A stretch of DNA of 64,000 bases, from NCBI GenBank assembly GCA_017476425.1, contig JAFUZV010000047.1:1-64000 (forward strand), in the 5' to 3' direction. The translations under genes were made by a program, and so were the position numbers. Origin of the DNA: Selenomonadaceae bacterium (GTDB lineage: Bacteria > Bacillota > Negativicutes > Selenomonadales > Selenomonadaceae). The notes beneath the pieces were generated by a model. The model saw only the letters and a program-made list of their open reading frames with translations, was not told the origin of the DNA and did not search any database. Every line of letters begins with the position of its first letter. Within the stretch, counting starts at the first letter, position 1. Shown piece by piece: positions 1-64,000 of the stretch.

Positions 1-885
1 AGTTTAGAAATTGCGATTAAAGCCGGCTGCAAATTTATTATTTTACGACCGATCGCCGCCGGTATTGGAAATAATGACGTTTGGAAATTCAATCACGATC
101 ACTATTTGGAACTTGCAAAGATCGCTAAAGCTAATGGATTAATGATCTTGCTTGAAAATCAGCAAAGCAATAGAAATGATCGACTTCGTGGAATATGTTC
201 GGAGACTGATGAGATCGTTGAATGGATCGATCGATTGAATGACGATGCAGGCGATAATATTTTTGGTTATTCAATGGACGTTGGAACTTGCAGCCTTTTC
301 GGTCAAAATATGTATGAAATTGCAACGGCTTTAGGCGATCGCTTGAAAATGATCATTGTTCGAGATTGTGACAGTTTAAATGAAAGTTCAATGCTGCCGT
401 TTACTTCAGTTTATGAAGGTGCTTGTCGAACTGATTATTTTAATTTGATTCGTGGACTTCGTGCGATCAATTTCGACGGCTTGATCGCAATGCAATTTGA
501 AGATACTGCTAAATCATTTTCACCAATCATAAGATCAAAACTTCTGCAACTTTCAAAGTCGATCGCTGAAGATTATTTAGCATATCAAATAGGCATTGAA
601 AAACTTTTGAAAAAATATTCAACACGAATTATTTTCGGCGCAGGTTACACCGGTAATAATTATTTGAGTGCTTACGGTGAAAAATATCCGCCGCTGTTCA
701 TTTGCGATAACAATAAAAAATTGTGGAATACGGAATTAAACGGCGTTAAGGTAGAATCGCCGGAAAAGTTGAAAACGATTGATGAAGACTGTTTGATTCT
801 GATCTGTAACAACTTTTATTCTGAAATTGAAAATCAACTGCGCGATATGGGTTTAAAAAATCCTATTGAATTATTTAATGGCTGA
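1..885 (+). CDS. Sugar-phosphate isomerase/epimerase-like TIM-barrel protein, 5' end outside window
   Basis: The reading frame is open from base 1, so the gene begins before the window; about 294 residues are visible. The first two thirds resemble the xylose isomerase/AP endonuclease-2 TIM-barrel family (motifs ILRPIAAG, LLENQQ, YSMDVGTC). The last ~90 residues form a separate Rossmann-like piece beginning RIIFGAGYTG, of the kind that follows glycosyl- or methyltransferase domains. The stop is followed 12 bases later by the radical SAM gene, whose ribosome-binding site overlaps this stop, so the two are almost certainly co-transcribed. The substrate cannot be deduced. Family placement is by motif and overall pattern. 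Confidence 0.6.
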   Translation, partial: SLEIAIKAGCKFIILRPIAAGIGNNDVWKFNHDHYLELAKIAKANGLMILLENQQSNRNDRLRGICSETDEIVEWIDRLNDDAGDNIFGYSMDVGTCSLFGQNMYEIATALGDRLKMIIVRDCDSLNESSMLPFTSVYEGACRTDYFNLIRGLRAINFDGLIAMQFEDTAKSFSPIIRSKLLQLSKSIAEDYLAYQIGIEKLLKKYSTRIIFGAGYTGNNYLSAYGEKYPPLFICDNNKKLWNTELNGVKVESPEKLKTIDEDCLILICNNFYSEIENQLRDMGLKNPIELFNG

Positions 886-897
886 GGTGAAAAATTT

Positions 898-2256
898 TTG
901 CTTAAAAATAAAATTCATAAGTTTAAAAAATTTGACGATTACATTTTACTTGATATAAATAGCGGCGCAGTGCACATTGTCGACGAAATGATTTTTGATA
1001 TAATGGACACGTTCGACGGTAAAAATGATCTTGAAGTCGTTGCGAATCTTAAAAATAAATATTCCGTTGACGATCTCAACGAAGCATTAGGTGAACTTCA
1101 CGAACTTATCAATGAAAAATTATTATTTGCACCTAATATTAATATTCCGCCGACATTCGCCGACAGTGGAATTGTTAAGTCGCTTTGCTTAATGGTTGCA
1201 CAAGATTGCAATTTGCGTTGTAAATATTGTTTTGGCGATGGCGGAAGTTACGGCGGCAAACGTGCAATAATGACTGAAGAGATCGGCAAAAAAGCTGTTG
1301 ATTTTATAATTGATCATTCAAAGAATCGTCGACATTGTGAGATTGATTTTTTCGGTGGTGAGCCGCTGATCAACTTCAAAACGGTTAAAGCAGTAACTGA
1401 ATATGTTCGTCAACGTGAGGCAGAGACGAATAAAATTTTTAAATTGACGTTGACGACTAACGGAATGCTTTTAGACGACGATAAAATTAAATGGCTTAAC
1501 GAAAATAATATTTCGTTAGTGTTGAGCCTTGACGGACGAAAAGAAATTCACGATTCAATGCGTCCGGATTCGACAGGTCACGGCAGTTATGATCGTGCAT
1601 TGAAAAATTTTTTGAAGTTGATCGAAAGCCGAAACGGTGAAAATTATTATCTGCGAGGCACTTACACGAAAAATAATTTAGATTTTACAAATGACGTGCT
1701 TGATCTCAATGATAAAGGCTTTGATATTTTGAGTGTTGAACCGGTTGTATTAAAAGATAATCCATTAGGCTTTACTGAAAACGATCTTGATCGAATCAAT
1801 GAAGAGTATGATCGATTAACGGCGGCTTATCTTGATCGACAACGAATCGGCAAAGGATTTTTCTTTTTTCACTTTAATGTTGATTTATCAAATGGTCCTT
1901 GCGTTGCAAAACGTTTAAGCGGCTGCGGAGCCGGTCACGAATATTTTGCCGTTGACGTTAATGGTGATCTTTATCCTTGTCATCAATTTGTTGGTCGTGA
2001 GAAATATAAACTCGGTGACATTCTCAACGGCGTTGACGATCCGAAAAATCTTACTAATTATTTTCGACAATCGCACGTATTAAATAAACCGAAGTGCAAA
2101 GAATGTTGGGCGAGATTCTTTTGCAGCGGCGGTTGTCACGCAAATGCAGATTTATTTAATGATGATATTCGTAAGCCTTATGAGATCGGTTGCGAGATAC
2201 AAAAAAAACGACTCGAATGCGCAATTTACATTCAAGCCGTTATGAATGAGAATTAA
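898..2256 (+). CDS. Radical SAM/SPASM peptide maturase resembling the SCIFF maturase
   Basis: A 452-residue protein starting at a TTG preceded by GAGGTGA. The radical SAM CX3CX2C motif is at C104, C108 and C111 ([10 protein letters not shown]). An N-terminal RiPP-recognition-like stretch precedes it and includes [12 protein letters not shown]. The C-terminal SPASM region carries further cysteines ([29 protein letters not shown]). These blocks match my recollection of the clostridial enzyme that forms thioether crosslinks in the six-cysteine SCIFF peptide, including [10 protein letters not shown] and LSLDGRKE. The usual small cysteine-rich precursor gene is not between this gene and its upstream neighbour. 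The exact substrate is inferred; membership of the SPASM peptide-modifying class is firm. Confidence 0.82.
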
Positions 2257-2729
2257 AATTTTTGTCGATCTCTCATTTCTCTTTCAACGTCACGTTTAAC
2301 AGCTTTAGCCGCTAAGTCTTGACGCTTATCATAAGTATGTTTACCGCTTGCAAGAGCAATTTCCATTTTCGCTCGTCCGTGTTTAAAATAAATCTTCAGC
2401 GGTATGATCGTAAATCCTTTTTCTCTTGTCTTGCTGAAAAGTTTTGTGATCTCCGCTTTGTGAAGTAATAATTTTTTCGGTCGTAAAGGTTCGTGATTAA
2501 AAAAATTACTTCCGTGATCGTAAGGGCTTATGTGGAAATTTTGAATGAACAACTCACCATTTTTAACTTCACCATAACTGTCTTTGAGGTTAGCACGTCC
2601 GGCTCGAAGTGATTTAACTTCAGTGCCTTGCAAAACAATTCCGGCCTCAAATGTTTCGTGAATAAAATAATCGTGACGAGCCTTTCTATTTTCACAAGCG
2701 ATCTTTAAACCTGTTTTTTGTTTAGCCAT
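2253..2729 (-). CDS. smpB: SsrA-binding protein SmpB
   Basis: A 158-residue protein starting [20 protein letters not shown], with the family blocks [17 protein letters not shown] and, at the C-terminus, [11 protein letters not shown]. SmpB binds tmRNA and brings it to stalled ribosomes for trans-translation. The ATG at 2729 is preferred over a GTG nine bases upstream because it has GGGTGAT seven bases in front. Its 3' end overlaps the convergent radical SAM gene by four bases. It lies directly downstream of rfaE2 on the same strand. No tmRNA gene was recognised in the window. Confidence 0.97.
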
Positions 2730-2734
2730 AAATA

Positions 2735-3220
2735 TCACCCGTTAATATTTCGATTAATCTTTTCAATAAGTTTAGTAGTTGAATGATCGTCAACAAATTT
2801 TATAAATTCAACACGTCCGCCATAACTTTCAACGATCTTAGCTTCCGGCAAATTATTCCAATTATAATCGCCGCCTTTAACGTAAATTTCAGGCTTGATC
2901 TTTCTGATCAAATCCTCTGCAGTTTTATCAGAAAAAATTACAACGTGATCAACGGCTTTCAAAGCAAGTAACATTTCAGCACGATCATCTTCATTATTGA
3001 TCGGACGATTTTCACCTTTCAACATTTTAACTGAAGAATCAGAGTTGAGACCAACGATCAAATGAGCATTAATTTTTTTACCTAATTCTTTAGCCGCCGT
3101 TAAATAACGAATGTGACCGATATGAAGAATATCAAAGCAGCCATTAGTGAAAACAATTCTCTTACCGATCTCACGCAAATCATTACAAAAAGTATCAATG
3201 AATGTTGTTTCGACTAACAT
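2735..3220 (-). CDS. rfaE2: D-glycero-beta-D-manno-heptose 1-phosphate adenylyltransferase
   Basis: A 161-residue nucleotidyltransferase with the signature [12 protein letters not shown] near residue 25 and the second block [15 protein letters not shown]. It makes ADP-heptose from heptose 1-phosphate and ATP for the LPS inner core. In Escherichia coli this activity is the C-terminal half of HldE. Here it is a separate gene, and the matching kinase rfaE1 lies about 47 kb away at 49484. Start ATG with GAGGTG five bases upstream. It is followed by smpB and preceded by dhaL on the same strand. A diderm cell envelope is implied. Confidence 0.95.
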
Positions 3221-3235
3221 TTTAACACCTCAACA

Positions 3236-3868
3236 TTAAATAATTTCGTTATCTTTCAAGAATTGACAAAACGCACGGAAAATTATCATTGATGAAACAG
3301 CTCCGGGATCTTCAAAGCCGATACTGCGCTCACCGATATAAGCAGCACGTCCACGCTTTGCTACGATCGTTTTAGTATATTCAACGCCTTCACGTGCTGC
3401 TGTCATAGCCTCGTCGAGAGCTTCGGCGAGATTTTTTTTGTCTTCAATGCTTTGCTTTAAAGATTCTTGAATAGGGATCAAAGTATCCAGCATAGTTTTA
3501 TCAGATTTTTTAGCGTGACCACGACGTTGAATGCCGACGATCGCCGCAGAAAAAACTTTTTCAAGTGTATCAACATCTAACTTTGAATTTTTATTTAAAA
3601 CTTTAGAAGCATCAACAAAACCGGTTCCATAAAGTGGGCCGGCTGCGCCGCCAACATTCATAATAAACGCTTGTCCGACGGTTTCAAGTGCTGTGCTTGC
3701 ATTCAAATTTTCTTCGTCAACTTCGTCAATCGCCTCAAGTGCCGCCGTTGCACCTCGTGCCATATTTAAGCCGTGATCGCCGTCACCGATCTTCGTATCA
3801 AGTGCCGTTAAATGATTTTTTTCACTGATAATTGTATCGACTAAAAATTTTACCGCTGATCTGATCAA
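3236..3868 (-). CDS. dhaL: Dihydroxyacetone kinase ADP-binding subunit DhaL, without DhaK
   Basis: A 210-residue DAK2-domain protein. The nucleotide/Mg-binding block IGDGDHGLNMARG begins at residue 27, and later blocks GGAAGPLYGTGF, KRGRAAYIGERSIGFEDPGA match DhaL. DhaL holds ADP or ATP and phosphorylates dihydroxyacetone bound by DhaK. The start is TTG at 3868, with GGAGGG six bases upstream. No dhaK or phosphotransfer dhaM gene is present on either side; the sequence upstream is the 3' end of the hsdRMS operon. It may pair with a distant dhaK, or the operon may have been split by the restriction genes. Confidence 0.9.
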   Translation of the reverse strand: MIRSAVKFLVDTIISEKNHLTALDTKIGDGDHGLNMARGATAALEAIDEVDEENLNASTALETVGQAFIMNVGGAAGPLYGTGFVDASKVLNKNSKLDVDTLEKVFSAAIVGIQRRGHAKKSDKTMLDTLIPIQESLKQSIEDKKNLAEALDEAMTAAREGVEYTKTIVAKRGRAAYIGERSIGFEDPGAVSSMIIFRAFCQFLKDNEII

Positions 3869-3940
3869 ATTGATCCCTCCAAAAATTTTTTATTTTGAAG
3901 TATATCATATTAAAAATTAATTCGCTATTAAATTTTTAAT

Positions 3941-4690
3941 TTATAACTGATCAAGAGCTTTTTCATAATCTTCGAGAGTTTTCAATTCTGTCATAAGTTG
4001 ATCTAATTTTTCAACGATTCGGAGTTGTTCAGCGAGTGGCGGTAAGCAAATAATTATAAAATTTAATTTCTTAATACTTACTCCGCCTATCATTCCAGAT
4101 GAATTTTCATAAAATATTTTTTTGAAGATCGGATTTTGCAAATAATAATAGATATATTTGTTAGAAATTATATTTGAATAAAAATTACAAAGTTTATTTC
4201 CAAAACAAACTTCTCGATCTGTAATAGCAATTTTTCTTCCTGCACTACCACCTTCTATACACATTAAAACCGAATTTCTATGAGCACGTTTAAAATTATT
4301 TTCAAATGGAATTTTTACGCCATTGTCATAATTAATTTTATTACAAAATGAAATATCCTTTGTAGCAATGTATTCAAATCCTATTTTCAGTCCCGAATAT
4401 TTAGTAAGTTTTTCAGTTTCAGAAATACTGTTACCTGTATAAATTTCACAAATATCACCTAAACGACACCAACACCAATTATCAGGAATATCAAAAGGAA
4501 TTTCACTATCAGAAATCGTAGGCAATGGAAATTCTTTTTTTAATTTCTTCTCCTTGATAAGCCGTAACTTTTCAACACGAATTTTTTCAATCAAGTCTCT
4601 TGCATTGCCGTCAGTTGGTAATTGTTCAGTTAATTTGCCTTGAATGGCGGTTTGTAATATAGATTTTCTTAATTTGTCAGCAATCATCAT
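3941..4690 (-). CDS. hsdS: Type I restriction-modification specificity subunit, half-length
   Basis: A 249-residue protein with only one target-recognition domain. It opens with the conserved helix ADKLRKSILQTAIQGKLT. The connector DARDLIEKIR-like block follows, then WCWCRLGDICEI leads into the recognition domain, and the protein closes with LPPLAEQLRIVEKLDQLM. Full HsdS proteins of the EcoAI type have two such halves and about 400-450 residues; this one corresponds to the second half. It could act as a homodimer reading a palindromic bipartite site, or be a truncated remnant. It is the last gene of the hsdR-hsdM-small gene-hsdS operon. Tandem ATG codons at 4690 and 4687 make the exact start uncertain. 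Confidence 0.88.
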   Translation of the reverse strand: MMIADKLRKSILQTAIQGKLTEQLPTDGNARDLIEKIRVEKLRLIKEKKLKKEFPLPTISDSEIPFDIPDNWCWCRLGDICEIYTGNSISETEKLTKYSGLKIGFEYIATKDISFCNKINYDNGVKIPFENNFKRAHRNSVLMCIEGGSAGRKIAITDREVCFGNKLCNFYSNIISNKYIYYYLQNPIFKKIFYENSSGMIGGVSIKKLNFIIICLPPLAEQLRIVEKLDQLMTELKTLEDYEKALDQL

Positions 4691-4719
4691 TGTTATCAGG
4701 TTCTTCCGTTTCTAATAGT

Positions 4720-5055
4720 TTACTCAAAATCCTCAGCATATTTTTCTCTCAACCTTTCTTCACGCCATTCTTTGACGGATTTATTTTTATCACTTTCATT
4801 CATAGAAGACAAAGCACCTTTAATGCGATCTATTGATTCTTGAATTTCGTCAGCATTTTCTTTAAGTCCAAATTTTTTAGCCATTCTTTCACCAAAGGCT
4901 TTAATCTCACGTTCTTGACGTTCAATTTCTTGCAATTCTTTTTTTCTGGATTCTTTTTTTTCTTGTTCTAATTGCATAAGTTGAATTAAATTTAAAAGGA
5001 CACTTTCCGGCATCATATCAATCATTTTATGAGCCTGTTGTTGTAAAGCAGTCAT
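4720..5055 (-). CDS. Small coiled-coil protein in the hsd operon, antitoxin-like N-terminus
   Basis: A 111-residue protein placed between hsdM and hsdS. The N-terminus (MTALQQQAHKMIDMMPE, then a leucine-rich helix) resembles short Firmicute antitoxin-type proteins. The middle is a highly charged predicted coiled coil and the end reads EERLREKYAEDFE. The ATG at 5055 has GGAGG eight bases upstream; a TTG 15 bases earlier lies inside that ribosome-binding site. No toxin partner is adjacent. A role as a control or anti-restriction protein is possible but unproven. I do not recognise a named family with confidence. Confidence 0.7.
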   Translation of the reverse strand: MTALQQQAHKMIDMMPESVLLNLIQLMQLEQEKKESRKKELQEIERQEREIKAFGERMAKKFGLKENADEIQESIDRIKGALSSMNESDKNKSVKEWREERLREKYAEDFE

Positions 5056-5070
5056 TTTTAATTCCTCCAA

Positions 5071-6540
5071 TCAAATTTTTAGTAATTCTGATATTTTTTG
5101 AATTTGTTTATCAATTTTATCATTTAATTGATTTCGTTTCTGTTGAAATTCTCTAATAGTATCTTCAGGATTTAAAATTTTTTCTTCTTCTGACGGATAA
5201 CCACAGAGATCAAGATCAAAATTTCTTTCGATAATCTCTGCAACAGAAAAATTTTTTGCTTTGAATGTGTCAGTTAATTCATCTTTGATAATTTGTCGAT
5301 TGTTCCACCACTCTTGACACTTTGCAAAATGTTCCAACTTCATTGGCTTAGTTTTAGAAAAATGTTTATAACCGTCAGGCATATCAACACGATAGAACCA
5401 AATATTTTTTGTCTTGTCAGTCTTGTCAAAGAATAAAATATTTGTAGTTATTGAAGTGTATGGAGAAAAGACACTTTGAGGCAGTCTGATAATCGTATGC
5501 AAATTAAAATCCGTCAGAAGTTTTCTTTTGATTGCTAATTTTGCGCCGTCAGTGCCGAACAAAAATCCATCTGGAATAATTACGGCGGCTCTTCCATCAT
5601 ATTTCAGCCGGTACATAATAAGCGAAATAAATAAATCTGCAGTCTCACTACTGCGCAAATCTGCCGGAAAATTTATTTTGATTTCCTTTGTTTCCGTGCC
5701 GCCGTATGGTGGATTCATCACGATAACAGAAAATTTTTCAGATTCTTTGATCTCAGTTATATTACGTTCTAAAGAATTTCCGTGAAAAATATTCGGGCTG
5801 TCAATGCCGTGCAATAGTATATTAGTTATAGCTAACAGATAAGGCAAAGGCTTTTTCTCAATTCCATAAATACTTTTATTAAAAATTTCTCTGTCGTGAG
5901 CGGTTTTAATTTGCTTTTCAAGAGCGTTTAATGTTGAAGTTAAAAATCCGCCTGTGCCGCAAGCAAAATCAGCCACAACTTCACCAAGTTTTGGATCAAT
6001 TCGATCTATAATAAAATCAGTCACAGCACGAGGAGTATAAAATTCACCGGCATTTCCTGCACTTTGCAAACTTTTTAAAATTGTTTCGTAAATCTCACCA
6101 AAAATATGACGATCAGACGATTTATCAATAACTACTTTGTCAATTTCATTTACAACTTGACGCAATAAAGTTCCGTCTTTCATATATTGATTTATATCTT
6201 GAAATACTAATTGAACAACGGATTTTTTCATAGGTGTATCCGGATTTATCGGCAAGTTTTTTAAAGTCGGAAATAATTTGTTATTAACAAAATTCAAGAG
6301 AGCATCACCGGTTAAAGATACAGCATCTTTTTTGTCAACTGCCCAATTTTTCCAACGTAATTCTTCAGGAATAATAGATTGATAATTATCCTCTTCAAAT
6401 TCCCAACTTTCTTCTTGTTTGTCATAGATTTTTAAGAATAACATCCACGTCATTTGCTCAATACGTTGTGCATCGCCGTTAATTCCGCTGTCACCACGCA
6501 TTATATTTTGTAAGGTTTTAACGAAATTTCCTAAACTCAT
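5071..6540 (-). CDS. hsdM: Type I restriction-modification DNA methyltransferase subunit
   Basis: A 489-residue N6-adenine methyltransferase. The N-terminal HsdM helical domain (SLGNFVKTLQNIMRG, MTWMLFLKIYDKQEE) precedes the catalytic domain. The AdoMet-binding motif is DFACGTGGFL and the catalytic motif IV is NPPY within VIVMNPPYGG. GEFYTPRAV is the typical block just before motif I. The C-terminal helices (QQKRNQLNDKIDKQIQKI) would contact HsdS. It starts four bases after the hsdR stop and is followed at once by the small coiled-coil gene. GATC sites are sparse here compared with flanking DNA, suggesting horizontal origin. Confidence 0.97.
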   Translation of the reverse strand: MSLGNFVKTLQNIMRGDSGINGDAQRIEQMTWMLFLKIYDKQEESWEFEEDNYQSIIPEELRWKNWAVDKKDAVSLTGDALLNFVNNKLFPTLKNLPINPDTPMKKSVVQLVFQDINQYMKDGTLLRQVVNEIDKVVIDKSSDRHIFGEIYETILKSLQSAGNAGEFYTPRAVTDFIIDRIDPKLGEVVADFACGTGGFLTSTLNALEKQIKTAHDREIFNKSIYGIEKKPLPYLLAITNILLHGIDSPNIFHGNSLERNITEIKESEKFSVIVMNPPYGGTETKEIKINFPADLRSSETADLFISLIMYRLKYDGRAAVIIPDGFLFGTDGAKLAIKRKLLTDFNLHTIIRLPQSVFSPYTSITTNILFFDKTDKTKNIWFYRVDMPDGYKHFSKTKPMKLEHFAKCQEWWNNRQIIKDELTDTFKAKNFSVAEIIERNFDLDLCGYPSEEEKILNPEDTIREFQQKRNQLNDKIDKQIQKISELLKI

Positions 6541-6544
6541 TTAA

Positions 6545-8848
6545 TTACGCCGCCTTGTAAATTAGTCTTTTAAGTTCTCTAATTGCTTCAAAATAATTAT
6601 TCTTGCCGCCGAATAAATTTGCTATATTAATTGGACTTCCCATTGATTTAAAAGGTTCATTTTTCAATACTTGAATATTTTCTAATTCATCTATTCCGCT
6701 GTCTTGATATTTTTCTAATAGAGCATAAAGCACTTTTTGACAAGCCTCTGAATACTTATGAAGATAATCACGCTTTTTTACATTGTTGGCACGTTCTTTT
6801 CTTGTCAAAGGTTTTTGATCGTAAGCAATATGTAAAATTAAATCAAAGTCATCAAAGTCGTCTTTTGTTTTGCCGGACATTTCTCTTAATTCATCAATAA
6901 ATACACCTTGATCTATCAATTCATTAATAATAGCATTCGTTTTATCTGTCGTCGTCCAAGCATTGATAAAATTATTCATCGTTGCGTACTTATTGATAAT
7001 ATTTTTTCTGCTGTAATCTGTTAAACTCTCTGTAATAAGTTTGCCATCATTGCCGATAAATTGCACTCTTTCATTTACAATATTTACTTCTACGCCGTTG
7101 ACGTAATATTTATAACGATGTTCTACAGGCGGCTTGACTGGTGTATCTTTAGGTTTATGTGATTTTGGTTTTGAATTTCCTTTCGTTTCATCATTAATAA
7201 TAATAATCGGTTCTCCGTCAAAATCCGGATCAGCAAATTGTCTTGTAGCGTTGCGAAAATCCATTATTGTAAAATATTCTTTGCCATAATCCGAAAATAT
7301 CCTTGTACCTCTGCCTATAATCTGTTTAAAAGTTATCAGAGAATTTACAACCTTATCAATAACAATCAATTTGCAAGTTTTACAATTAACACCTGTTGTC
7401 ATTAATTCTGAAGTTGTCGCTATTGTAGGATATTTTTCATCTGGAGCTTTAAAATGATCTAGAGATTTTTTACCGGCAGCGTCGTCGCCTGTGATTTTCA
7501 TTATATAATTCGGGTGATCTTTGACAATATCTTGATTCTCATTAATTAAAGCACGTCGCATTCTTTCTGCGTGTTCTATATCAACACAGAAAACTATTGT
7601 TTTATTATATCTTCCATTTTCTCGTAGCCATTGAGTTATTTTTTTTGCTATTATTTTTGTGCGTTCCTCTATTACAAGAATTTTATCAAAATCAGGTTGA
7701 GTAAATAATTCATCTGGAATTAATTCACCGTTTATGTCTGTCATTCCTGGTGTTGGTCTCCAGCCTTCTAAATCTTTATCTATATTGATTCTAATTACTT
7801 TATAAGGCGCAAGAAAACCATCTTCTATGCCTTGTCTTAAACTATAAGTATAAATCGGTTCACCGAAGTATGTTTGATTGCTGATCTCTTTTGTTTCTTT
7901 CGGCGTTGCTGTTAATCCTATATGAATCGACGATTGAAAATAATCAAGGATTCTGCGCCATTCTGAATCCTCTTTTGCGCTTCCTCTATGACATTCATCT
8001 ACTATTATCAAATCAAAAAATTCTGGTTTAAACTGCCTGAATGGTTCTTCACCTTCGTCACCGGCTAACTGATGATATAAACTCATATAAATTTCGTATG
8101 AACTATCAAGAGTTTTATGACCGACTTTGCACATCACTTTTAATAGCGATTTAAAATCTTGCTGCATTGTTTGATCTATCAAAATATTTCTATCCGCCAA
8201 ATACAAAACTCTGCCCACAGTTTTTGACTTCATCAATTTCCAAACTATTTGAAATGCAGTGTAAGTTTTACCTGTGCCAGTCGCTATTACAAGTAATATT
8301 CTATTTTGTCCTTTAGCAATAGCTTCTACTGTTTTATCAATCGCTATCCTTTGATAATAACGTGGTCGGCGGTCTTTTTCAAACGGATCGTAATAATCAG
8401 GATATAAAATTGCATTTGTTTGATAATCTTTCAAAGCATTTCCCTTGAGGTAGCGTTGCCACAATTCTGCTTGACTCGGAAAATTATCAAGACTCAATTC
8501 TCTTTCTTCACCGGTCAAAAAATCGTGTTCTATAAATCCTTTGCCATTTGACGAATATGCAAATGGTATTTTTAATATTTGTGCATAATTCATAGCTTGC
8601 TGTAAACCTGCATCTATTGTTTCGGTATATCTTTTGGCTTCAACTATAGCAAGCTGAATATGACCATCTTTATGGAGAATATAATCAACCTTTTTGGCTT
8701 GTCCTCGCATTGTTTGATTCCCTTGCACAATAACTTTTCCATCAGTAAAGTAATATTCCATACGAATATCATTTTTTAACCAACCGGATTTTTCTATCGC
8801 TGATGTTATATATCTATATTTCGTATCTTCTTCACTCAACTTTTTCAT
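6545..8848 (-). CDS. hsdR: Type I restriction enzyme helicase/nuclease subunit
   Basis: A 767-residue restriction subunit. The N-terminal nuclease domain has the D-EAK motif (KVDYILHKDG, then AIVEAKRY). The superfamily 2 translocase follows, with Walker A ATGTGKT, DECHRG and SAT-type block LTATP. It translocates DNA with HsdM2S bound and cuts unmethylated DNA away from the site. The size and order fit the EcoAI/EcoEI (type IB) group. The ATG at 8848 has GGTGG seven bases upstream. It is the first gene of the operon and is transcribed divergently from divIB. Confidence 0.97.
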   Translation of the reverse strand: MKKLSEEDTKYRYITSAIEKSGWLKNDIRMEYYFTDGKVIVQGNQTMRGQAKKVDYILHKDGHIQLAIVEAKRYTETIDAGLQQAMNYAQILKIPFAYSSNGKGFIEHDFLTGEERELSLDNFPSQAELWQRYLKGNALKDYQTNAILYPDYYDPFEKDRRPRYYQRIAIDKTVEAIAKGQNRILLVIATGTGKTYTAFQIVWKLMKSKTVGRVLYLADRNILIDQTMQQDFKSLLKVMCKVGHKTLDSSYEIYMSLYHQLAGDEGEEPFRQFKPEFFDLIIVDECHRGSAKEDSEWRRILDYFQSSIHIGLTATPKETKEISNQTYFGEPIYTYSLRQGIEDGFLAPYKVIRINIDKDLEGWRPTPGMTDINGELIPDELFTQPDFDKILVIEERTKIIAKKITQWLRENGRYNKTIVFCVDIEHAERMRRALINENQDIVKDHPNYIMKITGDDAAGKKSLDHFKAPDEKYPTIATTSELMTTGVNCKTCKLIVIDKVVNSLITFKQIIGRGTRIFSDYGKEYFTIMDFRNATRQFADPDFDGEPIIIINDETKGNSKPKSHKPKDTPVKPPVEHRYKYYVNGVEVNIVNERVQFIGNDGKLITESLTDYSRKNIINKYATMNNFINAWTTTDKTNAIINELIDQGVFIDELREMSGKTKDDFDDFDLILHIAYDQKPLTRKERANNVKKRDYLHKYSEACQKVLYALLEKYQDSGIDELENIQVLKNEPFKSMGSPINIANLFGGKNNYFEAIRELKRLIYKAA

Positions 8849-9006
8849 ATTTTCACCACCGTCACTAATAACGTTAATATTATTTTATAACAGCTAAAGA
8901 AAAATTTAAAGATTAAAATTTAAGATCAAAAATCAAAAAAATTTTTTGCAAAAATAATTGAAGAATTAAATGAGAAATTAAATTTTATTTGTATGAATAA
9001 TTTTTT

Positions 9007-9034
9007 TTGCATTGAGAATAAAATATGTTATAAT
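9007..9034 (+). promoter_or_regulatory. Sigma-70-type promoter of the divIB-ftsZ cluster
   Basis: A perfect -10 box TATAAT lies at 9029-9034, with a weaker -35 candidate TTGCAT at 9007-9012 (spacing 16). It is 30 bases before the divIB start and nothing else is encoded between the divergent hsdR and divIB genes. Confidence 0.6.
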
Positions 9035-9064
9035 TAAAAAACTTTATCAACTAAAGGTGATTGA

Positions 9065-9796
9065 ATGGCTAAGAAGCGGCGAAGTACAAGACGGCTTTTC
9101 AAAGGAATAATAATTTTGATCTTGACTGCGGTGATCATAAGCGTATTTGTTTATACTCCATTCTTTACGTTAAGAGAAATAAAATTGATCGGCGCAACTT
9201 ATTTAACGAAAGACGACATTATAAAGATTGGAAATGTTTATTATGGTGAGCCGCTGTTCCAACTTGAAACCGATGACATAACGAAGAGATTAATTAACGA
9301 TCTGCGAATTGAAGAAGTAACAGTTAAAAGAGATTTGCCGAACACTTTAGAAGTTACGTTAAAAGAGAGAAAACCGGTTGCAACGATCGCTTGTGATTAT
9401 GGATATTTAGATTTAGATCGAAATGGAACGGTGATCGACAGTTATAAAAATTTGAAGTCGATGCCGATACCTGTAATAGCCGGCGCAGTTGCAAAAGATT
9501 TATACATAGGTGACACTGTGACTGATGAAATGGTTCAAAAAATTTTATTCTTCTTGCAACAATTAAATGAAACGTCGTTAAATAAAATATCAGAGATAGC
9601 GATCACCGGTCCGGATTACGTCGTAGCATATACAAATATGTCAAGAGCAGTACAAATTAGGATCGGAAAACTGGAGCGCCTTGAAGAGAAAGCAAGATTA
9701 ACAGAAGATTTTCTGCAAGACTTAGAATTAAATCCTCATCGTGTTGAGTACGTCGATTTTAATTATACTGCGCCATTTATCAAATTAGCACAATAG
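9065..9796 (+). CDS. divIB: Cell division protein DivIB/FtsQ
   Basis: A 243-residue bitopic membrane protein. A basic cytoplasmic start (MAKKRRSTRR) precedes one transmembrane helix at about residues 13-33. A POTRA domain (FTLREIKLIGATYLTKDDI) follows, then the FtsQ beta domain, including VKRDLPNTLEVTLKERKPVA. DivIB joins FtsL and DivIC in the septal complex that controls septal wall synthesis. Start ATG follows AAAGGTGA. It heads a rightward group of division-associated genes. FtsL itself is at the other end of the window, so the dcw cluster is broken up. Confidence 0.94.
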   Translation: MAKKRRSTRRLFKGIIILILTAVIISVFVYTPFFTLREIKLIGATYLTKDDIIKIGNVYYGEPLFQLETDDITKRLINDLRIEEVTVKRDLPNTLEVTLKERKPVATIACDYGYLDLDRNGTVIDSYKNLKSMPIPVIAGAVAKDLYIGDTVTDEMVQKILFFLQQLNETSLNKISEIAITGPDYVVAYTNMSRAVQIRIGKLERLEEKARLTEDFLQDLELNPHRVEYVDFNYTAPFIKLAQ

Positions 9797-9809
9797 AAGG
9801 TTTTTAATT

Positions 9810-10514
9810 ATGTCGAAAGTAAAAAATTTTTTATTTCAACGCGGCTGGTCAATGATAATAATCAGCATAATTTTTGGATTTATATTATCAATGCAAGCAA
9901 GGCAAGTTCAAGAAGTATCAGCGACGGTTAATAATCAACGTGTTGAAGAATTAAGTATGAGATTATTACAGTTAGAAGAAGAGCGAAACGCTTTAAAAAA
10001 TCAGTTGTTGACGATCGAAAAAGAATCTTCAATGAATCAAGCAACAAATGAATTTAATGAAGAATTGAAAATTCAAGCGTGTTTAATGCCGTTAGAAGGT
10101 CCCGGAATAATCATTAAACTTGATGACAGTTCCAAGCAGGCTAAAGCCGGTGAAAATCCTAATCTCTACATAATTCACGACGACGATATTTTGAAAATTA
10201 TCAATGAACTTAGAGCAGCAGGTGCGGAAGCAATTTCGATCAATGGTCAACGATTAGTTGATACTTCTGAAATTCGCTGTGCCGGTCCGACATTATCAGT
10301 CAACAATATAAGATCATCTGCGCCTTATGAAATTCACGCAATAGGCGATCGGAAGAATTTAGAAAATGCAATTAAAATGCGTGGCGGCGTTGCAGAGACG
10401 TTGAAAGTTTGGGGAATAAATTTAGAAGTTGAAAGCACAAATACTGTTTACATTCCACCGTTTAAAGGTACTCGATCAAGGATTTTTGCTCACGTGACTT
10501 CTGAAAAAAATTGA
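9810..10514 (+). CDS. DUF881 family membrane protein (YlxW/YlxX type)
   Basis: A 234-residue protein with one N-terminal transmembrane helix (MIIISIIFGFILSMQ) and a coiled coil at about residues 40-80. The DUF881 domain follows, with blocks EGPGIIIKLDDS, DDILKIINELRAAGAEAISINGQRLV and GPTLSVNN. Proteins of this family sit between division genes in many Firmicutes, but their molecular role is not established. It starts 13 bases after divIB with AGAAGG as ribosome-binding site and is followed within 15 bases by sbp. Confidence 0.9.
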   Translation: MSKVKNFLFQRGWSMIIISIIFGFILSMQARQVQEVSATVNNQRVEELSMRLLQLEEERNALKNQLLTIEKESSMNQATNEFNEELKIQACLMPLEGPGIIIKLDDSSKQAKAGENPNLYIIHDDDILKIINELRAAGAEAISINGQRLVDTSEIRCAGPTLSVNNIRSSAPYEIHAIGDRKNLENAIKMRGGVAETLKVWGINLEVESTNTVYIPPFKGTRSRIFAHVTSEKN

Positions 10515-10527
10515 GTTGAGAATTATA

Positions 10528-10854
10528 ATGACACGAATAATTATAGGACTTATAACAGGCTTGATAATCGGCGGAGCAGTTCCAATGATTGAAATGAATG
10601 CAAAAATAATTTCAGCAATTTTGATCGTTTCACTTGACGGACTGATCGGCGGCTTTAAAGCAAGTCTATTAAAAAAATTTGACGACAGAATTTTAATCAC
10701 AAGTTTTGTAATTAATTCGACAATCGCAATTATGATCACTTATCTCGGTGATTATGTCGGTGTTAAGTTACATTATGCAGTGATTTTTGTATTCGTCTTT
10801 AAAATATTTAAAAATCTTTCACAAATTAGAAGGTATATAACAAAAAAAATATAA
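10528..10854 (+). CDS. sbp: Small basic protein Sbp (DUF1290)
   Basis: A 108-residue, very hydrophobic protein with three predicted membrane helices and the family block SLDGLIGGFKASL. It lies between DUF881 and ftsZ as in many Firmicutes; the function is unknown. The ATG at 10528 is chosen because GTTGAG lies seven bases before it; a TTG at 10516 would remove that spacing. Confidence 0.88.
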   Translation: MTRIIIGLITGLIIGGAVPMIEMNAKIISAILIVSLDGLIGGFKASLLKKFDDRILITSFVINSTIAIMITYLGDYVGVKLHYAVIFVFVFKIFKNLSQIRRYITKKI

Positions 10855-10951
10855 AATACTTGTAGCATTAAAAAAATTTTTGTAGTAAAATGAAAAAGAG
10901 ACTCGAAATTTATGCAAATTTTAGCTTATATAGAATGTGGAGGTATAAAAT

Positions 10952-12151
10952 GTGTTTGAAATTGAAGACAATAATTTCGATTTATATGCAAAGATCAAGG
11001 TAATCGGAGTCGGCGGCGGCGGCAGCAATGCAGTTAATCGAATGATAGAACTCGGACTTGAAGGTGTAGATTTTATATCAGTAAATACAGATGCACAGGC
11101 TTTGATAACTGCAAAAGCTCCAAAGCGTATGCAGATCGGTGAAAAATTAACTCGTGGATTAGGTGCAGGTGCAAGACCGGAAATCGGAAGACAAGCCGCC
11201 GAAGAAAGTTATGAAGACATTCGTGAGGCTCTTAGAGGTTCAGATATGGTATTTATTACAGCCGGTATGGGTGGCGGCACAGGTACAGGTGCAGCTCCGA
11301 TCGTTGCGGCTTGTGCCAGAGAGATCGGCGCATTAACTGTTGGTGTCGTGACTCGTCCGTTTACCTTTGAAGGTCCGAAACGCAAAAAAAATGCTGATAT
11401 GGGTATTGAAAATCTCAAACAAAATGTTGATACGATTATCACTATACCTAATGATCGACTTCTTGCCGTTGTCGATAAAAAAACGCCTATGACGAAAGCA
11501 TTTAGTATTGCTGATGATATTCTTCGTCAAGGTGTTAAAGGTATCTCCGATCTGATCGCAGTACCTGGTCTTGTTAATCTTGACTTTGCTGACGTTAAAT
11601 CCGTTATGAGTAATGCAGGTTCAGCACTTATGGGTATTGGTGAGGCATCCGGCGAAAATGCAACTGTTGAGGCTGTCAAAGCCGCTATTGATTCGCCGCT
11701 ACTTGAAACAAGTATTCAAGGTGCAAGAGGTATTCTGCTTAACATTATGGGCGCAACTGATGCGCTTACAATGACTGAAGTTAATGAGGCTTCAACGACT
11801 GTTCAAGAGGCAGCACATCCGGACGCAGAAATTATTTGGGGCGTTAGTGTTGACGAATCACTCGGCGATACTGTGAGTGTTACAGTTATTGCAACAAGAT
11901 TTGATGATGATTCTGCTCGTGATTCTGCAAGACCTTCAGTACAACCGCCACAAAGTTTTACACCACCACCACCGCCGCCACCTCAACAAGATAGAAAACC
12001 GGCTTTTGGTTTAGGTTTAGACTTTGGATCGTTCGGCGCACCGGCTCAACAACAAAATCAAAATCAGCAACAACCACTTCAACCGAAAACTAAAACCGGT
12101 AGCGATGGCTTGATTGATATTCCGGAATGGATGAAGAATAAGAAGAGATAA
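10952..12151 (+). CDS. ftsZ: Cell division GTPase FtsZ
   Basis: A 399-residue tubulin homologue. The tubulin signature is [10 protein letters not shown], the nucleotide-binding N-terminus is [16 protein letters not shown], and the T7 region [11 protein letters not shown] contains the catalytic aspartates. A short linker rich in proline and glutamine joins the conserved C-terminal peptide [11 protein letters not shown], the docking site for membrane tethers. The start is GTG at 10952 with GGAGG eight bases upstream; an ATG overlapping by two bases is out of frame. ftsA is not next to it, which is unusual. A terminator follows. Confidence 0.99.
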
Positions 12152-12160
12152 ATAAATTTT

Positions 12161-12207
12161 ACCTTTGAATAGATGATTAATCGATCGTTTGTTCAAAGGT
12201 TTTTTTA
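12161..12207 (+). terminator. Rho-independent terminator after ftsZ
   Basis: ACCTTTGAA at 12161-12169 pairs perfectly with TTCAAAGGT at 12192-12200, followed by a run of T. Confidence 0.88.
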
Positions 12208-12230
12208 TTGAAAATTATTTTTCTCAACTC

Positions 12231-12259
12231 TTGACAATGATCGAAAGTAACATTATATT
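12231..12259 (+). promoter_or_regulatory. Sigma-70 promoter of the perR-like gene
   Basis: Perfect -35 TTGACA at 12231-12236, 17-base spacer, -10 TATATT at 12254-12259. Confidence 0.82.
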
Positions 12260-12264
12260 TAAAA

Positions 12265-12279
12265 CAATTCTAATTATAA
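12265..12279 (+). promoter_or_regulatory. Possible PerR/Fur operator
   Basis: The 15 bases CAATTCTAATTATAA match one half of the Bacillus PerR box (ATTATAA) exactly and the other half poorly. The site lies at the expected transcription start of the PerR-like gene, where a bound repressor would block its own promoter. Inference from position and a half-site only. Confidence 0.4.
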
Positions 12280-12292
12280 GAGGTTCGCCGCT

Positions 12293-12658
12293 ATGACTGA
12301 TAATGCAAAAATAATTTTAGAGACGATAAATAACAGCAACGATCATTTGACTGCTGAAGAAATTTTTTTCAAATTGAAAGAACAATCGTATAAAATCGTT
12401 TTGCCGACGGTTTATAATAATTTGAATACGCTTTACCGTGAAGGACTCATTAGAAAAGTTTCGATCGAAGGACAGCCGGATCGTTACGATAAATCTATTA
12501 AGCACGATCATTTAATCTGTCAAAAGTGCGGAAAAATTTCTGATTTCAATTTTGATGACTTGACGAATTTAATAAATGAGCAGTTGAATGATTCGATCAT
12601 TTCTTACGATTTAAAAGTAAATTATATTTGTGACGAGTGCAAGAAAAATTCTAATTAA
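12293..12658 (+). CDS. Fur-family regulator, PerR-like
   Basis: A 121-residue protein with an N-terminal winged helix ([28 protein letters not shown]) and the Fur metal-sensing block [11 protein letters not shown] second pair, CDEC, near the end completes a structural CXXC-CXXC zinc site as in PerR and Fur. A single short protein, at the low end of family size. It stands directly upstream of a rubrerythrin fusion, so a peroxide-responsive role is more likely than iron uptake control. It is probably autoregulated from the promoter and half-operator just upstream. Confidence 0.9.
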
Positions 12659-12686
12659 TAAAATATTTTTAGGAGAGTGCTTTAGA

Positions 12687-13868
12687 ATGGATAATACTGT
12701 TGTACAAAAAATTTCTTATGGGCTTTTTGTGTTGACGGCTAACAAGAATGGTAAAGATAACGGCTGCATTATCAATACTGTTACTCAAGTTACCGCTGAA
12801 CCTAATCAAATAACCATTGCAGTCAACAAATTGAATTACACACACGATTTGATCGCCGAAACAAAAAAATTCACTGCGTCAATCATCAGTGAATCAGCAA
12901 ATTTTGATCTTTTTAAAAGATTTGGTTTTCAAAGCGGCAAAAATGTAAATAAATTTGAAGGATTCGACAAAGTTAAACGTACAGCGAATGGAACACTTGC
13001 GATCACTGAAGGCACAAATTCATATATCAGCGCAAATGTTACTCAACAAATTGACGTTGGAACTCATACGATCTTTTTAGCTGACGTTGTTGAAATGGAA
13101 AAAATCAGCGAAACACCTTCAGCGACTTATGCTTATTATCACGCAAATATTAAACCGAAACCTCAAGCCGTCGGAAAGAATGCTAAAGGTGAAACGATTT
13201 GGCGTTGCTCCGTTTGTGGTTATGAATATGAAGGCGATGAACTGCCGAAAGATTTCATTTGTCCGATCTGTAAACATCCGGCAAGCGATTTTGTAAAAGT
13301 TGAAATTGCTCCGTCAACAGGATCGAATCCTCGTAATAAATACGCCGGAACTAAGACTGAAAAAAATCTTTGGGAAGCCTTCGCCGGTGAATCGCAGGCA
13401 AGAAATAAATATACTTATTATGCATCGGTTGCTAAAAAGAATGGTTATGAACAGATCGCCGCTTTATTCTTGAAAACTGCTGAGAATGAAAAGGAACACG
13501 CTAAATTATGGTTTAAAGCACTCGGTGAACTTGGTCAAACGCCGGAAAATCTTCAACACGCTGCTGACGGTGAAAACTTTGAATGGACTGATATGTATGT
13601 TCGTATGGCGAAAGAAGCTGACGAAGAAGGTTTTCACGAGCTTGCTGAACAATTCAGAGGCGTTGCAGAGATCGAAAAGCATCACGAAGAACGTTATAGA
13701 AAACTTTTGAAAAATATCGAAATGCGTGAAGTCTTCAAAAAAGCCGGTGTTAGTGTTTGGGAATGCCGCAACTGTGGTCATATCGTCGTTGGAACTAAAG
13801 CTCCTGAACTTTGTCCTGTTTGTAAGCATCCACAATCTTATTTTGAGGTCAACGCAGAAAATTATTAA
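12687..13868 (+). CDS. Flavin reductase-rubredoxin-rubrerythrin-rubredoxin fusion protein
   Basis: A 393-residue, four-part redox protein. Residues 1-150 are an FMN-binding flavin reductase-like domain (opening [20 protein letters not shown]). Residues 172-206 are a rubredoxin with C174, C177, C192 and C195. Residues 225-345 are a ferritin-like diiron domain with [22 protein letters not shown] and [10 protein letters not shown] supplying the Glu/His ligands. Residues 358-385 are a second rubredoxin with C360, C363, C376 and C379. The layout suggests electrons passing from reduced flavin through rubredoxin to the diiron site to reduce peroxide. The ATG at 12687 follows AGGAGAG. It lies 28 bases after the PerR-like gene. 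Confidence 0.92.
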
Positions 13869-13947
13869 AAATTTTTTCGTAAATTGATCTTTGAATCAAA
13901 ATTAAATTGCATATCCTAATTAATTTTAAATAAAAATATCGTCTGAT

Positions 13948-13977
13948 CTTCTGCCTTAATGGTGGAAGTTTTTTTTT
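13948..13977 (+). terminator. Rho-independent terminator after the rubrerythrin fusion
   Basis: CTTCTGCC at 13948-13955 pairs with GGTGGAAG at 13961-13968 (two G-U pairs), five-base loop, then a nine-base run of T. Confidence 0.8.
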
Positions 13978-13991
13978 GAAAAATTTTGCGA

Positions 13992-14020
13992 TTGTCATTA
14001 AAAATTTTATTTGTTATAAT
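13992..14020 (+). promoter_or_regulatory. Sigma-70 promoter of the HAD-ispD-ispF-hisH run
   Basis: -35 TTGTCA at 13992-13997, 17-base spacer, perfect -10 TATAAT at 14015-14020. Confidence 0.85.
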
Positions 14021-14059
14021 TTGTCATAATGAAAAAAATTTTTTGGAGTTGGTGAGAGT

Positions 14060-14866
14060 ATGATCAAAATAATTTTCTCTGATATGGACGGAACACTCCT
14101 TGATGAAAATTCAAATTTGCCGCCGGGTTTTGATGAAATGATCGCAGATTTAAAATCTCGTAATGTGATCTTTGCACCGGCTAGTGGTCGTCAATATTAT
14201 TCATTGCTTGGAACGTTTGAAAAGTACAAAGACGAATTTTTATTTGTTGCAGAGAATGGCACTATTGCATTTCATAAGGGTAAAGAAATTTTTTCAAGTC
14301 CGATGCCTCGTCAGATTGCACTTGATATTTTGGAAACCGGTGAGCCTTTTAAAAATATTCTTCGTGTCTTCTGCGGTAAGAAAAATGCTTATGTCCTTAA
14401 GTCGCAAGATAAGCCGGAATATCAAAAGGAACTTGATAAATATTTTACTCACAATGAAGCCGTTGAAAAATTTGATGAAGTTAATGATGAGCCGTTGAAA
14501 ATGTCCTTTTTTGATCCAACCGGTAAATCAGCAGAATCAATTTATCCTATTCTCAAAAAAAGATTCGGCGATATAATGCAAGTTGTCCTTGCAAGCGATT
14601 ATTGGACTGACGTTATCAACGCTAATATTAATAAAGGTGTTGCAGTTCAAAATATCCAAAAGATTTTAGGACTTAAGCCGGAAGAATGCGCAGCCTTCGG
14701 TGATTATCTTAATGATGCACAAATGATGCAAGCCGTTAAATATAGTTTTGCAATGGCGAATGCTCATCCTGATCTGAAAAAATTTGCAAATTATGAAACA
14801 GTCAGCAATGCTGATCACGGCGTTTTAGTTGGAATTAAAAAATTGATAAGTGAAGGATTAATTTAA
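14060..14866 (+). CDS. HAD-superfamily Cof-type sugar/nucleotide phosphatase
   Basis: A 268-residue haloacid dehalogenase hydrolase. Motif I is FSDMDGTLLDEN, where the first Asp is the nucleophile. A Cof-type C2 cap is followed by motif IV FGDYLNDAQMM and the block FAMANAHPDLK. Members dephosphorylate sugar phosphates, nucleotides or FMN; the substrate cannot be told from sequence. A clear promoter precedes it, and its stop is one base before the ispD start, so it heads an operon with the isoprenoid genes. Confidence 0.9.
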   Translation: MIKIIFSDMDGTLLDENSNLPPGFDEMIADLKSRNVIFAPASGRQYYSLLGTFEKYKDEFLFVAENGTIAFHKGKEIFSSPMPRQIALDILETGEPFKNILRVFCGKKNAYVLKSQDKPEYQKELDKYFTHNEAVEKFDEVNDEPLKMSFFDPTGKSAESIYPILKKRFGDIMQVVLASDYWTDVINANINKGVAVQNIQKILGLKPEECAAFGDYLNDAQMMQAVKYSFAMANAHPDLKKFANYETVSNADHGVLVGIKKLISEGLI

Positions 14867-14867
14867 A

Positions 14868-15554
14868 ATGGTAACGGCAATATTTCCGGCGGCAGGTAAA
14901 AGCCGAAGAATGCAATCAATTAAGAATAAAAATTTTATGAAACTTGACGGCGTTCCGATTTTAATTCGCACTTTAAAAAAATTTTCACAGTCAAAAAAAA
15001 TTGATGAATTGATCGTAGCAGTTGCAAAAAGTGAATTTGAAATTGTTGTTGAAATGTTAAGCAGAGTTGAGGATTTAAAACCGTTTCAAGTCGTCGTTGG
15101 CGGCAGTGAAAGACAATATTCAATCGCTAATGCTTTGAAAGTCATTGATAAAGACTGCAAAATTATTTTAGTGCACGATGCGGCGCGTCCGTTAATAAGT
15201 GTTGAGACGATCGACAAAGTGATTGACGCGGCGAGAAATTTCGGCGCAGCGATAGCGGCAGTGCCGGAGAAAAATACAATCAAGATCGTTGACGAAGAAA
15301 ATTTTGTTAAGGATACGCCGGATCGATCAAAATTATTTTCAATTCAAACGCCGCAAGGTTTCAAAAAAGAAATTTTATTGCAAGCCTATGAACAAGCAGC
15401 GAAAGATGATTTTCTAGGCACTGATGATTCAAGTTTAGTTGAGAAATTAGGCGTTAAAGTCAAAATCGTTGAAAGTGATTATCAAAATATCAAGATCACA
15501 ACGCCAGAAGATATTTTGATCGCAGAATCATTTTTGAAAGCCGGTGAAATTTAA
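14868..15554 (+). CDS. ispD: 2-C-methyl-D-erythritol 4-phosphate cytidylyltransferase
   Basis: A 228-residue nucleotidyltransferase with the glycine-rich CTP site [10 protein letters not shown] at the N-terminus and the family block [10 protein letters not shown]. It activates methylerythritol phosphate with CTP in the MEP isoprenoid pathway. Its final bases overlap the ispF start by one base (TAATG), so the two are translationally coupled. Confidence 0.96.
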
Positions 15555-16045
15555 TGGTACGTTTTGGAATAGGTTATGACGTTCATAGACTTGTTGAAGG
15601 CAGAAAATTAATTTTAGGAAATGTTGAGATCGATCATCATCTTGGGCTTTTGGGACATTCAGACGCTGATGTTTTAATTCACGCTATTATTGATGCAATG
15701 TTAGGCGCAGCAGGATTAGGTGACATTGGTCAGCATTTTCCAGACAGCGATCAGAAGTATAAGGACATTAACAGCGCAAAACTTTTAATTAGTGCAAAAA
15801 ATCTTCTTGATGAACAAGGTTACAAGATCGGAAATATTGATACGATAATCATTGCGCAAAAACCAAAACTTTCACCGCATATAAAAAAAATTCGTCAACG
15901 TCTGGCGGAAATTTTAAACGTCAACGAAAATTTTATCAATGTCAAGGCTAAGACTGAAGAAGGTCTTGGATTTACCGGTAGTGAAGAAGGTATTGCGGCT
16001 TATGCTATCGTAGGGATTAGTCAAATATTTAATTCTGCATTCTGA
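15554..16045 (+). CDS. ispF: 2-C-methyl-D-erythritol 2,4-cyclodiphosphate synthase
   Basis: A 163-residue enzyme with the zinc-binding DVHRL motif at the start ([13 protein letters not shown]), [21 protein letters not shown] and the final [17 protein letters not shown]. It closes CDP-methylerythritol phosphate to the cyclic diphosphate, two steps after IspD. Coupled to ispD; hisH follows 20 bases later. Confidence 0.98.
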
Positions 16046-16065
16046 AGTAATTTAGAGGTGATTAA

Positions 16066-16683
16066 ATGATCGCAATTATTGATTATGGCGTTGGAAATTT
16101 GTTTAGCGTTGAAAAGGCTTTTGCTTCGATCGGTGAAGAAGTGAAAGTTACAGGTTCAGCTGACGATTTAAGAGCGGCTGATAAATTAGTTTTGCCGGGC
16201 GTTGGAGCATTCGGTGATTGTATGAAAAATCTTGAATCAACCGGACTTATTCCGATCATCAAAGAGCAAGTCGCTAATAAAAAAAATCTTTTTGGGATTT
16301 GCGTCGGTTTACAGATTTTATTTGAAAATAGTGAAGAATCTCCGGGCGTTAGTGGTCTTGGAATTTTGAAAGGCACTATTAAAAAGATCAATGCTCCACA
16401 ATTAAAAATTCCTCATATGGGCTGGAATTTTCTAATTAAGAATGCAGAATGCAGAATGCAGAATGATTTTTTGAATGGTTTAGATCGATCTTATTTTTAT
16501 TTTGTGCATTCTTATCATGCTGTACCGGAAGATAAAAATTTGATCGCTGCAACTACTGATTACGGTGAAACATTGACGGCAGCGATCGCTTATGAAAATA
16601 TTTTTGCAACACAATTTCACCCGGAAAAATCCGGCGACGTTGGTTTAAAACTTTTGAAAAATTTTTGTGATTGGAAGGCGTAA
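16066..16683 (+). CDS. hisH: Imidazole glycerol phosphate synthase glutaminase subunit
   Basis: A 205-residue class I glutamine amidotransferase. The oxyanion/nucleophile block is FGICVGLQIL with the catalytic cysteine, and the His-Glu pair is in FATQFHPEKSGDVG. It supplies ammonia to HisF for the fifth step of histidine synthesis. A heptanucleotide repeat is inserted in frame around residue 127 (reading NAECRMQND), in what should be a surface loop, without disturbing the catalytic blocks. The partner hisF is 4.4 kb downstream, separated by a dynamin-like gene, a membrane protein gene and hisA. Confidence 0.97.
   Translation: MIAIIDYGVGNLFSVEKAFASIGEEVKVTGSADDLRAADKLVLPGVGAFGDCMKNLESTGLIPIIKEQVANKKNLFGICVGLQILFENSEESPGVSGLGILKGTIKKINAPQLKIPHMGWNFLIKNAECRMQNDFLNGLDRSYFYFVHSYHAVPEDKNLIAATTDYGETLTAAIAYENIFATQFHPEKSGDVGLKLLKNFCDWKA
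16433..16467 (+). repeat. Heptanucleotide tandem repeat, GAATGYA family, inside hisH
   Basis: Three exact GAATGCA units at 16440-16460, flanked by TAATTAA before and GAATGAT after. Same family as the repeats at 26352, 40983, 44611 and 55943. Confidence 0.9.
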
Positions 16684-16687
16684 TTTT

Positions 16688-19444
16688 ATGAGTAATTCCG
16701 AAGAAGAGATCAGACAAGAATTTATCAGCAAGTTGAGAATTTCAAATGAAACGATCGAAAAAATTTTGAAAACTGATCCTGATGCTTTAGTTATTAATGG
16801 CGATGATCTCAGAAAACTTGAAGAATATCAAAAAATGAATCAAGCAATTTTGAAAAAACTTGAGAATAAAGAATTTACTGTTGCTGTCGTTGGACTTGAA
16901 AAAGCCGGTAAAAGTACGCTCGGTAATGCAATGATCAAACAAATGATCTTACCGGAATATGAAACACGTTGCACTTATACGACAACTGAAATTCGTTTTG
17001 GAAGTACTGACAATGCAACAGTGCACTTTTATAGCAATGCAGAATTTAATAACAGATTTAGAAGTATGCTCCGAGATTTAAACTTTCCTCAAGCTGATAA
17101 TGTAAGTTTTGCTACAATGACTTTGCAAGCCTTCAATACTTATTGGAATCAAGTGAAAATTGCAGCTGAAAACGATGAAAGATCAATAGAAGCCAGTTTA
17201 GTTAAAGATTATGATACTTCTACTGCTGCTGATATTAAACTTATGCTTTCACAAAAAAACGTAGTCGAAAAATTTCTTGGACACAAAGATTTAGATTTTG
17301 ATAGCACATATTGGAATCCAAAAGATAAATTTAATGACTTCAAACAATTTATAACGGGTATGACTGACGATAAAGGCGGACAAACTGCAAAACCTTATGC
17401 CGTGAAAAATGTTGTAGTTGAATCTACAGAACTTGATGGAATGGAAAATATTGTACTTTATGATGTGCCCGGCTTCGACTCACCAACTGAATTGCATAGA
17501 CGACAGACTGCAGAAATGTTGAAAAAGGCTGATGCTATAATTTTGGTTATGGATTTAAGTGTAAATTCGCGCCTTACGAAAACACATTTAGATGTATTGC
17601 GACAAAATCAAGATGAATATGGGATAAAACTTTCTGAAAAAGCCTTTATTTTTGGTAACCGTCTTGATCATTGCAAAAGCATTGACGAAGTTCATAGACG
17701 TATCAAACCTTTGATAAACGATTTCAAGAGAGAAAAAATTATAACTGAAGATCATTTTTTCTATGGATCAGCTCGTGCTTACCTTGAAAGAATTGGAAAA
17801 ATGTCATTTGACGATCTAGATAGTGCTTGTTTTACAAATATCGATAAATTGAAATTGCCTAATAGTGATGGTGTTGATGCACTTCACGAAGGAATGAAAT
17901 ATTATTACGATAATGATCGCTTTGCAGTCCTTCAACGCCGTGCTGAAGTTACCGTCACAAATACAAGAGACCTTTTAAAATCTATTCTTGAAAGTCACCG
18001 CAATGGCGAAATTAAAAATAGTGATTTACGTTCTGTGATCAAAATGAAAATTCAAAGTCGCCTTAGTACTTTTATAAAAGAATCACAGACTGTTACAATG
18101 GCTCACGTAAATAAAATTGATTATACGAAACCATTTACTACTGCAATGAAAGCAAGCATTGAAGATATTTATCCTTTGATTGATCCTACTTATATGACAC
18201 TTATTAAAGATGTTGAGACGAAAGCGGCGATCAATCCAAATGGAATTTATCCAACTTCTAAAGTTGATAATGGCGTTCGTGATGAATTGAAGAAAATTTT
18301 TATTGAAAATATCGTTTCACGAGCCTCACAACTTACAACTGAACATCAACAGGAACTTAGAAATAATTTAGTTGAAAAATTTTTAGAAATTATGGGAATG
18401 GAATCTCAAATTAAATCAGAAGACAAAGCCGCATTAGAAAAGTCCGTTAATGAACTCTTCGATCATATGTTAATTGAAGGCGGCGAAAATTGTAATTTTA
18501 ATCCACTTGTGGAGCGTTTCGTCACTTCAATAATTTTAACTCTGATACTTAATCCATTTGCTACGCCGGAACGCTTGCAGCAAATTCAAAAAACTTTTTC
18601 AGAATTAATTTCGCTTGCAATGTATTACAACATTCCGATGAAGGAAGAAAACGAATCAATAGATATGAACCTTGACGACATAGGCAAAGAGAGTTTTAAA
18701 TTTTTTGCAATGATCCTAGCGCACGAAGGTATAGAAGACGATTCAACAGAAGATGATTCAGAAGAATCTATTAACATAAAAAAATCTCTGGAAAATTTAT
18801 TTAACTCTCACAAAGGTATAATTACTAAAGGTGCTGCGCTTGCCGTCGATATTTTACCTATGGGTAAATGGGCTAAATTATTAATGAGAGCCGGGATTAA
18901 TTTAATGGACTCTCAAAACACTCAAAAACTTGATAATAAATTAAGAAATTTGTTTTCAAGCGATGATTGGATCAAATTCAATAAAGATCAACGTATCAAG
19001 GCGATTGAAAACGAAATAAATAATTGTGTTGCTGAAAAACGCAGAGAAAATAAACCTAATGAGAATGACGGAACTATTACATCTCAACTTAATGAACTTT
19101 ATGAATTAGCAAAAGATATCAGAAAAATGGACAATAAAGAAGATATGATAACTACACTTGATACAGATATAAAAATCTTGCGGAAGATCACAGAAAAAGC
19201 TGTTATAAATGCGATCGGGCTTGAGACAGCGTTTATTTCAGTTGTAACGAAAAATGTTGAACTCATTCGCAAGCACCTTGAAGAAGATGACGGCACAGAT
19301 CAATTTATAACGTGGATTGATGAAAACTCTGAAAAACTTATGCCTTCAAAATTCCAAACATTCATTGAGGAAGAACAGATCAGAAATAAACGAAATACTA
19401 TTGTCGAGGCAATTAGCGAATCAATGAAAACATTGACGGCTTAA
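16688..19444 (+). CDS. Bacterial dynamin-like GTPase
   Basis: A 918-residue large GTPase. The P-loop is GLEKAGKST at residues 69-77, the switch threonines are at 97-100, G3 is DVPG at 259-262 and G4 reads NRLD at 324-327. The long remainder is helical, with a hydrophobic stretch (FVTSIILTLILNP) and a second around VDILPMGKWAKLL that could touch membrane. Bacterial dynamins remodel membranes; some act in phage defence or envelope stress. The start overlaps the hisH region: the ATG is four bases after the hisH stop and its ribosome-binding site GGAAGG lies within hisH. No sign of a partner dynamin. The exact function is unknown. Confidence 0.85.
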   Translation: MSNSEEEIRQEFISKLRISNETIEKILKTDPDALVINGDDLRKLEEYQKMNQAILKKLENKEFTVAVVGLEKAGKSTLGNAMIKQMILPEYETRCTYTTTEIRFGSTDNATVHFYSNAEFNNRFRSMLRDLNFPQADNVSFATMTLQAFNTYWNQVKIAAENDERSIEASLVKDYDTSTAADIKLMLSQKNVVEKFLGHKDLDFDSTYWNPKDKFNDFKQFITGMTDDKGGQTAKPYAVKNVVVESTELDGMENIVLYDVPGFDSPTELHRRQTAEMLKKADAIILVMDLSVNSRLTKTHLDVLRQNQDEYGIKLSEKAFIFGNRLDHCKSIDEVHRRIKPLINDFKREKIITEDHFFYGSARAYLERIGKMSFDDLDSACFTNIDKLKLPNSDGVDALHEGMKYYYDNDRFAVLQRRAEVTVTNTRDLLKSILESHRNGEIKNSDLRSVIKMKIQSRLSTFIKESQTVTMAHVNKIDYTKPFTTAMKASIEDIYPLIDPTYMTLIKDVETKAAINPNGIYPTSKVDNGVRDELKKIFIENIVSRASQLTTEHQQELRNNLVEKFLEIMGMESQIKSEDKAALEKSVNELFDHMLIEGGENCNFNPLVERFVTSIILTLILNPFATPERLQQIQKTFSELISLAMYYNIPMKEENESIDMNLDDIGKESFKFFAMILAHEGIEDDSTEDDSEESINIKKSLENLFNSHKGIITKGAALAVDILPMGKWAKLLMRAGINLMDSQNTQKLDNKLRNLFSSDDWIKFNKDQRIKAIENEINNCVAEKRRENKPNENDGTITSQLNELYELAKDIRKMDNKEDMITTLDTDIKILRKITEKAVINAIGLETAFISVVTKNVELIRKHLEEDDGTDQFITWIDENSEKLMPSKFQTFIEEEQIRNKRNTIVEAISESMKTLTA

Positions 19445-19499
19445 AATAAATTTTTTTGATATTAGATTTGATTTTTATCAGAGGTGAGGCAAATAAATA

Positions 19500-20105
19500 A
19501 TGTTTAAGACAGAAGAAATTCAACGAATTATAAAAATTTGTCCGTCCGATTTTGAGGAACTTTTAAAAAATTTACAAATTACAATGCCGAATTTCGATCA
19601 AGATGATGAAAATAAAAGTTATGAAATTCTTGACGAATCGATCGAAAAAAATATTTGTGGACTGCTTAATAGTAACTCATTATCAGACGGCTATGAAAAA
19701 TTGCTTAGCAGAGGCGGAATTTCATTTGTATCAAACGATACAAGAAACGAAATGATCAAAAAAATTGTCAGCAGTCGTGAAAAGATTTTGCAAGGCGTTT
19801 CGATCAGTAACGATCAAAATTCTGATGAAGGCAATTCAGATTCTATTTTGTCACGTTTAATAATTTATACCGTGATTGTTACGATTTTTGAATTTGCTTT
19901 GAGTTTTGTTATTGATAATTTGAATTTGCCGGCATCAATCGCCGGTTTAGCACTTGGATTTTTGATCGCTGAGTTAATTCGTAAGAAGATGAGATCAAAA
20001 AAATCTCCTGCATCTGAAAAAAATTCATTGACGCAAAAACAAATTGAAAAGGCTTTAAAGATTTTGACTTTGATTGACAATATTTTTGAAAAGATCAAAT
20101 TATGA
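19500..20105 (+). CDS. Two-helix membrane protein following the dynamin-like gene
   Basis: A 201-residue protein I do not recognise. About 115 soluble residues precede two predicted membrane helices (LIIYTVIVTIFEFALSFVI, then ASIAGLALGFLIAEL). A basic stretch and a short charged C-terminal helix end it. It starts 55 bases after the dynamin-like gene with GAGGTGAGG upstream and shares its direction, so the two may form a unit in which this protein anchors or receives the GTPase. Partnership is inferred from position only. Confidence 0.7.
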   Translation: MFKTEEIQRIIKICPSDFEELLKNLQITMPNFDQDDENKSYEILDESIEKNICGLLNSNSLSDGYEKLLSRGGISFVSNDTRNEMIKKIVSSREKILQGVSISNDQNSDEGNSDSILSRLIIYTVIVTIFEFALSFVIDNLNLPASIAGLALGFLIAELIRKKMRSKKSPASEKNSLTQKQIEKALKILTLIDNIFEKIKL

Positions 20106-20322
20106 CATTAAAAAATTTTTTGGCGGTTCGATAATGTGCCGTCATATTTTTTTGAGATCAAAAGGATCAGCGATTTAAAAAAGATCAGTCGGACAGATTA
20201 TCTGAAACATTTGATATATTGGCGGCTTGTAAGTTGAAAAAGATTGTGATAAACTTATTACGATTTTATTTGCAATTATTTTTTCGATGATTTAAAAAAA
20301 TTTTTGTGAGGTGCATTTTAAT

Positions 20323-21048
20323 ATGATAGTTTTTCCGGCGATCGACATTAGAGGCGGCAAATGCGTTCGACTCTTTCAAGGCGATTTCAACAAAGAAACG
20401 GTATTTTCAAATAATCCGGAAGAGATGGCTCAACAATGGGAAGCGCAAGGCGCAAGTTATATTCACATTGTCGATCTTGACGGCGCAATAGCAGGCTCAC
20501 CTGTAAATATTTTTACGATCAAAAAAATTTTGGAGACAGTAAAAATTCCGATCGAAGTCGGCGGCGGAATTAGATCGATCGATGATATTTATGATCTTCT
20601 TGAAATGGGCGTTGATCGTGTGATTATGGGTAGCGCAGCGATTGATAATCCAAAACTTGTAAGACAAGCTGCAAGAGAATTTGAAGAGCGTGTTATTGTT
20701 GGTATTGATGCTAAAAATGGACGCGTTGCAGTTCACGGCTGGGACGATACAAGCGAAGTAACGGCGACGGAACTTGCAATGCGAATGGGTGATTATGGAA
20801 TAACGACAGTTATTTTCACTGATATTACACGTGACGGAACTTTGCAAGGTGTTAAGGCGGAATCATTTGCGAATATTGCGATCAGAAGTGGAATTTCAGT
20901 TATTGCATCCGGCGGTGTCGGATCGATCGACGATATAAAAGCACTCAAGAAGTACGAAAAAGATGGCGTTATCGGAGTCATTCTCGGTAAGTCGATTTAT
21001 ACCGGCAAAGTTGATTTGACTGAAGCAATTAAAGTTGCCGAAAATTAA
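20323..21048 (+). CDS. hisA: Phosphoribosylformimino-5-aminoimidazole carboxamide ribotide isomerase
   Basis: A 241-residue TIM barrel beginning MIVFPAIDIRGGKCVRLFQG, with the first catalytic Asp in AIDIRGG, phosphate loops VGGGIRS and ASGGVGS, and the second catalytic Asp in FTDITRDGT. It catalyses the fourth step of histidine synthesis. The ATG at 20323 is used because GTGAGGTG precedes it. A gap of 217 bases separates it from the upstream membrane protein gene; a weak promoter candidate (TTGAAA at 20234, TATTAC at 20256) lies there, so hisA-hisF may be transcribed on their own. Confidence 0.97.
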   Translation: MIVFPAIDIRGGKCVRLFQGDFNKETVFSNNPEEMAQQWEAQGASYIHIVDLDGAIAGSPVNIFTIKKILETVKIPIEVGGGIRSIDDIYDLLEMGVDRVIMGSAAIDNPKLVRQAAREFEERVIVGIDAKNGRVAVHGWDDTSEVTATELAMRMGDYGITTVIFTDITRDGTLQGVKAESFANIAIRSGISVIASGGVGSIDDIKALKKYEKDGVIGVILGKSIYTGKVDLTEAIKVAEN

Positions 21049-21069
21049 TTTAATGGCGGTGAATTTTAA

Positions 21070-21837
21070 TTGTTGACGAAGAGAATTATTCCTTGTCTTG
21101 ATGTTAAAGATGGTCGCGTTGTCAAAGGAACTAATTTTGTTGGCTTGAGAGATGCCGGTGATCCGATTGAACTTGCAAAGAAATATGATGATGAACGTGC
21201 AGATGAATTAGTTTTTTTGGATATAACAGCATCACACGAGAAACGAGGAACGATCGTTGAGATCGCAAAAAATTGTGCGTCGCAAGTTTTCATACCGTTT
21301 ACAGTTGGCGGCGGAATTAGAACAGTTGATGATATGAGATCGATTTTAAAAGCCGGTGCTGATAAAATTTCAGTCAACAGTGCAGCGGTTAAAAATCCTG
21401 AAATAATTCGTGAAGGTGCAAAAAAATTCGGTAGTCAGTGCATAGTTTTAGCCGTCGATGCAAAACGTATTGAAGGTGAAAAAAATCTTCGTTGGGAAGT
21501 TTTCATTAATGGCGGAAGAAAACCGACAGGGATCGATTGTCTTGAATGGATCAGAAAAGCTGTTGATCTCGGAGCCGGTGAAATTCTTTTAACAAGTATG
21601 GATGCTGACGGCACAAAAGACGGTTATGACATTGAATTAAATCGTGTTGTCTCTGAAGCGGTTAATGTTCCTGTGATCGCGTCCGGCGGTGCAGGTGAAC
21701 TTGAACATTTTTACAAAGTTCTTACTGAAGGCAAGGCTGATGCAGTTTTAGCAGCGTCAGTGTTTCATTATGGAAAATATACTATCAGACAAGTTAAAGA
21801 TTATTTGAAATCTCGTGGCGTTGAAGTGAGATTTTAG
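21070..21837 (+). CDS. hisF: Imidazole glycerol phosphate synthase cyclase subunit
   Basis: A 255-residue TIM barrel starting [20 protein letters not shown] at tandem TTG codons. Catalytic Asp residues are in CLDVKDG and SMDADGT, phosphate-binding loops in VGGGIRT and ASGGAGE. With HisH it makes imidazole glycerol phosphate and AICAR. It follows hisA after 21 bases and ends at a strong terminator; hisI is not present next to it. Confidence 0.98.
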
Positions 21838-21856
21838 CAATTCATATAAATTAAAA

Positions 21857-21893
21857 AAGCTGTCAAGATTAATTTCAGACAGCTTATTTTATT
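21857..21893 (+). terminator. Rho-independent terminator after hisF
   Basis: AAGCTGTC at 21857-21864 pairs perfectly with GACAGCTT at 21878-21885, followed by a T-rich tract. Confidence 0.9.
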
Positions 21894-21974
21894 AATTTTA
21901 ATTTTGATCATTGAAAGGTATTTTTCATTCGTTATCGAAATGTCAAAAAAATTTTTCTAATCGAGGTGAATAAA

Positions 21975-23537
21975 ATGAATGAACAAAATACCATTGCATT
22001 TTTGATCAAACAGCTTTTAACGAAAGTATTTCAACTTGTCGTTGTAATGGTTGCCGTTGTGATGATCAGTTTGTACTTATTCACGAGTTACACGGCGGTT
22101 GTTAATGAAGCCGGAATTGTTCGCGGCGGCAGTCAGAGAGTTGTCAAGCAAGTTTTAGCCGGTGCAGATGCATCGAAAGCAACTGAACGTGTAGAAGGTC
22201 TTTTGAAAAAACTTGACGGAGCAATTCTTCTCGGTGGATTCTCAAGCAGTCGTGATAAAGTTGAGGCTTATTGGCAAAACAGTATTAAACCCGAAATTAA
22301 TAATTATCAAACAACAAAGGACTCATCAAAACTTTTAGCAAACAGCGAAACATATTTTGAATTGACAAATGAAATGGTCGACAAAGCACAAACAATGGTT
22401 GATATTATGGCGTATCTTCTTTACATATTGTTGATTGCTTTTGCGATCGTCACCGGTGTATTTCTGAAAAAAGTTAATCATATCTTTGAAGAAAGAGTTG
22501 TTGATCCGCTCGGTGCACTTGAAGGCAGTGTTAATAAACTCAGTCAAGGTTATCTTTCGCAGAAATTTAATTATAATCGAAGTGATGAGATCGGTGCATT
22601 GTATGATCTTCTTAATAAAATGCGTGTCGTCTTGTTAGGTTACGTGCAAGACATTGAAGAGAATTTGAAAACAATGGCAAGCGGTGATCTTGTAAAATCA
22701 ACTTCAATGAAATATATCGGTGATTTTGCGGCGATTCAAACGAATCTTGAATACATTCGTCAATCACTTTGTAACGAAATTCAATCAATGGGCGGCTTAG
22801 CTGATAAAGTTGCAGAAAGTGCCGGTGAAGTTTCTCAAGTTTCACATTCACTTGCAGAAGGCGCAATGAGTCAAACAGAAAGTATTCAAAAATTGCAGAC
22901 AAAAATTACTGAAACTATGGAGCAAAATTCAAAAGTTGATACTTTCGTTAATGATGCAATGAGATCGACAGCGGACACCGTTAAAAGTATTGAAAGCAGT
23001 CGTGAATTGATGAATAAAGTTGTTGAGGCGATGAATGATATTTCTAAAACGTCTGAAGAAATTAATTCAATTCTCGGTGCGCTTGAAGAGATCACAGCAC
23101 AAACAAATTTATTATCGCTTAATGCGTCGATCGAAGCAGCTCGTGCAGGTGAAGCCGGAAAAGGTTTTGCGGTTGTCGCTGATGAAGTTAGAAAACTTGC
23201 TGAACAGTCTGCACAATCAACACAAAACATTCAAGAGTTGATCAAAAATGCACTTGCAAGTATTGAACGTGGCACCGGCGTTGTTGACATTGCGGCAAGT
23301 TCTTTGTCAGGAATCACGGAGAATACTGAGGCGGTAACTAAAATTATTAATAAACTTAGTGAACAAAGTAAATATCAGCAAACGCAAATGGAACAAGTTA
23401 ATTCGTTATCGCAAACAATTTTGAGTGTTGTAACTGATAATTCAGCAGTGAGTGAACAGAGTGCAGCGGCGGCGGCGGAACTTTCCGGCTACTCTGATTC
23501 ATTTAAATCAAGCGTTGGAAAATTTAAAACGAATTAA
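21975..23537 (+). CDS. Methyl-accepting chemotaxis protein
   Basis: A 520-residue transducer. Two membrane helices (about residues 15-40 and 140-160) bracket a roughly 100-residue external domain. Its opening [17 protein letters not shown] resembles the PilJ/type IV-pilus transducer sensor. A HAMP domain follows, then the signalling domain with the hairpin tip [20 protein letters not shown] and [18 protein letters not shown]. No CheR-tethering pentapeptide is at the C-terminus. The ATG at 21975 follows GAGGTGA. It stands alone with a terminator on both sides; no che genes are nearby. Confidence 0.95.
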
Positions 23538-23550
23538 TAACAAAAAAATT

Positions 23551-23579
23551 TGAGCAATCAATTTGATCGCTCATTTTTT
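23551..23579 (+). terminator. Bidirectional terminator between the chemoreceptor and the flagellin-like gene
   Basis: TGAGC at 23551-23555 pairs with GCTCA at 23569-23573; an inner ATCA/TGAT stem extends it across one mismatch. T-runs follow on both strands, suiting the two convergent genes. Confidence 0.75.
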
Positions 23580-23599
23580 ATTACGATTTATCAAAACTT

Positions 23600-25519
23600 T
23601 TAAATGAAATTATCTCTCATAATACGATTGTCCATTATAATATTATTTGTATTTGTGTTATGGTTATTTATATTATTACCTATAAAGCGTTGAATATAAG
23701 AATTAACGTTAGACAATTCACTTTGAATTTGAGAAAGTGCGCCTTCAATTACTCGTAAGGCTATAGAGGCATTTCGTTGTGACAATATATCAATAGAATT
23801 AAGTCTTCTATTTGAAGCACCTTTGATAATATCCATAAAATCATTTTGCGAAGTATTATTTCCAAAGTAAGAATCATATCTTTGCTGATCGAATGGATTT
23901 AAAAATCTTCCTTGCGGAGAAATTAAATTGCTTGTGCCGAGATTTTTTGTATTTACGTTTAAGAAGTAAATATTTATGATAGGTTGTTGATTAGTTACAT
24001 TATCATTAACAGGACGAATTGAAGGATAAATATTATTATTGTGTGGAGGAAAATTATTATTATTTGGACGAAAATCCATAGGTTTAAGATGACCGTCAAA
24101 TGGCAAATTATTTTGCGTTGATGGAAATTCATTTTGAGAAGGTGAAGAATTTAAATTTTGGCGTGCATCGGCGGACATTCCATCAGAAGAAACATTAGCA
24201 GTATTTTGACCGACGTATTGAGTCAAGCCTGAGAAATTAAAAGTAGGTGTTGTAACAGTTGCACCATTAATTGCATTTTCAAAAGTTGGATTATCGCCTA
24301 TATAGAATTGACTCAAACCTTTTTGAATACTACTCAAATATCCGGCAGGTTTAATAGAATTTGAAGTAACATAAGTATTTCCGTTATTATCGACATAAGT
24401 ATATAAACCGCCGGGACGTTGAATAAACATTCTAGGTTCATCTTCTGAATTTTGAGGATAAGCATCAAAATTATATTCAAGTCTAATTTTGCTGGTAAGA
24501 ATACCTGCAGGTTGTCCACTTGTATTAAAATTGACTGTAAATGAGGACACTAAAGTATCTTCATTATCAATAAAAGATACACGAGTATAAGTACCGTCTT
24601 CTTCCTTAATGTAAGAATAAACTGGAGCATAAGAAGTATGAATAGAGCCGTCTAATGCCGGTGATGTTCCGGCAGTTGTCAAACTTGAAAGTGAAGCTAC
24701 CCAAGTATTAGCAGCGGTTTTTTCAAGACTAATCGGAATGTTATGAGCCATACCTTGAGAATCATAAACTTGAATATTGGTTGATTGTGGAACGGAATGA
24801 CCAACAGTAAATCTTCCATCTGTAACAGTCATAGTTGATCCATCAGTCAAAGTTAATACAGAGTAAGTACCTTTTCCTACTTTAATAGATGAACCATAAG
24901 TAGTTAAATCATCGATTGCAGTTATTATCGGCTCATTAGCGTTAAGATTTCCAGAAAAAGTGATCTCTCTTGTAGATATTGCCCCCGGAATTTTATCTGT
25001 CATATCAGTAGGTTTTTCGAGTTTATTGATGGAGCCGGTATTTTGGATTTTTGAATTAGAACTATCGACAGATTGAACGTTGACTTGATTAATTCTGTAA
25101 CGCGAATTGCCTTCAGAAACGATCATACCATTCCAACTCATATTGTTTGCACTATCATCAATTTTTCCCAATGTTCCATAAAAATCAGTTTGAAAGAAAC
25201 CTCTTGCATCGTCAGTTTGCATTTGATCAGCGGCTCTAGATGCAAGGTCTTTTAGGTTACCAATATATTGAGAAATTTTGCGAAGATTACTTTGAGCATT
25301 TTGCAACAGCGTCGAAAGATTTTGGACGTTATTAGTTTTCGGTTGAGAAGGCTGAAGTTCGCGTCTCATTTGCTCTTGAATAGCATAATAAGGACTGTCA
25401 AGCGGTGAAAAATCATCTCTTCTATTAAGCGGAGAATTACTATTTGATCTGCCATCAGTCTTCTTTGAACTAGTGTTTGACAATAAATCTAAGAATGGAT
25501 TATTAAATTGAACTGCCAT
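23600..25519 (-). CDS. Flagellin/hook-protein chimera-like secreted filament protein
   Basis: A 639-residue protein. Residues 68-135 resemble the flagellin D1 helices (NAQSNLRKISQYIGNLKDLA, then DDSANNMSWNGMIV). A C-terminal helix (SQRNASIALRVIEGALSQIQ) resembles the flagellin C-terminus. Between them, residues about 184-340 look like the FlgE hook D2 domain (ITFSGNLNANEP, NIQVYDSQGMAHNIP, ANTWVASL). The usual flagellin D0 start is missing; instead there is a ~60-residue polar, Asn/Ser-rich leader. A second Asn-rich low-complexity stretch precedes the C-terminal helix. Start ATG with GAGGTG. It has a consensus promoter and stands alone, with no flagellar genes around it. Assignment is by pattern and needs a structure prediction. 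Confidence 0.6.
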   Translation of the reverse strand: MAVQFNNPFLDLLSNTSSKKTDGRSNSNSPLNRRDDFSPLDSPYYAIQEQMRRELQPSQPKTNNVQNLSTLLQNAQSNLRKISQYIGNLKDLASRAADQMQTDDARGFFQTDFYGTLGKIDDSANNMSWNGMIVSEGNSRYRINQVNVQSVDSSNSKIQNTGSINKLEKPTDMTDKIPGAISTREITFSGNLNANEPIITAIDDLTTYGSSIKVGKGTYSVLTLTDGSTMTVTDGRFTVGHSVPQSTNIQVYDSQGMAHNIPISLEKTAANTWVASLSSLTTAGTSPALDGSIHTSYAPVYSYIKEEDGTYTRVSFIDNEDTLVSSFTVNFNTSGQPAGILTSKIRLEYNFDAYPQNSEDEPRMFIQRPGGLYTYVDNNGNTYVTSNSIKPAGYLSSIQKGLSQFYIGDNPTFENAINGATVTTPTFNFSGLTQYVGQNTANVSSDGMSADARQNLNSSPSQNEFPSTQNNLPFDGHLKPMDFRPNNNNFPPHNNNIYPSIRPVNDNVTNQQPIINIYFLNVNTKNLGTSNLISPQGRFLNPFDQQRYDSYFGNNTSQNDFMDIIKGASNRRLNSIDILSQRNASIALRVIEGALSQIQSELSNVNSYIQRFIGNNINNHNTNTNNIIMDNRIMRDNFI

Positions 25520-25556
25520 AAAATTCACCTCTTATCTTTTTTTAAAAAGTAATTTC

Positions 25557-25585
25557 ATTATAAATTTACGATTTTTGTTTGTCAA
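25557..25585 (-). promoter_or_regulatory. Consensus sigma-70 promoter of the flagellin-like gene
   Basis: On the minus strand TTGACA (25585-25580), a 17-base spacer and TATAAT (25562-25557): both boxes match consensus exactly. Strong housekeeping expression is expected, not a flagellar sigma-28 promoter. Confidence 0.9.
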
Positions 25586-25612
25586 TAATATTTTTTTTAC
25601 TTGAAATTATCA

Positions 25613-26323
25613 TTAATCGATACTTTTTCTTGTAATGATTGTTGAGAGATAATTTAATTGATCGTCTTTGTGATCGCTAATGTCTGAAATGATTTTTTCA
25701 TCAGGCAAGCCGCAACGACTAACTAATTTTGCTTGCCACGCCATATTATGATTTTCGAGAGTGTCGACGATCTGATCAAAATTTTTATAAACCTTCATCA
25801 AAACTGAAGTATCAGCTTTATCAAGAATTTCATCAATCTTGTTGAGATCAGCGGTTGCAGGAATAATCGACAAAATTTCATTGCCGAAAGCGATCGGCTG
25901 TCCGATTCGTGAGGCAATCGCTAAGAATGCCGGAACGCCCGGTATCGTTTCAATATTAATTTTCTCTTCGCTGAGTAATTTAAAAATATAAATATAAGTG
26001 CTGTAAAACATTGGATCGCCTAAAGTTAAGAATGCGACATTTTTTTTAGCTTGAAGAATTTTTATAATCTCTTCTTTGTTTGAAATGAAAATTTCCGGTG
26101 ACTCTGCAAAATCCTTGACCATAGGGAAAACTTGATATATGATCTCAACGTCAGCTTTCAAATAAGGTCTTGCGATCTCAAGTGCAACGCTGCCATCTTT
26201 CTTTTCAGTCTTCGGCGCAATGATCACGTCAACATTTTTGATCGCCTTGATCGCTTTAACTGTCAATAAGTCCGGATCGCCCGGACCGACTCCAATTCCA
26301 TAAAAAGTTCCCAGCTTTGTCAT
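25613..26323 (-). CDS. cbiL: Precorrin-2/cobalt-factor II C20-methyltransferase
   Basis: A 236-residue tetrapyrrole methylase. The N-terminal GVGPGDPDLLTVKA, the middle LTLGDPMFYST and the block IPGVPAFLAIASRIGQPI are the family marks of CbiL/CobI. It methylates C20 of the corrin precursor with AdoMet. In an anaerobe the cobalt-first route, hence CbiL, is likelier. ATG at 26323 is preferred to a TTG nine bases upstream because AAAGG is ten bases from it. The other cobalamin gene here, cbiA, is 18 kb away, so the pathway is dispersed. Confidence 0.93.
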   Translation of the reverse strand: MTKLGTFYGIGVGPGDPDLLTVKAIKAIKNVDVIIAPKTEKKDGSVALEIARPYLKADVEIIYQVFPMVKDFAESPEIFISNKEEIIKILQAKKNVAFLTLGDPMFYSTYIYIFKLLSEEKINIETIPGVPAFLAIASRIGQPIAFGNEILSIIPATADLNKIDEILDKADTSVLMKVYKNFDQIVDTLENHNMAWQAKLVSRCGLPDEKIISDISDHKDDQLNYLSTIITRKSID

Positions 26324-26351
26324 TTTAATCAAACCTTTCTATATTAATTTA

Positions 26352-26379
26352 GAATGTAGAATGCAGAATGTAGAATTTA
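26352..26379 (+). repeat. Heptanucleotide tandem repeat, GAATGYA family, intergenic
   Basis: Units GAATGTA, GAATGCA, GAATGTA, then GAATTTA, preceded by AATTTA. It lies between the divergent cbiL gene and the 26443 gene. Confidence 0.88.
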
Positions 26380-26389
26380 AAATAAATTT

Positions 26390-26417
26390 CTCAGCCTTCA
26401 GCCCTTCGACCTCAGCC
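26390..26417 (+). repeat. Degenerate heptanucleotide repeat, second type
   Basis: Seven-base units CTCAGCC, TTCAGCC, CTTCGAC, CTCAGCC in series, ten bases after the GAATGYA repeat. One unit is degenerate. Confidence 0.6.
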
Positions 26418-26442
26418 TTAATTTTGATTAGAGGAGAAAATT

Positions 26443-26832
26443 ATGAATTATTTTTTAATCGTCGCAGTGATCGTCTTAACAATTTTTTTCGTGATTGAAA
26501 TTCGTCGATCTCTTAGCCGTTCCAAAAAAACTGTTGAATTAATTCAGAAGTATATCAATGATAAAAAAAATCCTCAACTGATCGATGAAATGTTTCAATT
26601 TGCAATTAATGATCGGCGGCTTTCAAGAATCGTAAAAAAATATAACGCTGACAAGAATGACTTCGCCGCGTTATATAAAAAATTACTTCTTTGGGCTGAC
26701 TTCAAAAAATATAATCGTTTCGTCCCGATCAATTCATTTTTTTATGCTTCAGCTCTTGAATATCTTCTTTCGCATAAAAACGACGACGCTAAATCACTTG
26801 CGCAAAAAATGCTGAATTATTTTCACATTTGA
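26443..26832 (+). CDS. Small membrane-anchored protein of unknown function
   Basis: A 129-residue protein with one N-terminal membrane helix (YFLIVAVIVLTIFFVIEI) and a basic, helical soluble part (ELIQKYINDKKNPQ, LYKKLLLWADFKKYNRF). I do not recognise the family. The ATG has GAGGAGA six bases upstream. Its 3' end overlaps the convergent rex gene by ten bases. The upstream region is only 119 bases and carries the heptamer repeats. Confidence 0.75.
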   Translation: MNYFLIVAVIVLTIFFVIEIRRSLSRSKKTVELIQKYINDKKNPQLIDEMFQFAINDRRLSRIVKKYNADKNDFAALYKKLLLWADFKKYNRFVPINSFFYASALEYLLSHKNDDAKSLAQKMLNYFHI

Positions 26833-27452
26833 TCTTTTGAAATTAAATATGAAAGCGTACTTAATCCCATTGATAAATCTTCGTTTACTAAGTGTATATC
26901 AGGCGGAACAATTATTTTTGTCGGTGCAAAATTCCAGATACCTTTAACGCCTGCATCAACTAACAGATCAGCAATACTTTGAGCCTCACCAACAGGAACA
27001 GTGATCGCAGCGATTGAAATATTTCTGCTATTTATGATCGATTTTAAATTTTTCACGTCAGAAATTTTTATATTGTGAACTATCGAGCCGATCACTCTAA
27101 CATCTTTATCAAACAAAGCGACTAACTTAAAACCAAGTGCCTCAAAATTTTTGTAATTCGCTAATGCTCCGCCGAGATGACCAACGCCAACGATCGCCAT
27201 ATTTAAATGATCATTCAAGCCCAAAATATTTCCGATTTGATTTATAAGTTCACCGGTAAAATAGCCGATGCCTTTCATACCGAATTGACCGAACAAAGCT
27301 AAATCTTTTCTGATCTGTACCGGCGTAATGTCTAAGAGTTTTCCTAAATCTTCCGAAGAAATAATTTGCATTCCTTTCTCTTGTGCTAAGTTGAGTGCAC
27401 GGAAGTACAAAACGAGTCGACCAATCGCCGCTCTTGAAATTGTTGGCTTCAT
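26823..27452 (-). CDS. rex: Redox-sensing transcriptional repressor Rex
   Basis: A 209-residue repressor with an N-terminal winged helix (ISRAAIGRLVLYFRAL, SSEDLGKLLDITPVQIRKDLA) and a Rossmann NAD(H) domain (MAIVGVGHLGGAL). Rex senses the NADH/NAD ratio and represses fermentation and respiration genes when NADH is low. Its ATG overlaps the stop of the upstream O-antigen-ligase-like gene (ATGA), so it is translationally coupled, an unusual neighbour for this regulator. Confidence 0.97.
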   Translation of the reverse strand: MKPTISRAAIGRLVLYFRALNLAQEKGMQIISSEDLGKLLDITPVQIRKDLALFGQFGMKGIGYFTGELINQIGNILGLNDHLNMAIVGVGHLGGALANYKNFEALGFKLVALFDKDVRVIGSIVHNIKISDVKNLKSIINSRNISIAAITVPVGEAQSIADLLVDAGVKGIWNFAPTKIIVPPDIHLVNEDLSMGLSTLSYLISKDQM

Positions 27453-29296
27453 CTCTTACGCCTCCTTGTCGGTTCTTCTTCAGGCAAATATTCTATCGCT
27501 GCACTTAGTGCCGTAAGCATCCATAACAGCATTGACGTTGGTATGTTAAATAATAAATCGTCCGTTAAACCATTCAATGCCATTGATAAAATTGCTAAAC
27601 CTATTCCGAATTTAACGCCTTCAGCAATTTGTTTATTATTAATCGCCGCCACTTCGTCCCATTTCAAAATTGTTTTCTCTTCTTCTGATTCTTCATTGTC
27701 TTCATCAACTTCATCAATCTCATCGTCAACGTTATCATTGAATTTAATAACTTTTGCAGTTTTCTCCATTTTGAGATCATCAGTTGAGTTTTCAATTTTA
27801 ATTTCTTCATTCGTATCTAAAATAATTTTTTCGATCGGCTCATCAAATTTTTCAGTTGCAATGATCATCGTATCACTTGCAAGCGTTGTATCACTTTCAA
27901 TGATATGATTTTTAATTCTATGTTTCTTTGGAGTCTTACGCTTCAGAGAAATTTTTTTATTCAACGAAACTTTTTTTGATTCGTCACCTTCATCGCCGTC
28001 AACTTCATCTGCTTTTGACAGCCAATTAACAAAATGATCTGACGCATCAGCCATCTTTTCATTGACTTTCTCTTTTATTCCGATAAATTTTTCAAGTCGT
28101 CCGTTTTCGATTAAATATTTCTGTTTAACTTCATTCTTGAAATTAATAATTTTACCTTTGAAGTCAATCCCGGTGATCTGCGAAATTTTATATAAAATTG
28201 TTTCCTTGATCGCTTGATACTTTTCATTATTGCCGAGTTCCAAACTCATAAACATTGTTCCGAAAAAGCACCAGAAGAATGACATTGCGCCGATAATTCC
28301 AACTTCAGCGGCATAATGCAGAAAAATATTGTGAGCGTGGTAGATCAAAACATCTGCACCTTTTAAATAATAATCGTAACTAGGATAAAGCGACTTGAAT
28401 GCACCCCAACCGATTCCTATAAACGGATGATCTTCAATCATTGCAAAGGTACTAATCCAAATTCCGATTCTTAAACCTTGCGAACTGTCTGTTAAATTAA
28501 ACAGCGAAGTTAAACGGTGAACTAAAGCATCGTCATAAATTAGAAGTCCGACGGTTGCAACGATAAACAAAATCAAAATTCGCCAGTCTTGAATAATTCC
28601 ATAAACGATAAACACAATTACAATCGTTATGAAAGCACCACGAGCATAAGTCATTGCAAGGCAAGCAAGCAACATTAATATAGCGATCACCATTACAATT
28701 TTTTGCGATCGACTGCTGACTTTTGCAAGCATACCTAATGCAAGACAAATGCAAACGTCAAGATAACCGGCTAAGACGTTAGGATTTTCAAGCGTTGAGA
28801 AGACTCTATTTTTCAACTCCGGAAATTTTTCGGGATCAACCCATTTCATATCCGCTGTGTCAATTCCAAAAATATATTGAAAATATCCCCATAAAACAAC
28901 TAATAACGCTGAAAATGCTAATGCTTTGACTAATTGTTTGACTTGTTCACGTGATCGAATATTTTGCCCGATCAATATGTAAGTCAAAAAATAAATTCCG
29001 ACGAGTGCAAAGAATTGATAGATCAATTCAAAATTTCTTGCCGGTGAAGCGAAAACTGAAATTGTGCTGATGATCAAAAATAATCCTGCAGGCACATCGA
29101 ATGGCAGCGATCGCATTTTTAATTTCGTGTCGATTCGTTTTTGTAAAAACCAGGTTACTATTCCGAAGACTACTGCGGCGGCGGCTAAACTCGGAAAGAG
29201 CGCAAGAAAGAAACCTTCAGCGATTATCGCTCGCATTGTCCATTTTTCCAGCTTTTTAATTCGCTGTCGTCTGACAAAGACGTTTACTCGTTTCAT
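27449..29296 (-). CDS. O-antigen ligase/polymerase family membrane protein with long charged insert
   Basis: A 615-residue polytopic protein. About ten membrane helices precede the family signature region with MTYARGAF and YHAHNIFLHYAAEVGIIG, typical of Wzy/WaaL-type glycan ligases. After the helix near FFGTMFMSLEL comes a hydrophilic stretch of about 200 residues, very rich in Lys, Asp and Glu. Two more hydrophobic segments follow (FGIGLAILSMALNG, PTSMLLWMLTALSAAI). These enzymes join or polymerise lipid-linked sugars on the periplasmic face. The insert is unusual. It is in an operon with a secreted protein upstream and rex downstream. Ligase and polymerase cannot be told apart. Confidence 0.85.
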   Translation of the reverse strand: MKRVNVFVRRQRIKKLEKWTMRAIIAEGFFLALFPSLAAAAVVFGIVTWFLQKRIDTKLKMRSLPFDVPAGLFLIISTISVFASPARNFELIYQFFALVGIYFLTYILIGQNIRSREQVKQLVKALAFSALLVVLWGYFQYIFGIDTADMKWVDPEKFPELKNRVFSTLENPNVLAGYLDVCICLALGMLAKVSSRSQKIVMVIAILMLLACLAMTYARGAFITIVIVFIVYGIIQDWRILILFIVATVGLLIYDDALVHRLTSLFNLTDSSQGLRIGIWISTFAMIEDHPFIGIGWGAFKSLYPSYDYYLKGADVLIYHAHNIFLHYAAEVGIIGAMSFFWCFFGTMFMSLELGNNEKYQAIKETILYKISQITGIDFKGKIINFKNEVKQKYLIENGRLEKFIGIKEKVNEKMADASDHFVNWLSKADEVDGDEGDESKKVSLNKKISLKRKTPKKHRIKNHIIESDTTLASDTMIIATEKFDEPIEKIILDTNEEIKIENSTDDLKMEKTAKVIKFNDNVDDEIDEVDEDNEESEEEKTILKWDEVAAINNKQIAEGVKFGIGLAILSMALNGLTDDLLFNIPTSMLLWMLTALSAAIEYLPEEEPTRRRKR

Positions 29297-29323
29297 TCTT
29301 ACTTTCTCCTAACTCAAAATTTT

Positions 29324-29779
29324 TTAATCAGCGGCGGAATAAAAATTTTCATTAAAGCCGCCTGCACTTCCGAAAAATGGTATTCGATAAGCAATATAAA
29401 AAACCATTTCACCAAAAGCTCTGCTTTCTGCATTTATAGCATCTGTATATTGAGGATATAAAACTTTCCAATCGCCGCTGTCCATTTCAATATACATTTG
29501 TCGTCCGTCGTAGTCATATTTAAAAGTTGCGTAGTAATTGCCCAAAATTTTGCCGTCTTCATTGCCGAGATAAGCCCGCGCAGAAATTATGTAAATCGGC
29601 GGAGCATATCGCTTGACATTTATAGAACTTTTTTTAACGTAAGTACCAACGCCGGTATGTCCCCAAGCAAGTACAAAATCTTTATCGCCATTGAGATGCT
29701 TAGGATAAATTGATTCTGATGCACTAACAACGCCGGACATTGCAAGAATCATTACAAGAATAAAAATTTTTTTCAGCAT
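29324..29779 (-). CDS. Secreted protein of unknown function
   Basis: A 151-residue protein with a clear signal peptide (MLKKIFILVMILAMSGVVSA, then SES). The mature part is a beta-rich single domain with VLAWGHTGVGTYVKK and ARAYLGNEDGKILGNYYATF. It recalls the small secreted envelope proteins common in Negativicutes, and has the same layout as the gene at 52055. The start at 29779 has GAGG nine bases upstream; an in-frame ATG at 29794 has none. It follows folC closely. Function unknown. Confidence 0.75.
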   Translation of the reverse strand: MLKKIFILVMILAMSGVVSASESIYPKHLNGDKDFVLAWGHTGVGTYVKKSSINVKRYAPPIYIISARAYLGNEDGKILGNYYATFKYDYDGRQMYIEMDSGDWKVLYPQYTDAINAESRAFGEMVFYIAYRIPFFGSAGGFNENFYSAAD

Positions 29780-29793
29780 AATTGATAACCTCA

Positions 29794-31017
29794 TTAAATC
29801 GAAATAATTTTTTCTCTGATTTTGCCGATCATATAAAGTGATCCTGCGGCGATCAAAATTTTTTCATCGCTGTTGATAAATTTTTCAAAAGCCTTTTCGT
29901 TGTCTTCAATCGCTATTGATTCGATCGATCTTTCCTGCAAGAGTTCACAAATTTTTTTCGGATCAGCCGCTCGTAGTGAATTAGGTTTAGTAACAATAAC
30001 AAAATCATCTTCACGAAATAAAATTTTGATCATTTCGTCAATATCTTTATCAGCAAGCACACCGAACAAAAATATCCTTCGATCCGTCGAAAATTTTTTA
30101 TCAAGGCTTTTTCTTAACGCCTTAGCACCTGCGCCATTATGTGCACCGTCAATTATGAGCGTCTTATCGCCATAATGAAAAATTTCAAATCGTCCTTGCC
30201 ACTTCACATTTTGAATCGCAGTTTTGATAACTTCATCTGTAATTTGATCTTCATTCAAAAGTTTTGCAGTCTCAACAGCGATCGCCGCATTCAATTTTTG
30301 ATATTCACCTTGCAATGAAATTTTTAATGAATCATCAACAAAAAAATCTTTATTCAACACAAATATTTTTGAATTTTTTTGTTTAGCGACTTCAGAAATT
30401 ATTTTTAACGGCTCATCACTTGCGCCGGTAACGATCGGAATTTTTTCTTTGATAATTCCGGCTTTGTGTCTGGCAATTCCATAAAGATCGCCGCCGCATT
30501 TTTCAGCGTGATCATTTGCTACATTCGTTATCACTGAAATTTTCGGCTTGACAACGTTAGTTGAATCCAAAAGTCCGCCGAGTCCAACCTCAATAACTGC
30601 ATAATCAACTTTTTGATCAGCGAAATATTTAAACGCCATCGCCGTCAACACTTCAAATTCAGTCGGACTTTCATAACCATCAGCGATCATTTGATCGACA
30701 AGAATTTTCATATCATCAACTAAATTTGTAAAATCATTTTCACTGATCTCAACGCCGTTAATTTTAAATCGTTCACGATAACTTATCAAGTGCGGCGAAG
30801 TAAATAATCCAACTTTGAATTTTGCCGTCTTCAAAATTTCTGCAAGCGTTGCACAAACTGATCCTTTGCCATTCGTTCCGGTTACGTGAATAATTTTGAA
30901 TTTTTCCTGCGGCTGATCAATCAGTCTCAATAAATATTTGATTCGATCAAGTCCGGGTTTTATTCCGAACTTCAAAAGACTTTCTAAATAATTTATCGAT
31001 CGTTCGTAATTCGTCAT
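29794..31017 (-). CDS. folC: Dihydrofolate synthase/folylpolyglutamate synthase
   Basis: A 407-residue Mur-ligase-family enzyme. The ATP loop is HVTGTNGKGSVCA, followed by LFTSPHLISYRERF and the central blocks VIEVGLGGLLDSTNVV and DGAHNGAGA. It adds glutamate to dihydropteroate and to folates. The ATG at 31017 overlaps the stop of the upstream Sel1 gene region (TAA-A-ATG), with AAAGG eleven bases before; the longer ORF start at 31044 has no ribosome-binding site. Confidence 0.96.
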   Translation of the reverse strand: MTNYERSINYLESLLKFGIKPGLDRIKYLLRLIDQPQEKFKIIHVTGTNGKGSVCATLAEILKTAKFKVGLFTSPHLISYRERFKINGVEISENDFTNLVDDMKILVDQMIADGYESPTEFEVLTAMAFKYFADQKVDYAVIEVGLGGLLDSTNVVKPKISVITNVANDHAEKCGGDLYGIARHKAGIIKEKIPIVTGASDEPLKIISEVAKQKNSKIFVLNKDFFVDDSLKISLQGEYQKLNAAIAVETAKLLNEDQITDEVIKTAIQNVKWQGRFEIFHYGDKTLIIDGAHNGAGAKALRKSLDKKFSTDRRIFLFGVLADKDIDEMIKILFREDDFVIVTKPNSLRAADPKKICELLQERSIESIAIEDNEKAFEKFINSDEKILIAAGSLYMIGKIREKIISI

Positions 31018-31018
31018 T

Positions 31019-32968
31019 TTATTTTTTACCTTTGAGAAGTACATTTATATTATCAGTTAATTTTTTGCTCTCCTTAACCGCCTTATTAAACCAGATTTTA
31101 GCCTTGTGATCATCTGCCTCAACACCAACACCGTCTCTATAAATCTCAGCAATATTTTTCATCGCCTCAACGTTAGCTCTTGCGTTAACATTGAGTTTAA
31201 TAATTTTTTTATACAAATGAATTGCTTTGATCGAATTTTGTTTGACGATCTCGCCGGTTTTATAAATTTCAGCTAATTTTCTCATTGCGCCAATATCGTT
31301 AAGCATAATTGCTTTTTTAAGCCATTTAGTTGTTTGATAGCCATTCTTTTCGATACCGTCACCGATAAAATAAATATCAGCAATTTCATTATAAATTGTG
31401 CACTTAATTGATTTTATATCAATATTTCCGACTTTTGCAGCTTCATCAATCGCTGCTTGCAGATATTTAATCGCCTTCTTGCCATTCTTTTCAATACCGA
31501 CTCCGGCACGATAAATATCAGCGAGCATTCTCATCACATTTGCACGATAAATATTTTCAACGCTTTCATTGTTGAGAATTTTTTTCAAGTATCTGATCGC
31601 AACTCTGGAATTTTGTTTAACGCCTCTTCCTAATTGATAAATTTTACTTAACTCAAGCAATGCTGAAACGTCACCATCATTTGCCTTGCTTTGGAGATAT
31701 TTAAGATCGTTTTGAATATCCTTGCGAGTTATTTTCTTTTGTTCAGGAGGTTGATTTTCTTTTGTATCATTCTCAACTTTGCTGATCGCTTTTTTAGTGC
31801 ATTTAATATCATAGTCGTAATTTGAATGACGCAAAATCGCCATATGATGAGTTTCGTTAGTCTTTCCATAGAGATAAAAATTTTCTTCGCAGTCACAAAA
31901 TTCTTTTGCTAAATTTCTTCCGGCTTTCACGAAAATTTTTTCTAAATTCAAAATCGGTTGAACGTATTTATAAAATGCAACTTTAAACGGCAACAATTCA
32001 TCATTCAGATCGTATTCTTTACGAATAGGTTTAGCAATTCCAAGCGGCAATATAGAAATATTTTTAATTCGTTGAATAAATTCATCATCGCTTTCATAGC
32101 CGTACTTATTCCAGCAAATTGCAGTGAGTTTAATTTTATCATCATTTTGACTTTGAAGATAAATTTTTTCATAATCACAATAAATTTTTCCGTCAAAAAC
32201 CTTGAGACCGACGAGAATTTTTCCGTCAATAAAATCCTCATTCATCGAATCTGCATTAGCTATAAAAGCATCAATATCTGATAAAATAATTTTATCTTCC
32301 TTTTCAATGTGAAACATAGGGAATACAAAGCCAGTGTATGTATCTTTCTCACGTTTATCCAAAATTCCGTAACCGATATGACGCAGCGGCAAATTAGCAA
32401 CTCTTTCAGCAAATTCTTCATCATTTTCAAAAACATCTTTTGTCAGTTCATCTTCAACTTTGTTATCAAAATTCAAAATGTTTTCTTCAATGTCCAGCGG
32501 ATTAATATCAATACCAAATTTTTTGATCGTCTCACGCTTGGACTTTAAATTTTTGCCGCTGACTTGATATTTATTAACGACTTCAAGATCGCTATCTAAA
32601 AAATCTGTTGCTTGAAAAATTTTTTTGTCGTGACTCAATGCAAGCCAAGCAACAATTTTAAAAAGAGCATTCAAACATTTTTCAATATCGTTATCAGTGA
32701 TTTTGTTCCACGCTAAAGTTTCATCGTGCGAAGCCTTATTTCCGACTAAACGGACTTGATGGCAAGCGGCGATAATTTCTTTCGGCATTTTAGCTTTCGT
32801 TGAAGCCTCAGCAATGCGATCGAACAAATGTCTTTTCTTTGCGCCGAACATTCTAACGATCAATTCAAGTGCTTGACGTGCCTTATTCATATTTTGTTCT
32901 TCGTCAGCCTCATTACAAATTTTGTAAAGTTCTTCATAATCTTGTTTCAAAAAATCGAATCTTTTCAA
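31019..32968 (-). CDS. DUF4145-like and Sel1-repeat protein
   Basis: A 649-residue protein. The first ~120 residues form a helical domain of the DUF4145 type (ALELIVRMFGAKK, ACHQVRLVGNKASHD). A middle part of beta character repeats the motif LPLRHIGYGI/LPLGIAKPI. From about residue 420 there are Sel1-like repeats, each with A..YLKKA- and -GVGIEKNG-type signatures. Sel1 repeats serve as protein-protein scaffolds. The specific role is unknown. It has a strong promoter of its own and leads the operon with folC, the secreted protein, the O-antigen ligase and rex. Confidence 0.8.
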   Translation of the reverse strand: MKRFDFLKQDYEELYKICNEADEEQNMNKARQALELIVRMFGAKKRHLFDRIAEASTKAKMPKEIIAACHQVRLVGNKASHDETLAWNKITDNDIEKCLNALFKIVAWLALSHDKKIFQATDFLDSDLEVVNKYQVSGKNLKSKRETIKKFGIDINPLDIEENILNFDNKVEDELTKDVFENDEEFAERVANLPLRHIGYGILDKREKDTYTGFVFPMFHIEKEDKIILSDIDAFIANADSMNEDFIDGKILVGLKVFDGKIYCDYEKIYLQSQNDDKIKLTAICWNKYGYESDDEFIQRIKNISILPLGIAKPIRKEYDLNDELLPFKVAFYKYVQPILNLEKIFVKAGRNLAKEFCDCEENFYLYGKTNETHHMAILRHSNYDYDIKCTKKAISKVENDTKENQPPEQKKITRKDIQNDLKYLQSKANDGDVSALLELSKIYQLGRGVKQNSRVAIRYLKKILNNESVENIYRANVMRMLADIYRAGVGIEKNGKKAIKYLQAAIDEAAKVGNIDIKSIKCTIYNEIADIYFIGDGIEKNGYQTTKWLKKAIMLNDIGAMRKLAEIYKTGEIVKQNSIKAIHLYKKIIKLNVNARANVEAMKNIAEIYRDGVGVEADDHKAKIWFNKAVKESKKLTDNINVLLKGKK

Positions 32969-33009
32969 GAAAATTCACTTCCTAAACTTAATTTTATCTC
33001 TAAAGTATA

Positions 33010-33038
33010 ATTATATTAAAAAATTGACAGTATATCAA
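33010..33038 (-). promoter_or_regulatory. Sigma-70 promoter of the Sel1-folC-rex operon
   Basis: On the minus strand TTGATA (33038-33033), 17-base spacer, perfect TATAAT (33015-33010). Confidence 0.85.
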
Positions 33039-33040
33039 CA

Positions 33041-33071
33041 AAAAAATTACTCAAGCGATTAGCAAGAGTAA
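33041..33071 (-). terminator. Rho-independent terminator after ligA
   Basis: TTACTC (33047-33052) pairs with GAGTAA (33066-33071); on the minus strand the stem is followed by six T. Confidence 0.65.
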
Positions 33072-33078
33072 AAAATTT

Positions 33079-35088
<2,010 letters not shown>

Positions 35089-35110
35089 TCAATCACCTTG
35101 CAAAAAATTT

Positions 35111-38100
35111 TTAAGTCATTGCCTTGACGTTGCTTTCGATAAAATTAATTTCTTCGGTTGAAAGATTATATTTTTTATAAAGTTTTTGATCGATCTCAGC
35201 GATCGATTTTGCCCAGTCAATGTCTGAATTAGTGGTGAAGTCTTGCAGCGGAACTTTAGCCCAAGTTTCCGGCGGATTATGTTGAGTAACTTTTAAAATG
35301 CCCAGTAAAACCCTTGCAAATTTCGTTTTGATAAATTTTAATGCTGCGACCGCTTCCGCTTCACTATCGAACGCTCCAACGCTCAGAAACGTTTCTGTAT
35401 AGCCGACAAGCGGCTCGCCGACAAGCGGCTCGCCGACAAGCGGAGTAGTTAATACTTCTTTTATTGCTCCACTACCATTACTATCAGGCACAATAACTTT
35501 AAATTTATAAAGAGTTTCGTGATCTATTACATAATCCTTACGAATCCATTTATAAACTCGTTCATTATTTTGTCTTCCAAGAATTTTTATATATTCGTGA
35601 TCATCATTCGGTTGCTCGTCAAAAAAAATATTTGGAATTGAAGTAAAAATATGTGTCGACATATCATAAAAATGTCCTTTGCTTAATTTATCTTTAGCAT
35701 TTGGATAATCTAAATGAACTTTATCAGTTAATCGATAAGATGTCCTTGAATACATAATTTTACTTAACGGCTGAAAATTTTTATTATCAACTACAACTTT
35801 CTGATAAATCGATCGAAGTTCCTTAAACGGTATGAAAATTTTTATCGCTCCAAAATTTTGGTTGTTATCGTGAAAAGTTATCGCTATGCCGCCTTTAATG
35901 TCAACATTGCTGAAAATTTTGCTGCTGTCCGGCTCATAAAAAATTACTTTCAAATGCTCATCATTAAGCATTTTTTTATTGAAGTCCTTCGGCGTTGCAC
36001 CGGCATTAAATAAAAATCTTGCCGGGTGTATCATCATCACTTGATCGCAAGCCTTGAAAGATTCTTCTAAAAATCTGTGATAAATCGGCGAGGCGTAATT
36101 TTCATTGCCTTTATTTCGATCTTCTTGATATGGCGGATTTCCAATTATAAAACCGTTTTGCAATTCATACGGATCGATCAAATTATCATTAAAAATATTT
36201 CTCAGTGATTCAAAAAATTCCAAAGCATCGCCGCAAATAATATTTTTGTTAATGATCGCCGTCATTTCAGCAAAAATTTCTGATTCTTCGTCAAGCGTCT
36301 TATCAAAAATTTTTTCGTAATGTTCAAGGAAAATCATTTTTAAATTCTCTTTAGTGATTTTTACATTGTCAGCTTGCTTTTCAATTCCATAAATCGACTT
36401 CAAAGCCAAAAGCATTTTTTCAATCGTCGTTGTTTCTTGCAACTTTCGCCGCAAAATTTCAATCAAAAATGCACCTTCACCGGCTGCCGGTTCTAAAATC
36501 GTCTTGCTGTTTAAATCTTCAATTTGATTCAACATTAGATCAACAATATTTTTCGGCGTGAAGACTTCACCGAATTTTTTAATTCGCTCATCAGATTTAA
36601 TCAGTACTTCGTTAATCGTCCTCGCCACCTTCAAAAAAATTTTTAGAAATTTATCTAATCGACCGGCATTAACATAATCGATCGTGTTTGCACAAATGAA
36701 ATTTTTCATTGAGATATTTTTAAGGCTGTCGCTTGCACCAAAAATATAAGCCTTAGCAATTCGATAAATAATTTCTGTCGGAGCACAACCATAGACTTGA
36801 TTTTCTAAAATGTGCTTGAGTCGATCGTGATCGTTCGGAAAAAATTTTTTCATTTTATTACTTCGATAAAGCCGCTTGACAATTTCGGTGATATACAAGC
36901 CGGACTTCATATAAATATCAATGAAAATTCTTTTAGGATTATCAAAGAGATCGGAAATTTCAATTTGTGCAGCGTCAAGCATTATATTAACGATCAATCT
37001 CGGCGTGTAAATTTGATTTGTTTTCTGCGGCGGTATGTAATTAAAAATATCTTCGTTGTGATCTTCTTCAAAGTAATTTGCTAATCGATCTTTTGTATCT
37101 AAAAATTTTTGAATTGCTTCATCAAAAATTATTTCGTTGATCAAATGACCTTTGAAAATTTCAGTTTTGCCCGTCGACTCATTAAAACGTTCTCCGCCGT
37201 CACGTAAAAATTTAAAATCATCCTTCGTTATGCCTGTAACTTCTAAAAAAATTTCATCAGTGGTGATCGTTTCTAAATTTTTCAATTTAATATCACGTCC
37301 GCCATTGTGATCGGAATCACTAAACGCCATTATAAAACTCGGAATGGTTCTTGAAAATCCACGAAGGTGAGCTCGCATATCATTTTCAGCCGATCTTTTA
37401 AAACTTTCTTCACGTTGAATTTCAACATCTCTGATAATTTCTTGCGTCGATTCTTCTAAAAATTTTTGAGTCGTCTCAATGAGCTTTTGTTGAAAATCTT
37501 CACTTAAAGCCGCTAATTTCTCTGCAGTATCTTCCGTCGCCTCAATCGCAATAATTTTTTTGCGGCGTGTATAATCATCATTCAAATTATCAAAAGTTTT
37601 ATGCGCTGCATTATCAATTTTCTTTGTCAAACGTTTAACTTGATTCTGATTTAAATTGTAATTATCTTTGATAGAGGTTTCAATAGTCGGCTTGATCGCC
37701 TCAACAATTTTTTTAGGCAAAGTCTTTTGATCGCTTTGATCGATCATTTCTTCAATCGTTTCAAGCTCATAAATTTTTCTTCCGAAAATAGCATCAGTCT
37801 TGTTGATAATAATTTCGTTCGGAATGGCAACATCACCGGCAGTATTAATAAATAGACCTTCAATATTATTCATTGCGCCACGATTTTTTTTGTCACTAAA
37901 ATTTTCTTTAGGCGGAACTTTTTCCAAAATCTCACGGACTGCAGCCGACGCACTAAAAATATTGCTAACATTATCAAATAGAAAATTACTCATAAAGCCG
38001 CTTTCAACAACGTGATCAACTTTAATTTTCGTTGGTATCTTCAAAATTTCAGCGGCATCAAGTTCAACCATTCGACCGTTATCATCTTCAGCAATAACCG

Positions 38101-39859
38101 GCATAAAATTTATTAGACGTTTAATTTTATCTTCCGAACTTCCGCCGCCACGTTTAATTTTGTCTTCCGAACTTTCGCCATCAACATTTAAACTGTTTGT
38201 ATATTCATTAATGATCATTAACGATCTCGCCGGAGCAAAATCAAATACATAACAATTTTCTTTTCGGTAAATTTTGCCGTCGATCTCTTGAGTGAATGGA
38301 TTCTGTGCACGAAATGCCGCTTGAATGTATTCAGTTGCACTTGTCATATTGCTAAGCATCAAAACCGCTGTCCAAGCCTTAATTGTTACGCCGGTGGTAA
38401 GTTGTCCAACACTAAGTGTTATCGTCTTATCGTGAGTGCTAATTGCTTTTTTAACACGATCAAAACTTTGTCTAATATATTTATCATCATTGACAGAATC
38501 GTTAGTTTTGCCATCGCCTGCCGCTAATACAATTTCATATTCACCAAAAATTTTATGCTTTTCTAAAAGATTTTTCATAGCCTTTGCACTGTTGACACGA
38601 TCGAAAAGCCAAAATGTGTGAGATAATTCATTGCGCAGATTTTCAGTTGAGAATGGAAATTTTTCATTCGTCGTTAAGGTGTCAAGAAATTTTTTAACGT
38701 CGCTTTCATAGATAAATTTTTCACCTTCAACTCTGAAAAATTCATTTAGATCGAAAGCATAATCAACATTAATTTCATCAGTGATATATAAACCTTGATT
38801 TACTTTATCAATGATAGCGTCTGATAATTTATATGTGAAAAAATTCAAACGTGGCATTAATTCATAAGGATTAGCCGTCGATCCATTCCAAGAAATTTTT
38901 GATTGTTGTTCATCTTCATAAGTCCAGTTGAAAATTTGATCGGCAGAAAATTTTTGATTAGCGATCGCTTTAAACGGTGTTCCGGACAAGTGCAAAGTAA
39001 ATTTTCTTTTGATATTGTCAAAAGCCCGATCAGTTTTAAAAGTATCAACGCCTTCGTGTGCTTCATCAATAATTAATAGTTCCCAATCAGTTTTAGCGAT
39101 CCATTTCAATTTGTCTAAAGTTCCGCCGAAATAAATAGATCCTTTCAAGCCTTGCAGACTTTCAAAAGCAATAAATTTTTCTGATTCGTTGCTTTCTAAT
39201 TCATCTTGAGTAAAAATATTTTTCTTTCCTTTGAGTGCATCATTATCGCTGACAAATTTATAATCAGTCTGCCAGGCAATAAATTTATTAAAGTCATCAA
39301 GCCACGAATTAGAAACGCTTGGGCGATTCGTAACGATCAAAACTTTTTTCAAATTCATTCGGCGAATCAATTCATAAGCTGACAAAACTTTTCCAAAACG
39401 TGGCTTTGCATTCCATAAAAATTCACTCGCTAAATTTTTCTCAAAATAATTTATTGTTTGATCAACTGCGGCTTGCTGTTCCGTGCGAAGTTGATAATTT
39501 TCATTAAGCGATCGATCATCTCTATCACGAAACCTATAAAAAATATCTCTTGCCTTAGTCGGATCAATTTTAAACCATTCTTTACGAAATTGAATATTGA
39601 AATTATCGATCAAATATCTATGAAAATCTCTGTCGCTGAAATATTCACCGCTACCGTCAGTATATCGTGCCTCAGACTGCCATTCAATTTTAAATTTTAT
39701 ATCAGCTGTACTTGTCTGCTGATAAATTCTTGTTTTAACTTCTTGTTCAGTATAACCGATTTTAATCCAGCCTTTGTGATAATTAACATCAGGCGTAGTA
39801 TAAACATAAATCATAGGTGAAATTTTTTTGTAAGGTTTAATTTTCGTTTTGTCCATCAT
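35111..39859 (-). CDS. Single-polypeptide restriction-modification enzyme: GIY-YIG-like nuclease, helicase, N6 DNA methylase
   Basis: A 1582-residue protein. Residues ~12-95 look like a T5orf172/GIY-YIG nuclease (IYVYTTPD, KGWIKIGYTEQEVKTRI). A superfamily 2 helicase follows, with AKPRFGKV at ~152-158, IIDEAHEG and LSGTPF. The methylase has FTPKNIVDLM, LEPAAGEGAFLIEIL and NPPYQED. A C-terminal recognition region ends the protein. The order nuclease-translocase-methylase-recognition is that of type ISP enzymes such as LlaBIII, which have an Mrr nuclease instead. The Walker A motif has Val where Thr/Ser is expected. The ATG at 39859 is inside the hemZ 3' end, with GAGG six bases upstream. Confidence 0.88.
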   Translation of the reverse strand: MMDKTKIKPYKKISPMIYVYTTPDVNYHKGWIKIGYTEQEVKTRIYQQTSTADIKFKIEWQSEARYTDGSGEYFSDRDFHRYLIDNFNIQFRKEWFKIDPTKARDIFYRFRDRDDRSLNENYQLRTEQQAAVDQTINYFEKNLASEFLWNAKPRFGKVLSAYELIRRMNLKKVLIVTNRPSVSNSWLDDFNKFIAWQTDYKFVSDNDALKGKKNIFTQDELESNESEKFIAFESLQGLKGSIYFGGTLDKLKWIAKTDWELLIIDEAHEGVDTFKTDRAFDNIKRKFTLHLSGTPFKAIANQKFSADQIFNWTYEDEQQSKISWNGSTANPYELMPRLNFFTYKLSDAIIDKVNQGLYITDEINVDYAFDLNEFFRVEGEKFIYESDVKKFLDTLTTNEKFPFSTENLRNELSHTFWLFDRVNSAKAMKNLLEKHKIFGEYEIVLAAGDGKTNDSVNDDKYIRQSFDRVKKAISTHDKTITLSVGQLTTGVTIKAWTAVLMLSNMTSATEYIQAAFRAQNPFTQEIDGKIYRKENCYVFDFAPARSLMIINEYTNSLNVDGESSEDKIKRGGGSSEDKIKRLINFMPVIAEDDNGRMVELDAAEILKIPTKIKVDHVVESGFMSNFLFDNVSNIFSASAAVREILEKVPPKENFSDKKNRGAMNNIEGLFINTAGDVAIPNEIIINKTDAIFGRKIYELETIEEMIDQSDQKTLPKKIVEAIKPTIETSIKDNYNLNQNQVKRLTKKIDNAAHKTFDNLNDDYTRRKKIIAIEATEDTAEKLAALSEDFQQKLIETTQKFLEESTQEIIRDVEIQREESFKRSAENDMRAHLRGFSRTIPSFIMAFSDSDHNGGRDIKLKNLETITTDEIFLEVTGITKDDFKFLRDGGERFNESTGKTEIFKGHLINEIIFDEAIQKFLDTKDRLANYFEEDHNEDIFNYIPPQKTNQIYTPRLIVNIMLDAAQIEISDLFDNPKRIFIDIYMKSGLYITEIVKRLYRSNKMKKFFPNDHDRLKHILENQVYGCAPTEIIYRIAKAYIFGASDSLKNISMKNFICANTIDYVNAGRLDKFLKIFLKVARTINEVLIKSDERIKKFGEVFTPKNIVDLMLNQIEDLNSKTILEPAAGEGAFLIEILRRKLQETTTIEKMLLALKSIYGIEKQADNVKITKENLKMIFLEHYEKIFDKTLDEESEIFAEMTAIINKNIICGDALEFFESLRNIFNDNLIDPYELQNGFIIGNPPYQEDRNKGNENYASPIYHRFLEESFKACDQVMMIHPARFLFNAGATPKDFNKKMLNDEHLKVIFYEPDSSKIFSNVDIKGGIAITFHDNNQNFGAIKIFIPFKELRSIYQKVVVDNKNFQPLSKIMYSRTSYRLTDKVHLDYPNAKDKLSKGHFYDMSTHIFTSIPNIFFDEQPNDDHEYIKILGRQNNERVYKWIRKDYVIDHETLYKFKVIVPDSNGSGAIKEVLTTPLVGEPLVGEPLVGYTETFLSVGAFDSEAEAVAALKFIKTKFARVLLGILKVTQHNPPETWAKVPLQDFTTNSDIDWAKSIAEIDQKLYKKYNLSTEEINFIESNVKAMT
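35384..35397. repeat. Perfect 14-base palindrome in the recognition region
   Basis: CAGAAACGTTTCTG is its own reverse complement and abuts the 15-base tandem repeat. It lies in coding sequence (YTETFLS). Confidence 0.7.
35402..35446 (-). repeat. 15-base tandem repeat in the restriction-modification gene
   Basis: Two identical copies of GCCGACAAGCGGCTC and a third ending in AGT. It encodes PLVGE repeated, within the C-terminal recognition region. Being a multiple of three, copy change would keep the frame. Confidence 0.93.
38118..38179 (-). repeat. 33-base tandem duplication in the restriction-modification gene
   Basis: Two near-identical 29-base blocks with period 33, coding SSEDKIKRGGG and SSEDKIKR in tandem, in the helicase region. 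Confidence 0.9.
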
Positions 39860-41333
39860 ATTTTGCCTCATCGTTTTGCAAAATAATTTTTTCTAATAAA
39901 TCATCACGCTTGCGAATGTAAATATCAACGTCTCTAATGTAAGTGATCAAATCTTTAGCATTGAAAACAGATTGAAGACAATTATTTTTGAAGTCAACAA
40001 TTTTAGTCGTCGCTGCGCCACCAACTCCGATAATTGTTTGTCGTTCGTCCATAATCTGCACGTTATAAATTCCTTCTGCGCCGTCAAGACAATAGCCGAC
40101 ATTTTCAATTTGTCCACTCATATAACCTTGACGATAGAGATAATAAGGCTTGTAATTTTGCGAACGAATTAATTTTTCAGCAATGATCGCCATATCTCTA
40201 ACAATTTGATCGCTCGGCAATTTTAATTTGTTGAGATCGATCAGATCGTCAGCAAGATTCATTTGTAACCTTGATCCACGTTTAAGTGCTAAAGCGTGAA
40301 TTGTTATATCGTCCGGCTTGAGTTTCAAAACTTCTTCAACGCTAAATTTAACGTCGTCGACACTTTCACCCGGCAAGCCTAAAATTAAATCCATATTAAT
40401 CAGCCACTCACCATTTGATCTAAGATCGTTGAAAGCATTAATAATATCAGTCGGTGAATGACGACGACCGATCAAATCAAGCGTCCTTTGTCTCATCGTT
40501 TGAGGATTAACACTCACACGATTAACTTTGCATTGATTCATAACAGCGATCTTTTCAAAGTTGATCGTATCCGGGCGACCGCATTCAACAGTAAATTCTT
40601 TCGTGTACTCTTGATAAAACGATTCAAAAATCATTTTCATCATTTGAGCAAAAAAAATATTCGGCAATGCAGTTGGAGTTCCACCGCCGATATAAATATT
40701 TTGCACTTTGAAATTGTAACGATCGATCAAATTTCTTGCTGACTCAATATCTTTTTGTAATGCCGCCATAAATTCAGAAATTTTTTTATCATTAGGTAAT
40801 ACATTCGACGGAAATGAACAATAAAGACATCTCGTCACACAAAAAGGTATTCCAACATAAACGCTAATAGTTTTCTCGTCAGAAGTTTTCAAGATCGGAA
40901 TTTGTTTCAAAGCAACTTCAGTTAAAAGTCTAGCTTTCTCATCACTAACAAGATAATCTGCTTTGATTCTTTCAATCAAAAATTCTGCATTCTGCATTCT
41001 ACATTCTAAATTATTATTTGATCTTATCCAGCGGTGAATGATCTTTGTTGGTCTTACGCCGTGCATAATTCCATAAGGTGCAGACTCTTTACCAAAATTT
41101 TCAACAAAAATTTCATAAAGATTTTTTTTAACAAGCCGGTGAATTTCTGCGCCTTCACGTTCAAGCGGATTGATCGAATCACTTTTAATAAAAATTTTTC
41201 CGCCGATCGTTAATTGCGTCGTAACAATTCCATTGCTAAGATCATTTTCAATCAACAATTCATCATCGATCTTGAAAAGCGTTAAAACTTCACGAGTAAT
41301 TTTTTTAATAACTTCTGTATCTTCTAATTTCAT
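39837..41333 (-). CDS. hemZ: Coproporphyrinogen dehydrogenase-like radical SAM protein HemZ
   Basis: About 498 residues, matching the ~500-residue Bacillus HemZ. The CX3CX2C cluster motif is in FCVTRCLYCSFPSN, with further HemN-family marks IYIGGGTPTAL, VNPQTMRQRTL and LILGLPGES. The N-terminal domain APYGIMHGVRPTKIIHRW is typical of HemZ. It acts in anaerobic oxidation of coproporphyrinogen, though not all family members do. A heptamer repeat is inserted before the radical SAM core. Start is uncertain: ATG 41333 or TTG 41342. The 3' end overlaps the restriction-modification gene by 23 bases. Confidence 0.9.
   Translation of the reverse strand: MKLEDTEVIKKITREVLTLFKIDDELLIENDLSNGIVTTQLTIGGKIFIKSDSINPLEREGAEIHRLVKKNLYEIFVENFGKESAPYGIMHGVRPTKIIHRWIRSNNNLECRMQNAEFLIERIKADYLVSDEKARLLTEVALKQIPILKTSDEKTISVYVGIPFCVTRCLYCSFPSNVLPNDKKISEFMAALQKDIESARNLIDRYNFKVQNIYIGGGTPTALPNIFFAQMMKMIFESFYQEYTKEFTVECGRPDTINFEKIAVMNQCKVNRVSVNPQTMRQRTLDLIGRRHSPTDIINAFNDLRSNGEWLINMDLILGLPGESVDDVKFSVEEVLKLKPDDITIHALALKRGSRLQMNLADDLIDLNKLKLPSDQIVRDMAIIAEKLIRSQNYKPYYLYRQGYMSGQIENVGYCLDGAEGIYNVQIMDERQTIIGVGGAATTKIVDFKNNCLQSVFNAKDLITYIRDVDIYIRKRDDLLEKIILQNDEAKYDGQNEN
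40983..41010 (-). repeat. Heptanucleotide tandem repeat, GAATGYA family, inside hemZ
   Basis: Read on the minus strand: TTTAGAA, TGTAGAA, TGCAGAA, TGCAGAA, with AATT flanks. It encodes NLECRMQNAEF in frame. Confidence 0.9.
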
Positions 41334-41348
41334 AGCCCTCAACCAAAA

Positions 41349-42350
41349 TTATTTTTTCTTGAATTTCTTTGCTAATTTTGAAATCATCGATCTATTCAAA
41401 AGTATCAATCGACATTTTTCAAGACAATTTATCACTTTATCATATTGTGGATCAATCTTTAAAGAGTTTTCAAAATCTTTTATCGCCTCTTTATATCGTT
41501 TAAGATGCATATAACATTCACCACGATTATTATAAGCCGTTGCTAAAGCCGCCTCTTCAATGTCTTCCATTTCGATCGCTAAAGTTAAATTTTTAATTCC
41601 TTCTTCAAATTCATCTAAATTGTTATAAGCACAGCCGAGATTAATATAAGCCTCAATTTCACAGTCAATATTTGAATCCATTTCAAGGACTCTTTTATAG
41701 TCCTCAATGGATTTTTCAAATTGATCTGTTTCAAGATAATTTCTACCGCGATAAAGATAAAAATGCACTTGTCCATCATCTAAATTAATTGCACGAGTAT
41801 AATCTTTGATAGCTTTTTTAGGTCGATTTGCTTCTTCATAAACATAAGCACGATAAGCATAATAATGCGGCTCATTAGGTTCTATACTTATACCTTTGTT
41901 GAGATCTTTTAAAGCACGATCATAATCTCCGAGCTTGCCATAAGCGCAGCCGCGCCAAATATAGGCATCATAATTATCCGGAAAAACTGGAATCGCTTTA
42001 TTTAAATCCTCGACCGCTTTTTTATATTCTTCAATGAAGAAATAACATTTGCCGCGATAATAATACAGTGCCATATCTTTAGAACCTAAACTAAACGACT
42101 TTGAATAATCTAATATAGCACGGCTGTATTCTTCTAAACTGAAATAACAATATGCTCTTAAGGCAAATACTGCAGGATCTTTTGGATTTAAATTTATCGT
42201 CTCTGAAAAATCACTAATCGCCCGATAATATTGTTCAAGTTGAGTATAAGCAAAGCCGCGTTGAAAATAAGCCATATCATTTTTTTTGTCGAGTCTTATC
42301 GCCTTTGTACATTCAGAAATTATGCGTTCTAAATCTTCTCTGTTAGACAT
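41349..42350 (-). CDS. Tetratricopeptide repeat protein
   Basis: A 333-residue protein made almost wholly of about eight TPR units (for example AYFQRGFAYTQLEQYYRAI and AYNNRGECYMHLKRYKEAI), ending in a basic tail KLAKKFKKK. No signal peptide is seen, so a cytoplasmic scaffold is likely. The start at 42350 has GAGGTGA eight bases before it. It lies between a periplasmic M23 peptidase and hemZ in one leftward run. No specific partner is known. Confidence 0.9.
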   Translation of the reverse strand: MSNREDLERIISECTKAIRLDKKNDMAYFQRGFAYTQLEQYYRAISDFSETINLNPKDPAVFALRAYCYFSLEEYSRAILDYSKSFSLGSKDMALYYYRGKCYFFIEEYKKAVEDLNKAIPVFPDNYDAYIWRGCAYGKLGDYDRALKDLNKGISIEPNEPHYYAYRAYVYEEANRPKKAIKDYTRAINLDDGQVHFYLYRGRNYLETDQFEKSIEDYKRVLEMDSNIDCEIEAYINLGCAYNNLDEFEEGIKNLTLAIEMEDIEEAALATAYNNRGECYMHLKRYKEAIKDFENSLKIDPQYDKVINCLEKCRLILLNRSMISKLAKKFKKK

Positions 42351-42377
42351 ATTTTGATTCACCTCTTATAATATTTA

Positions 42378-42821
42378 TTAATTCCATAAACTCAAAGGAT
42401 CAGCGTAAACATAATTTGTACCGTCATTAATAATATATTCTAAATGAAGATGCGGCCCGGTTGAATAGCCGGTACTGCCAACAGCGGCGATAATTTCACC
42501 GGCAAGGACATTTTGATTGATCGAAACATAAATTGCACTGCAATGAGCATAGCGAGTATAAGCGTCAATCTGTCGATGATAAATCAAAACTTGATTTCCG
42601 TAACCATCACCAAAATCACCAACACTAACAATTTCACCGTCAAATAAAGCGACTATATTTAAACCATATTCATAACCGAGATCAACGCCGCTATGAAATT
42701 TCATTTCGCCGCTGATTGGATGAACTCGCCAGCCGAAAGGTGAAGTTACCGGCAAGTCAACAGCCTCAACCATTGCACTAAAATTAAAAATCAAAATTAC
42801 AATCAAAAAAATTTTTTTCAA
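42378..42821 (-). CDS. Secreted M23-family peptidase
   Basis: A 147-residue protein with a signal peptide (KKIFLIVILIFNFSAMVEA) and one LytM/M23 domain. The zinc-binding residues are in FHSGVDLGY and GPHLHLEY. The domain starts at PVTSPFGWRVHPISGEM. These enzymes cut peptide crosslinks in peptidoglycan, or activate amidases when degenerate; the zinc ligands here look intact. The start is probably TTG at 42821 with GGTGA upstream; a GTG at 42830 is the alternative. Confidence 0.9.
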   Translation of the reverse strand: MKKIFLIVILIFNFSAMVEAVDLPVTSPFGWRVHPISGEMKFHSGVDLGYEYGLNIVALFDGEIVSVGDFGDGYGNQVLIYHRQIDAYTRYAHCSAIYVSINQNVLAGEIIAAVGSTGYSTGPHLHLEYIINDGTNYVYADPLSLWN

Positions 42822-42833
42822 AAAATTCACCAG

Positions 42834-43448
42834 CTACTTCAATAGAAAATAAATTGCACTAAGACAAAAGTAAGGACCATATGCAAAAACATCTTGACGA
42901 TCTTTTTGACTTGTGATTATCATTATAAGCGCAGCTATTCCGCCTAAAATTGCACCGGTAGTAACGATCGAAAATAATTTACTCGTACCGAACCATAAGC
43001 CAAGAACGAAAATTAATTTTATATCGCCGCCGCCTAATGCACCATTTGAAATTGTCGCCAAAACGAAGAATATAAATCCACCGACAAATGCTGCGATCAA
43101 ATGATTGATTATCGACAAGTGAAGTTGAAAAATCGAAAGCAAGCCGATCACTATGAATGGTACGATCATTTTGTCGAAAATTACATATTGTTCAAAGTCT
43201 GTTATGGTTATCAACAATAAAAAAAATGCAGCAATCGTCGCGTAAATCATTTGTAATACGGGCATTTCTGCAAGTCGAGACAGACAAATAAATATTGCGA
43301 TCATCAAAAAAATTTTTCTAAAGCGACTTCTTGATTCAATTTCATCTGGAAAACTCAACGGTGCAAGCGGCGTTTTATATAAATAATCGATCCAGCTTGA
43401 GCCAAGCGACATAAGCAAAAATGAAATTACAACGAAAAAAATTATCAA
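42834..43448 (-). CDS. A24-family prepilin peptidase, catalytic domain only
   Basis: A 204-residue, six-to-seven-helix membrane protein. The two catalytic aspartates are in ITDFEQYVI and GALGGGDIKLIF (GXGXGD-type motif). The N-terminal cysteine-rich methylase domain of full PilD is absent, as in the short CpaA-like forms. It should cleave leader peptides of type IV pilin-like proteins, yet no pilin genes lie in the window. The TTG at 43448 is one base past the DUF192 stop and has GAGGG five bases before it, showing coupling. Confidence 0.88.
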   Translation of the reverse strand: MIIFFVVISFLLMSLGSSWIDYLYKTPLAPLSFPDEIESRSRFRKIFLMIAIFICLSRLAEMPVLQMIYATIAAFFLLLITITDFEQYVIFDKMIVPFIVIGLLSIFQLHLSIINHLIAAFVGGFIFFVLATISNGALGGGDIKLIFVLGLWFGTSKLFSIVTTGAILGGIAALIMIITSQKDRQDVFAYGPYFCLSAIYFLLK

Positions 43449-43449
43449 G

Positions 43450-43773
43450 TTATCCCTCAACCTCAAAAATTAATTTCTGACCAACTTTATAATTCAATCG
43501 ATCTGCTTCACCTGCAACAATCTCAAGCACTGCATAAGCATTAAGACAGATCGAAAATCCAATATACGGCTTGAGATTTTTAACGATCTTTTTGATCACA
43601 AAATTTTTATCGACATAGACAGCATCGATCGAAAATCTCATAAAAAGCATATGAATACTGTTGCAAGGAACTATCAACAGTCCGTGATTAGATTCTAAAT
43701 TTTTTCTAAACATTAGTCCGAGAAGTCTGCTAAAAAATTTATCAGCAATTTTTACTTTCATCACAAATATCAT
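43450..43773 (-). CDS. DUF192 family protein
   Basis: A 107-residue protein with the DUF192 blocks ADKFFSRLLGLMFRK, VPCNSIHMLFMRFSIDAVYVD and LKPYIGFS. No signal peptide is present. The function is unknown; it often sits beside pilus or secretion genes, and here it is coupled to the prepilin peptidase. Start uncertain (43773 or 43761), since neither ATG has a good ribosome-binding site. Confidence 0.85.
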   Translation of the reverse strand: MIFVMKVKIADKFFSRLLGLMFRKNLESNHGLLIVPCNSIHMLFMRFSIDAVYVDKNFVIKKIVKNLKPYIGFSICLNAYAVLEIVAGEADRLNYKVGQKLIFEVEG

Positions 43774-43787
43774 TCTTTAAACAAAAT

Positions 43788-43817
43788 TTTTCTGATTATA
43801 ACTTATCAATCAGAAAA
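43788..43817. repeat. Inverted repeat between divergent DUF192 and cbiA genes
   Basis: TTTTCTGATT at 43788-43797 and AATCAGAAAA at 43808-43817 are perfect ten-base arms with a ten-base loop. Placed between two divergent genes, with no T-run after it, so an operator is likelier than a terminator. Confidence 0.6.
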
Positions 43818-43900
43818 TCTCAAGTTATTTAGAAAAGTTTAATCAATCAAAAAGACGAATGAAAAAATAAATTTAAAAATTTTTTTAAGAGGGGATAAAT

Positions 43901-45262
43901 ATGAAAATTAAAATTCCACGACTTGTTATCGCAGCAACTCAAAGCGGCAGCGGTAAGACGACGATCACTGTCGGAATAATTGCGGCTTTGAAAGCTCGCG
44001 GCTTAAAAGTTCAATCGTATAAAATCGGTCCGGATTATATTGATCCCGGTTATCATTCTTTAGCATCTGATCGACTAGCTCATAATCTTGATTCTTGGCT
44101 TGTTAATAAAGAGACGTTGAAAGAAATTTTTATTGAAACGTCAAGAGATTCTGACATTGCGATTATTGAAGGCGTTATGGGACTTTATGACGGCGGTAAA
44201 AATGGAATAAGTTCAACGGCGGAAATTGCAAAAATTCTTGACGCGCCGATCATTTTAGTTATCGACGTTAAAAGTATGGGCACATCAGCAGCGGCGATCG
44301 CTCTTGGATTTCGTGAATACGATCAAGAAATTAATTTAGCCGGTGTGATCTTAAATCGTGTTGGATCAGATAATCACAAAAAAATTATTGAAGAGGCACT
44401 AAATGATCTGAATATAAAATGTTTCGGAGCGATCAAACGTGATAAAAATCTTTCAACGTCGGAGAGACATTTAGGACTTTTGCCGACAAGTGAGAATGAT
44501 ACAAGCGATCTGATCAAAAATATTCGTGATTCGATCTCTTCACAAGTCGATATTAATTCATTAATTAAAATTTCAAATTCACAAAGCGAAATTAAACTTC
44601 AAAAAAATAATTCTACATTCTGCATTCTACATTCTGAATTAAAAATCGCTGTTGCGAATGATGAGGCTTTCAATTTTTATTATCCGGAAAGTTTAAGAGT
44701 ACTTGAAAATTTCGGAGCAAAAATTATAAAGTTTAGTCCTTTGCACGATTCAAAATTGCCTAAAGTCGACGGACTCATAATCGGCGGCGGTTTTCCTGAA
44801 ATGTTTGCTGATCAACTTGAAAGAAATATTTCAATGCGTGAGTCGATCAAAATTGCCGCTGATGACGGCTTGCCGATCTTTGCTGAATGTGGCGGCTATA
44901 TGTATTTGATGAATGAGCTTGTCGACTTCAATGGCAAAAGTTTTAAGATGATCGGCGTGATCGATAACTCAGCAAAAATGAATGATCGTCTTCAAATGGT
45001 CGGCTATGTTGAGGCTAAATTAAATACTGATTGTATTCTTGGCAAATGTGGTGATACTTTTCACGCTCACGAGTTTCATTTTTCAAGCGAAATTTTTGAC
45101 TGCAAACAAAATATTTTTCAATGTGTTAGAATACGCAATGATCAAAGATATTCTGCGGGATTTTTCAATAAAAATATCGTTGCGTCATATTTACACATAC
45201 ATTTTGCAGGTTGCATTGAGGCGGCGAAAAATTTCATTGAGAGTTGCAAAAACTACAAATAA
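43901..45262 (+). CDS. cbiA: Cobyrinate a,c-diamide synthase
   Basis: A 453-residue glutamine-dependent synthetase. The N-terminal ATP domain has TQSGSGKTTITVG, YKIGPDYIDPGYH and EGVMGLYDG. The C-terminal glutaminase has GGGFPEMFADQL, FAECGGYMYL with the nucleophile cysteine, and the late SYLHIHF. It amidates the a and c side chains of cobyrinate in cobalamin synthesis. A GAATGYA repeat lies exactly in the linker between the two domains (STFCILHSELK). No cobalamin riboswitch was recognised upstream, where there are only about 130 bases. It is monocistronic with a terminator. Confidence 0.97.
   Translation: MKIKIPRLVIAATQSGSGKTTITVGIIAALKARGLKVQSYKIGPDYIDPGYHSLASDRLAHNLDSWLVNKETLKEIFIETSRDSDIAIIEGVMGLYDGGKNGISSTAEIAKILDAPIILVIDVKSMGTSAAAIALGFREYDQEINLAGVILNRVGSDNHKKIIEEALNDLNIKCFGAIKRDKNLSTSERHLGLLPTSENDTSDLIKNIRDSISSQVDINSLIKISNSQSEIKLQKNNSTFCILHSELKIAVANDEAFNFYYPESLRVLENFGAKIIKFSPLHDSKLPKVDGLIIGGGFPEMFADQLERNISMRESIKIAADDGLPIFAECGGYMYLMNELVDFNGKSFKMIGVIDNSAKMNDRLQMVGYVEAKLNTDCILGKCGDTFHAHEFHFSSEIFDCKQNIFQCVRIRNDQRYSAGFFNKNIVASYLHIHFAGCIEAAKNFIESCKNYK
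44611..44638 (-). repeat. Heptanucleotide tandem repeat, GAATGYA family, inside cbiA
   Basis: On the plus strand TTCTACA, TTCTGCA, TTCTACA, TTCTGAA; on the minus strand this is the GAATGYA triple with AATT flanks. The repeat is opposite in orientation to its host gene. Confidence 0.9.
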
Positions 45263-45289
45263 TTCTAATTAAACTGACAGTAACAATAA

Positions 45290-45327
45290 AAAAGAGGCAA
45301 CGATTAAATTTCCTCGCTGCCTCTTTT
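45290..45327 (+). terminator. Rho-independent terminator after cbiA, bidirectional
   Basis: AAAAGAGGCA (45290-45299) pairs with TGCCTCTTTT (45318-45327). It suits both cbiA and the convergent glycosyltransferase gene. Confidence 0.9.
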
Positions 45328-45348
45328 AATTTGCCTTCATTTATTCAA

Positions 45349-46359
45349 TCAATTATTATTGAGATTAGCCGCATTGAAGAGATAAGAAATCAACGCGGCA
45401 TTTTGTCCAAAAATCGGTGTCAACTTCTCACGATTCAAAACGTCAATCAAATGCACTGGATATTTTTTGTAAACTTCCTCAAAATAATCAAGGTGTTCAC
45501 GCATAAAGAAATCAAGCACTTTGTATTTATAGTCGAGATTCTCAACAAAAAATTTCTGCTTACTCATAAATTGATCAAAAATTTTCATACCTTCAATAAT
45601 GACTTCAAGATACATTTTGATCAACTGTTCCGCTGTAACGCTGCGATGTTGAATTGATCCTTGACGATAGCGATACATATAAAAGACGTTCGGAATACGA
45701 AAATATTTTTTTGCAAGACACAACGATTTAAAACAAAATGGCATATCTTCAGAGTAAGTAAGATTAGCAAATTCGATCTTATTGCTTAATAAAAAATCTC
45801 TTCTGAAAAATTTATTCCAGCACGACCAGATAAAACCTTTTTGACAATAAATATTCATTCGATCAGAAAGATTTTCACTTACAGCTTGAATTTTTTTAAC
45901 CGGCTTGAAATTTTCCCAAGTTTTGAGACCAACAGGCGTAGTTGTCAAAAAATCTTCACTGCCATCAAGCGATGTGATAAATTGATTAGCGTGAAGAACT
46001 TCTGCTTGAGTCTCTTCAGCAATTTTAAAAAGTTCCTCAAGTGCTGTATCAGTAAAAAGATCATCGCTGTCAAGAAAAGTTATGTACTCACCTTTAGCAA
46101 GTTTAATACCTTTATTGCGAAGTGGTCCAGGCGATCCATTATTTTTTTTCTGCTTAATTAATTGAAGTCGTCCATTGAATTTATCAGCAAAACTTTCAAC
46201 AATTTTAACTGAATTATCAGTGCTGCAATCGTCAATAACGATCAATTCAAAATCTTTAAAAGTCTGAGCTAAAACGCTTTCAAGACATTGAGTAATATAT
46301 TTTTCAGTGTTGTACATAGGAACGATCACTGAAATTTTCGGTGAGAAATTTTTTTCCAT
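45349..46359 (-). CDS. Family 2 glycosyltransferase
   Basis: A 336-residue GT-A transferase starting ISVIVPMYNTEKYITQCLES, with the nucleotide-binding IDDCSTDNS and the metal-binding LDSDD. The C-terminal part is the helix-rich extension common in LPS and capsule enzymes. It probably adds a sugar to an envelope glycan on the cytoplasmic face. It stands alone between a terminator and the malic enzyme gene. Confidence 0.93.
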   Translation of the reverse strand: MEKNFSPKISVIVPMYNTEKYITQCLESVLAQTFKDFELIVIDDCSTDNSVKIVESFADKFNGRLQLIKQKKNNGSPGPLRNKGIKLAKGEYITFLDSDDLFTDTALEELFKIAEETQAEVLHANQFITSLDGSEDFLTTTPVGLKTWENFKPVKKIQAVSENLSDRMNIYCQKGFIWSCWNKFFRRDFLLSNKIEFANLTYSEDMPFCFKSLCLAKKYFRIPNVFYMYRYRQGSIQHRSVTAEQLIKMYLEVIIEGMKIFDQFMSKQKFFVENLDYKYKVLDFFMREHLDYFEEVYKKYPVHLIDVLNREKLTPIFGQNAALISYLFNAANLNNN

Positions 46360-46443
46360 AATCTATTCTCCAATTCCAAAAAAAAATTTTATCTCACAAC
46401 GATCAACGAGTGAAATAAAATTTTTAATTAATTCTATCGAAAA

Positions 46444-47676
46444 TTATTTATTAAGCAAAGCAACTGTATGATCATAAACTTGCTGAGGAGTAATATCAGT
46501 ACGTTTTGCAACACCACTTTTAATCGCCGCTTCAGCAACTGCCGATGCAACTTTCGGTGCAACTCTGCGATCAAGCGCATTAACAATTACATAATCTTCT
46601 TTGAGTTCATCATCACTAACGAGAGATGCAATAGCATAAACCGCCGCGATCTTCATCTCTTCGTTAATGTCCGTTGCTCTTACGTCGAGTGCACCTCTGA
46701 AGATTCCCGGAAATGCAAGCAAATTATTAACTTGATTCGGAAAATCAGATCGACCGGTGCAAACAACTCTTGCACCTGCCGCTTTAGCCTCATCAGGATA
46801 AATTTCCGGCGTTGGATTAGCCATTGCAAGAATGATCGGATCTTTCGCCATCTTTTTAACCATATCTTGAGTTAATAATCCGGCTTTCGATACTCCAATG
46901 AAAACGTCAGCATCGTGAATTACGTCATTAAGTTGACCGGATTCTTTATTGAGATTCGTCAACTTTGCAATTTCATCTTTATAAGGATTCATTCCTTTCT
47001 CACGACCTTCATAGATCGCTCCGGTTGAATCACAAAGAAGAACATCTTTTGCGCCCATACGTTGCAATAATTTAGTTATCGCCATACCGGCAGCACCTGC
47101 ACCATTAACAACGATCTTGATCTGATCAAGACTCTTGCCAACAATTCTAAGTGCATTGATCATAGCCGCTGAAACGACAATCGCCGTGCCGTGTTGATCG
47201 TCGTGAAAAACAGGAATATCAACAGAAGTTTTCAAAGCACTTTCAATATCAAAGCATTCAGGAGCTTTAATATCTTCAAGGTTAATTCCGCCGAAAGTCG
47301 GAGCCATTAATTGAATCGTCTTTATGATCTCGTCGACACTTTGAGTATCAAGACAGATCGGAATAGCATCGACACCTGCAAAACCTTTAAACAAAATTGA
47401 TTTGCCTTCCATAACCGGCAAACCTGCACCTGCGCCAATATTTCCAAGTCCTAAAACTGCTGTGCCATTCGTAACGACAGCGACTAAATTTCCACGATTT
47501 GTATAATCATAACTCTTTTCAATATCTTTTTCAATCTCAAGACAAGGTGCCGCAACACCAGGCGTATAAGCAAGCGTTAAATCTTCAGCTGTATTTAATG
47601 GAACTTTGCTGACAACTTCTAATTTGCCTTGACATTCTTTGTGAAGTTTTAAAGCTCTCTCATAAACATTTGGCAT
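46444..47676 (-). CDS. NAD-dependent malic enzyme (malate dehydrogenase, decarboxylating)
   Basis: A 410-residue enzyme with the family blocks [38 protein letters not shown] and the dinucleotide site [12 protein letters not shown]. It converts malate to pyruvate and CO2. It lacks the phosphotransacetylase-like C-terminal domain of the long MaeB form, so it is the short bacterial type. Own promoter upstream; it is not in an operon with the dut gene, which ends in a terminator. Confidence 0.97.
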
Positions 47677-47715
47677 TTATATTTCAGTCCTCTCACAAAT
47701 TTAATACGTCAAATA

Positions 47716-47743
47716 ATTATAATACAAGGCTTAAAAATTGCAA
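47716..47743 (-). promoter_or_regulatory. Sigma-70 promoter of the malic enzyme gene
   Basis: On the minus strand TTGCAA (47743-47738), 16-base spacer, perfect TATAAT (47721-47716). Confidence 0.75.
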
Positions 47744-47782
47744 TACTTGAATAAGAATTTTTTCTGAAAGTATTCTGTATAC

Positions 47783-47814
47783 AAAAATTGTACGTCGATC
47801 AAATCAACGTACAA
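47783..47814 (-). terminator. Rho-independent terminator after dut
   Basis: TTGTACGT (47788-47795) pairs with ACGTACAA (47107-offset side, 47807-47814), extended by GAT/ATC across one mismatch. Five T follow on the minus strand. Confidence 0.8.
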
Positions 47815-47821
47815 ATTTTTT

Positions 47822-48274
47822 TTAATTTCCGGTTGAACCAAAACCGCCGTGACGAATCTCACCAACACCGATTTGATCACCGTCAACGATCAAATATTTT
47901 TGAAAAATTCCTTGTGCAATTCTCATACCTTTTTCAACAAAAAAATCTTCATCACCGAGATTGATCAGCGGAAACATAATTTGATCTTGATAATCTGCGT
48001 CGATAACTCCAACGCCGTTAGCTAAGATAATTTGATGCTTGAATGCAAGACTTGATCTGCTATGGATCAGTAAAACTTCATCAGGCAACATAAAAGCCTT
48101 GAGACCTGTATGCACAAGGACAACTTTTTTCTTGACGAGGACAATATTTTCTGCTGATTCAAAATCGTATCCGGCACTTAATGCCGTCTTCCTCAATGGT
48201 AAATTAATATTTTTGTCTTTGTAACTTTCGAGAATCTCAAAGCCTCTATGAACCTTTGCAGGTTGTTTGATCAT
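47822..48274 (-). CDS. dut: Deoxyuridine 5'-triphosphate nucleotidohydrolase
   Basis: A 150-residue trimeric dUTPase with all five motifs in order: AGYDFE, SRSSLAFK, NGVGVIDADYQD, MRIAQGIF and RHGGFGSTG. It turns dUTP into dUMP and keeps uracil out of DNA. It lies seven bases after hfq in the same operon and ends at a terminator. Confidence 0.97.
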   Translation of the reverse strand: MIKQPAKVHRGFEILESYKDKNINLPLRKTALSAGYDFESAENIVLVKKKVVLVHTGLKAFMLPDEVLLIHSRSSLAFKHQIILANGVGVIDADYQDQIMFPLINLGDEDFFVEKGMRIAQGIFQKYLIVDGDQIGVGEIRHGGFGSTGN

Positions 48275-48280
48275 TTTAAA

Positions 48281-48547
48281 TTATTCTTCGTCTTCAGCTT
48301 TATTCTGATTTTCCGAAAAATCCGGCTTGAATTTACTGAGTGGTTTAGTCGGAGTGATCGTCGAAATAGCGTGCTTGTAGATTAACTGTTGCTTACCCAT
48401 ATTATCCATAATGACTGTAAAGTTATCAAAGCCGCTGACTGTTCCTTTGATCTGAAAACAGTTGACGAGATGAACTACAACAGTTGTTTCTTCCTTTCGT
48501 GCTTGATTTAAAAAGTAATCTTGCAAATTATTAGTTTTTTGTGCCAT
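48281..48547 (-). CDS. hfq: RNA chaperone Hfq
   Basis: An 88-residue Sm-like protein. The Sm1 region holds [22 protein letters not shown] and the Sm2 motif is YKHAISTI, with a short acidic tail. Hfq hexamers help small RNAs pair with messengers. The upstream stretch to larE (96 bases) has no distinct promoter, though GGCGG precedes the ATG. Confidence 0.98.
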
Positions 48548-48643
48548 TTTACTTTAGCCGCCACAAAAAAATTTTTATTTGTGCGACTGCCTCCTTCATT
48601 CAATTTTAAACGTGAAGTATTTTAATAAATCTTTGATAAAATG

Positions 48644-49459
48644 TCAACATTTTTTGATCGTTTCATTCATACTTCCTGTTCGATAGCCTTGCAGATCAAG
48701 TGAAACATATTGAAAGCCATAATTTTTAAATTTGTTGACGAGTTCTTCACGCAGATCGGATTGAATAATTTTTTCAAAGTCCGTCGGCAAAATTTCAATT
48801 CGTGCGATCTTGTCGTGAATACGAACACGAAATTGTTTAAAGCCTTTACTGCGCAAAAATTCTTCAGCTTGATCGACCATTGATAATTTATCTTCAGTGA
48901 TCATTTCACCATAAACAAATCTTGATGCAAGACAAGCAAATGAAGGTTTATTCCACGTCGGCAAATTTAATTCTTTCGACAACTCACGAATTTCACTTTT
49001 GAAAAGTTTAGCGTGACGAAGTGGACTTTTAATTTCAAGTTCAGCGATCGCTTGAAGTCCCGGACGATAATCACCTTTGTCGTCCATATTTGATCCTTCA
49101 ACAACGTTAGCAATATTATTTTTTGCGGCGATCTCTTTGATCTTCGTGAAAATATTTTTTTTGCAGAGATAACAACGATTAGCAGGATTATTTTGAAAGC
49201 CTTCAATACTCAATTCATCAACAGAAAAAATAATTTGCTTGATGCCTTCACTCTTGCAAAATTCCGTTGACTCACGAAGTTCACGGCGTGGAAATAAATT
49301 TGATGAAGCCGTTACAGCGATCACTTTATCACCTAAAATATCGTGTGCAGTCTTCAATAGAAATGTAGAATCAACACCGCTTGAAAATGCAACTGCAACG
49401 CTTTCAAGTTCAAGCAGATATGATTTCAGATTTTGAAATTTTTCATTGATCGTTGACAA
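48644..49459 (-). CDS. larE: ATP-dependent sacrificial sulfur transferase LarE
   Basis: A 271-residue PP-loop enzyme. The loop reads FSSGVDSTFLLK; NRCYLCKKN and FACLASRF supply three cysteines. LarE delivers sulfur to the nickel-pincer cofactor of lactate racemase. The single-cysteine type gives up its own sulfur, while three-cysteine versions are thought to hold an iron-sulfur cluster, which would make this one catalytic; that is an inference. No larA, larB or larC lies in the window. TTG start with AGGTGA upstream. Confidence 0.88.
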   Translation of the reverse strand: MSTINEKFQNLKSYLLELESVAVAFSSGVDSTFLLKTAHDILGDKVIAVTASSNLFPRRELRESTEFCKSEGIKQIIFSVDELSIEGFQNNPANRCYLCKKNIFTKIKEIAAKNNIANVVEGSNMDDKGDYRPGLQAIAELEIKSPLRHAKLFKSEIRELSKELNLPTWNKPSFACLASRFVYGEMITEDKLSMVDQAEEFLRSKGFKQFRVRIHDKIARIEILPTDFEKIIQSDLREELVNKFKNYGFQYVSLDLQGYRTGSMNETIKKC

Positions 49460-49483
49460 AATAATTTCACCTCAAAAATTATT

Positions 49484-50476
49484 TTAACGAATAGCTTCAA
49501 AAGCTCTGCGGAGTTCTTCAAAATTAACCGTACTGGTTCCAAGTTTACGAACTGCAACACCTGCCGCAACATTTGCAATTCTCGCCGCAAGCACAGGATT
49601 AATTTCCGCCGTCAATGCTAAAATGAATGCTGCAACACAAGTATCACCGGCACCGGAGACATCAAAGACTTCTGACTTATCAGCAACCGGAATATGATGA
49701 ACCGCGCCGCCACGTTCAAATAAACTCATACCTTTTTCACCACGTGTGATCAAAGCACCATTAGCATTAAGTTTTTTCATAATCGTTGCGCCTGCGTCAA
49801 TCAACGCTGACATATCATTAAGATCACGACCAACATAATTTGCAAGTTCAGTATCATTTTGTTTGATATAACCTATTCCGTCGAATCGTCCAATATCATA
49901 ACGTGAATCAACGATACTAGGAATTTTTTTCTGTCCGGCGTAACGAATCAGCCATTTTTTAACGCCTTCGGTGATCGTTCCGCTGCCGTAGTCGCTTAAT
50001 ACAATACCTTCAACTTGAGGCAAAAATTTATCCAACGCCGCGATCAATTCTGCTTCGATTTTCTTCGGAATTGGTGATTTATTTTCACGATCAATTCTTA
50101 CAATCTGCTGACTAACTGTTGCACGTCCACCGGCGATAACTCTTGTCTTTGAGATCGTCGGTCTCATAGGATCAGTAACAAGTCCTTCTGTATGAACTTC
50201 ATAATATTTCAAAACATTTTTCAAGCCTTCTGCATAATTATCATCACCGACAACACCAACTGCATAGACTTCACCGCCGAGTGCCGCAACGTTAGCAACA
50301 ACATTCGCTGCGCCGCCTGCAACGATCTTTTCTTCGATATTGTCAAGGATCAAAACCGGAGCTTCACGTGATATTCTTCCGATTTGTCCTTGCAAGTAAA
50401 CATCAGCGATCATATCACCGATAACTAAAATTTTTCGATCCAGCATCTTTTTTATCAAAGTTGTTAATTTCTGCAA
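49484..50476 (-). CDS. rfaE1: D-glycero-beta-D-manno-heptose-7-phosphate kinase
   Basis: A 330-residue PfkB-family kinase corresponding to the N-terminal half of HldE. It starts with ILVIGDMIADVYLQGQIGRI, has the substrate block GGAANVVANVAALG and the ATP/anion hole DVSGAGDTCVA with the catalytic Asp. It makes heptose 1,7-bisphosphate for the LPS core. The adenylyltransferase half is the separate rfaE2 at 2735. It lies immediately downstream of lptD, linking core synthesis and LPS export. TTG start with GGTGG upstream. Confidence 0.96.
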   Translation of the reverse strand: MQKLTTLIKKMLDRKILVIGDMIADVYLQGQIGRISREAPVLILDNIEEKIVAGGAANVVANVAALGGEVYAVGVVGDDNYAEGLKNVLKYYEVHTEGLVTDPMRPTISKTRVIAGGRATVSQQIVRIDRENKSPIPKKIEAELIAALDKFLPQVEGIVLSDYGSGTITEGVKKWLIRYAGQKKIPSIVDSRYDIGRFDGIGYIKQNDTELANYVGRDLNDMSALIDAGATIMKKLNANGALITRGEKGMSLFERGGAVHHIPVADKSEVFDVSGAGDTCVAAFILALTAEINPVLAARIANVAAGVAVRKLGTSTVNFEELRRAFEAIR

Positions 50477-50516
50477 AATTTATACACCACCATCAAAAAA
50501 TTTTTTTCAAATTCAA

Positions 50517-52040
50517 TCACCACGGAGTAAACTGCCAGCGAGCTTCGATCTTATCACGCTTTTCACGATAACGAAGGATCACTTGTGAACAATGAAGATC
50601 GTGATACCAATAATAGTCAACATCTTCAATACTGCCTTTGTCTGTGTTAAATTCTAAACCGACAACGAATCTATTTTTCGGATCAAGTACATAACTGAAA
50701 CCTGTTTCAAATTTTCTTGCGTAATCATCATTATCATAATCAAACAGAGAATTTTCAGTTGTATTCTTCGTGTAATGATAACCGGCAAAAGCGGCGAATC
50801 TCTTATCAAATTCTCTACCGATAACAGCATCATAATTCATACCGTTTACCGTCGAATCGTCTGCACTTTCTTTTGTAACAGTGTAACTTGTATGAAGGAG
50901 CAGCATATATTTACCTAAGAAAATAGGATTATGTGTCAAACCGACTTCATATTTTTGGTGAGTACTTGCAACGCTGTTTGATCTCCAATGTCCGATCTCA
51001 TAACCTAAGCCGTAAGATAGCGGCAAGCCTTTGATCGGTCGTCCATAACCTATAAGCAATGAAGGTTCTTTTTGAATCCAAATATTGTCGCTGTCATCAT
51101 AAAATCCATAAACAAGTCTTGTATTAAAATCTCTGTTGGTGTAACGAAGTTCACCGCTACTGCGAACGCCTTTTTTAGTTTCAACGTGTGCATTTAAAAC
51201 GCCTTTGAAGTGATCGGTAAATGGATATTCAAATTTTTGTTCGACGTAAGCTCCGTGATCTTTGTTATAACCAACACGTGGAAAATTATTTTCAGTCGTT
51301 TCATTCATAGCACGTTCATCATAATCTTTAGTTCCAACAATGTTATCTTTGATCCAAAATTTTATGTTATACATTTTGATAACTTGATCGGGCCAAATTT
51401 CCATTTTTTCAGCACTTACTTTATAATCCGGTCGCTTAGCTCCGCATTTAGTCTGATAAGCATCAAATGCAACGATATGATCCGGGTAAAATTCAAATCG
51501 TTTGCCACTAATATAATATTCACCGGCTTTGCCACGTGCCGCACCCATAGTGCCGGAATTTGTTCCATAATTATAAAATGTTCGATAGCCGTCAAGAGTA
51601 ACTCTCGGAGCACCTTCAGTCACTTGCATAACGTGAGCTTTACTCGGAATACGAACAACTTGATCTTTAACGTTGCCATAAGCCTCATTACTTTGGAATC
51701 TGTGTCCGTCGATCTGAATAATGTCAACTTTGCCGGTTGCAATAAATTCACCGGTGTCAGCGTGATAGATCAAATTATCGCCTTCAAAGATCGCCGGAGC
51801 AATTTTTTCATTATCTTTGTTGCCTTCACCCGGATGAGGTAATTGATCTTTTTTGACTTCAATATCTTCAAGTAATTTTTTTTGTTCTTCAGTCAACATT
51901 TTATCTCTTTCTTCACGCCGACGATTTTCAATATAATCTAAAATTTCAACGCCGGTATCAGAATTTGATCGATACTTTGCAAATGCTGTTAATGGATTCA
52001 AAATTATGATCGCTGTAATTATTGCAAAAATTTTTTTCAA
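50517..52040 (-). CDS. lptD: LPS-assembly outer membrane protein, LptD/OstA-like
   Basis: A 507-residue secreted protein. Signal peptide KKIFAIITAIIILNPLTAFA; a short charged coil; an OstA-like beta-jellyroll (IFEGDNLIYHADTGEFIATG, VDIIQIDGHRFQSNEA). Then a run of alternating beta strands forms a barrel, ending in the aromatic ARWQFTPW typical of outer membrane proteins. It is shorter than the 784-residue E. coli LptD, as is usual for diderm Firmicutes. It would place LPS in the outer leaflet. TTG start at 52040 with GGCGG seven bases before; a secreted-protein gene overlaps its start region. Confidence 0.88.
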   Translation of the reverse strand: MKKIFAIITAIIILNPLTAFAKYRSNSDTGVEILDYIENRRREERDKMLTEEQKKLLEDIEVKKDQLPHPGEGNKDNEKIAPAIFEGDNLIYHADTGEFIATGKVDIIQIDGHRFQSNEAYGNVKDQVVRIPSKAHVMQVTEGAPRVTLDGYRTFYNYGTNSGTMGAARGKAGEYYISGKRFEFYPDHIVAFDAYQTKCGAKRPDYKVSAEKMEIWPDQVIKMYNIKFWIKDNIVGTKDYDERAMNETTENNFPRVGYNKDHGAYVEQKFEYPFTDHFKGVLNAHVETKKGVRSSGELRYTNRDFNTRLVYGFYDDSDNIWIQKEPSLLIGYGRPIKGLPLSYGLGYEIGHWRSNSVASTHQKYEVGLTHNPIFLGKYMLLLHTSYTVTKESADDSTVNGMNYDAVIGREFDKRFAAFAGYHYTKNTTENSLFDYDNDDYARKFETGFSYVLDPKNRFVVGLEFNTDKGSIEDVDYYWYHDLHCSQVILRYREKRDKIEARWQFTPW

Positions 52041-52054
52041 TTTAAAGCCGCCTT

Positions 52055-52453
52055 TCAACTTGATGTTAGATCGCCGCCATAGAGAATGAATTTAACAAGC
52101 TCCGCCATTTCTGACTTCGGCGCATAAGGTCTAAATGGTCTTTGTCGATCGTTTGATTCTAATTCTTTTCGACTGTCGTATTCAAGAATTTTTGAAGAAG
52201 TTATTTGATACTGCTGTTCTTTGTAATTTATTTTCACATTGTAAATATACATTCGATTTAAATTTGCCTTAACGACAGCGATAGTTGTAGTGATAAATTT
52301 TTGACTTTCGATCTTGATATTGTCAATGTCAACATAATAGCCGGTGTCATCTTCAGCATCGACAAACTTAAAATTTTCCGCCGAACAGATCGCAAAACTC
52401 ATCATCGAAATAATAATTGCTAAAAATATCGTCTGAAAGAATTTTTTTTGCAT
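52055..52453 (-). CDS. Secreted protein of unknown function upstream of lptD
   Basis: A 132-residue protein with a signal peptide (KKFFQTIFLAIIISMMSFAICSA trimmed at the A) and a small beta-rich domain (FVDAEDDTGYYVDIDNI, VKINYKEQQYQI). I do not recognise a named family; it resembles small secreted envelope proteins of this group, and the layout matches the gene at 29324. The ATG at 52453 has GGAG before it. It is the first gene of the lptD-rfaE1-larE-hfq-dut run. Confidence 0.75.
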   Translation of the reverse strand: MQKKFFQTIFLAIIISMMSFAICSAENFKFVDAEDDTGYYVDIDNIKIESQKFITTTIAVVKANLNRMYIYNVKINYKEQQYQITSSKILEYDSRKELESNDRQRPFRPYAPKSEMAELVKFILYGGDLTSS

Positions 52454-52479
52454 AAACTCGCTCCTCTCAATTAAGCAAT

Positions 52480-52508
52480 AGTATAAAACGAAATTCAAAA
52501 CTAATCAA
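52480..52508 (-). promoter_or_regulatory. Sigma-70 promoter of the lptD operon
   Basis: On the minus strand TTGATT (52508-52503), 17-base spacer, TATACT (52485-52480). Confidence 0.7.
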
Positions 52509-52678
52509 ATGATTTTTAAAAATAATATGAAAAGATTTTTTTTGATCTTAACTTCATTTGATCATTGAAAAGAAAAATTTTATTCGTGTCGACGATCGCC
52601 GATGGAAATTATCAACAAAATTAATTCAAAAAATTTTTTCGATCAAATTTGATCTTTCAACGATCACAACTAAAATTA

Positions 52679-52707
52679 TTGACAAGATTTGTAGAATGAA
52701 ATATTAT
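52679..52707 (+). promoter_or_regulatory. Sigma-70 promoter of the binding protein/histidine kinase pair
   Basis: Perfect -35 TTGACA at 52679-52684, 17-base spacer, -10 TATTAT at 52702-52707; an overlapping TATAAT sits at 52705. Confidence 0.75.
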
Positions 52708-52738
52708 AATTTGTGATTATCTCAATATGAGGTGAATT

Positions 52739-53848
52739 ATGCACAATTTAACTGAAGATCAAAAACTCAAAATTTTGCTTGGAATTATCGGTGTCGTCAT
52801 TTTGTCGATAATAATTTATTTATTGATCGGCTTTGAAAATGATAATAACAAGCGGCAAGAAAAAATTGGTTTTGTTATTCTCGGTGATATTAATGAATCC
52901 GGCTGGAGTGCTTCACATTACAACGGTATTAAATCAGCCTGCGATAAATTTGGAATAGAATTGCTTTTCCGTGATAAAGTCAAGGAAAATAGCGGACAAT
53001 GTGCTATAGCTGTTTCAGAATTAATTTCTCAAGGTGCAGGGCTAATTATTTTAGCAAGTTTTAATTATTCCGGTGAAATTCGTGATCTTATTGATAAGCA
53101 TTCAAATGTCATTTTTGTTGATATTTCTACTCAAAAAAATGCTAAAAATTTAACGACTTGTATTGCAAGAATGTATCAAGGACGATATTTAGCCGGTGCG
53201 CTTGCCGGTATGAAAACTAAATCAAACGTTATCGGTTATGTTGCGGCGATGCCTAATTCTGAAGTTTGTCGCGGAATTAATGCTTTTACTCTTGGTCTTC
53301 AAAGAGTCAACAGAGATGCTAAAGTCATTGTTACTTGGACTGGCGACTGGGAAAATTATGACGTTGAAGTTAAAAATGCAAAACGATTGATTGAAGAATG
53401 CAAAGCAGATATTTTAACTTATCACCAAGATGATTCGACGGTTGCTGAAGTGGCGGAAAGTTACGGCATCAATTACATTGGCTATAATGATTTAATTGAA
53501 GGACATTCAGAAATTTGTTTGACTTCGATTATTTGTCGTTGGGATTTATTTTATAGTGAAGTTGTACAAAAATATTTGAAAGGTGAAATTCATTTAATAC
53601 GAACTCATTGGCTTGGAATACAACAAGGTCTTATAACTTTGTCTGATTACTCTGATTTAGTTACGCCGCTTATGCGTTCACGTCTACATGCTTTGCAAAG
53701 AGATTTAATTTATAACAGATTGATCTTTTCAAATGAAATTTATGACAATCAAGGAAATTTGCGCTGTTCTAATGGCGAATCAATCACTGACGAGGAACTT
53801 TTGAAAAATATTAATTGGCTTGTGAAAGGTGTTGAAGTTCTTGAATAA
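52739..53848 (+). CDS. Membrane-anchored BMP/PnrA-family periplasmic binding protein
   Basis: A 369-residue protein. One N-terminal membrane helix ([19 protein letters not shown]) takes the place of a lipoprotein signal. The rest is a periplasmic binding fold of the basic-membrane-protein family, with [41 protein letters not shown] and [25 protein letters not shown] proteins normally feed nucleoside ABC transporters, but no permease gene is here. The stop overlaps the start of the following hybrid histidine kinase, so it is more likely the sensing partner of that kinase. Confidence 0.88.
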
Positions 53849-56360
53849 ATACAAAAAACTTTTTCTTCAAATTACTTTCTTGCTTGCCGCTCTCGTGCTT
53901 ATTGGATTTTTAATGCAAAATAAAGTTTTCAATATGCTTAACTCAACTTTAGAAAAAATGATAGCACGTCAAACGGCGGATATGTCGATTGTTGCTGAAG
54001 AAAGATTTAATCAGGAACTTGCAGAATTAAAATTTGCGGCGAATTATTTAGCAACACATAAAGACGTTGAGACTGAAAAGGATATTTTAGAAGGACTTTC
54101 AAAAAATTTTCCAGGCGTAACTGTCGGCATTCTCAAGCTAAATGATCAAGATATTTCTGATGAAACAATTTCTAAAAATGAATTTATGCGTTTGCCGATG
54201 GCTTTTCGTGGTAATGACGTTGTTGATTATTTCGCTGAAAAAGGTTTACTCTTTGCTTCACCGATTATTAACAATGGAAAAGTTCAAGCCGTGATCTATA
54301 GACTTTACGCTGAAAACCTTTTAACTGATCTTTTTGGTCTCACTGAATATAATTATGAAAGTCGTCTTTTAATTCAAGAACGTAACGGAAGAATAATTGT
54401 ACCTTACAAAAATTATGATGAGAATGGAAGAAAATTTTTTTATGACAAGGCGATCGAAAGCGGCTTTAAAAATATTCGTAAGCAATTAGAAACGCAGCGA
54501 TCAGCGGCGATTTATTCTGATAGTTCACAAGGTCAATATTTTCTTTTCGCTGCCGATCTTCCTCAAACAAATTGTTCAATAATCGGCTATGTTCCTTGGA
54601 CTGCCGTTGCCGGTGATATTTTTTACATTTATAACGTCGTAATTCACAATGTTACCGTGCTTTTGTTAATGTTTGCCTTCTTCAGTATTTATTTATTTTT
54701 CATTCGTGAGAAAGCCGCCGAAAGTGAAACGTGGAAACACGCTAAAGAAGCCGCCGATCAAGCGAATCAAGCGAAAAGTACATTTTTGGCGAATATGTCT
54801 CACGAGATCAGAACGCCGATCAATGCAATTTTAGGAATGAATGAAATGATCTTGCGTGAATCAAATGATCCTTCGATCTTAAAATATGCTCACAATGCTC
54901 ATTCAGCATCGGAATCATTATTATCACTAATTAACGACATTTTAGATTTTTCAAAGATCGAAAGTGGCAAAATGGAATTGATCGAAGAATCTTATAAACT
55001 TGACGAAGTAATTAAAAATCTTGTAAATATGATCAAGCCGCGTGCATTAGATAAAAATTTGACTTTTAATGTAAAGGTTGACGAAAATATTTCAAATCAA
55101 CTTTTTGGTGACAGCGTGAGGATTCGTCAAATCGTCGTGAATTTTTTAACTAATGCTGTGAAATATACGAAAGTAGGCGGCATTGAATTGATAATTAAAG
55201 CAGAAAAAAAGTCTTCAACGAAAACAATTTTATCATTTCACGTTAAAGACACCGGTATAGGTATTCGTAATGAAGATCGAAAAAAACTTTTCAAAGATTT
55301 TCAGCGGTTAGATCAACACGAAACCAAAAATATTGAAGGAACAGGGCTCGGACTTGCTATAACTTATCGTTTAGTTAAAATGATGAATGGCTGGATCAAA
55401 GTTGACAGCGTTTATGGTGAAGGCTCTACATTTTCGGTGATGATTCCGCAAAAAATTATGAGTGATGAAAAGATCGGAAATTTCGCCGAAAAGTTGAATA
55501 TTGTTGACGACAAGCCGAAAGTTTACAAAACAAAATTCATTGCGCCTGATGCAACAGTTTTAGTTGTTGATGATAACGAGATGAATTTATTAGTTGCAAC
55601 AAGTTTATTGAAAGCAACGAAGATTCAAGTTGACACGGCGATTAGTGGATTTGAGGCACTGAAAAAAATTTCTGAGAAAAAATATGATCTGATCTTTCTT
55701 GATCAAATGATGCCGAGTCTTGACGGTATTGAGACTTTTAAATTAGCGCAAGAAATGCCGGACAATAAATCAAAAGGTGCTCCGACGATAGCATTAACAG
55801 CGAATGCGATCAGTGGCGCAAGAGAAATGTTTTTGAAAGAAGGATTTACAGATTATTTGAGTAAGCCGATCGACGCAGCAGCATTAGAAGAAATGTTGAT
55901 GAATTATTTACCGATCGAAAAATTATATGCACCAACTGAGGATAATGCAGAATTAAGAATGCAGAATGTAGAATTAGAAAATCATTTTGAAAATCTCAAT
56001 GTTGAATTAGGTTTAAAATATAGTGCAGACAGTGATGAAATGTATCGAAATATCTTGCAAATGTTTTGTAACCTTAAGCCGGAAAAGCAATCGAAAATCA
56101 ATGAGGCTTTTAACAATGAAGACTGGAATAATTACACAACATTTATTCACGCTTTGAAGTCGACAAGTTTATCAATCGGCGGTGAAAAGTGTTCGGCCTT
56201 AGCAAAAGATTTAGAAACTGCCGGAAAAATGATTATTGCAGAAATGACAACGGAACTTGAGAAGATCGAAGCGATCGAATTTATCAAAACTCATCACGTT
56301 GAGGCAATGGAACTTTATGACAAATTAGTCGACGACGGAAATAAGTATCTTAAACAATAA
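53841..56360 (+). CDS. Hybrid sensor histidine kinase with receiver and HPt domains
   Basis: An 839-residue kinase. Two membrane helices (near residues 10-28 and 265-290) bracket a ~240-residue external sensor. The phospho-accepting His is in [16 protein letters not shown] (about residue 321). ATPase blocks NAVKYTK, DTGIGI and GTGLGLAI follow. The receiver domain has [10 protein letters not shown] and [11 protein letters not shown]. The C-terminal HPt contains [17 protein letters not shown] repeat lies in the linker between receiver and HPt. No response regulator with an output domain is adjacent. The TTG at 53841 overlaps the stop of the binding protein. Start is uncertain within four codons. 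Confidence 0.93.
55943..55977 (+). repeat. Heptanucleotide tandem repeat, GAATGYA family, inside the histidine kinase
   Basis: Five seven-base units: TAATGCA, GAATTAA, GAATGCA, GAATGTA, GAATTAG. They encode [12 protein letters not shown] in the linker between the receiver and HPt domains. Confidence 0.88.
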
Positions 56361-56387
56361 AAAACGCCCGAAGGCGTAATTTTTTTT
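56361..56387 (+). terminator. Rho-independent terminator after the histidine kinase
   Basis: ACGCC at 56364-56368, loop CGAA, GGCGT at 56373-56377, then a run of T; the A-tract before it may make it bidirectional. Confidence 0.88.
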
Positions 56388-56412
56388 GAAATTTTTAATT
56401 CAGACTTATCAA

Positions 56413-57831
56413 TCAATGCAAATGATTTTTCAAGTCGACTTCTTCACCTAACTTCTCACGTTCAACAACAACTTCTTGAAAATGAAAACATTCTTGTGCA
56501 ATGTCTTTGTTAAGGATCAAAAGACAGATCAAATTAGGAATTGCCATTAAACCATTCATTGTATCGGAGAAATTCCAAACAACGTCAAGCGTTTGAGTTG
56601 CACCTATAAAAGTTATACAACTGAAAATTGCACGATAAGCATAAATAACTTTTCTATTGCTGATCAAATATTCAAGAGATTTTTCACCGTAATATTCCCA
56701 GCCGAGAATTGTAGAATAAGCGAACAATGCAAGAGCGATTGAAACGATATATTTTGCGCCTTCACCGTAAACAGTACTGAAAGCCAAAATTGTAAGCGGA
56801 GCACCGGAGACAAGTTTACCGGTCGCAGGATCAACAGTGCCTAACATTCCGGAGCTTGCAATTACTAAACCAGTCAACATACAAATGATCATCGTGTCAA
56901 AAAATGTTCCGGTCATATTAACATAACCTTGACGCGAGGCGTGATCAGTTTTAGCCGCCGCAGCAGCGATCGGAGCTGAACCAAGTCCGGCTTCGTTACT
57001 GAATACACCACGAGCAACACCCCAACGCATCGCAGTCAACATTGACGCGATAATAGATCCACCGACACCACCTGCAACGGCATCAAATGAAAACGCCATT
57101 TGAAACATTGTTGCAACGCCGCCCGGAATATTTTTCCAGTTGACAATTATAATTATCACTGTAAAGAGTAAATAGAAGAAAGCCATACTTGGAACGATAA
57201 AACTTGAAACTTTACCGATCGAATGAACTCCACGCATTAAAACCATCAGCGAAAAAATTACTAAAATAATTCCGGTTACCCAGCCGGGCCAACCAAAACT
57301 TGATTCAAAAGCGGAACTGATTGAATTTGCTTGTGTCATATTGCCGATACCGAACGATGCACAGACAGCAAAGAATGCAAACAGAAACGCCATTATTTTA
57401 CCGAGCGATCCGCCGATACCATTTTTCATAGCATACATTGGACCGCCTGCCATTTCACCGACTGAATTAGTTTCACGATATTTAACCGCAAGAACTGATT
57501 CAGCATATTTTGTTGAAAGTCCGAACGCCGCACTGATCCACATCCAGACGATCGCTCCGGGTCCACCTAGTACCATTGCAGTTGCAACACCAACGATATT
57601 ACCTGTACCGACAGTTGCAGATAACGCCGTCATTAACGATTGAAACGGCGAAATATCACCTTCGTGCTCACTCTTCTTCTTGAAAATTATTTTAATTGCG
57701 TACCAGAGATTTAACCACGGCAAAAATTTTAGACGAATCGTCAAAAAAATTCCTGTACCGACTAAAAGCGTCAACATAATCGGTCCCCAAACAAAATCAT
57801 TAATGTCATTTAGAATTTGAGAAATATCCAT
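56413..57831 (-). CDS. Sodium:alanine symporter (AGCS family)
   Basis: A 472-residue polytopic protein with the AGCS blocks TALSATVGTGNIVGVATAMVLGGPG, trimmed here to SATVGTGNIVGVA, GGPMYAMKNG and NEAGLGSAPIAAAAA. It imports alanine or glycine with sodium. Start ATG has GGAGG seven bases before. It converges with the histidine kinase and diverges from the TIR gene, with a clear promoter in between. Confidence 0.95.
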   Translation of the reverse strand: MDISQILNDINDFVWGPIMLTLLVGTGIFLTIRLKFLPWLNLWYAIKIIFKKKSEHEGDISPFQSLMTALSATVGTGNIVGVATAMVLGGPGAIVWMWISAAFGLSTKYAESVLAVKYRETNSVGEMAGGPMYAMKNGIGGSLGKIMAFLFAFFAVCASFGIGNMTQANSISSAFESSFGWPGWVTGIILVIFSLMVLMRGVHSIGKVSSFIVPSMAFFYLLFTVIIIIVNWKNIPGGVATMFQMAFSFDAVAGGVGGSIIASMLTAMRWGVARGVFSNEAGLGSAPIAAAAAKTDHASRQGYVNMTGTFFDTMIICMLTGLVIASSGMLGTVDPATGKLVSGAPLTILAFSTVYGEGAKYIVSIALALFAYSTILGWEYYGEKSLEYLISNRKVIYAYRAIFSCITFIGATQTLDVVWNFSDTMNGLMAIPNLICLLILNKDIAQECFHFQEVVVEREKLGEEVDLKNHLH

Positions 57832-57876
57832 AAAAAACCTCCAGAAGTAATTCAGAAATTTAAATAAACGAAAGAA

Positions 57877-57905
57877 ATTTTATAACAAAAATATTTTATC
57901 GTCAA
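57877..57905 (-). promoter_or_regulatory. Sigma-70 promoter of the alanine symporter
   Basis: On the minus strand TTGACG (57905-57900), 17-base spacer, TAAAAT (57882-57877). Confidence 0.7.
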
Positions 57906-57955
57906 GATTTATGTTATCATTATATTGTATTCTTTTAATGAGGAGAGATTTTTTT

Positions 57956-59296
57956 ATGGCAAGAGTAAATTATTTTATTTTGTTGAGATTGTCTGTTGAT
58001 CCGCCGGAAAGTGACGAAGAAAAAATTTTCAAAGCAATTTCAAAACTCAAAAAGCCTTTTAAAGATCAAGCTGAAGAGATCAAAAAAATTATGCTTGATC
58101 CTAAACTTCGCAAGGAAGAAGCAACGAATGCAAAAAAGATTTTTACTGATTTAAACAAGAGCATTGAAGAATCATTTAATCGACTCAAAGAAAATTTTGA
58201 TCCGTCGAAAGATGATCCGGCAGAATTAATTTTAGAATTAATCAAGGAAATTTTCGATCGTTTTGAAATTTATGGCTTTACATTAACAGAGTTAGAAAAA
58301 TATTTGATGAATAATAAATTTATTGCTGATTTTATAAATTCAAATGTTAAAGATGATCAGCCTTCAATAAATATTTCTGCTGATCTTTCAACTGGTGGAA
58401 TAAGAAATTTTTCCGGTGGTACTTTTTTAGGCGATAAAATTTCGTTTCTTGGAATTTTAAAGAGTGCAAAAGATATTATTGTCAATGCGATCAGTGGAAA
58501 TGATGAAGAAGATAAATTTAGTGACGTGCAATTTTCGGCGATCGCTCCAAAAGAATTTATCAAAGATGAATATTCAATCGTTGACGTTGTAATGTACGAA
58601 GAGGAATATAAAAAAGTCGTTGATAAAATTATCGAACAACGAGGAGATAGCAAAGAAGTTGATAACAGTGAAAATTTAAAAGTCAAAGTAGGAACAGAGA
58701 TCAAAGTTATTTTAAATTCGCCGGACGTTGAGATTGAAGACAATGAAGAAGTCAAAATCTGGAACAAAAAATATTTACGCTTTGAATTTCCTGTAAAGTT
58801 GCCTAAGCATTCAAGAAAGAAAAAAATTTTATTCACAGCAAACATTTATTTTGATAATTTTCCGGCGACGAAATTAAAATTTATAGCGGACGTTAAAAAT
58901 AATTCTGATCAGCTTGAGATCAATCAACAAAATATAAATTCAGCATTCATTTCATACGCAAGTCAAGATCGCAATAAAGTTATCAAGATCGTTCGAGGTA
59001 TGAAAAAAATACGTCCGCAGTTAGACGTATTCTTTGATGTTGATAGTCTGCATAGTGGTGAATATTGGGCTAAGACATTGCAGACGGAAATTGAAAAGCG
59101 TGATATATTTTTCTTATGTTGGTCGCAGTTTGCAAAAAAATCTAAATGGGTTGAGAAAGAATGGCGATATGCACTCAAGCATAAAGGTTTAGATTTAATT
59201 GAGCCTGTACCTATTGAGTCTGCTAAAAATTGTCCGCCGCCGAAAGAACTTGAAAGCAAGCACTTTAATGATCGATTGCTTTATATTGAAAACTAA
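57956..59296 (+). CDS. TIR-domain protein with J-like N-terminus
   Basis: A 446-residue protein. The N-terminus VNYFILLRLSVDPPESDEE, with the following helix rich in Lys/Asp, resembles the truncated J-like domain seen at the start of some bacterial effector proteins. A middle beta-rich domain (VKVGTEIKVILNSPDVEIE, FTANIYFDNFPATK) follows. From residue 327 there is a TIR domain: SAFISYASQDR, a middle DVFFDVDS, and SKWVEKEWRYAL with the probable NAD-cleaving Glu at 402. It has a good ribosome-binding site (AGGAGAG). No cognate sensor or helicase gene is adjacent. A defence or signalling NADase is a plausible role. Confidence 0.85.
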   Translation: MARVNYFILLRLSVDPPESDEEKIFKAISKLKKPFKDQAEEIKKIMLDPKLRKEEATNAKKIFTDLNKSIEESFNRLKENFDPSKDDPAELILELIKEIFDRFEIYGFTLTELEKYLMNNKFIADFINSNVKDDQPSINISADLSTGGIRNFSGGTFLGDKISFLGILKSAKDIIVNAISGNDEEDKFSDVQFSAIAPKEFIKDEYSIVDVVMYEEEYKKVVDKIIEQRGDSKEVDNSENLKVKVGTEIKVILNSPDVEIEDNEEVKIWNKKYLRFEFPVKLPKHSRKKKILFTANIYFDNFPATKLKFIADVKNNSDQLEINQQNINSAFISYASQDRNKVIKIVRGMKKIRPQLDVFFDVDSLHSGEYWAKTLQTEIEKRDIFFLCWSQFAKKSKWVEKEWRYALKHKGLDLIEPVPIESAKNCPPPKELESKHFNDRLLYIEN

Positions 59297-59300
59297 AAGT

Positions 59301-59330
59301 AATTTATCATTAATCATAAATTGATAAATT
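59301..59330. repeat. Inverted repeat before gnd
   Basis: AATTTATCA at 59301-59309 and TGATAAATT at 59322-59330 are perfect nine-base arms. The right arm contains the -35 box of gnd, so the structure could be an operator or the tail of the TIR transcript. Confidence 0.6.
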
Positions 59331-59349
59331 AAAATATCCGTGATAAAAT
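59321..59349 (+). promoter_or_regulatory. Sigma-70 promoter of gnd
   Basis: -35 TTGATA at 59321-59326, 17-base spacer, TAAAAT at 59344-59349 preceded by an extended TGA. Confidence 0.8.
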
Positions 59350-59388
59350 AACTTTAAAATTATAATTTCAAAATTTAGGAGTGAAATT

Positions 59389-60771
59389 ATGGATATTGGA
59401 ATGGTCGGAATGGCTGTTATGGGTAGCAACCTTGCACTTAATATGGCGGATCACGGTTTCAAAGTTGCTTGTTATAATTACACGCCGGATTTAACGGAAA
59501 AATTTATTGCGAAAAATCCTCATCAGAATTTGAAAGGCTTTTTTGATCTGAAAAATTTTGTTGAGGCGATCGATCGTCCACGTAAAATTATGTTTATGAT
59601 TATGGCTGGTGATCCTGTTGATTCAATGATCGAAAAATTAATTCCGCTACTTGATGAAGGTGATATTATTTTAGATGGCGGCAATTCATTTTTTGAGGAC
59701 ACTCGCCGCCGTCACGATCTTTTGAAGTCGAAAGGTATAAATTATTTTGGCGTTGGAATTAGCGGCGGTGAAAGTGGTGCTCGTAATGGTCCTTGCATTA
59801 TGCCCGGTGGTGATGCAAATGCTTATGAAAAAATTCGTTCGATCTACGAGGCGATCGCTGCAAAAGTCGATAATGATCCTTGCTGTGCTTATATTGGAAC
59901 TGACGGCGCAGGTCATTATGTTAAAATGGTGCACAATGGTATTGAATACGCTGATATGCAGTTGATCGCCGAAAGTTATCTTTTGTTGAAATATGTTGCA
60001 GGACTTGATAATAAAAAAATTTCTTCAACGTTTAATGAATGGAATGAAGGCGAATTGAAAAGTTTTCTGATCGGAATTACGGCGAAAATTTTTTCTGAAG
60101 ATGATGAAGACGGTGGACAAATCATTGACAAGATTGTTGATAGTGCAGGACAAAAAGGCACTGGACGCTGGACAAGTATTCAAGCAATGAAACAAGGCGT
60201 TAATACTTCGATAATGACTGCGGCTTGTAATGCTCGTGTTATGTCGAATCTCATTAACGAACGAAAAAATTTTTCTAGCAATTTACCACTTAAGATCAAA
60301 AATATTTCTGATGAAAATTTTGTTGAAAGTGTCCGGCGAAGTCTCTACGTTGGAAAGATCGCCGCTTATTCTCAAGGCTTTGCACTTTATAAATCAGCCT
60401 CTGAAGTTTTCAACTGGAATTTGAATTTTGGAAAGATCGCTGCGATCTTCAGAGCCGGTTGCATTATTCAAGCAGAATTTTTAAATAAGATCACTGAGTC
60501 TTTTCAAAATGATCCACAACTTGAAAATCTAATGCAGGATCAATTTTTCTTCGATAAGATCAAAAATAATCTTGACGATCTGCGGAAAGTTGTAAGTCTT
60601 GCAATTCAAAATGGAATAGCGATCCCGGCACTTGCTAATGCACTTGAATATATCGACGCAATGAGAAGTGAACGACTCGGCGCAAATTTAATTCAAGCTC
60701 AACGTGATTATTTCGGTGCTCATACTTTCAAGCGTATCGATAAAGAAGGAACATTTCACCATAACTGGTAA
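59389..60771 (+). CDS. gnd: 6-phosphogluconate dehydrogenase, decarboxylating
   Basis: A 460-residue enzyme with the dinucleotide fold GMVGMAVMGSNLALN, the substrate block FFGVGISGGESGARNGP (read GVGISGGESGARNGP), catalytic Lys in HYVKMVHNGIEYADMQ and a C-terminal domain with AQRDYFGAHTF. It oxidises 6-phosphogluconate to ribulose 5-phosphate in the pentose phosphate pathway. It is preceded by its own promoter and an inverted repeat. Confidence 0.98.
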   Translation: MDIGMVGMAVMGSNLALNMADHGFKVACYNYTPDLTEKFIAKNPHQNLKGFFDLKNFVEAIDRPRKIMFMIMAGDPVDSMIEKLIPLLDEGDIILDGGNSFFEDTRRRHDLLKSKGINYFGVGISGGESGARNGPCIMPGGDANAYEKIRSIYEAIAAKVDNDPCCAYIGTDGAGHYVKMVHNGIEYADMQLIAESYLLLKYVAGLDNKKISSTFNEWNEGELKSFLIGITAKIFSEDDEDGGQIIDKIVDSAGQKGTGRWTSIQAMKQGVNTSIMTAACNARVMSNLINERKNFSSNLPLKIKNISDENFVESVRRSLYVGKIAAYSQGFALYKSASEVFNWNLNFGKIAAIFRAGCIIQAEFLNKITESFQNDPQLENLMQDQFFFDKIKNNLDDLRKVVSLAIQNGIAIPALANALEYIDAMRSERLGANLIQAQRDYFGAHTFKRIDKEGTFHHNW

Positions 60772-60790
60772 TTGAATTGAGGCGGTAAAA

Positions 60791-61093
60791 TTGAATTTTG
60801 TTCCTATAGTTGCTGCAATGGCTGCAGAAGGGATCAAAAGAGTTTTTGAAAAGAATCTTCATAATGATTCTGAAACTTTTCTTCCTAAAGTTAATTTGAA
60901 TGGCAATTTAATATTGAATGGCGTTGTTATCAATTCGCTTGAAGATTTTTGTAAGTATTGTACTTTCGATGAAATTTTGAATTATTTTAAAAGCGGCGTT
61001 CTTAAAGACTGGTTAAAAGATATGTATTACGAAGAAGAAGCTAAAAAAATTTCTAAAATTGATTCTGATATTGAATATGAAAAAAGCCGCTGA
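60791..61093 (+). CDS. Small protein with FxxGxLxxWL-type motif, possibly frameshifted
   Basis: A 100-residue protein. After a hydrophobic start (FVPIVAAMAAEGIKRVFE) comes LNGVVINSLEDFCKYC, then FKSGVLKDWLKDMYYEEEAKKI. The latter resembles a motif shared by many larger Negativicute proteins, in which a G-x-L-x-x-W-L helix precedes Y-E-x-E-A. It starts at TTG with GAGGCGG before it. Its stop is close to a run of six A, and a +1 shift there would extend it by about 27 sensible codons to 61172. The gene leads into an orphan hsdS. Function unknown. Confidence 0.65.
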   Translation: MNFVPIVAAMAAEGIKRVFEKNLHNDSETFLPKVNLNGNLILNGVVINSLEDFCKYCTFDEILNYFKSGVLKDWLKDMYYEEEAKKISKIDSDIEYEKSR

Positions 61094-61172
61094 TGAAAAC
61101 GGCTGGATTTCAATTTCAATGCGTGATGAATTTAAAACGATTTACGGTGATAATGTGAAACGTGAAGGATAA
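61077..61172 (+). other. Overlapping 31-codon frame, probable 3' part of a frameshifted gene
   Basis: The frame runs from an ATG at 61077 and reads through ENGWISISMRDEFKTIYG to a TAA at 61172. It has ordinary codon use but no good ribosome-binding site. Relative to the preceding gene it is +1, and the join would be at AAAAAA (61080-61085). It looks like a tail separated from its head by a single-base change. Confidence 0.45.
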
Positions 61173-61176
61173 AATT

Positions 61177-62268
61177 ATGAGTAGACTTAATGATTTAATT
61201 GATAAACTTTGTCCGCACGGCGTAGAATTTAAAACGCTCGGTGAAATTATTCAAACGATAACACCAACTTTAAAAATTAAGCGAAATGAATACAAAAAAA
61301 CTGGAAACGTTCCAATAATTTCACAGGAAGAAGAATATATTTCCGGATATTGTAATCTGAATGACAAAAATATTTACAAAGATAAATATGTTTTATTTGG
61401 AGACCACAGCGAGCATATTAAATTTGTTGATTTTGCATTTGTTCAAGGTGCAGACGGATTGAAAATTTTTAAGTGCGATGAATCAAAGATAATTACAAAA
61501 TATCTTTATTATGCGATTTGTAATTTTTATAAGCGACACGACAATTATGAGCGTCATTTTAAATATCTTATTGAACTTTTAATTCCAGTTCCGCCGATCG
61601 AAGTACAGAAAGAAATAGTTCGTATACTGGATAAATTTGCTGACGGGCAAACAGGACTAATAGACTTGCTTAAAGAAGAGCTTACGCTCCGAAAGAAACA
61701 ATACGAATATTATCGAGATAAACTCTTGACATTTGACGACGTAGAATTTAAAAAGCTCGGTGAAATTGCAAAAATTAAGCACGGTAAAGATTACAGACAT
61801 CTTGGAGTTGGAGAAATTCCTGTTTATGGTAGCGGCGGAATTATGACCTATGTCGATACATTTGCATATGATAAACCAACAGTTTTGTTACCGAGAAAAG
61901 GATCTATCAGTAATATTTTTTTTGTTGATAAACCTTTTTGGAATGTAGATACAATTTATTATACTGAAATTGATGAAAATATAATTCTTCCGAAATTTTT
62001 TTATTATTTAATCTGCAAAGAGCATATAGAAAAATTAAATACTTCAAATGCTGCACGACCTGCACTCACGAGAGAAGTTTTAAATAAAATTAAAATTCCA
62101 ATTCCACCGCTTGACGAGCAAGAAAGAATCGTAAACATTTTAGATAGATTCGATAAACTTTGTAACGATCTTTCTGAAGGCTTGCCTGCTGAAATTAAAT
62201 TCCGTCAACAGCAATATGAATATTATCGCGATAAACTTTTAACCTTCAACGAAATATCATCAAAATAA
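61177..62268 (+). CDS. hsdS: Type I restriction specificity subunit, two TRDs, orphan
   Basis: A 364-residue HsdS. The first recognition domain follows CPHGVEFKTLGEIIQ; its central helix has PPIEVQKEIVRILDKF and RKKQYEYYRDKLLTF. The second recognition domain follows FKKLGEIAKIKHGKDY and ends PPLDEQERIVNILDRF and RQQQYEYYRDKLLTF. The two halves thus carry the usual internal repeats. No hsdM or hsdR is next to it; the complete hsdRM at 5-8.8 kb belongs to a different S subtype. It may be a leftover, or may work with a distant M subunit. Start ATG after GAAGGA. Confidence 0.92.
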   Translation: MSRLNDLIDKLCPHGVEFKTLGEIIQTITPTLKIKRNEYKKTGNVPIISQEEEYISGYCNLNDKNIYKDKYVLFGDHSEHIKFVDFAFVQGADGLKIFKCDESKIITKYLYYAICNFYKRHDNYERHFKYLIELLIPVPPIEVQKEIVRILDKFADGQTGLIDLLKEELTLRKKQYEYYRDKLLTFDDVEFKKLGEIAKIKHGKDYRHLGVGEIPVYGSGGIMTYVDTFAYDKPTVLLPRKGSISNIFFVDKPFWNVDTIYYTEIDENIILPKFFYYLICKEHIEKLNTSNAARPALTREVLNKIKIPIPPLDEQERIVNILDRFDKLCNDLSEGLPAEIKFRQQQYEYYRDKLLTFNEISSK

Positions 62269-62270
62269 AA

Positions 62271-62314
62271 TCACTCTTCAATAGCTTTTCAACTAACGAA
62301 GAGTGAATTTTTTT
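62271..62314 (+). terminator. Bidirectional terminator between hsdS and ftsL
   Basis: TCACTCTTC (62271-62279) pairs perfectly with GAAGAGTGA (62298-62306). T-runs follow on both strands. Confidence 0.9.
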
Positions 62315-62711
62315 ATCTCTCGTGCGAGAAGTACATTTTTTTAGGAACAACCATTCCAAGATCATCTTCAGCGATCTGCTTGATCCTTTCCGGCGATTTC
62401 AATTTTGCAATTTCAATTCTCAAGCGTTCATTATCCTGTTCAAGTTGCTGCGCTTGATTTTGAGTAGCGACAAGAGCATAACCACGACTTGCACTAATAC
62501 CACTACGAATAACAACAAGCATTGCAAGAATCGAAATAATTATAAAGGCGATCTGACAATGCGATCTAAGATTTCGATCAAGTTTTGGACGATTGCGAAT
62601 CAATTTTAACGTCCGTTGTTCTCTTTCGTGACTTTCATTGTAATTATAATTATTGTAATAAATAGGACTCTCTTGCATTTCTTGATAATTTACTTTTCTC
62701 TTTCGTTGCAT
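62313..62711 (-). CDS. ftsL: Cell division protein FtsL-like
   Basis: A 132-residue bitopic protein. A basic, Tyr/Asn-rich cytoplasmic part (about 60 residues) precedes a membrane helix (IAFIIISILAMLVVIRSG) and a coiled coil (AQQLEQDNERLRIEIAKLKS). The end DDLGMVVPKK is a common FtsL mark. It is placed directly after rsmH, as in the dcw cluster. The ATG has GGAGTGG upstream. Confidence 0.82.
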   Translation of the reverse strand: MQRKRKVNYQEMQESPIYYNNYNYNESHEREQRTLKLIRNRPKLDRNLRSHCQIAFIIISILAMLVVIRSGISASRGYALVATQNQAQQLEQDNERLRIEIAKLKSPERIKQIAEDDLGMVVPKKMYFSHER

Positions 62712-62725
62712 AATATCCACTCCAA

Positions 62726-63676
62726 TCATAGAATTTTAGCGGTATCATTAATTTTCTCAGCGATACGAATTTTAGCACTTTTAGCACGAGAATTTTTTTT
62801 AATTTCTTCCTCAGTAGCGGTAGCAACCTTGCCGAGAATTTTAATTGTTGCCTTATGGTTGCAAACGCAGACCGGAAAATTTTTTGGACAAATGCAATCC
62901 GTTGCAAGAGTCTTGAAAGTATTCTTGATGATCCTATCTTCGAGTGAATGGAAAGTTATAACTGCGATTCTTCCACCGATCTTTAAATGATCAACCGCAG
63001 AATTGATCGCCTCATTCAAAATTTCAAGCTCGTTATTAACTTCAATTCTGATCGCTTGAAAAATTCTTTTCGCAGGATGACCAGACTTTTTGTTAAATGG
63101 TACAACGTTTTCAATGATCTTGACAAGTTCGCCGGTTGTTTCGATCGGTTTAATCTTCCGTGCATTAACGATCGCTTTGACAATTCTATTTGAAAATCTT
63201 TCTTCGCCGTATTCGTGAAAAATTTTGTAAAGATTTTCTTCAGCGTATTCATTGACGACGTTATAAGCCGTGAAATTTTTTGAAGTGTCCATTCTCATAT
63301 CAAGCGGAGCATTTTGCATATAAGAAAATCCACGTTCAGCAGTATCAATTTGATGAGATGAAACTCCGAGATCGAACAGAATGCCATCAACTTTATCAAT
63401 GTTGCATTCGTCAAGAATTTCATTGATTTGACTAAAATTGTTATGAATAATTTTCACTTGACATTTAACATCATTCAAACGAATTTTCGCCGCATTGATT
63501 GCCTCAATATCTTGATCAATTCCGATTATCAAAGCGTTATCATTGAGTTGTTGAGAAATTTTTAACGAATGACCGCCGCCGCCGAGAGTACAATCAACAT
63601 AAACGCCGCTCCGATCAGTTATGAGATTGTCGACGACTTCATCAGCCATCACACTTAAGTGATTAAATCCTTCCAT
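62726..63676 (-). CDS. rsmH: 16S rRNA (cytosine(1402)-N(4))-methyltransferase
   Basis: A 316-residue methyltransferase with the AdoMet motif VDCTLGGGGHS, ILFDLGVSSHQID, SGHPAKRIFQAIRIEVN and AVITFHSLEDRIIK. It methylates C1402 of 16S rRNA. It is the first gene of the leftward rsmH-ftsL pair. MraZ, the usual upstream gene, is not here: a DUF1858 gene is divergent instead. A weak -10 (TATAAT at 63758-63753) lies upstream. Confidence 0.98.
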   Translation of the reverse strand: MEGFNHLSVMADEVVDNLITDRSGVYVDCTLGGGGHSLKISQQLNDNALIIGIDQDIEAINAAKIRLNDVKCQVKIIHNNFSQINEILDECNIDKVDGILFDLGVSSHQIDTAERGFSYMQNAPLDMRMDTSKNFTAYNVVNEYAEENLYKIFHEYGEERFSNRIVKAIVNARKIKPIETTGELVKIIENVVPFNKKSGHPAKRIFQAIRIEVNNELEILNEAINSAVDHLKIGGRIAVITFHSLEDRIIKNTFKTLATDCICPKNFPVCVCNHKATIKILGKVATATEEEIKKNSRAKSAKIRIAEKINDTAKIL

Positions 63677-63799
63677 TAGATCACCAAAATTTTTAATTTG
63701 TTTCTAATTTCTTTTTAAGCTGAAAAATTCCTGCAAGAAATAAAAATTTTTCATTATAAATTCATTACTTTGATATATTATCAATGGCGCAAATTGATA

Positions 63800-63827
63800 T
63801 TGATTTTTTTCTAACTTGTGATACAAT
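63800..63827 (+). promoter_or_regulatory. Sigma-70 promoter of the DUF1858 gene
   Basis: -35 TTGATT at 63800-63805, 16-base spacer, -10 TACAAT at 63822-63827, with an extended TG just upstream. Confidence 0.75.
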
Positions 63828-63855
63828 ATAGAAAATTTTTTTGGAGATGATCACT

Positions 63856-64000
63856 TTGAAAATTACGAAAGATATGAGCATTCTCGAAGTCGTCCAGAAA
63901 TATCCTGATACGGCAATGGTTTTTATGTATGCCGGTATGGGTTGCATTGGCTGCGCCGCAGCACATTTTGAAAATATCGAAGCCGGTGCAAATGTTCACG
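63856..64000 (+). CDS. DUF1858 redox-disulfide protein, 3' end outside window
   Basis: Forty-eight codons are visible, beginning at TTG with GGAG nine bases upstream (KITKDMSILEVVQKYPDTA), then MYAGMGCIGCAAAHFENIE. The CXXC pair and the following AAAHFE match DUF1858, a small domain associated with hybrid-cluster proteins. Its stop is beyond the window. Confidence 0.85.
   Translation, partial: MKITKDMSILEVVQKYPDTAMVFMYAGMGCIGCAAAHFENIEAGANVH

Follow-up and report, generated by a model that had tools for sequence, protein, structure and literature searches.

A flagellin–FlgE chimera without D0 segments in a genome of the rumen genus Quinella

The 639-residue protein encoded by the minus strand at 23600..25519 of the window (the whole stretch of DNA analysed, 64,000 nucleotides of contig JAFUZV010000047.1) almost certainly combines in one chain a flagellin D1 domain, split into two halves, with the D2 domain of the hook protein FlgE, D0 being lost. 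It is encoded by an intact single gene, a natural flagellin-FlgE fusion whose D2 domain stems from the FlgE of the same clade and takes the place of the flagellin hypervariable region. This architecture suggests that a flagellar building block has become a protein unable to polymerise. The features of the gene and its product are as follows.

25557..25585, minus strand: sigma-70/sigma-A promoter, TTGACA-17-TATAAT, exact consensus (12/12)
25526..25531, minus strand: Shine-Dalgarno sequence GAGGTG, 6 nt upstream of the ATG, read from the sequence
23600..25519, minus strand: coding sequence of the chimera (P0001), 639 aa, stop codon included, no stops inside
25391..25519, minus strand: residues 1-43, leader rich in Ser and Asn where flagellin has its N-terminal D0 helix, with disorder predicted (residues 1-40 at pLDDT about 32-43)
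25076..25390, minus strand: residues 44-148, N-terminal half of flagellin D1, from the Flagellin_N match, conserved positions and fold
24161..25039, minus strand: residues 161-453, FlgE D2 domain, from Pfam, identity to the FlgE of the same genome, fold and tree
23993..24160, minus strand: residues 454-509, Asn/Pro-rich low-confidence linker, from composition (pLDDT about 27-40 for most positions as far as residue 500)
23648..23992, minus strand: residues 510-624, C-terminal half of flagellin D1, from BLAST and fold (pLDDT 88-96 over 521-600)
23603..23647, minus strand: residues 625-639, remnant up to the expected start of the C-terminal D0 helix, from the alignment; the helix itself is missing
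23551..23573, minus strand: terminator-like hairpin and T run directly 3' of the stop codon, within 30 bases

Translation of the open reading frame from its ATG gave exactly 639 residues, and no remnant of D0 was present between the stop codon and the terminator-like hairpin. The convergent neighbour (21966-23537) encodes a methyl-accepting chemotaxis protein, and the gene on the other side (25613-26332) encodes a tetrapyrrole methylase. The family-library scan covered part of the genes of the window, which also encodes a dynamin-family protein of 925 aa (16667-19444) and a 649-aa protein with DUF4145 and Sel1-repeat matches (31019-32968).

Family profiles assigned the middle and the ends of the chain to different flagellar proteins. 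In Pfam, FlgE_D2 matched residues 244-447 with 31.4 bits (cut-off 22.7), and Flagellin_N matched residues 45-132 with 25.0 bits, slightly below its cut-off of 26.6 but above it in the search of the own genome (28.9 bits). The Flagellin_N match spanned profile positions 44-131, so that the D0 part was missing; NCBIfam returned weak partial flagellin models only. The N-terminal part also matched flagellins among the PDB sequences, the C-terminal ~130 residues were matched by the flagellin C-termini of the genus in BLAST (best E 2e-19), and a profile of the middle and its hook relatives matched FlgE 6ndx with E 5e-15. The initial annotation had pointed to Asn/Ser-rich tracts, which were borne out by the composition of residues 1-43 (Ser 19%, Asn 14%), 448-510 (Asn 24%) and 616-639 (Asn 38%). 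None of the 639 residues is cysteine, whereas cysteine makes up about 0.9% of the 21 other window proteins (P about 0.003 given their composition); the flagellin on contig C135 likewise contains no cysteine.

Structure models recovered both folds in the one chain. The full-chain model was built on an alignment (A5) of 13 full-length flagellins and 7 full-length FlgEs, which were used because domain fragments were misplaced when aligned together. Helices 61-125 and 521-610 were modelled with high confidence; the low-confidence regions were residues 1-39 and the greater part of 135-243 and of 369-511. The D1 coiled-coil was built from both chain ends, as in flagellin, and superimposed on Pseudomonas FliC (4nx9) with Z 18.9 and an rmsd of 1.9 over 165 residues, both chain halves being used. 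A separate model of residues 150-470 gave a confident core that matched the FlgE structure 6ndx with Z 12.9; the 17 best structural matches, at Z 9-13, were FlgE without exception, after which the score fell to 4.8. Since relatives were included in the alignments, these folds are homology-guided and confirm the homology rather than providing independent evidence of it. The description in the initial annotation of flagellin D1-like ends around a FlgE D2-like middle, without the D0 start, thus agrees with sequence, phylogeny and two structure models, and the check it proposed, both folds in one chain, gave a positive result.

The D2 domain was traced to the hook protein of the host lineage. Contig C74 of the same genome encodes an ordinary, full-length FlgE (561 aa; NCBIfam FlgE, E 1e-117), which shares 58% identity with residues 161-453 of the chimera and contains the Flg_bb_rod N-terminus and Flg_bbr_C C-terminus (D0/D1) that are absent from the chimera. 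In the D2 tree, the chimera was nested with a support of 100/99 in the clade formed by the FlgEs of this genome (G000) and its close relatives G103 and G048, on a long branch of 0.94 compared with 0.12-0.25. As the branching order within this clade was not settled by the tree, the D2 donor may be either the present FlgE of the species or that of an ancestor. The ends (residues 44-148 and 510-624) shared about 20-30% identity with the dispersed flagellins of the genus. Among the proteins from the fetched loci, only the window protein was matched by all three parts; flagellin ends were seen in no other match to the middle, most of those with their N-terminus in the locus being recognisable as FlgE, and D2 was seen in no other match to the ends.

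The loss was quantified on positions conserved in 13 flagellins. The chimera kept 5/16 of them in the N-terminal D0, 25/52 in the N-terminal half of D1, 8/21 in the C-terminal half of D1 (33/73 for D1 in total) and 3/33 in the C-terminal D0 region, whereas the remaining flagellins kept about 65-100% per region, with one divergent case (L006). The N-terminal D0 helix with its conserved LSSG.rI..A.DDA motif was absent, no helix being predicted before residue 43, and the chain stops ahead of the start of the C-terminal D0 helix, which binds FliS and forms part of the filament core. The core of the filament is lined by D0, which elsewhere among bacteria also carries the signals for export and FliS binding, so the product of the chimera should stay out of the core. 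In a solved flagellum, the D0 domains of hook, junction and filament subunits all line the lumen side (PMC12221982), and export signals are placed in D0 by a further report (PMC10936197). With this segment gone from both ends, an ordinary subunit of the filament core is unlikely, as is the new filament protein suggested in the initial annotation.

The chimera shares single features with several known proteins. Like flagellin (FliC/Hag, PF00669/PF00700), it has one half of D1 at each end, with order and fold unchanged, but it has no D0 at either end and a FlgE D2 replaces the variable region. With FlgE (PF07559, D2) it shares the D2 fold, but this D2 is mounted on flagellin D1. FlgL has a flagellin-like D1 fold too; the chimera, however, showed no FlgL or FlgK family match, and the genome has its own FlgL and FlgK. 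Insertions into the flagellin variable region are established; one paper reports 61 putative domain families and does not name FlgE in its main text (PMC5595980). The best-studied case is a metallopeptidase: in flagellinolysin, as in the chimera, a foreign domain fills the variable region (PMC5595980), but the insert of the chimera is a structural domain of the hook, its D0 is lost, and neither an HExxH motif nor a peptidase match was found in it. Related Quinella flagellins do carry an HExxH-type motif in the variable region and are flagellinolysin-like. The literature searched, which covered few subscription journals, contained no natural flagellin-FlgE chimera and no description of domains exchanged between the hook and filament polymers with the polymerising core lost as well. 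If the proposed reading is true, flagellar subunits can recombine across the hook/filament divide and be recruited to non-structural work, and the chimera offers a natural test of how D1 and D2 behave without D0.

The host belongs to Quinella, a genus of rumen Negativicutes; bins 1Q5 and 2Q5 fall among the genus genomes in the FlgE tree, and the named FlgE relatives are rumen Selenomonadaceae. Kumar et al. (PMC9585023) report that Quinella, which is uncultured, has an almost complete set of flagellar genes but lacks genes diagnostic of type III secretion; clear sightings of its flagella are missing (PMC9585023). Flagellar genes were found elsewhere in the genome, as the initial annotation had proposed to check: in addition to FlgE on C74, FlhA is on contig C235, and a cluster on contig C105 contains FlgM-, FlgN-, FlgK-, FlgL-, FliW-, FlaG-, FliD- and FliS-like genes, named from position and sequence start, of which the FlgL-like frame also matched Flagellin_N. 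With this ordinary set elsewhere, the chimera replaces none of it. About eight other Flagellin_N matches are dispersed on other contigs. Sigma-70-like promoters precede at least five of these flagellins (exact on C67, 11/12 on C56, and 10/12 on C142, C96 and C182), so both the promoter and the isolation of the chimera are typical here. The exact consensus promoter described in the initial annotation was confirmed as a sequence but lost its value as a mark of difference. The isolation also noted there is real, in that a further flagellin, FlgE_D2 or FlhA match was looked for on the contig and not found, but it is not distinctive, and neither feature was accepted as a sign of a non-flagellar role.

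The likeliest reading, held at slightly less than even confidence, is that the chimera is a non-polymerising accessory or surface protein whose flagellin D1 hairpin displays the D2 knob of the hook, a function deduced from its architecture. One of the dispersed flagellin paralogues may have acquired a flgE fragment in its variable region by recombination, and the resulting copy may later have lost its D0 segments and been retained as a non-polymerising protein. The D1 coiled-coil hairpin would then serve as a scaffold that exposes a D2 knob of the hook type, either on the cell surface or on the flagellum. Acting as a monomer or oligomer, the accessory protein would decorate the hook or filament by D1/D2 contacts, or be a soluble look-alike of the hook surface. 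The more specific proposal of a dedicated exported or surface protein presenting the hook D2, a natural filament-hook chimera that gave up polymerisation, is held tentatively; it could, for example, be a look-alike engaging whatever recognises or assembles the hook. The surface protein suggested in the initial annotation is a possible role close to this accessory reading.

Export of the chimera is probable, and the Ser/Asn-rich disordered leader and the lack of cysteine would fit it. Early rod and hook export substrates have a small non-polar N-terminus, followed at a distance of some 30 residues or more by an FxxxPhi gate motif (PMC8983047). The chimera has AV at residues 2-3, and within its first 120 residues FxxxPhi occurs at 5, 9, 109 and 113 only; no gate motif was clearly recognisable at the required spacing, and no known export signal could be demonstrated. 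FLDLL at residues 9-13 resembles the gate motif but is too close to the N-terminus for the published spacing.

The main rival to the accessory reading, which we regard as unlikely though deserving serious weight, is that the chimera arose by recombination recently and in this species alone, does little or nothing, and is expressed from an inherited flagellin promoter while heading for loss. The chimera was seen in a single genome, further dispersed flagellins of this genome appear frameshifted or split, and the D2 has a long branch and a raised dN/dS, about 0.32 against the own FlgE compared with 0.12-0.14 between true FlgEs (rough values, synonymous sites being near saturation), so that constraint on the chimera is partly relaxed. 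Against this rival, the frame of 639 codons is unbroken despite the divergence of D2, which differs from FlgE by about 0.36 nonsynonymous changes per site. Simulated neutral drift from flgE produced about 6 stops per 561 codons at 0.1 substitutions per site and about 17 at 0.36, while the chimera has none. The D1 and D2 folds are also still recovered. A pseudogene was disfavoured by the simulation and the dN/dS. The split flagellins themselves, those on C96 (L054:4828-6797), C182 (L055:6241-7620) and C56 (L057:4836-6284), are either interrupted or without an in-frame start, and could be frameshifted, phase-variable or affected by sequencing errors.

A role as a minor flagellin, built into the outer layer of the filament through D1 and displaying the hook-like D2 with no contribution to the core, is improbable. 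The fold of the D1 halves is well kept, and inserted variable-region domains are known on the filament surface, as in flagellinolysin (PMC5595980); however, the lumen-facing D0 (PMC12221982) is lost from both ends, and the D1 itself keeps fewer than half of its conserved positions (33/73). Much less likely still is a component of the hook-filament junction, hook cap or filament cap, as also raised in the initial annotation; none of the tests made favoured it. The chimera does join parts of two structures that meet at the junction, but it has no D0, Pfam and NCBIfam gave no FlgL, FlgK or FliD family match, the ordinary FlgK-, FlgL- and FliD-type genes are clustered on C105, and the chimera was found in one species only and was missing from all other Quinella genomes searched. 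Two genes joined in the assembly are very hard to credit even in a metagenome assembly of 237 contigs with 5.8% contamination, because both joins are in frame and the divergence of D2 from the own flgE (58% identity, hence no copy) and of the ends from the nearest flagellins found (about 30% identity) leaves no gene pair found in the genome that could yield the chimera by misjoining.

No second chimera was found in 66 Quinella genomes or in an evenly drawn sample of 300 genomes of the class, the latter judged by match ranges rather than by every frame. Pattern scans tuned to close relatives revealed no orthologue in GTDB contigs or viral contigs, and a further alignment (A6) was too poorly conserved for a contig scan. 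That no known orthologue attests a conserved function counts against the accessory reading, as do the long D2 branch, the raised dN/dS and the lack of a demonstrable export signal. The chimera was also absent from the cbiL loci of 14 relatives, in which only cbiL was conserved, together with an adjoining gene of 129 aa in nearly all of them. A conserved locus around cbiL was rejected, and the FlgE near cbiL in one genome (G005) is an ordinary hook protein.

Other unusual hook and flagellin genes were observed in the comparison. In a genome of another genus of the family (G304), a 196-aa frame (L193:6083-6670) located 1.6 kb from flgE encodes a lone FlgE D2 fragment; like the chimera it is a piece of hook D2 outside FlgE, but it has no flagellin parts and is probably a partial duplication. 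Three hook proteins, with frames of 1095 aa (L024, G037), 1035 aa (L022, G053) and 971 aa (L105, G042), are about twice the usual length of FlgE and contain very large extra domains. Flagellins of three Quinella relatives (L032, L043 and L029 in G036, G059 and G009) and of G197 (L194) carry a metallopeptidase motif of the HEFTHA type, which sits in the variable region as in flagellinolysin and is in tandem in L194.
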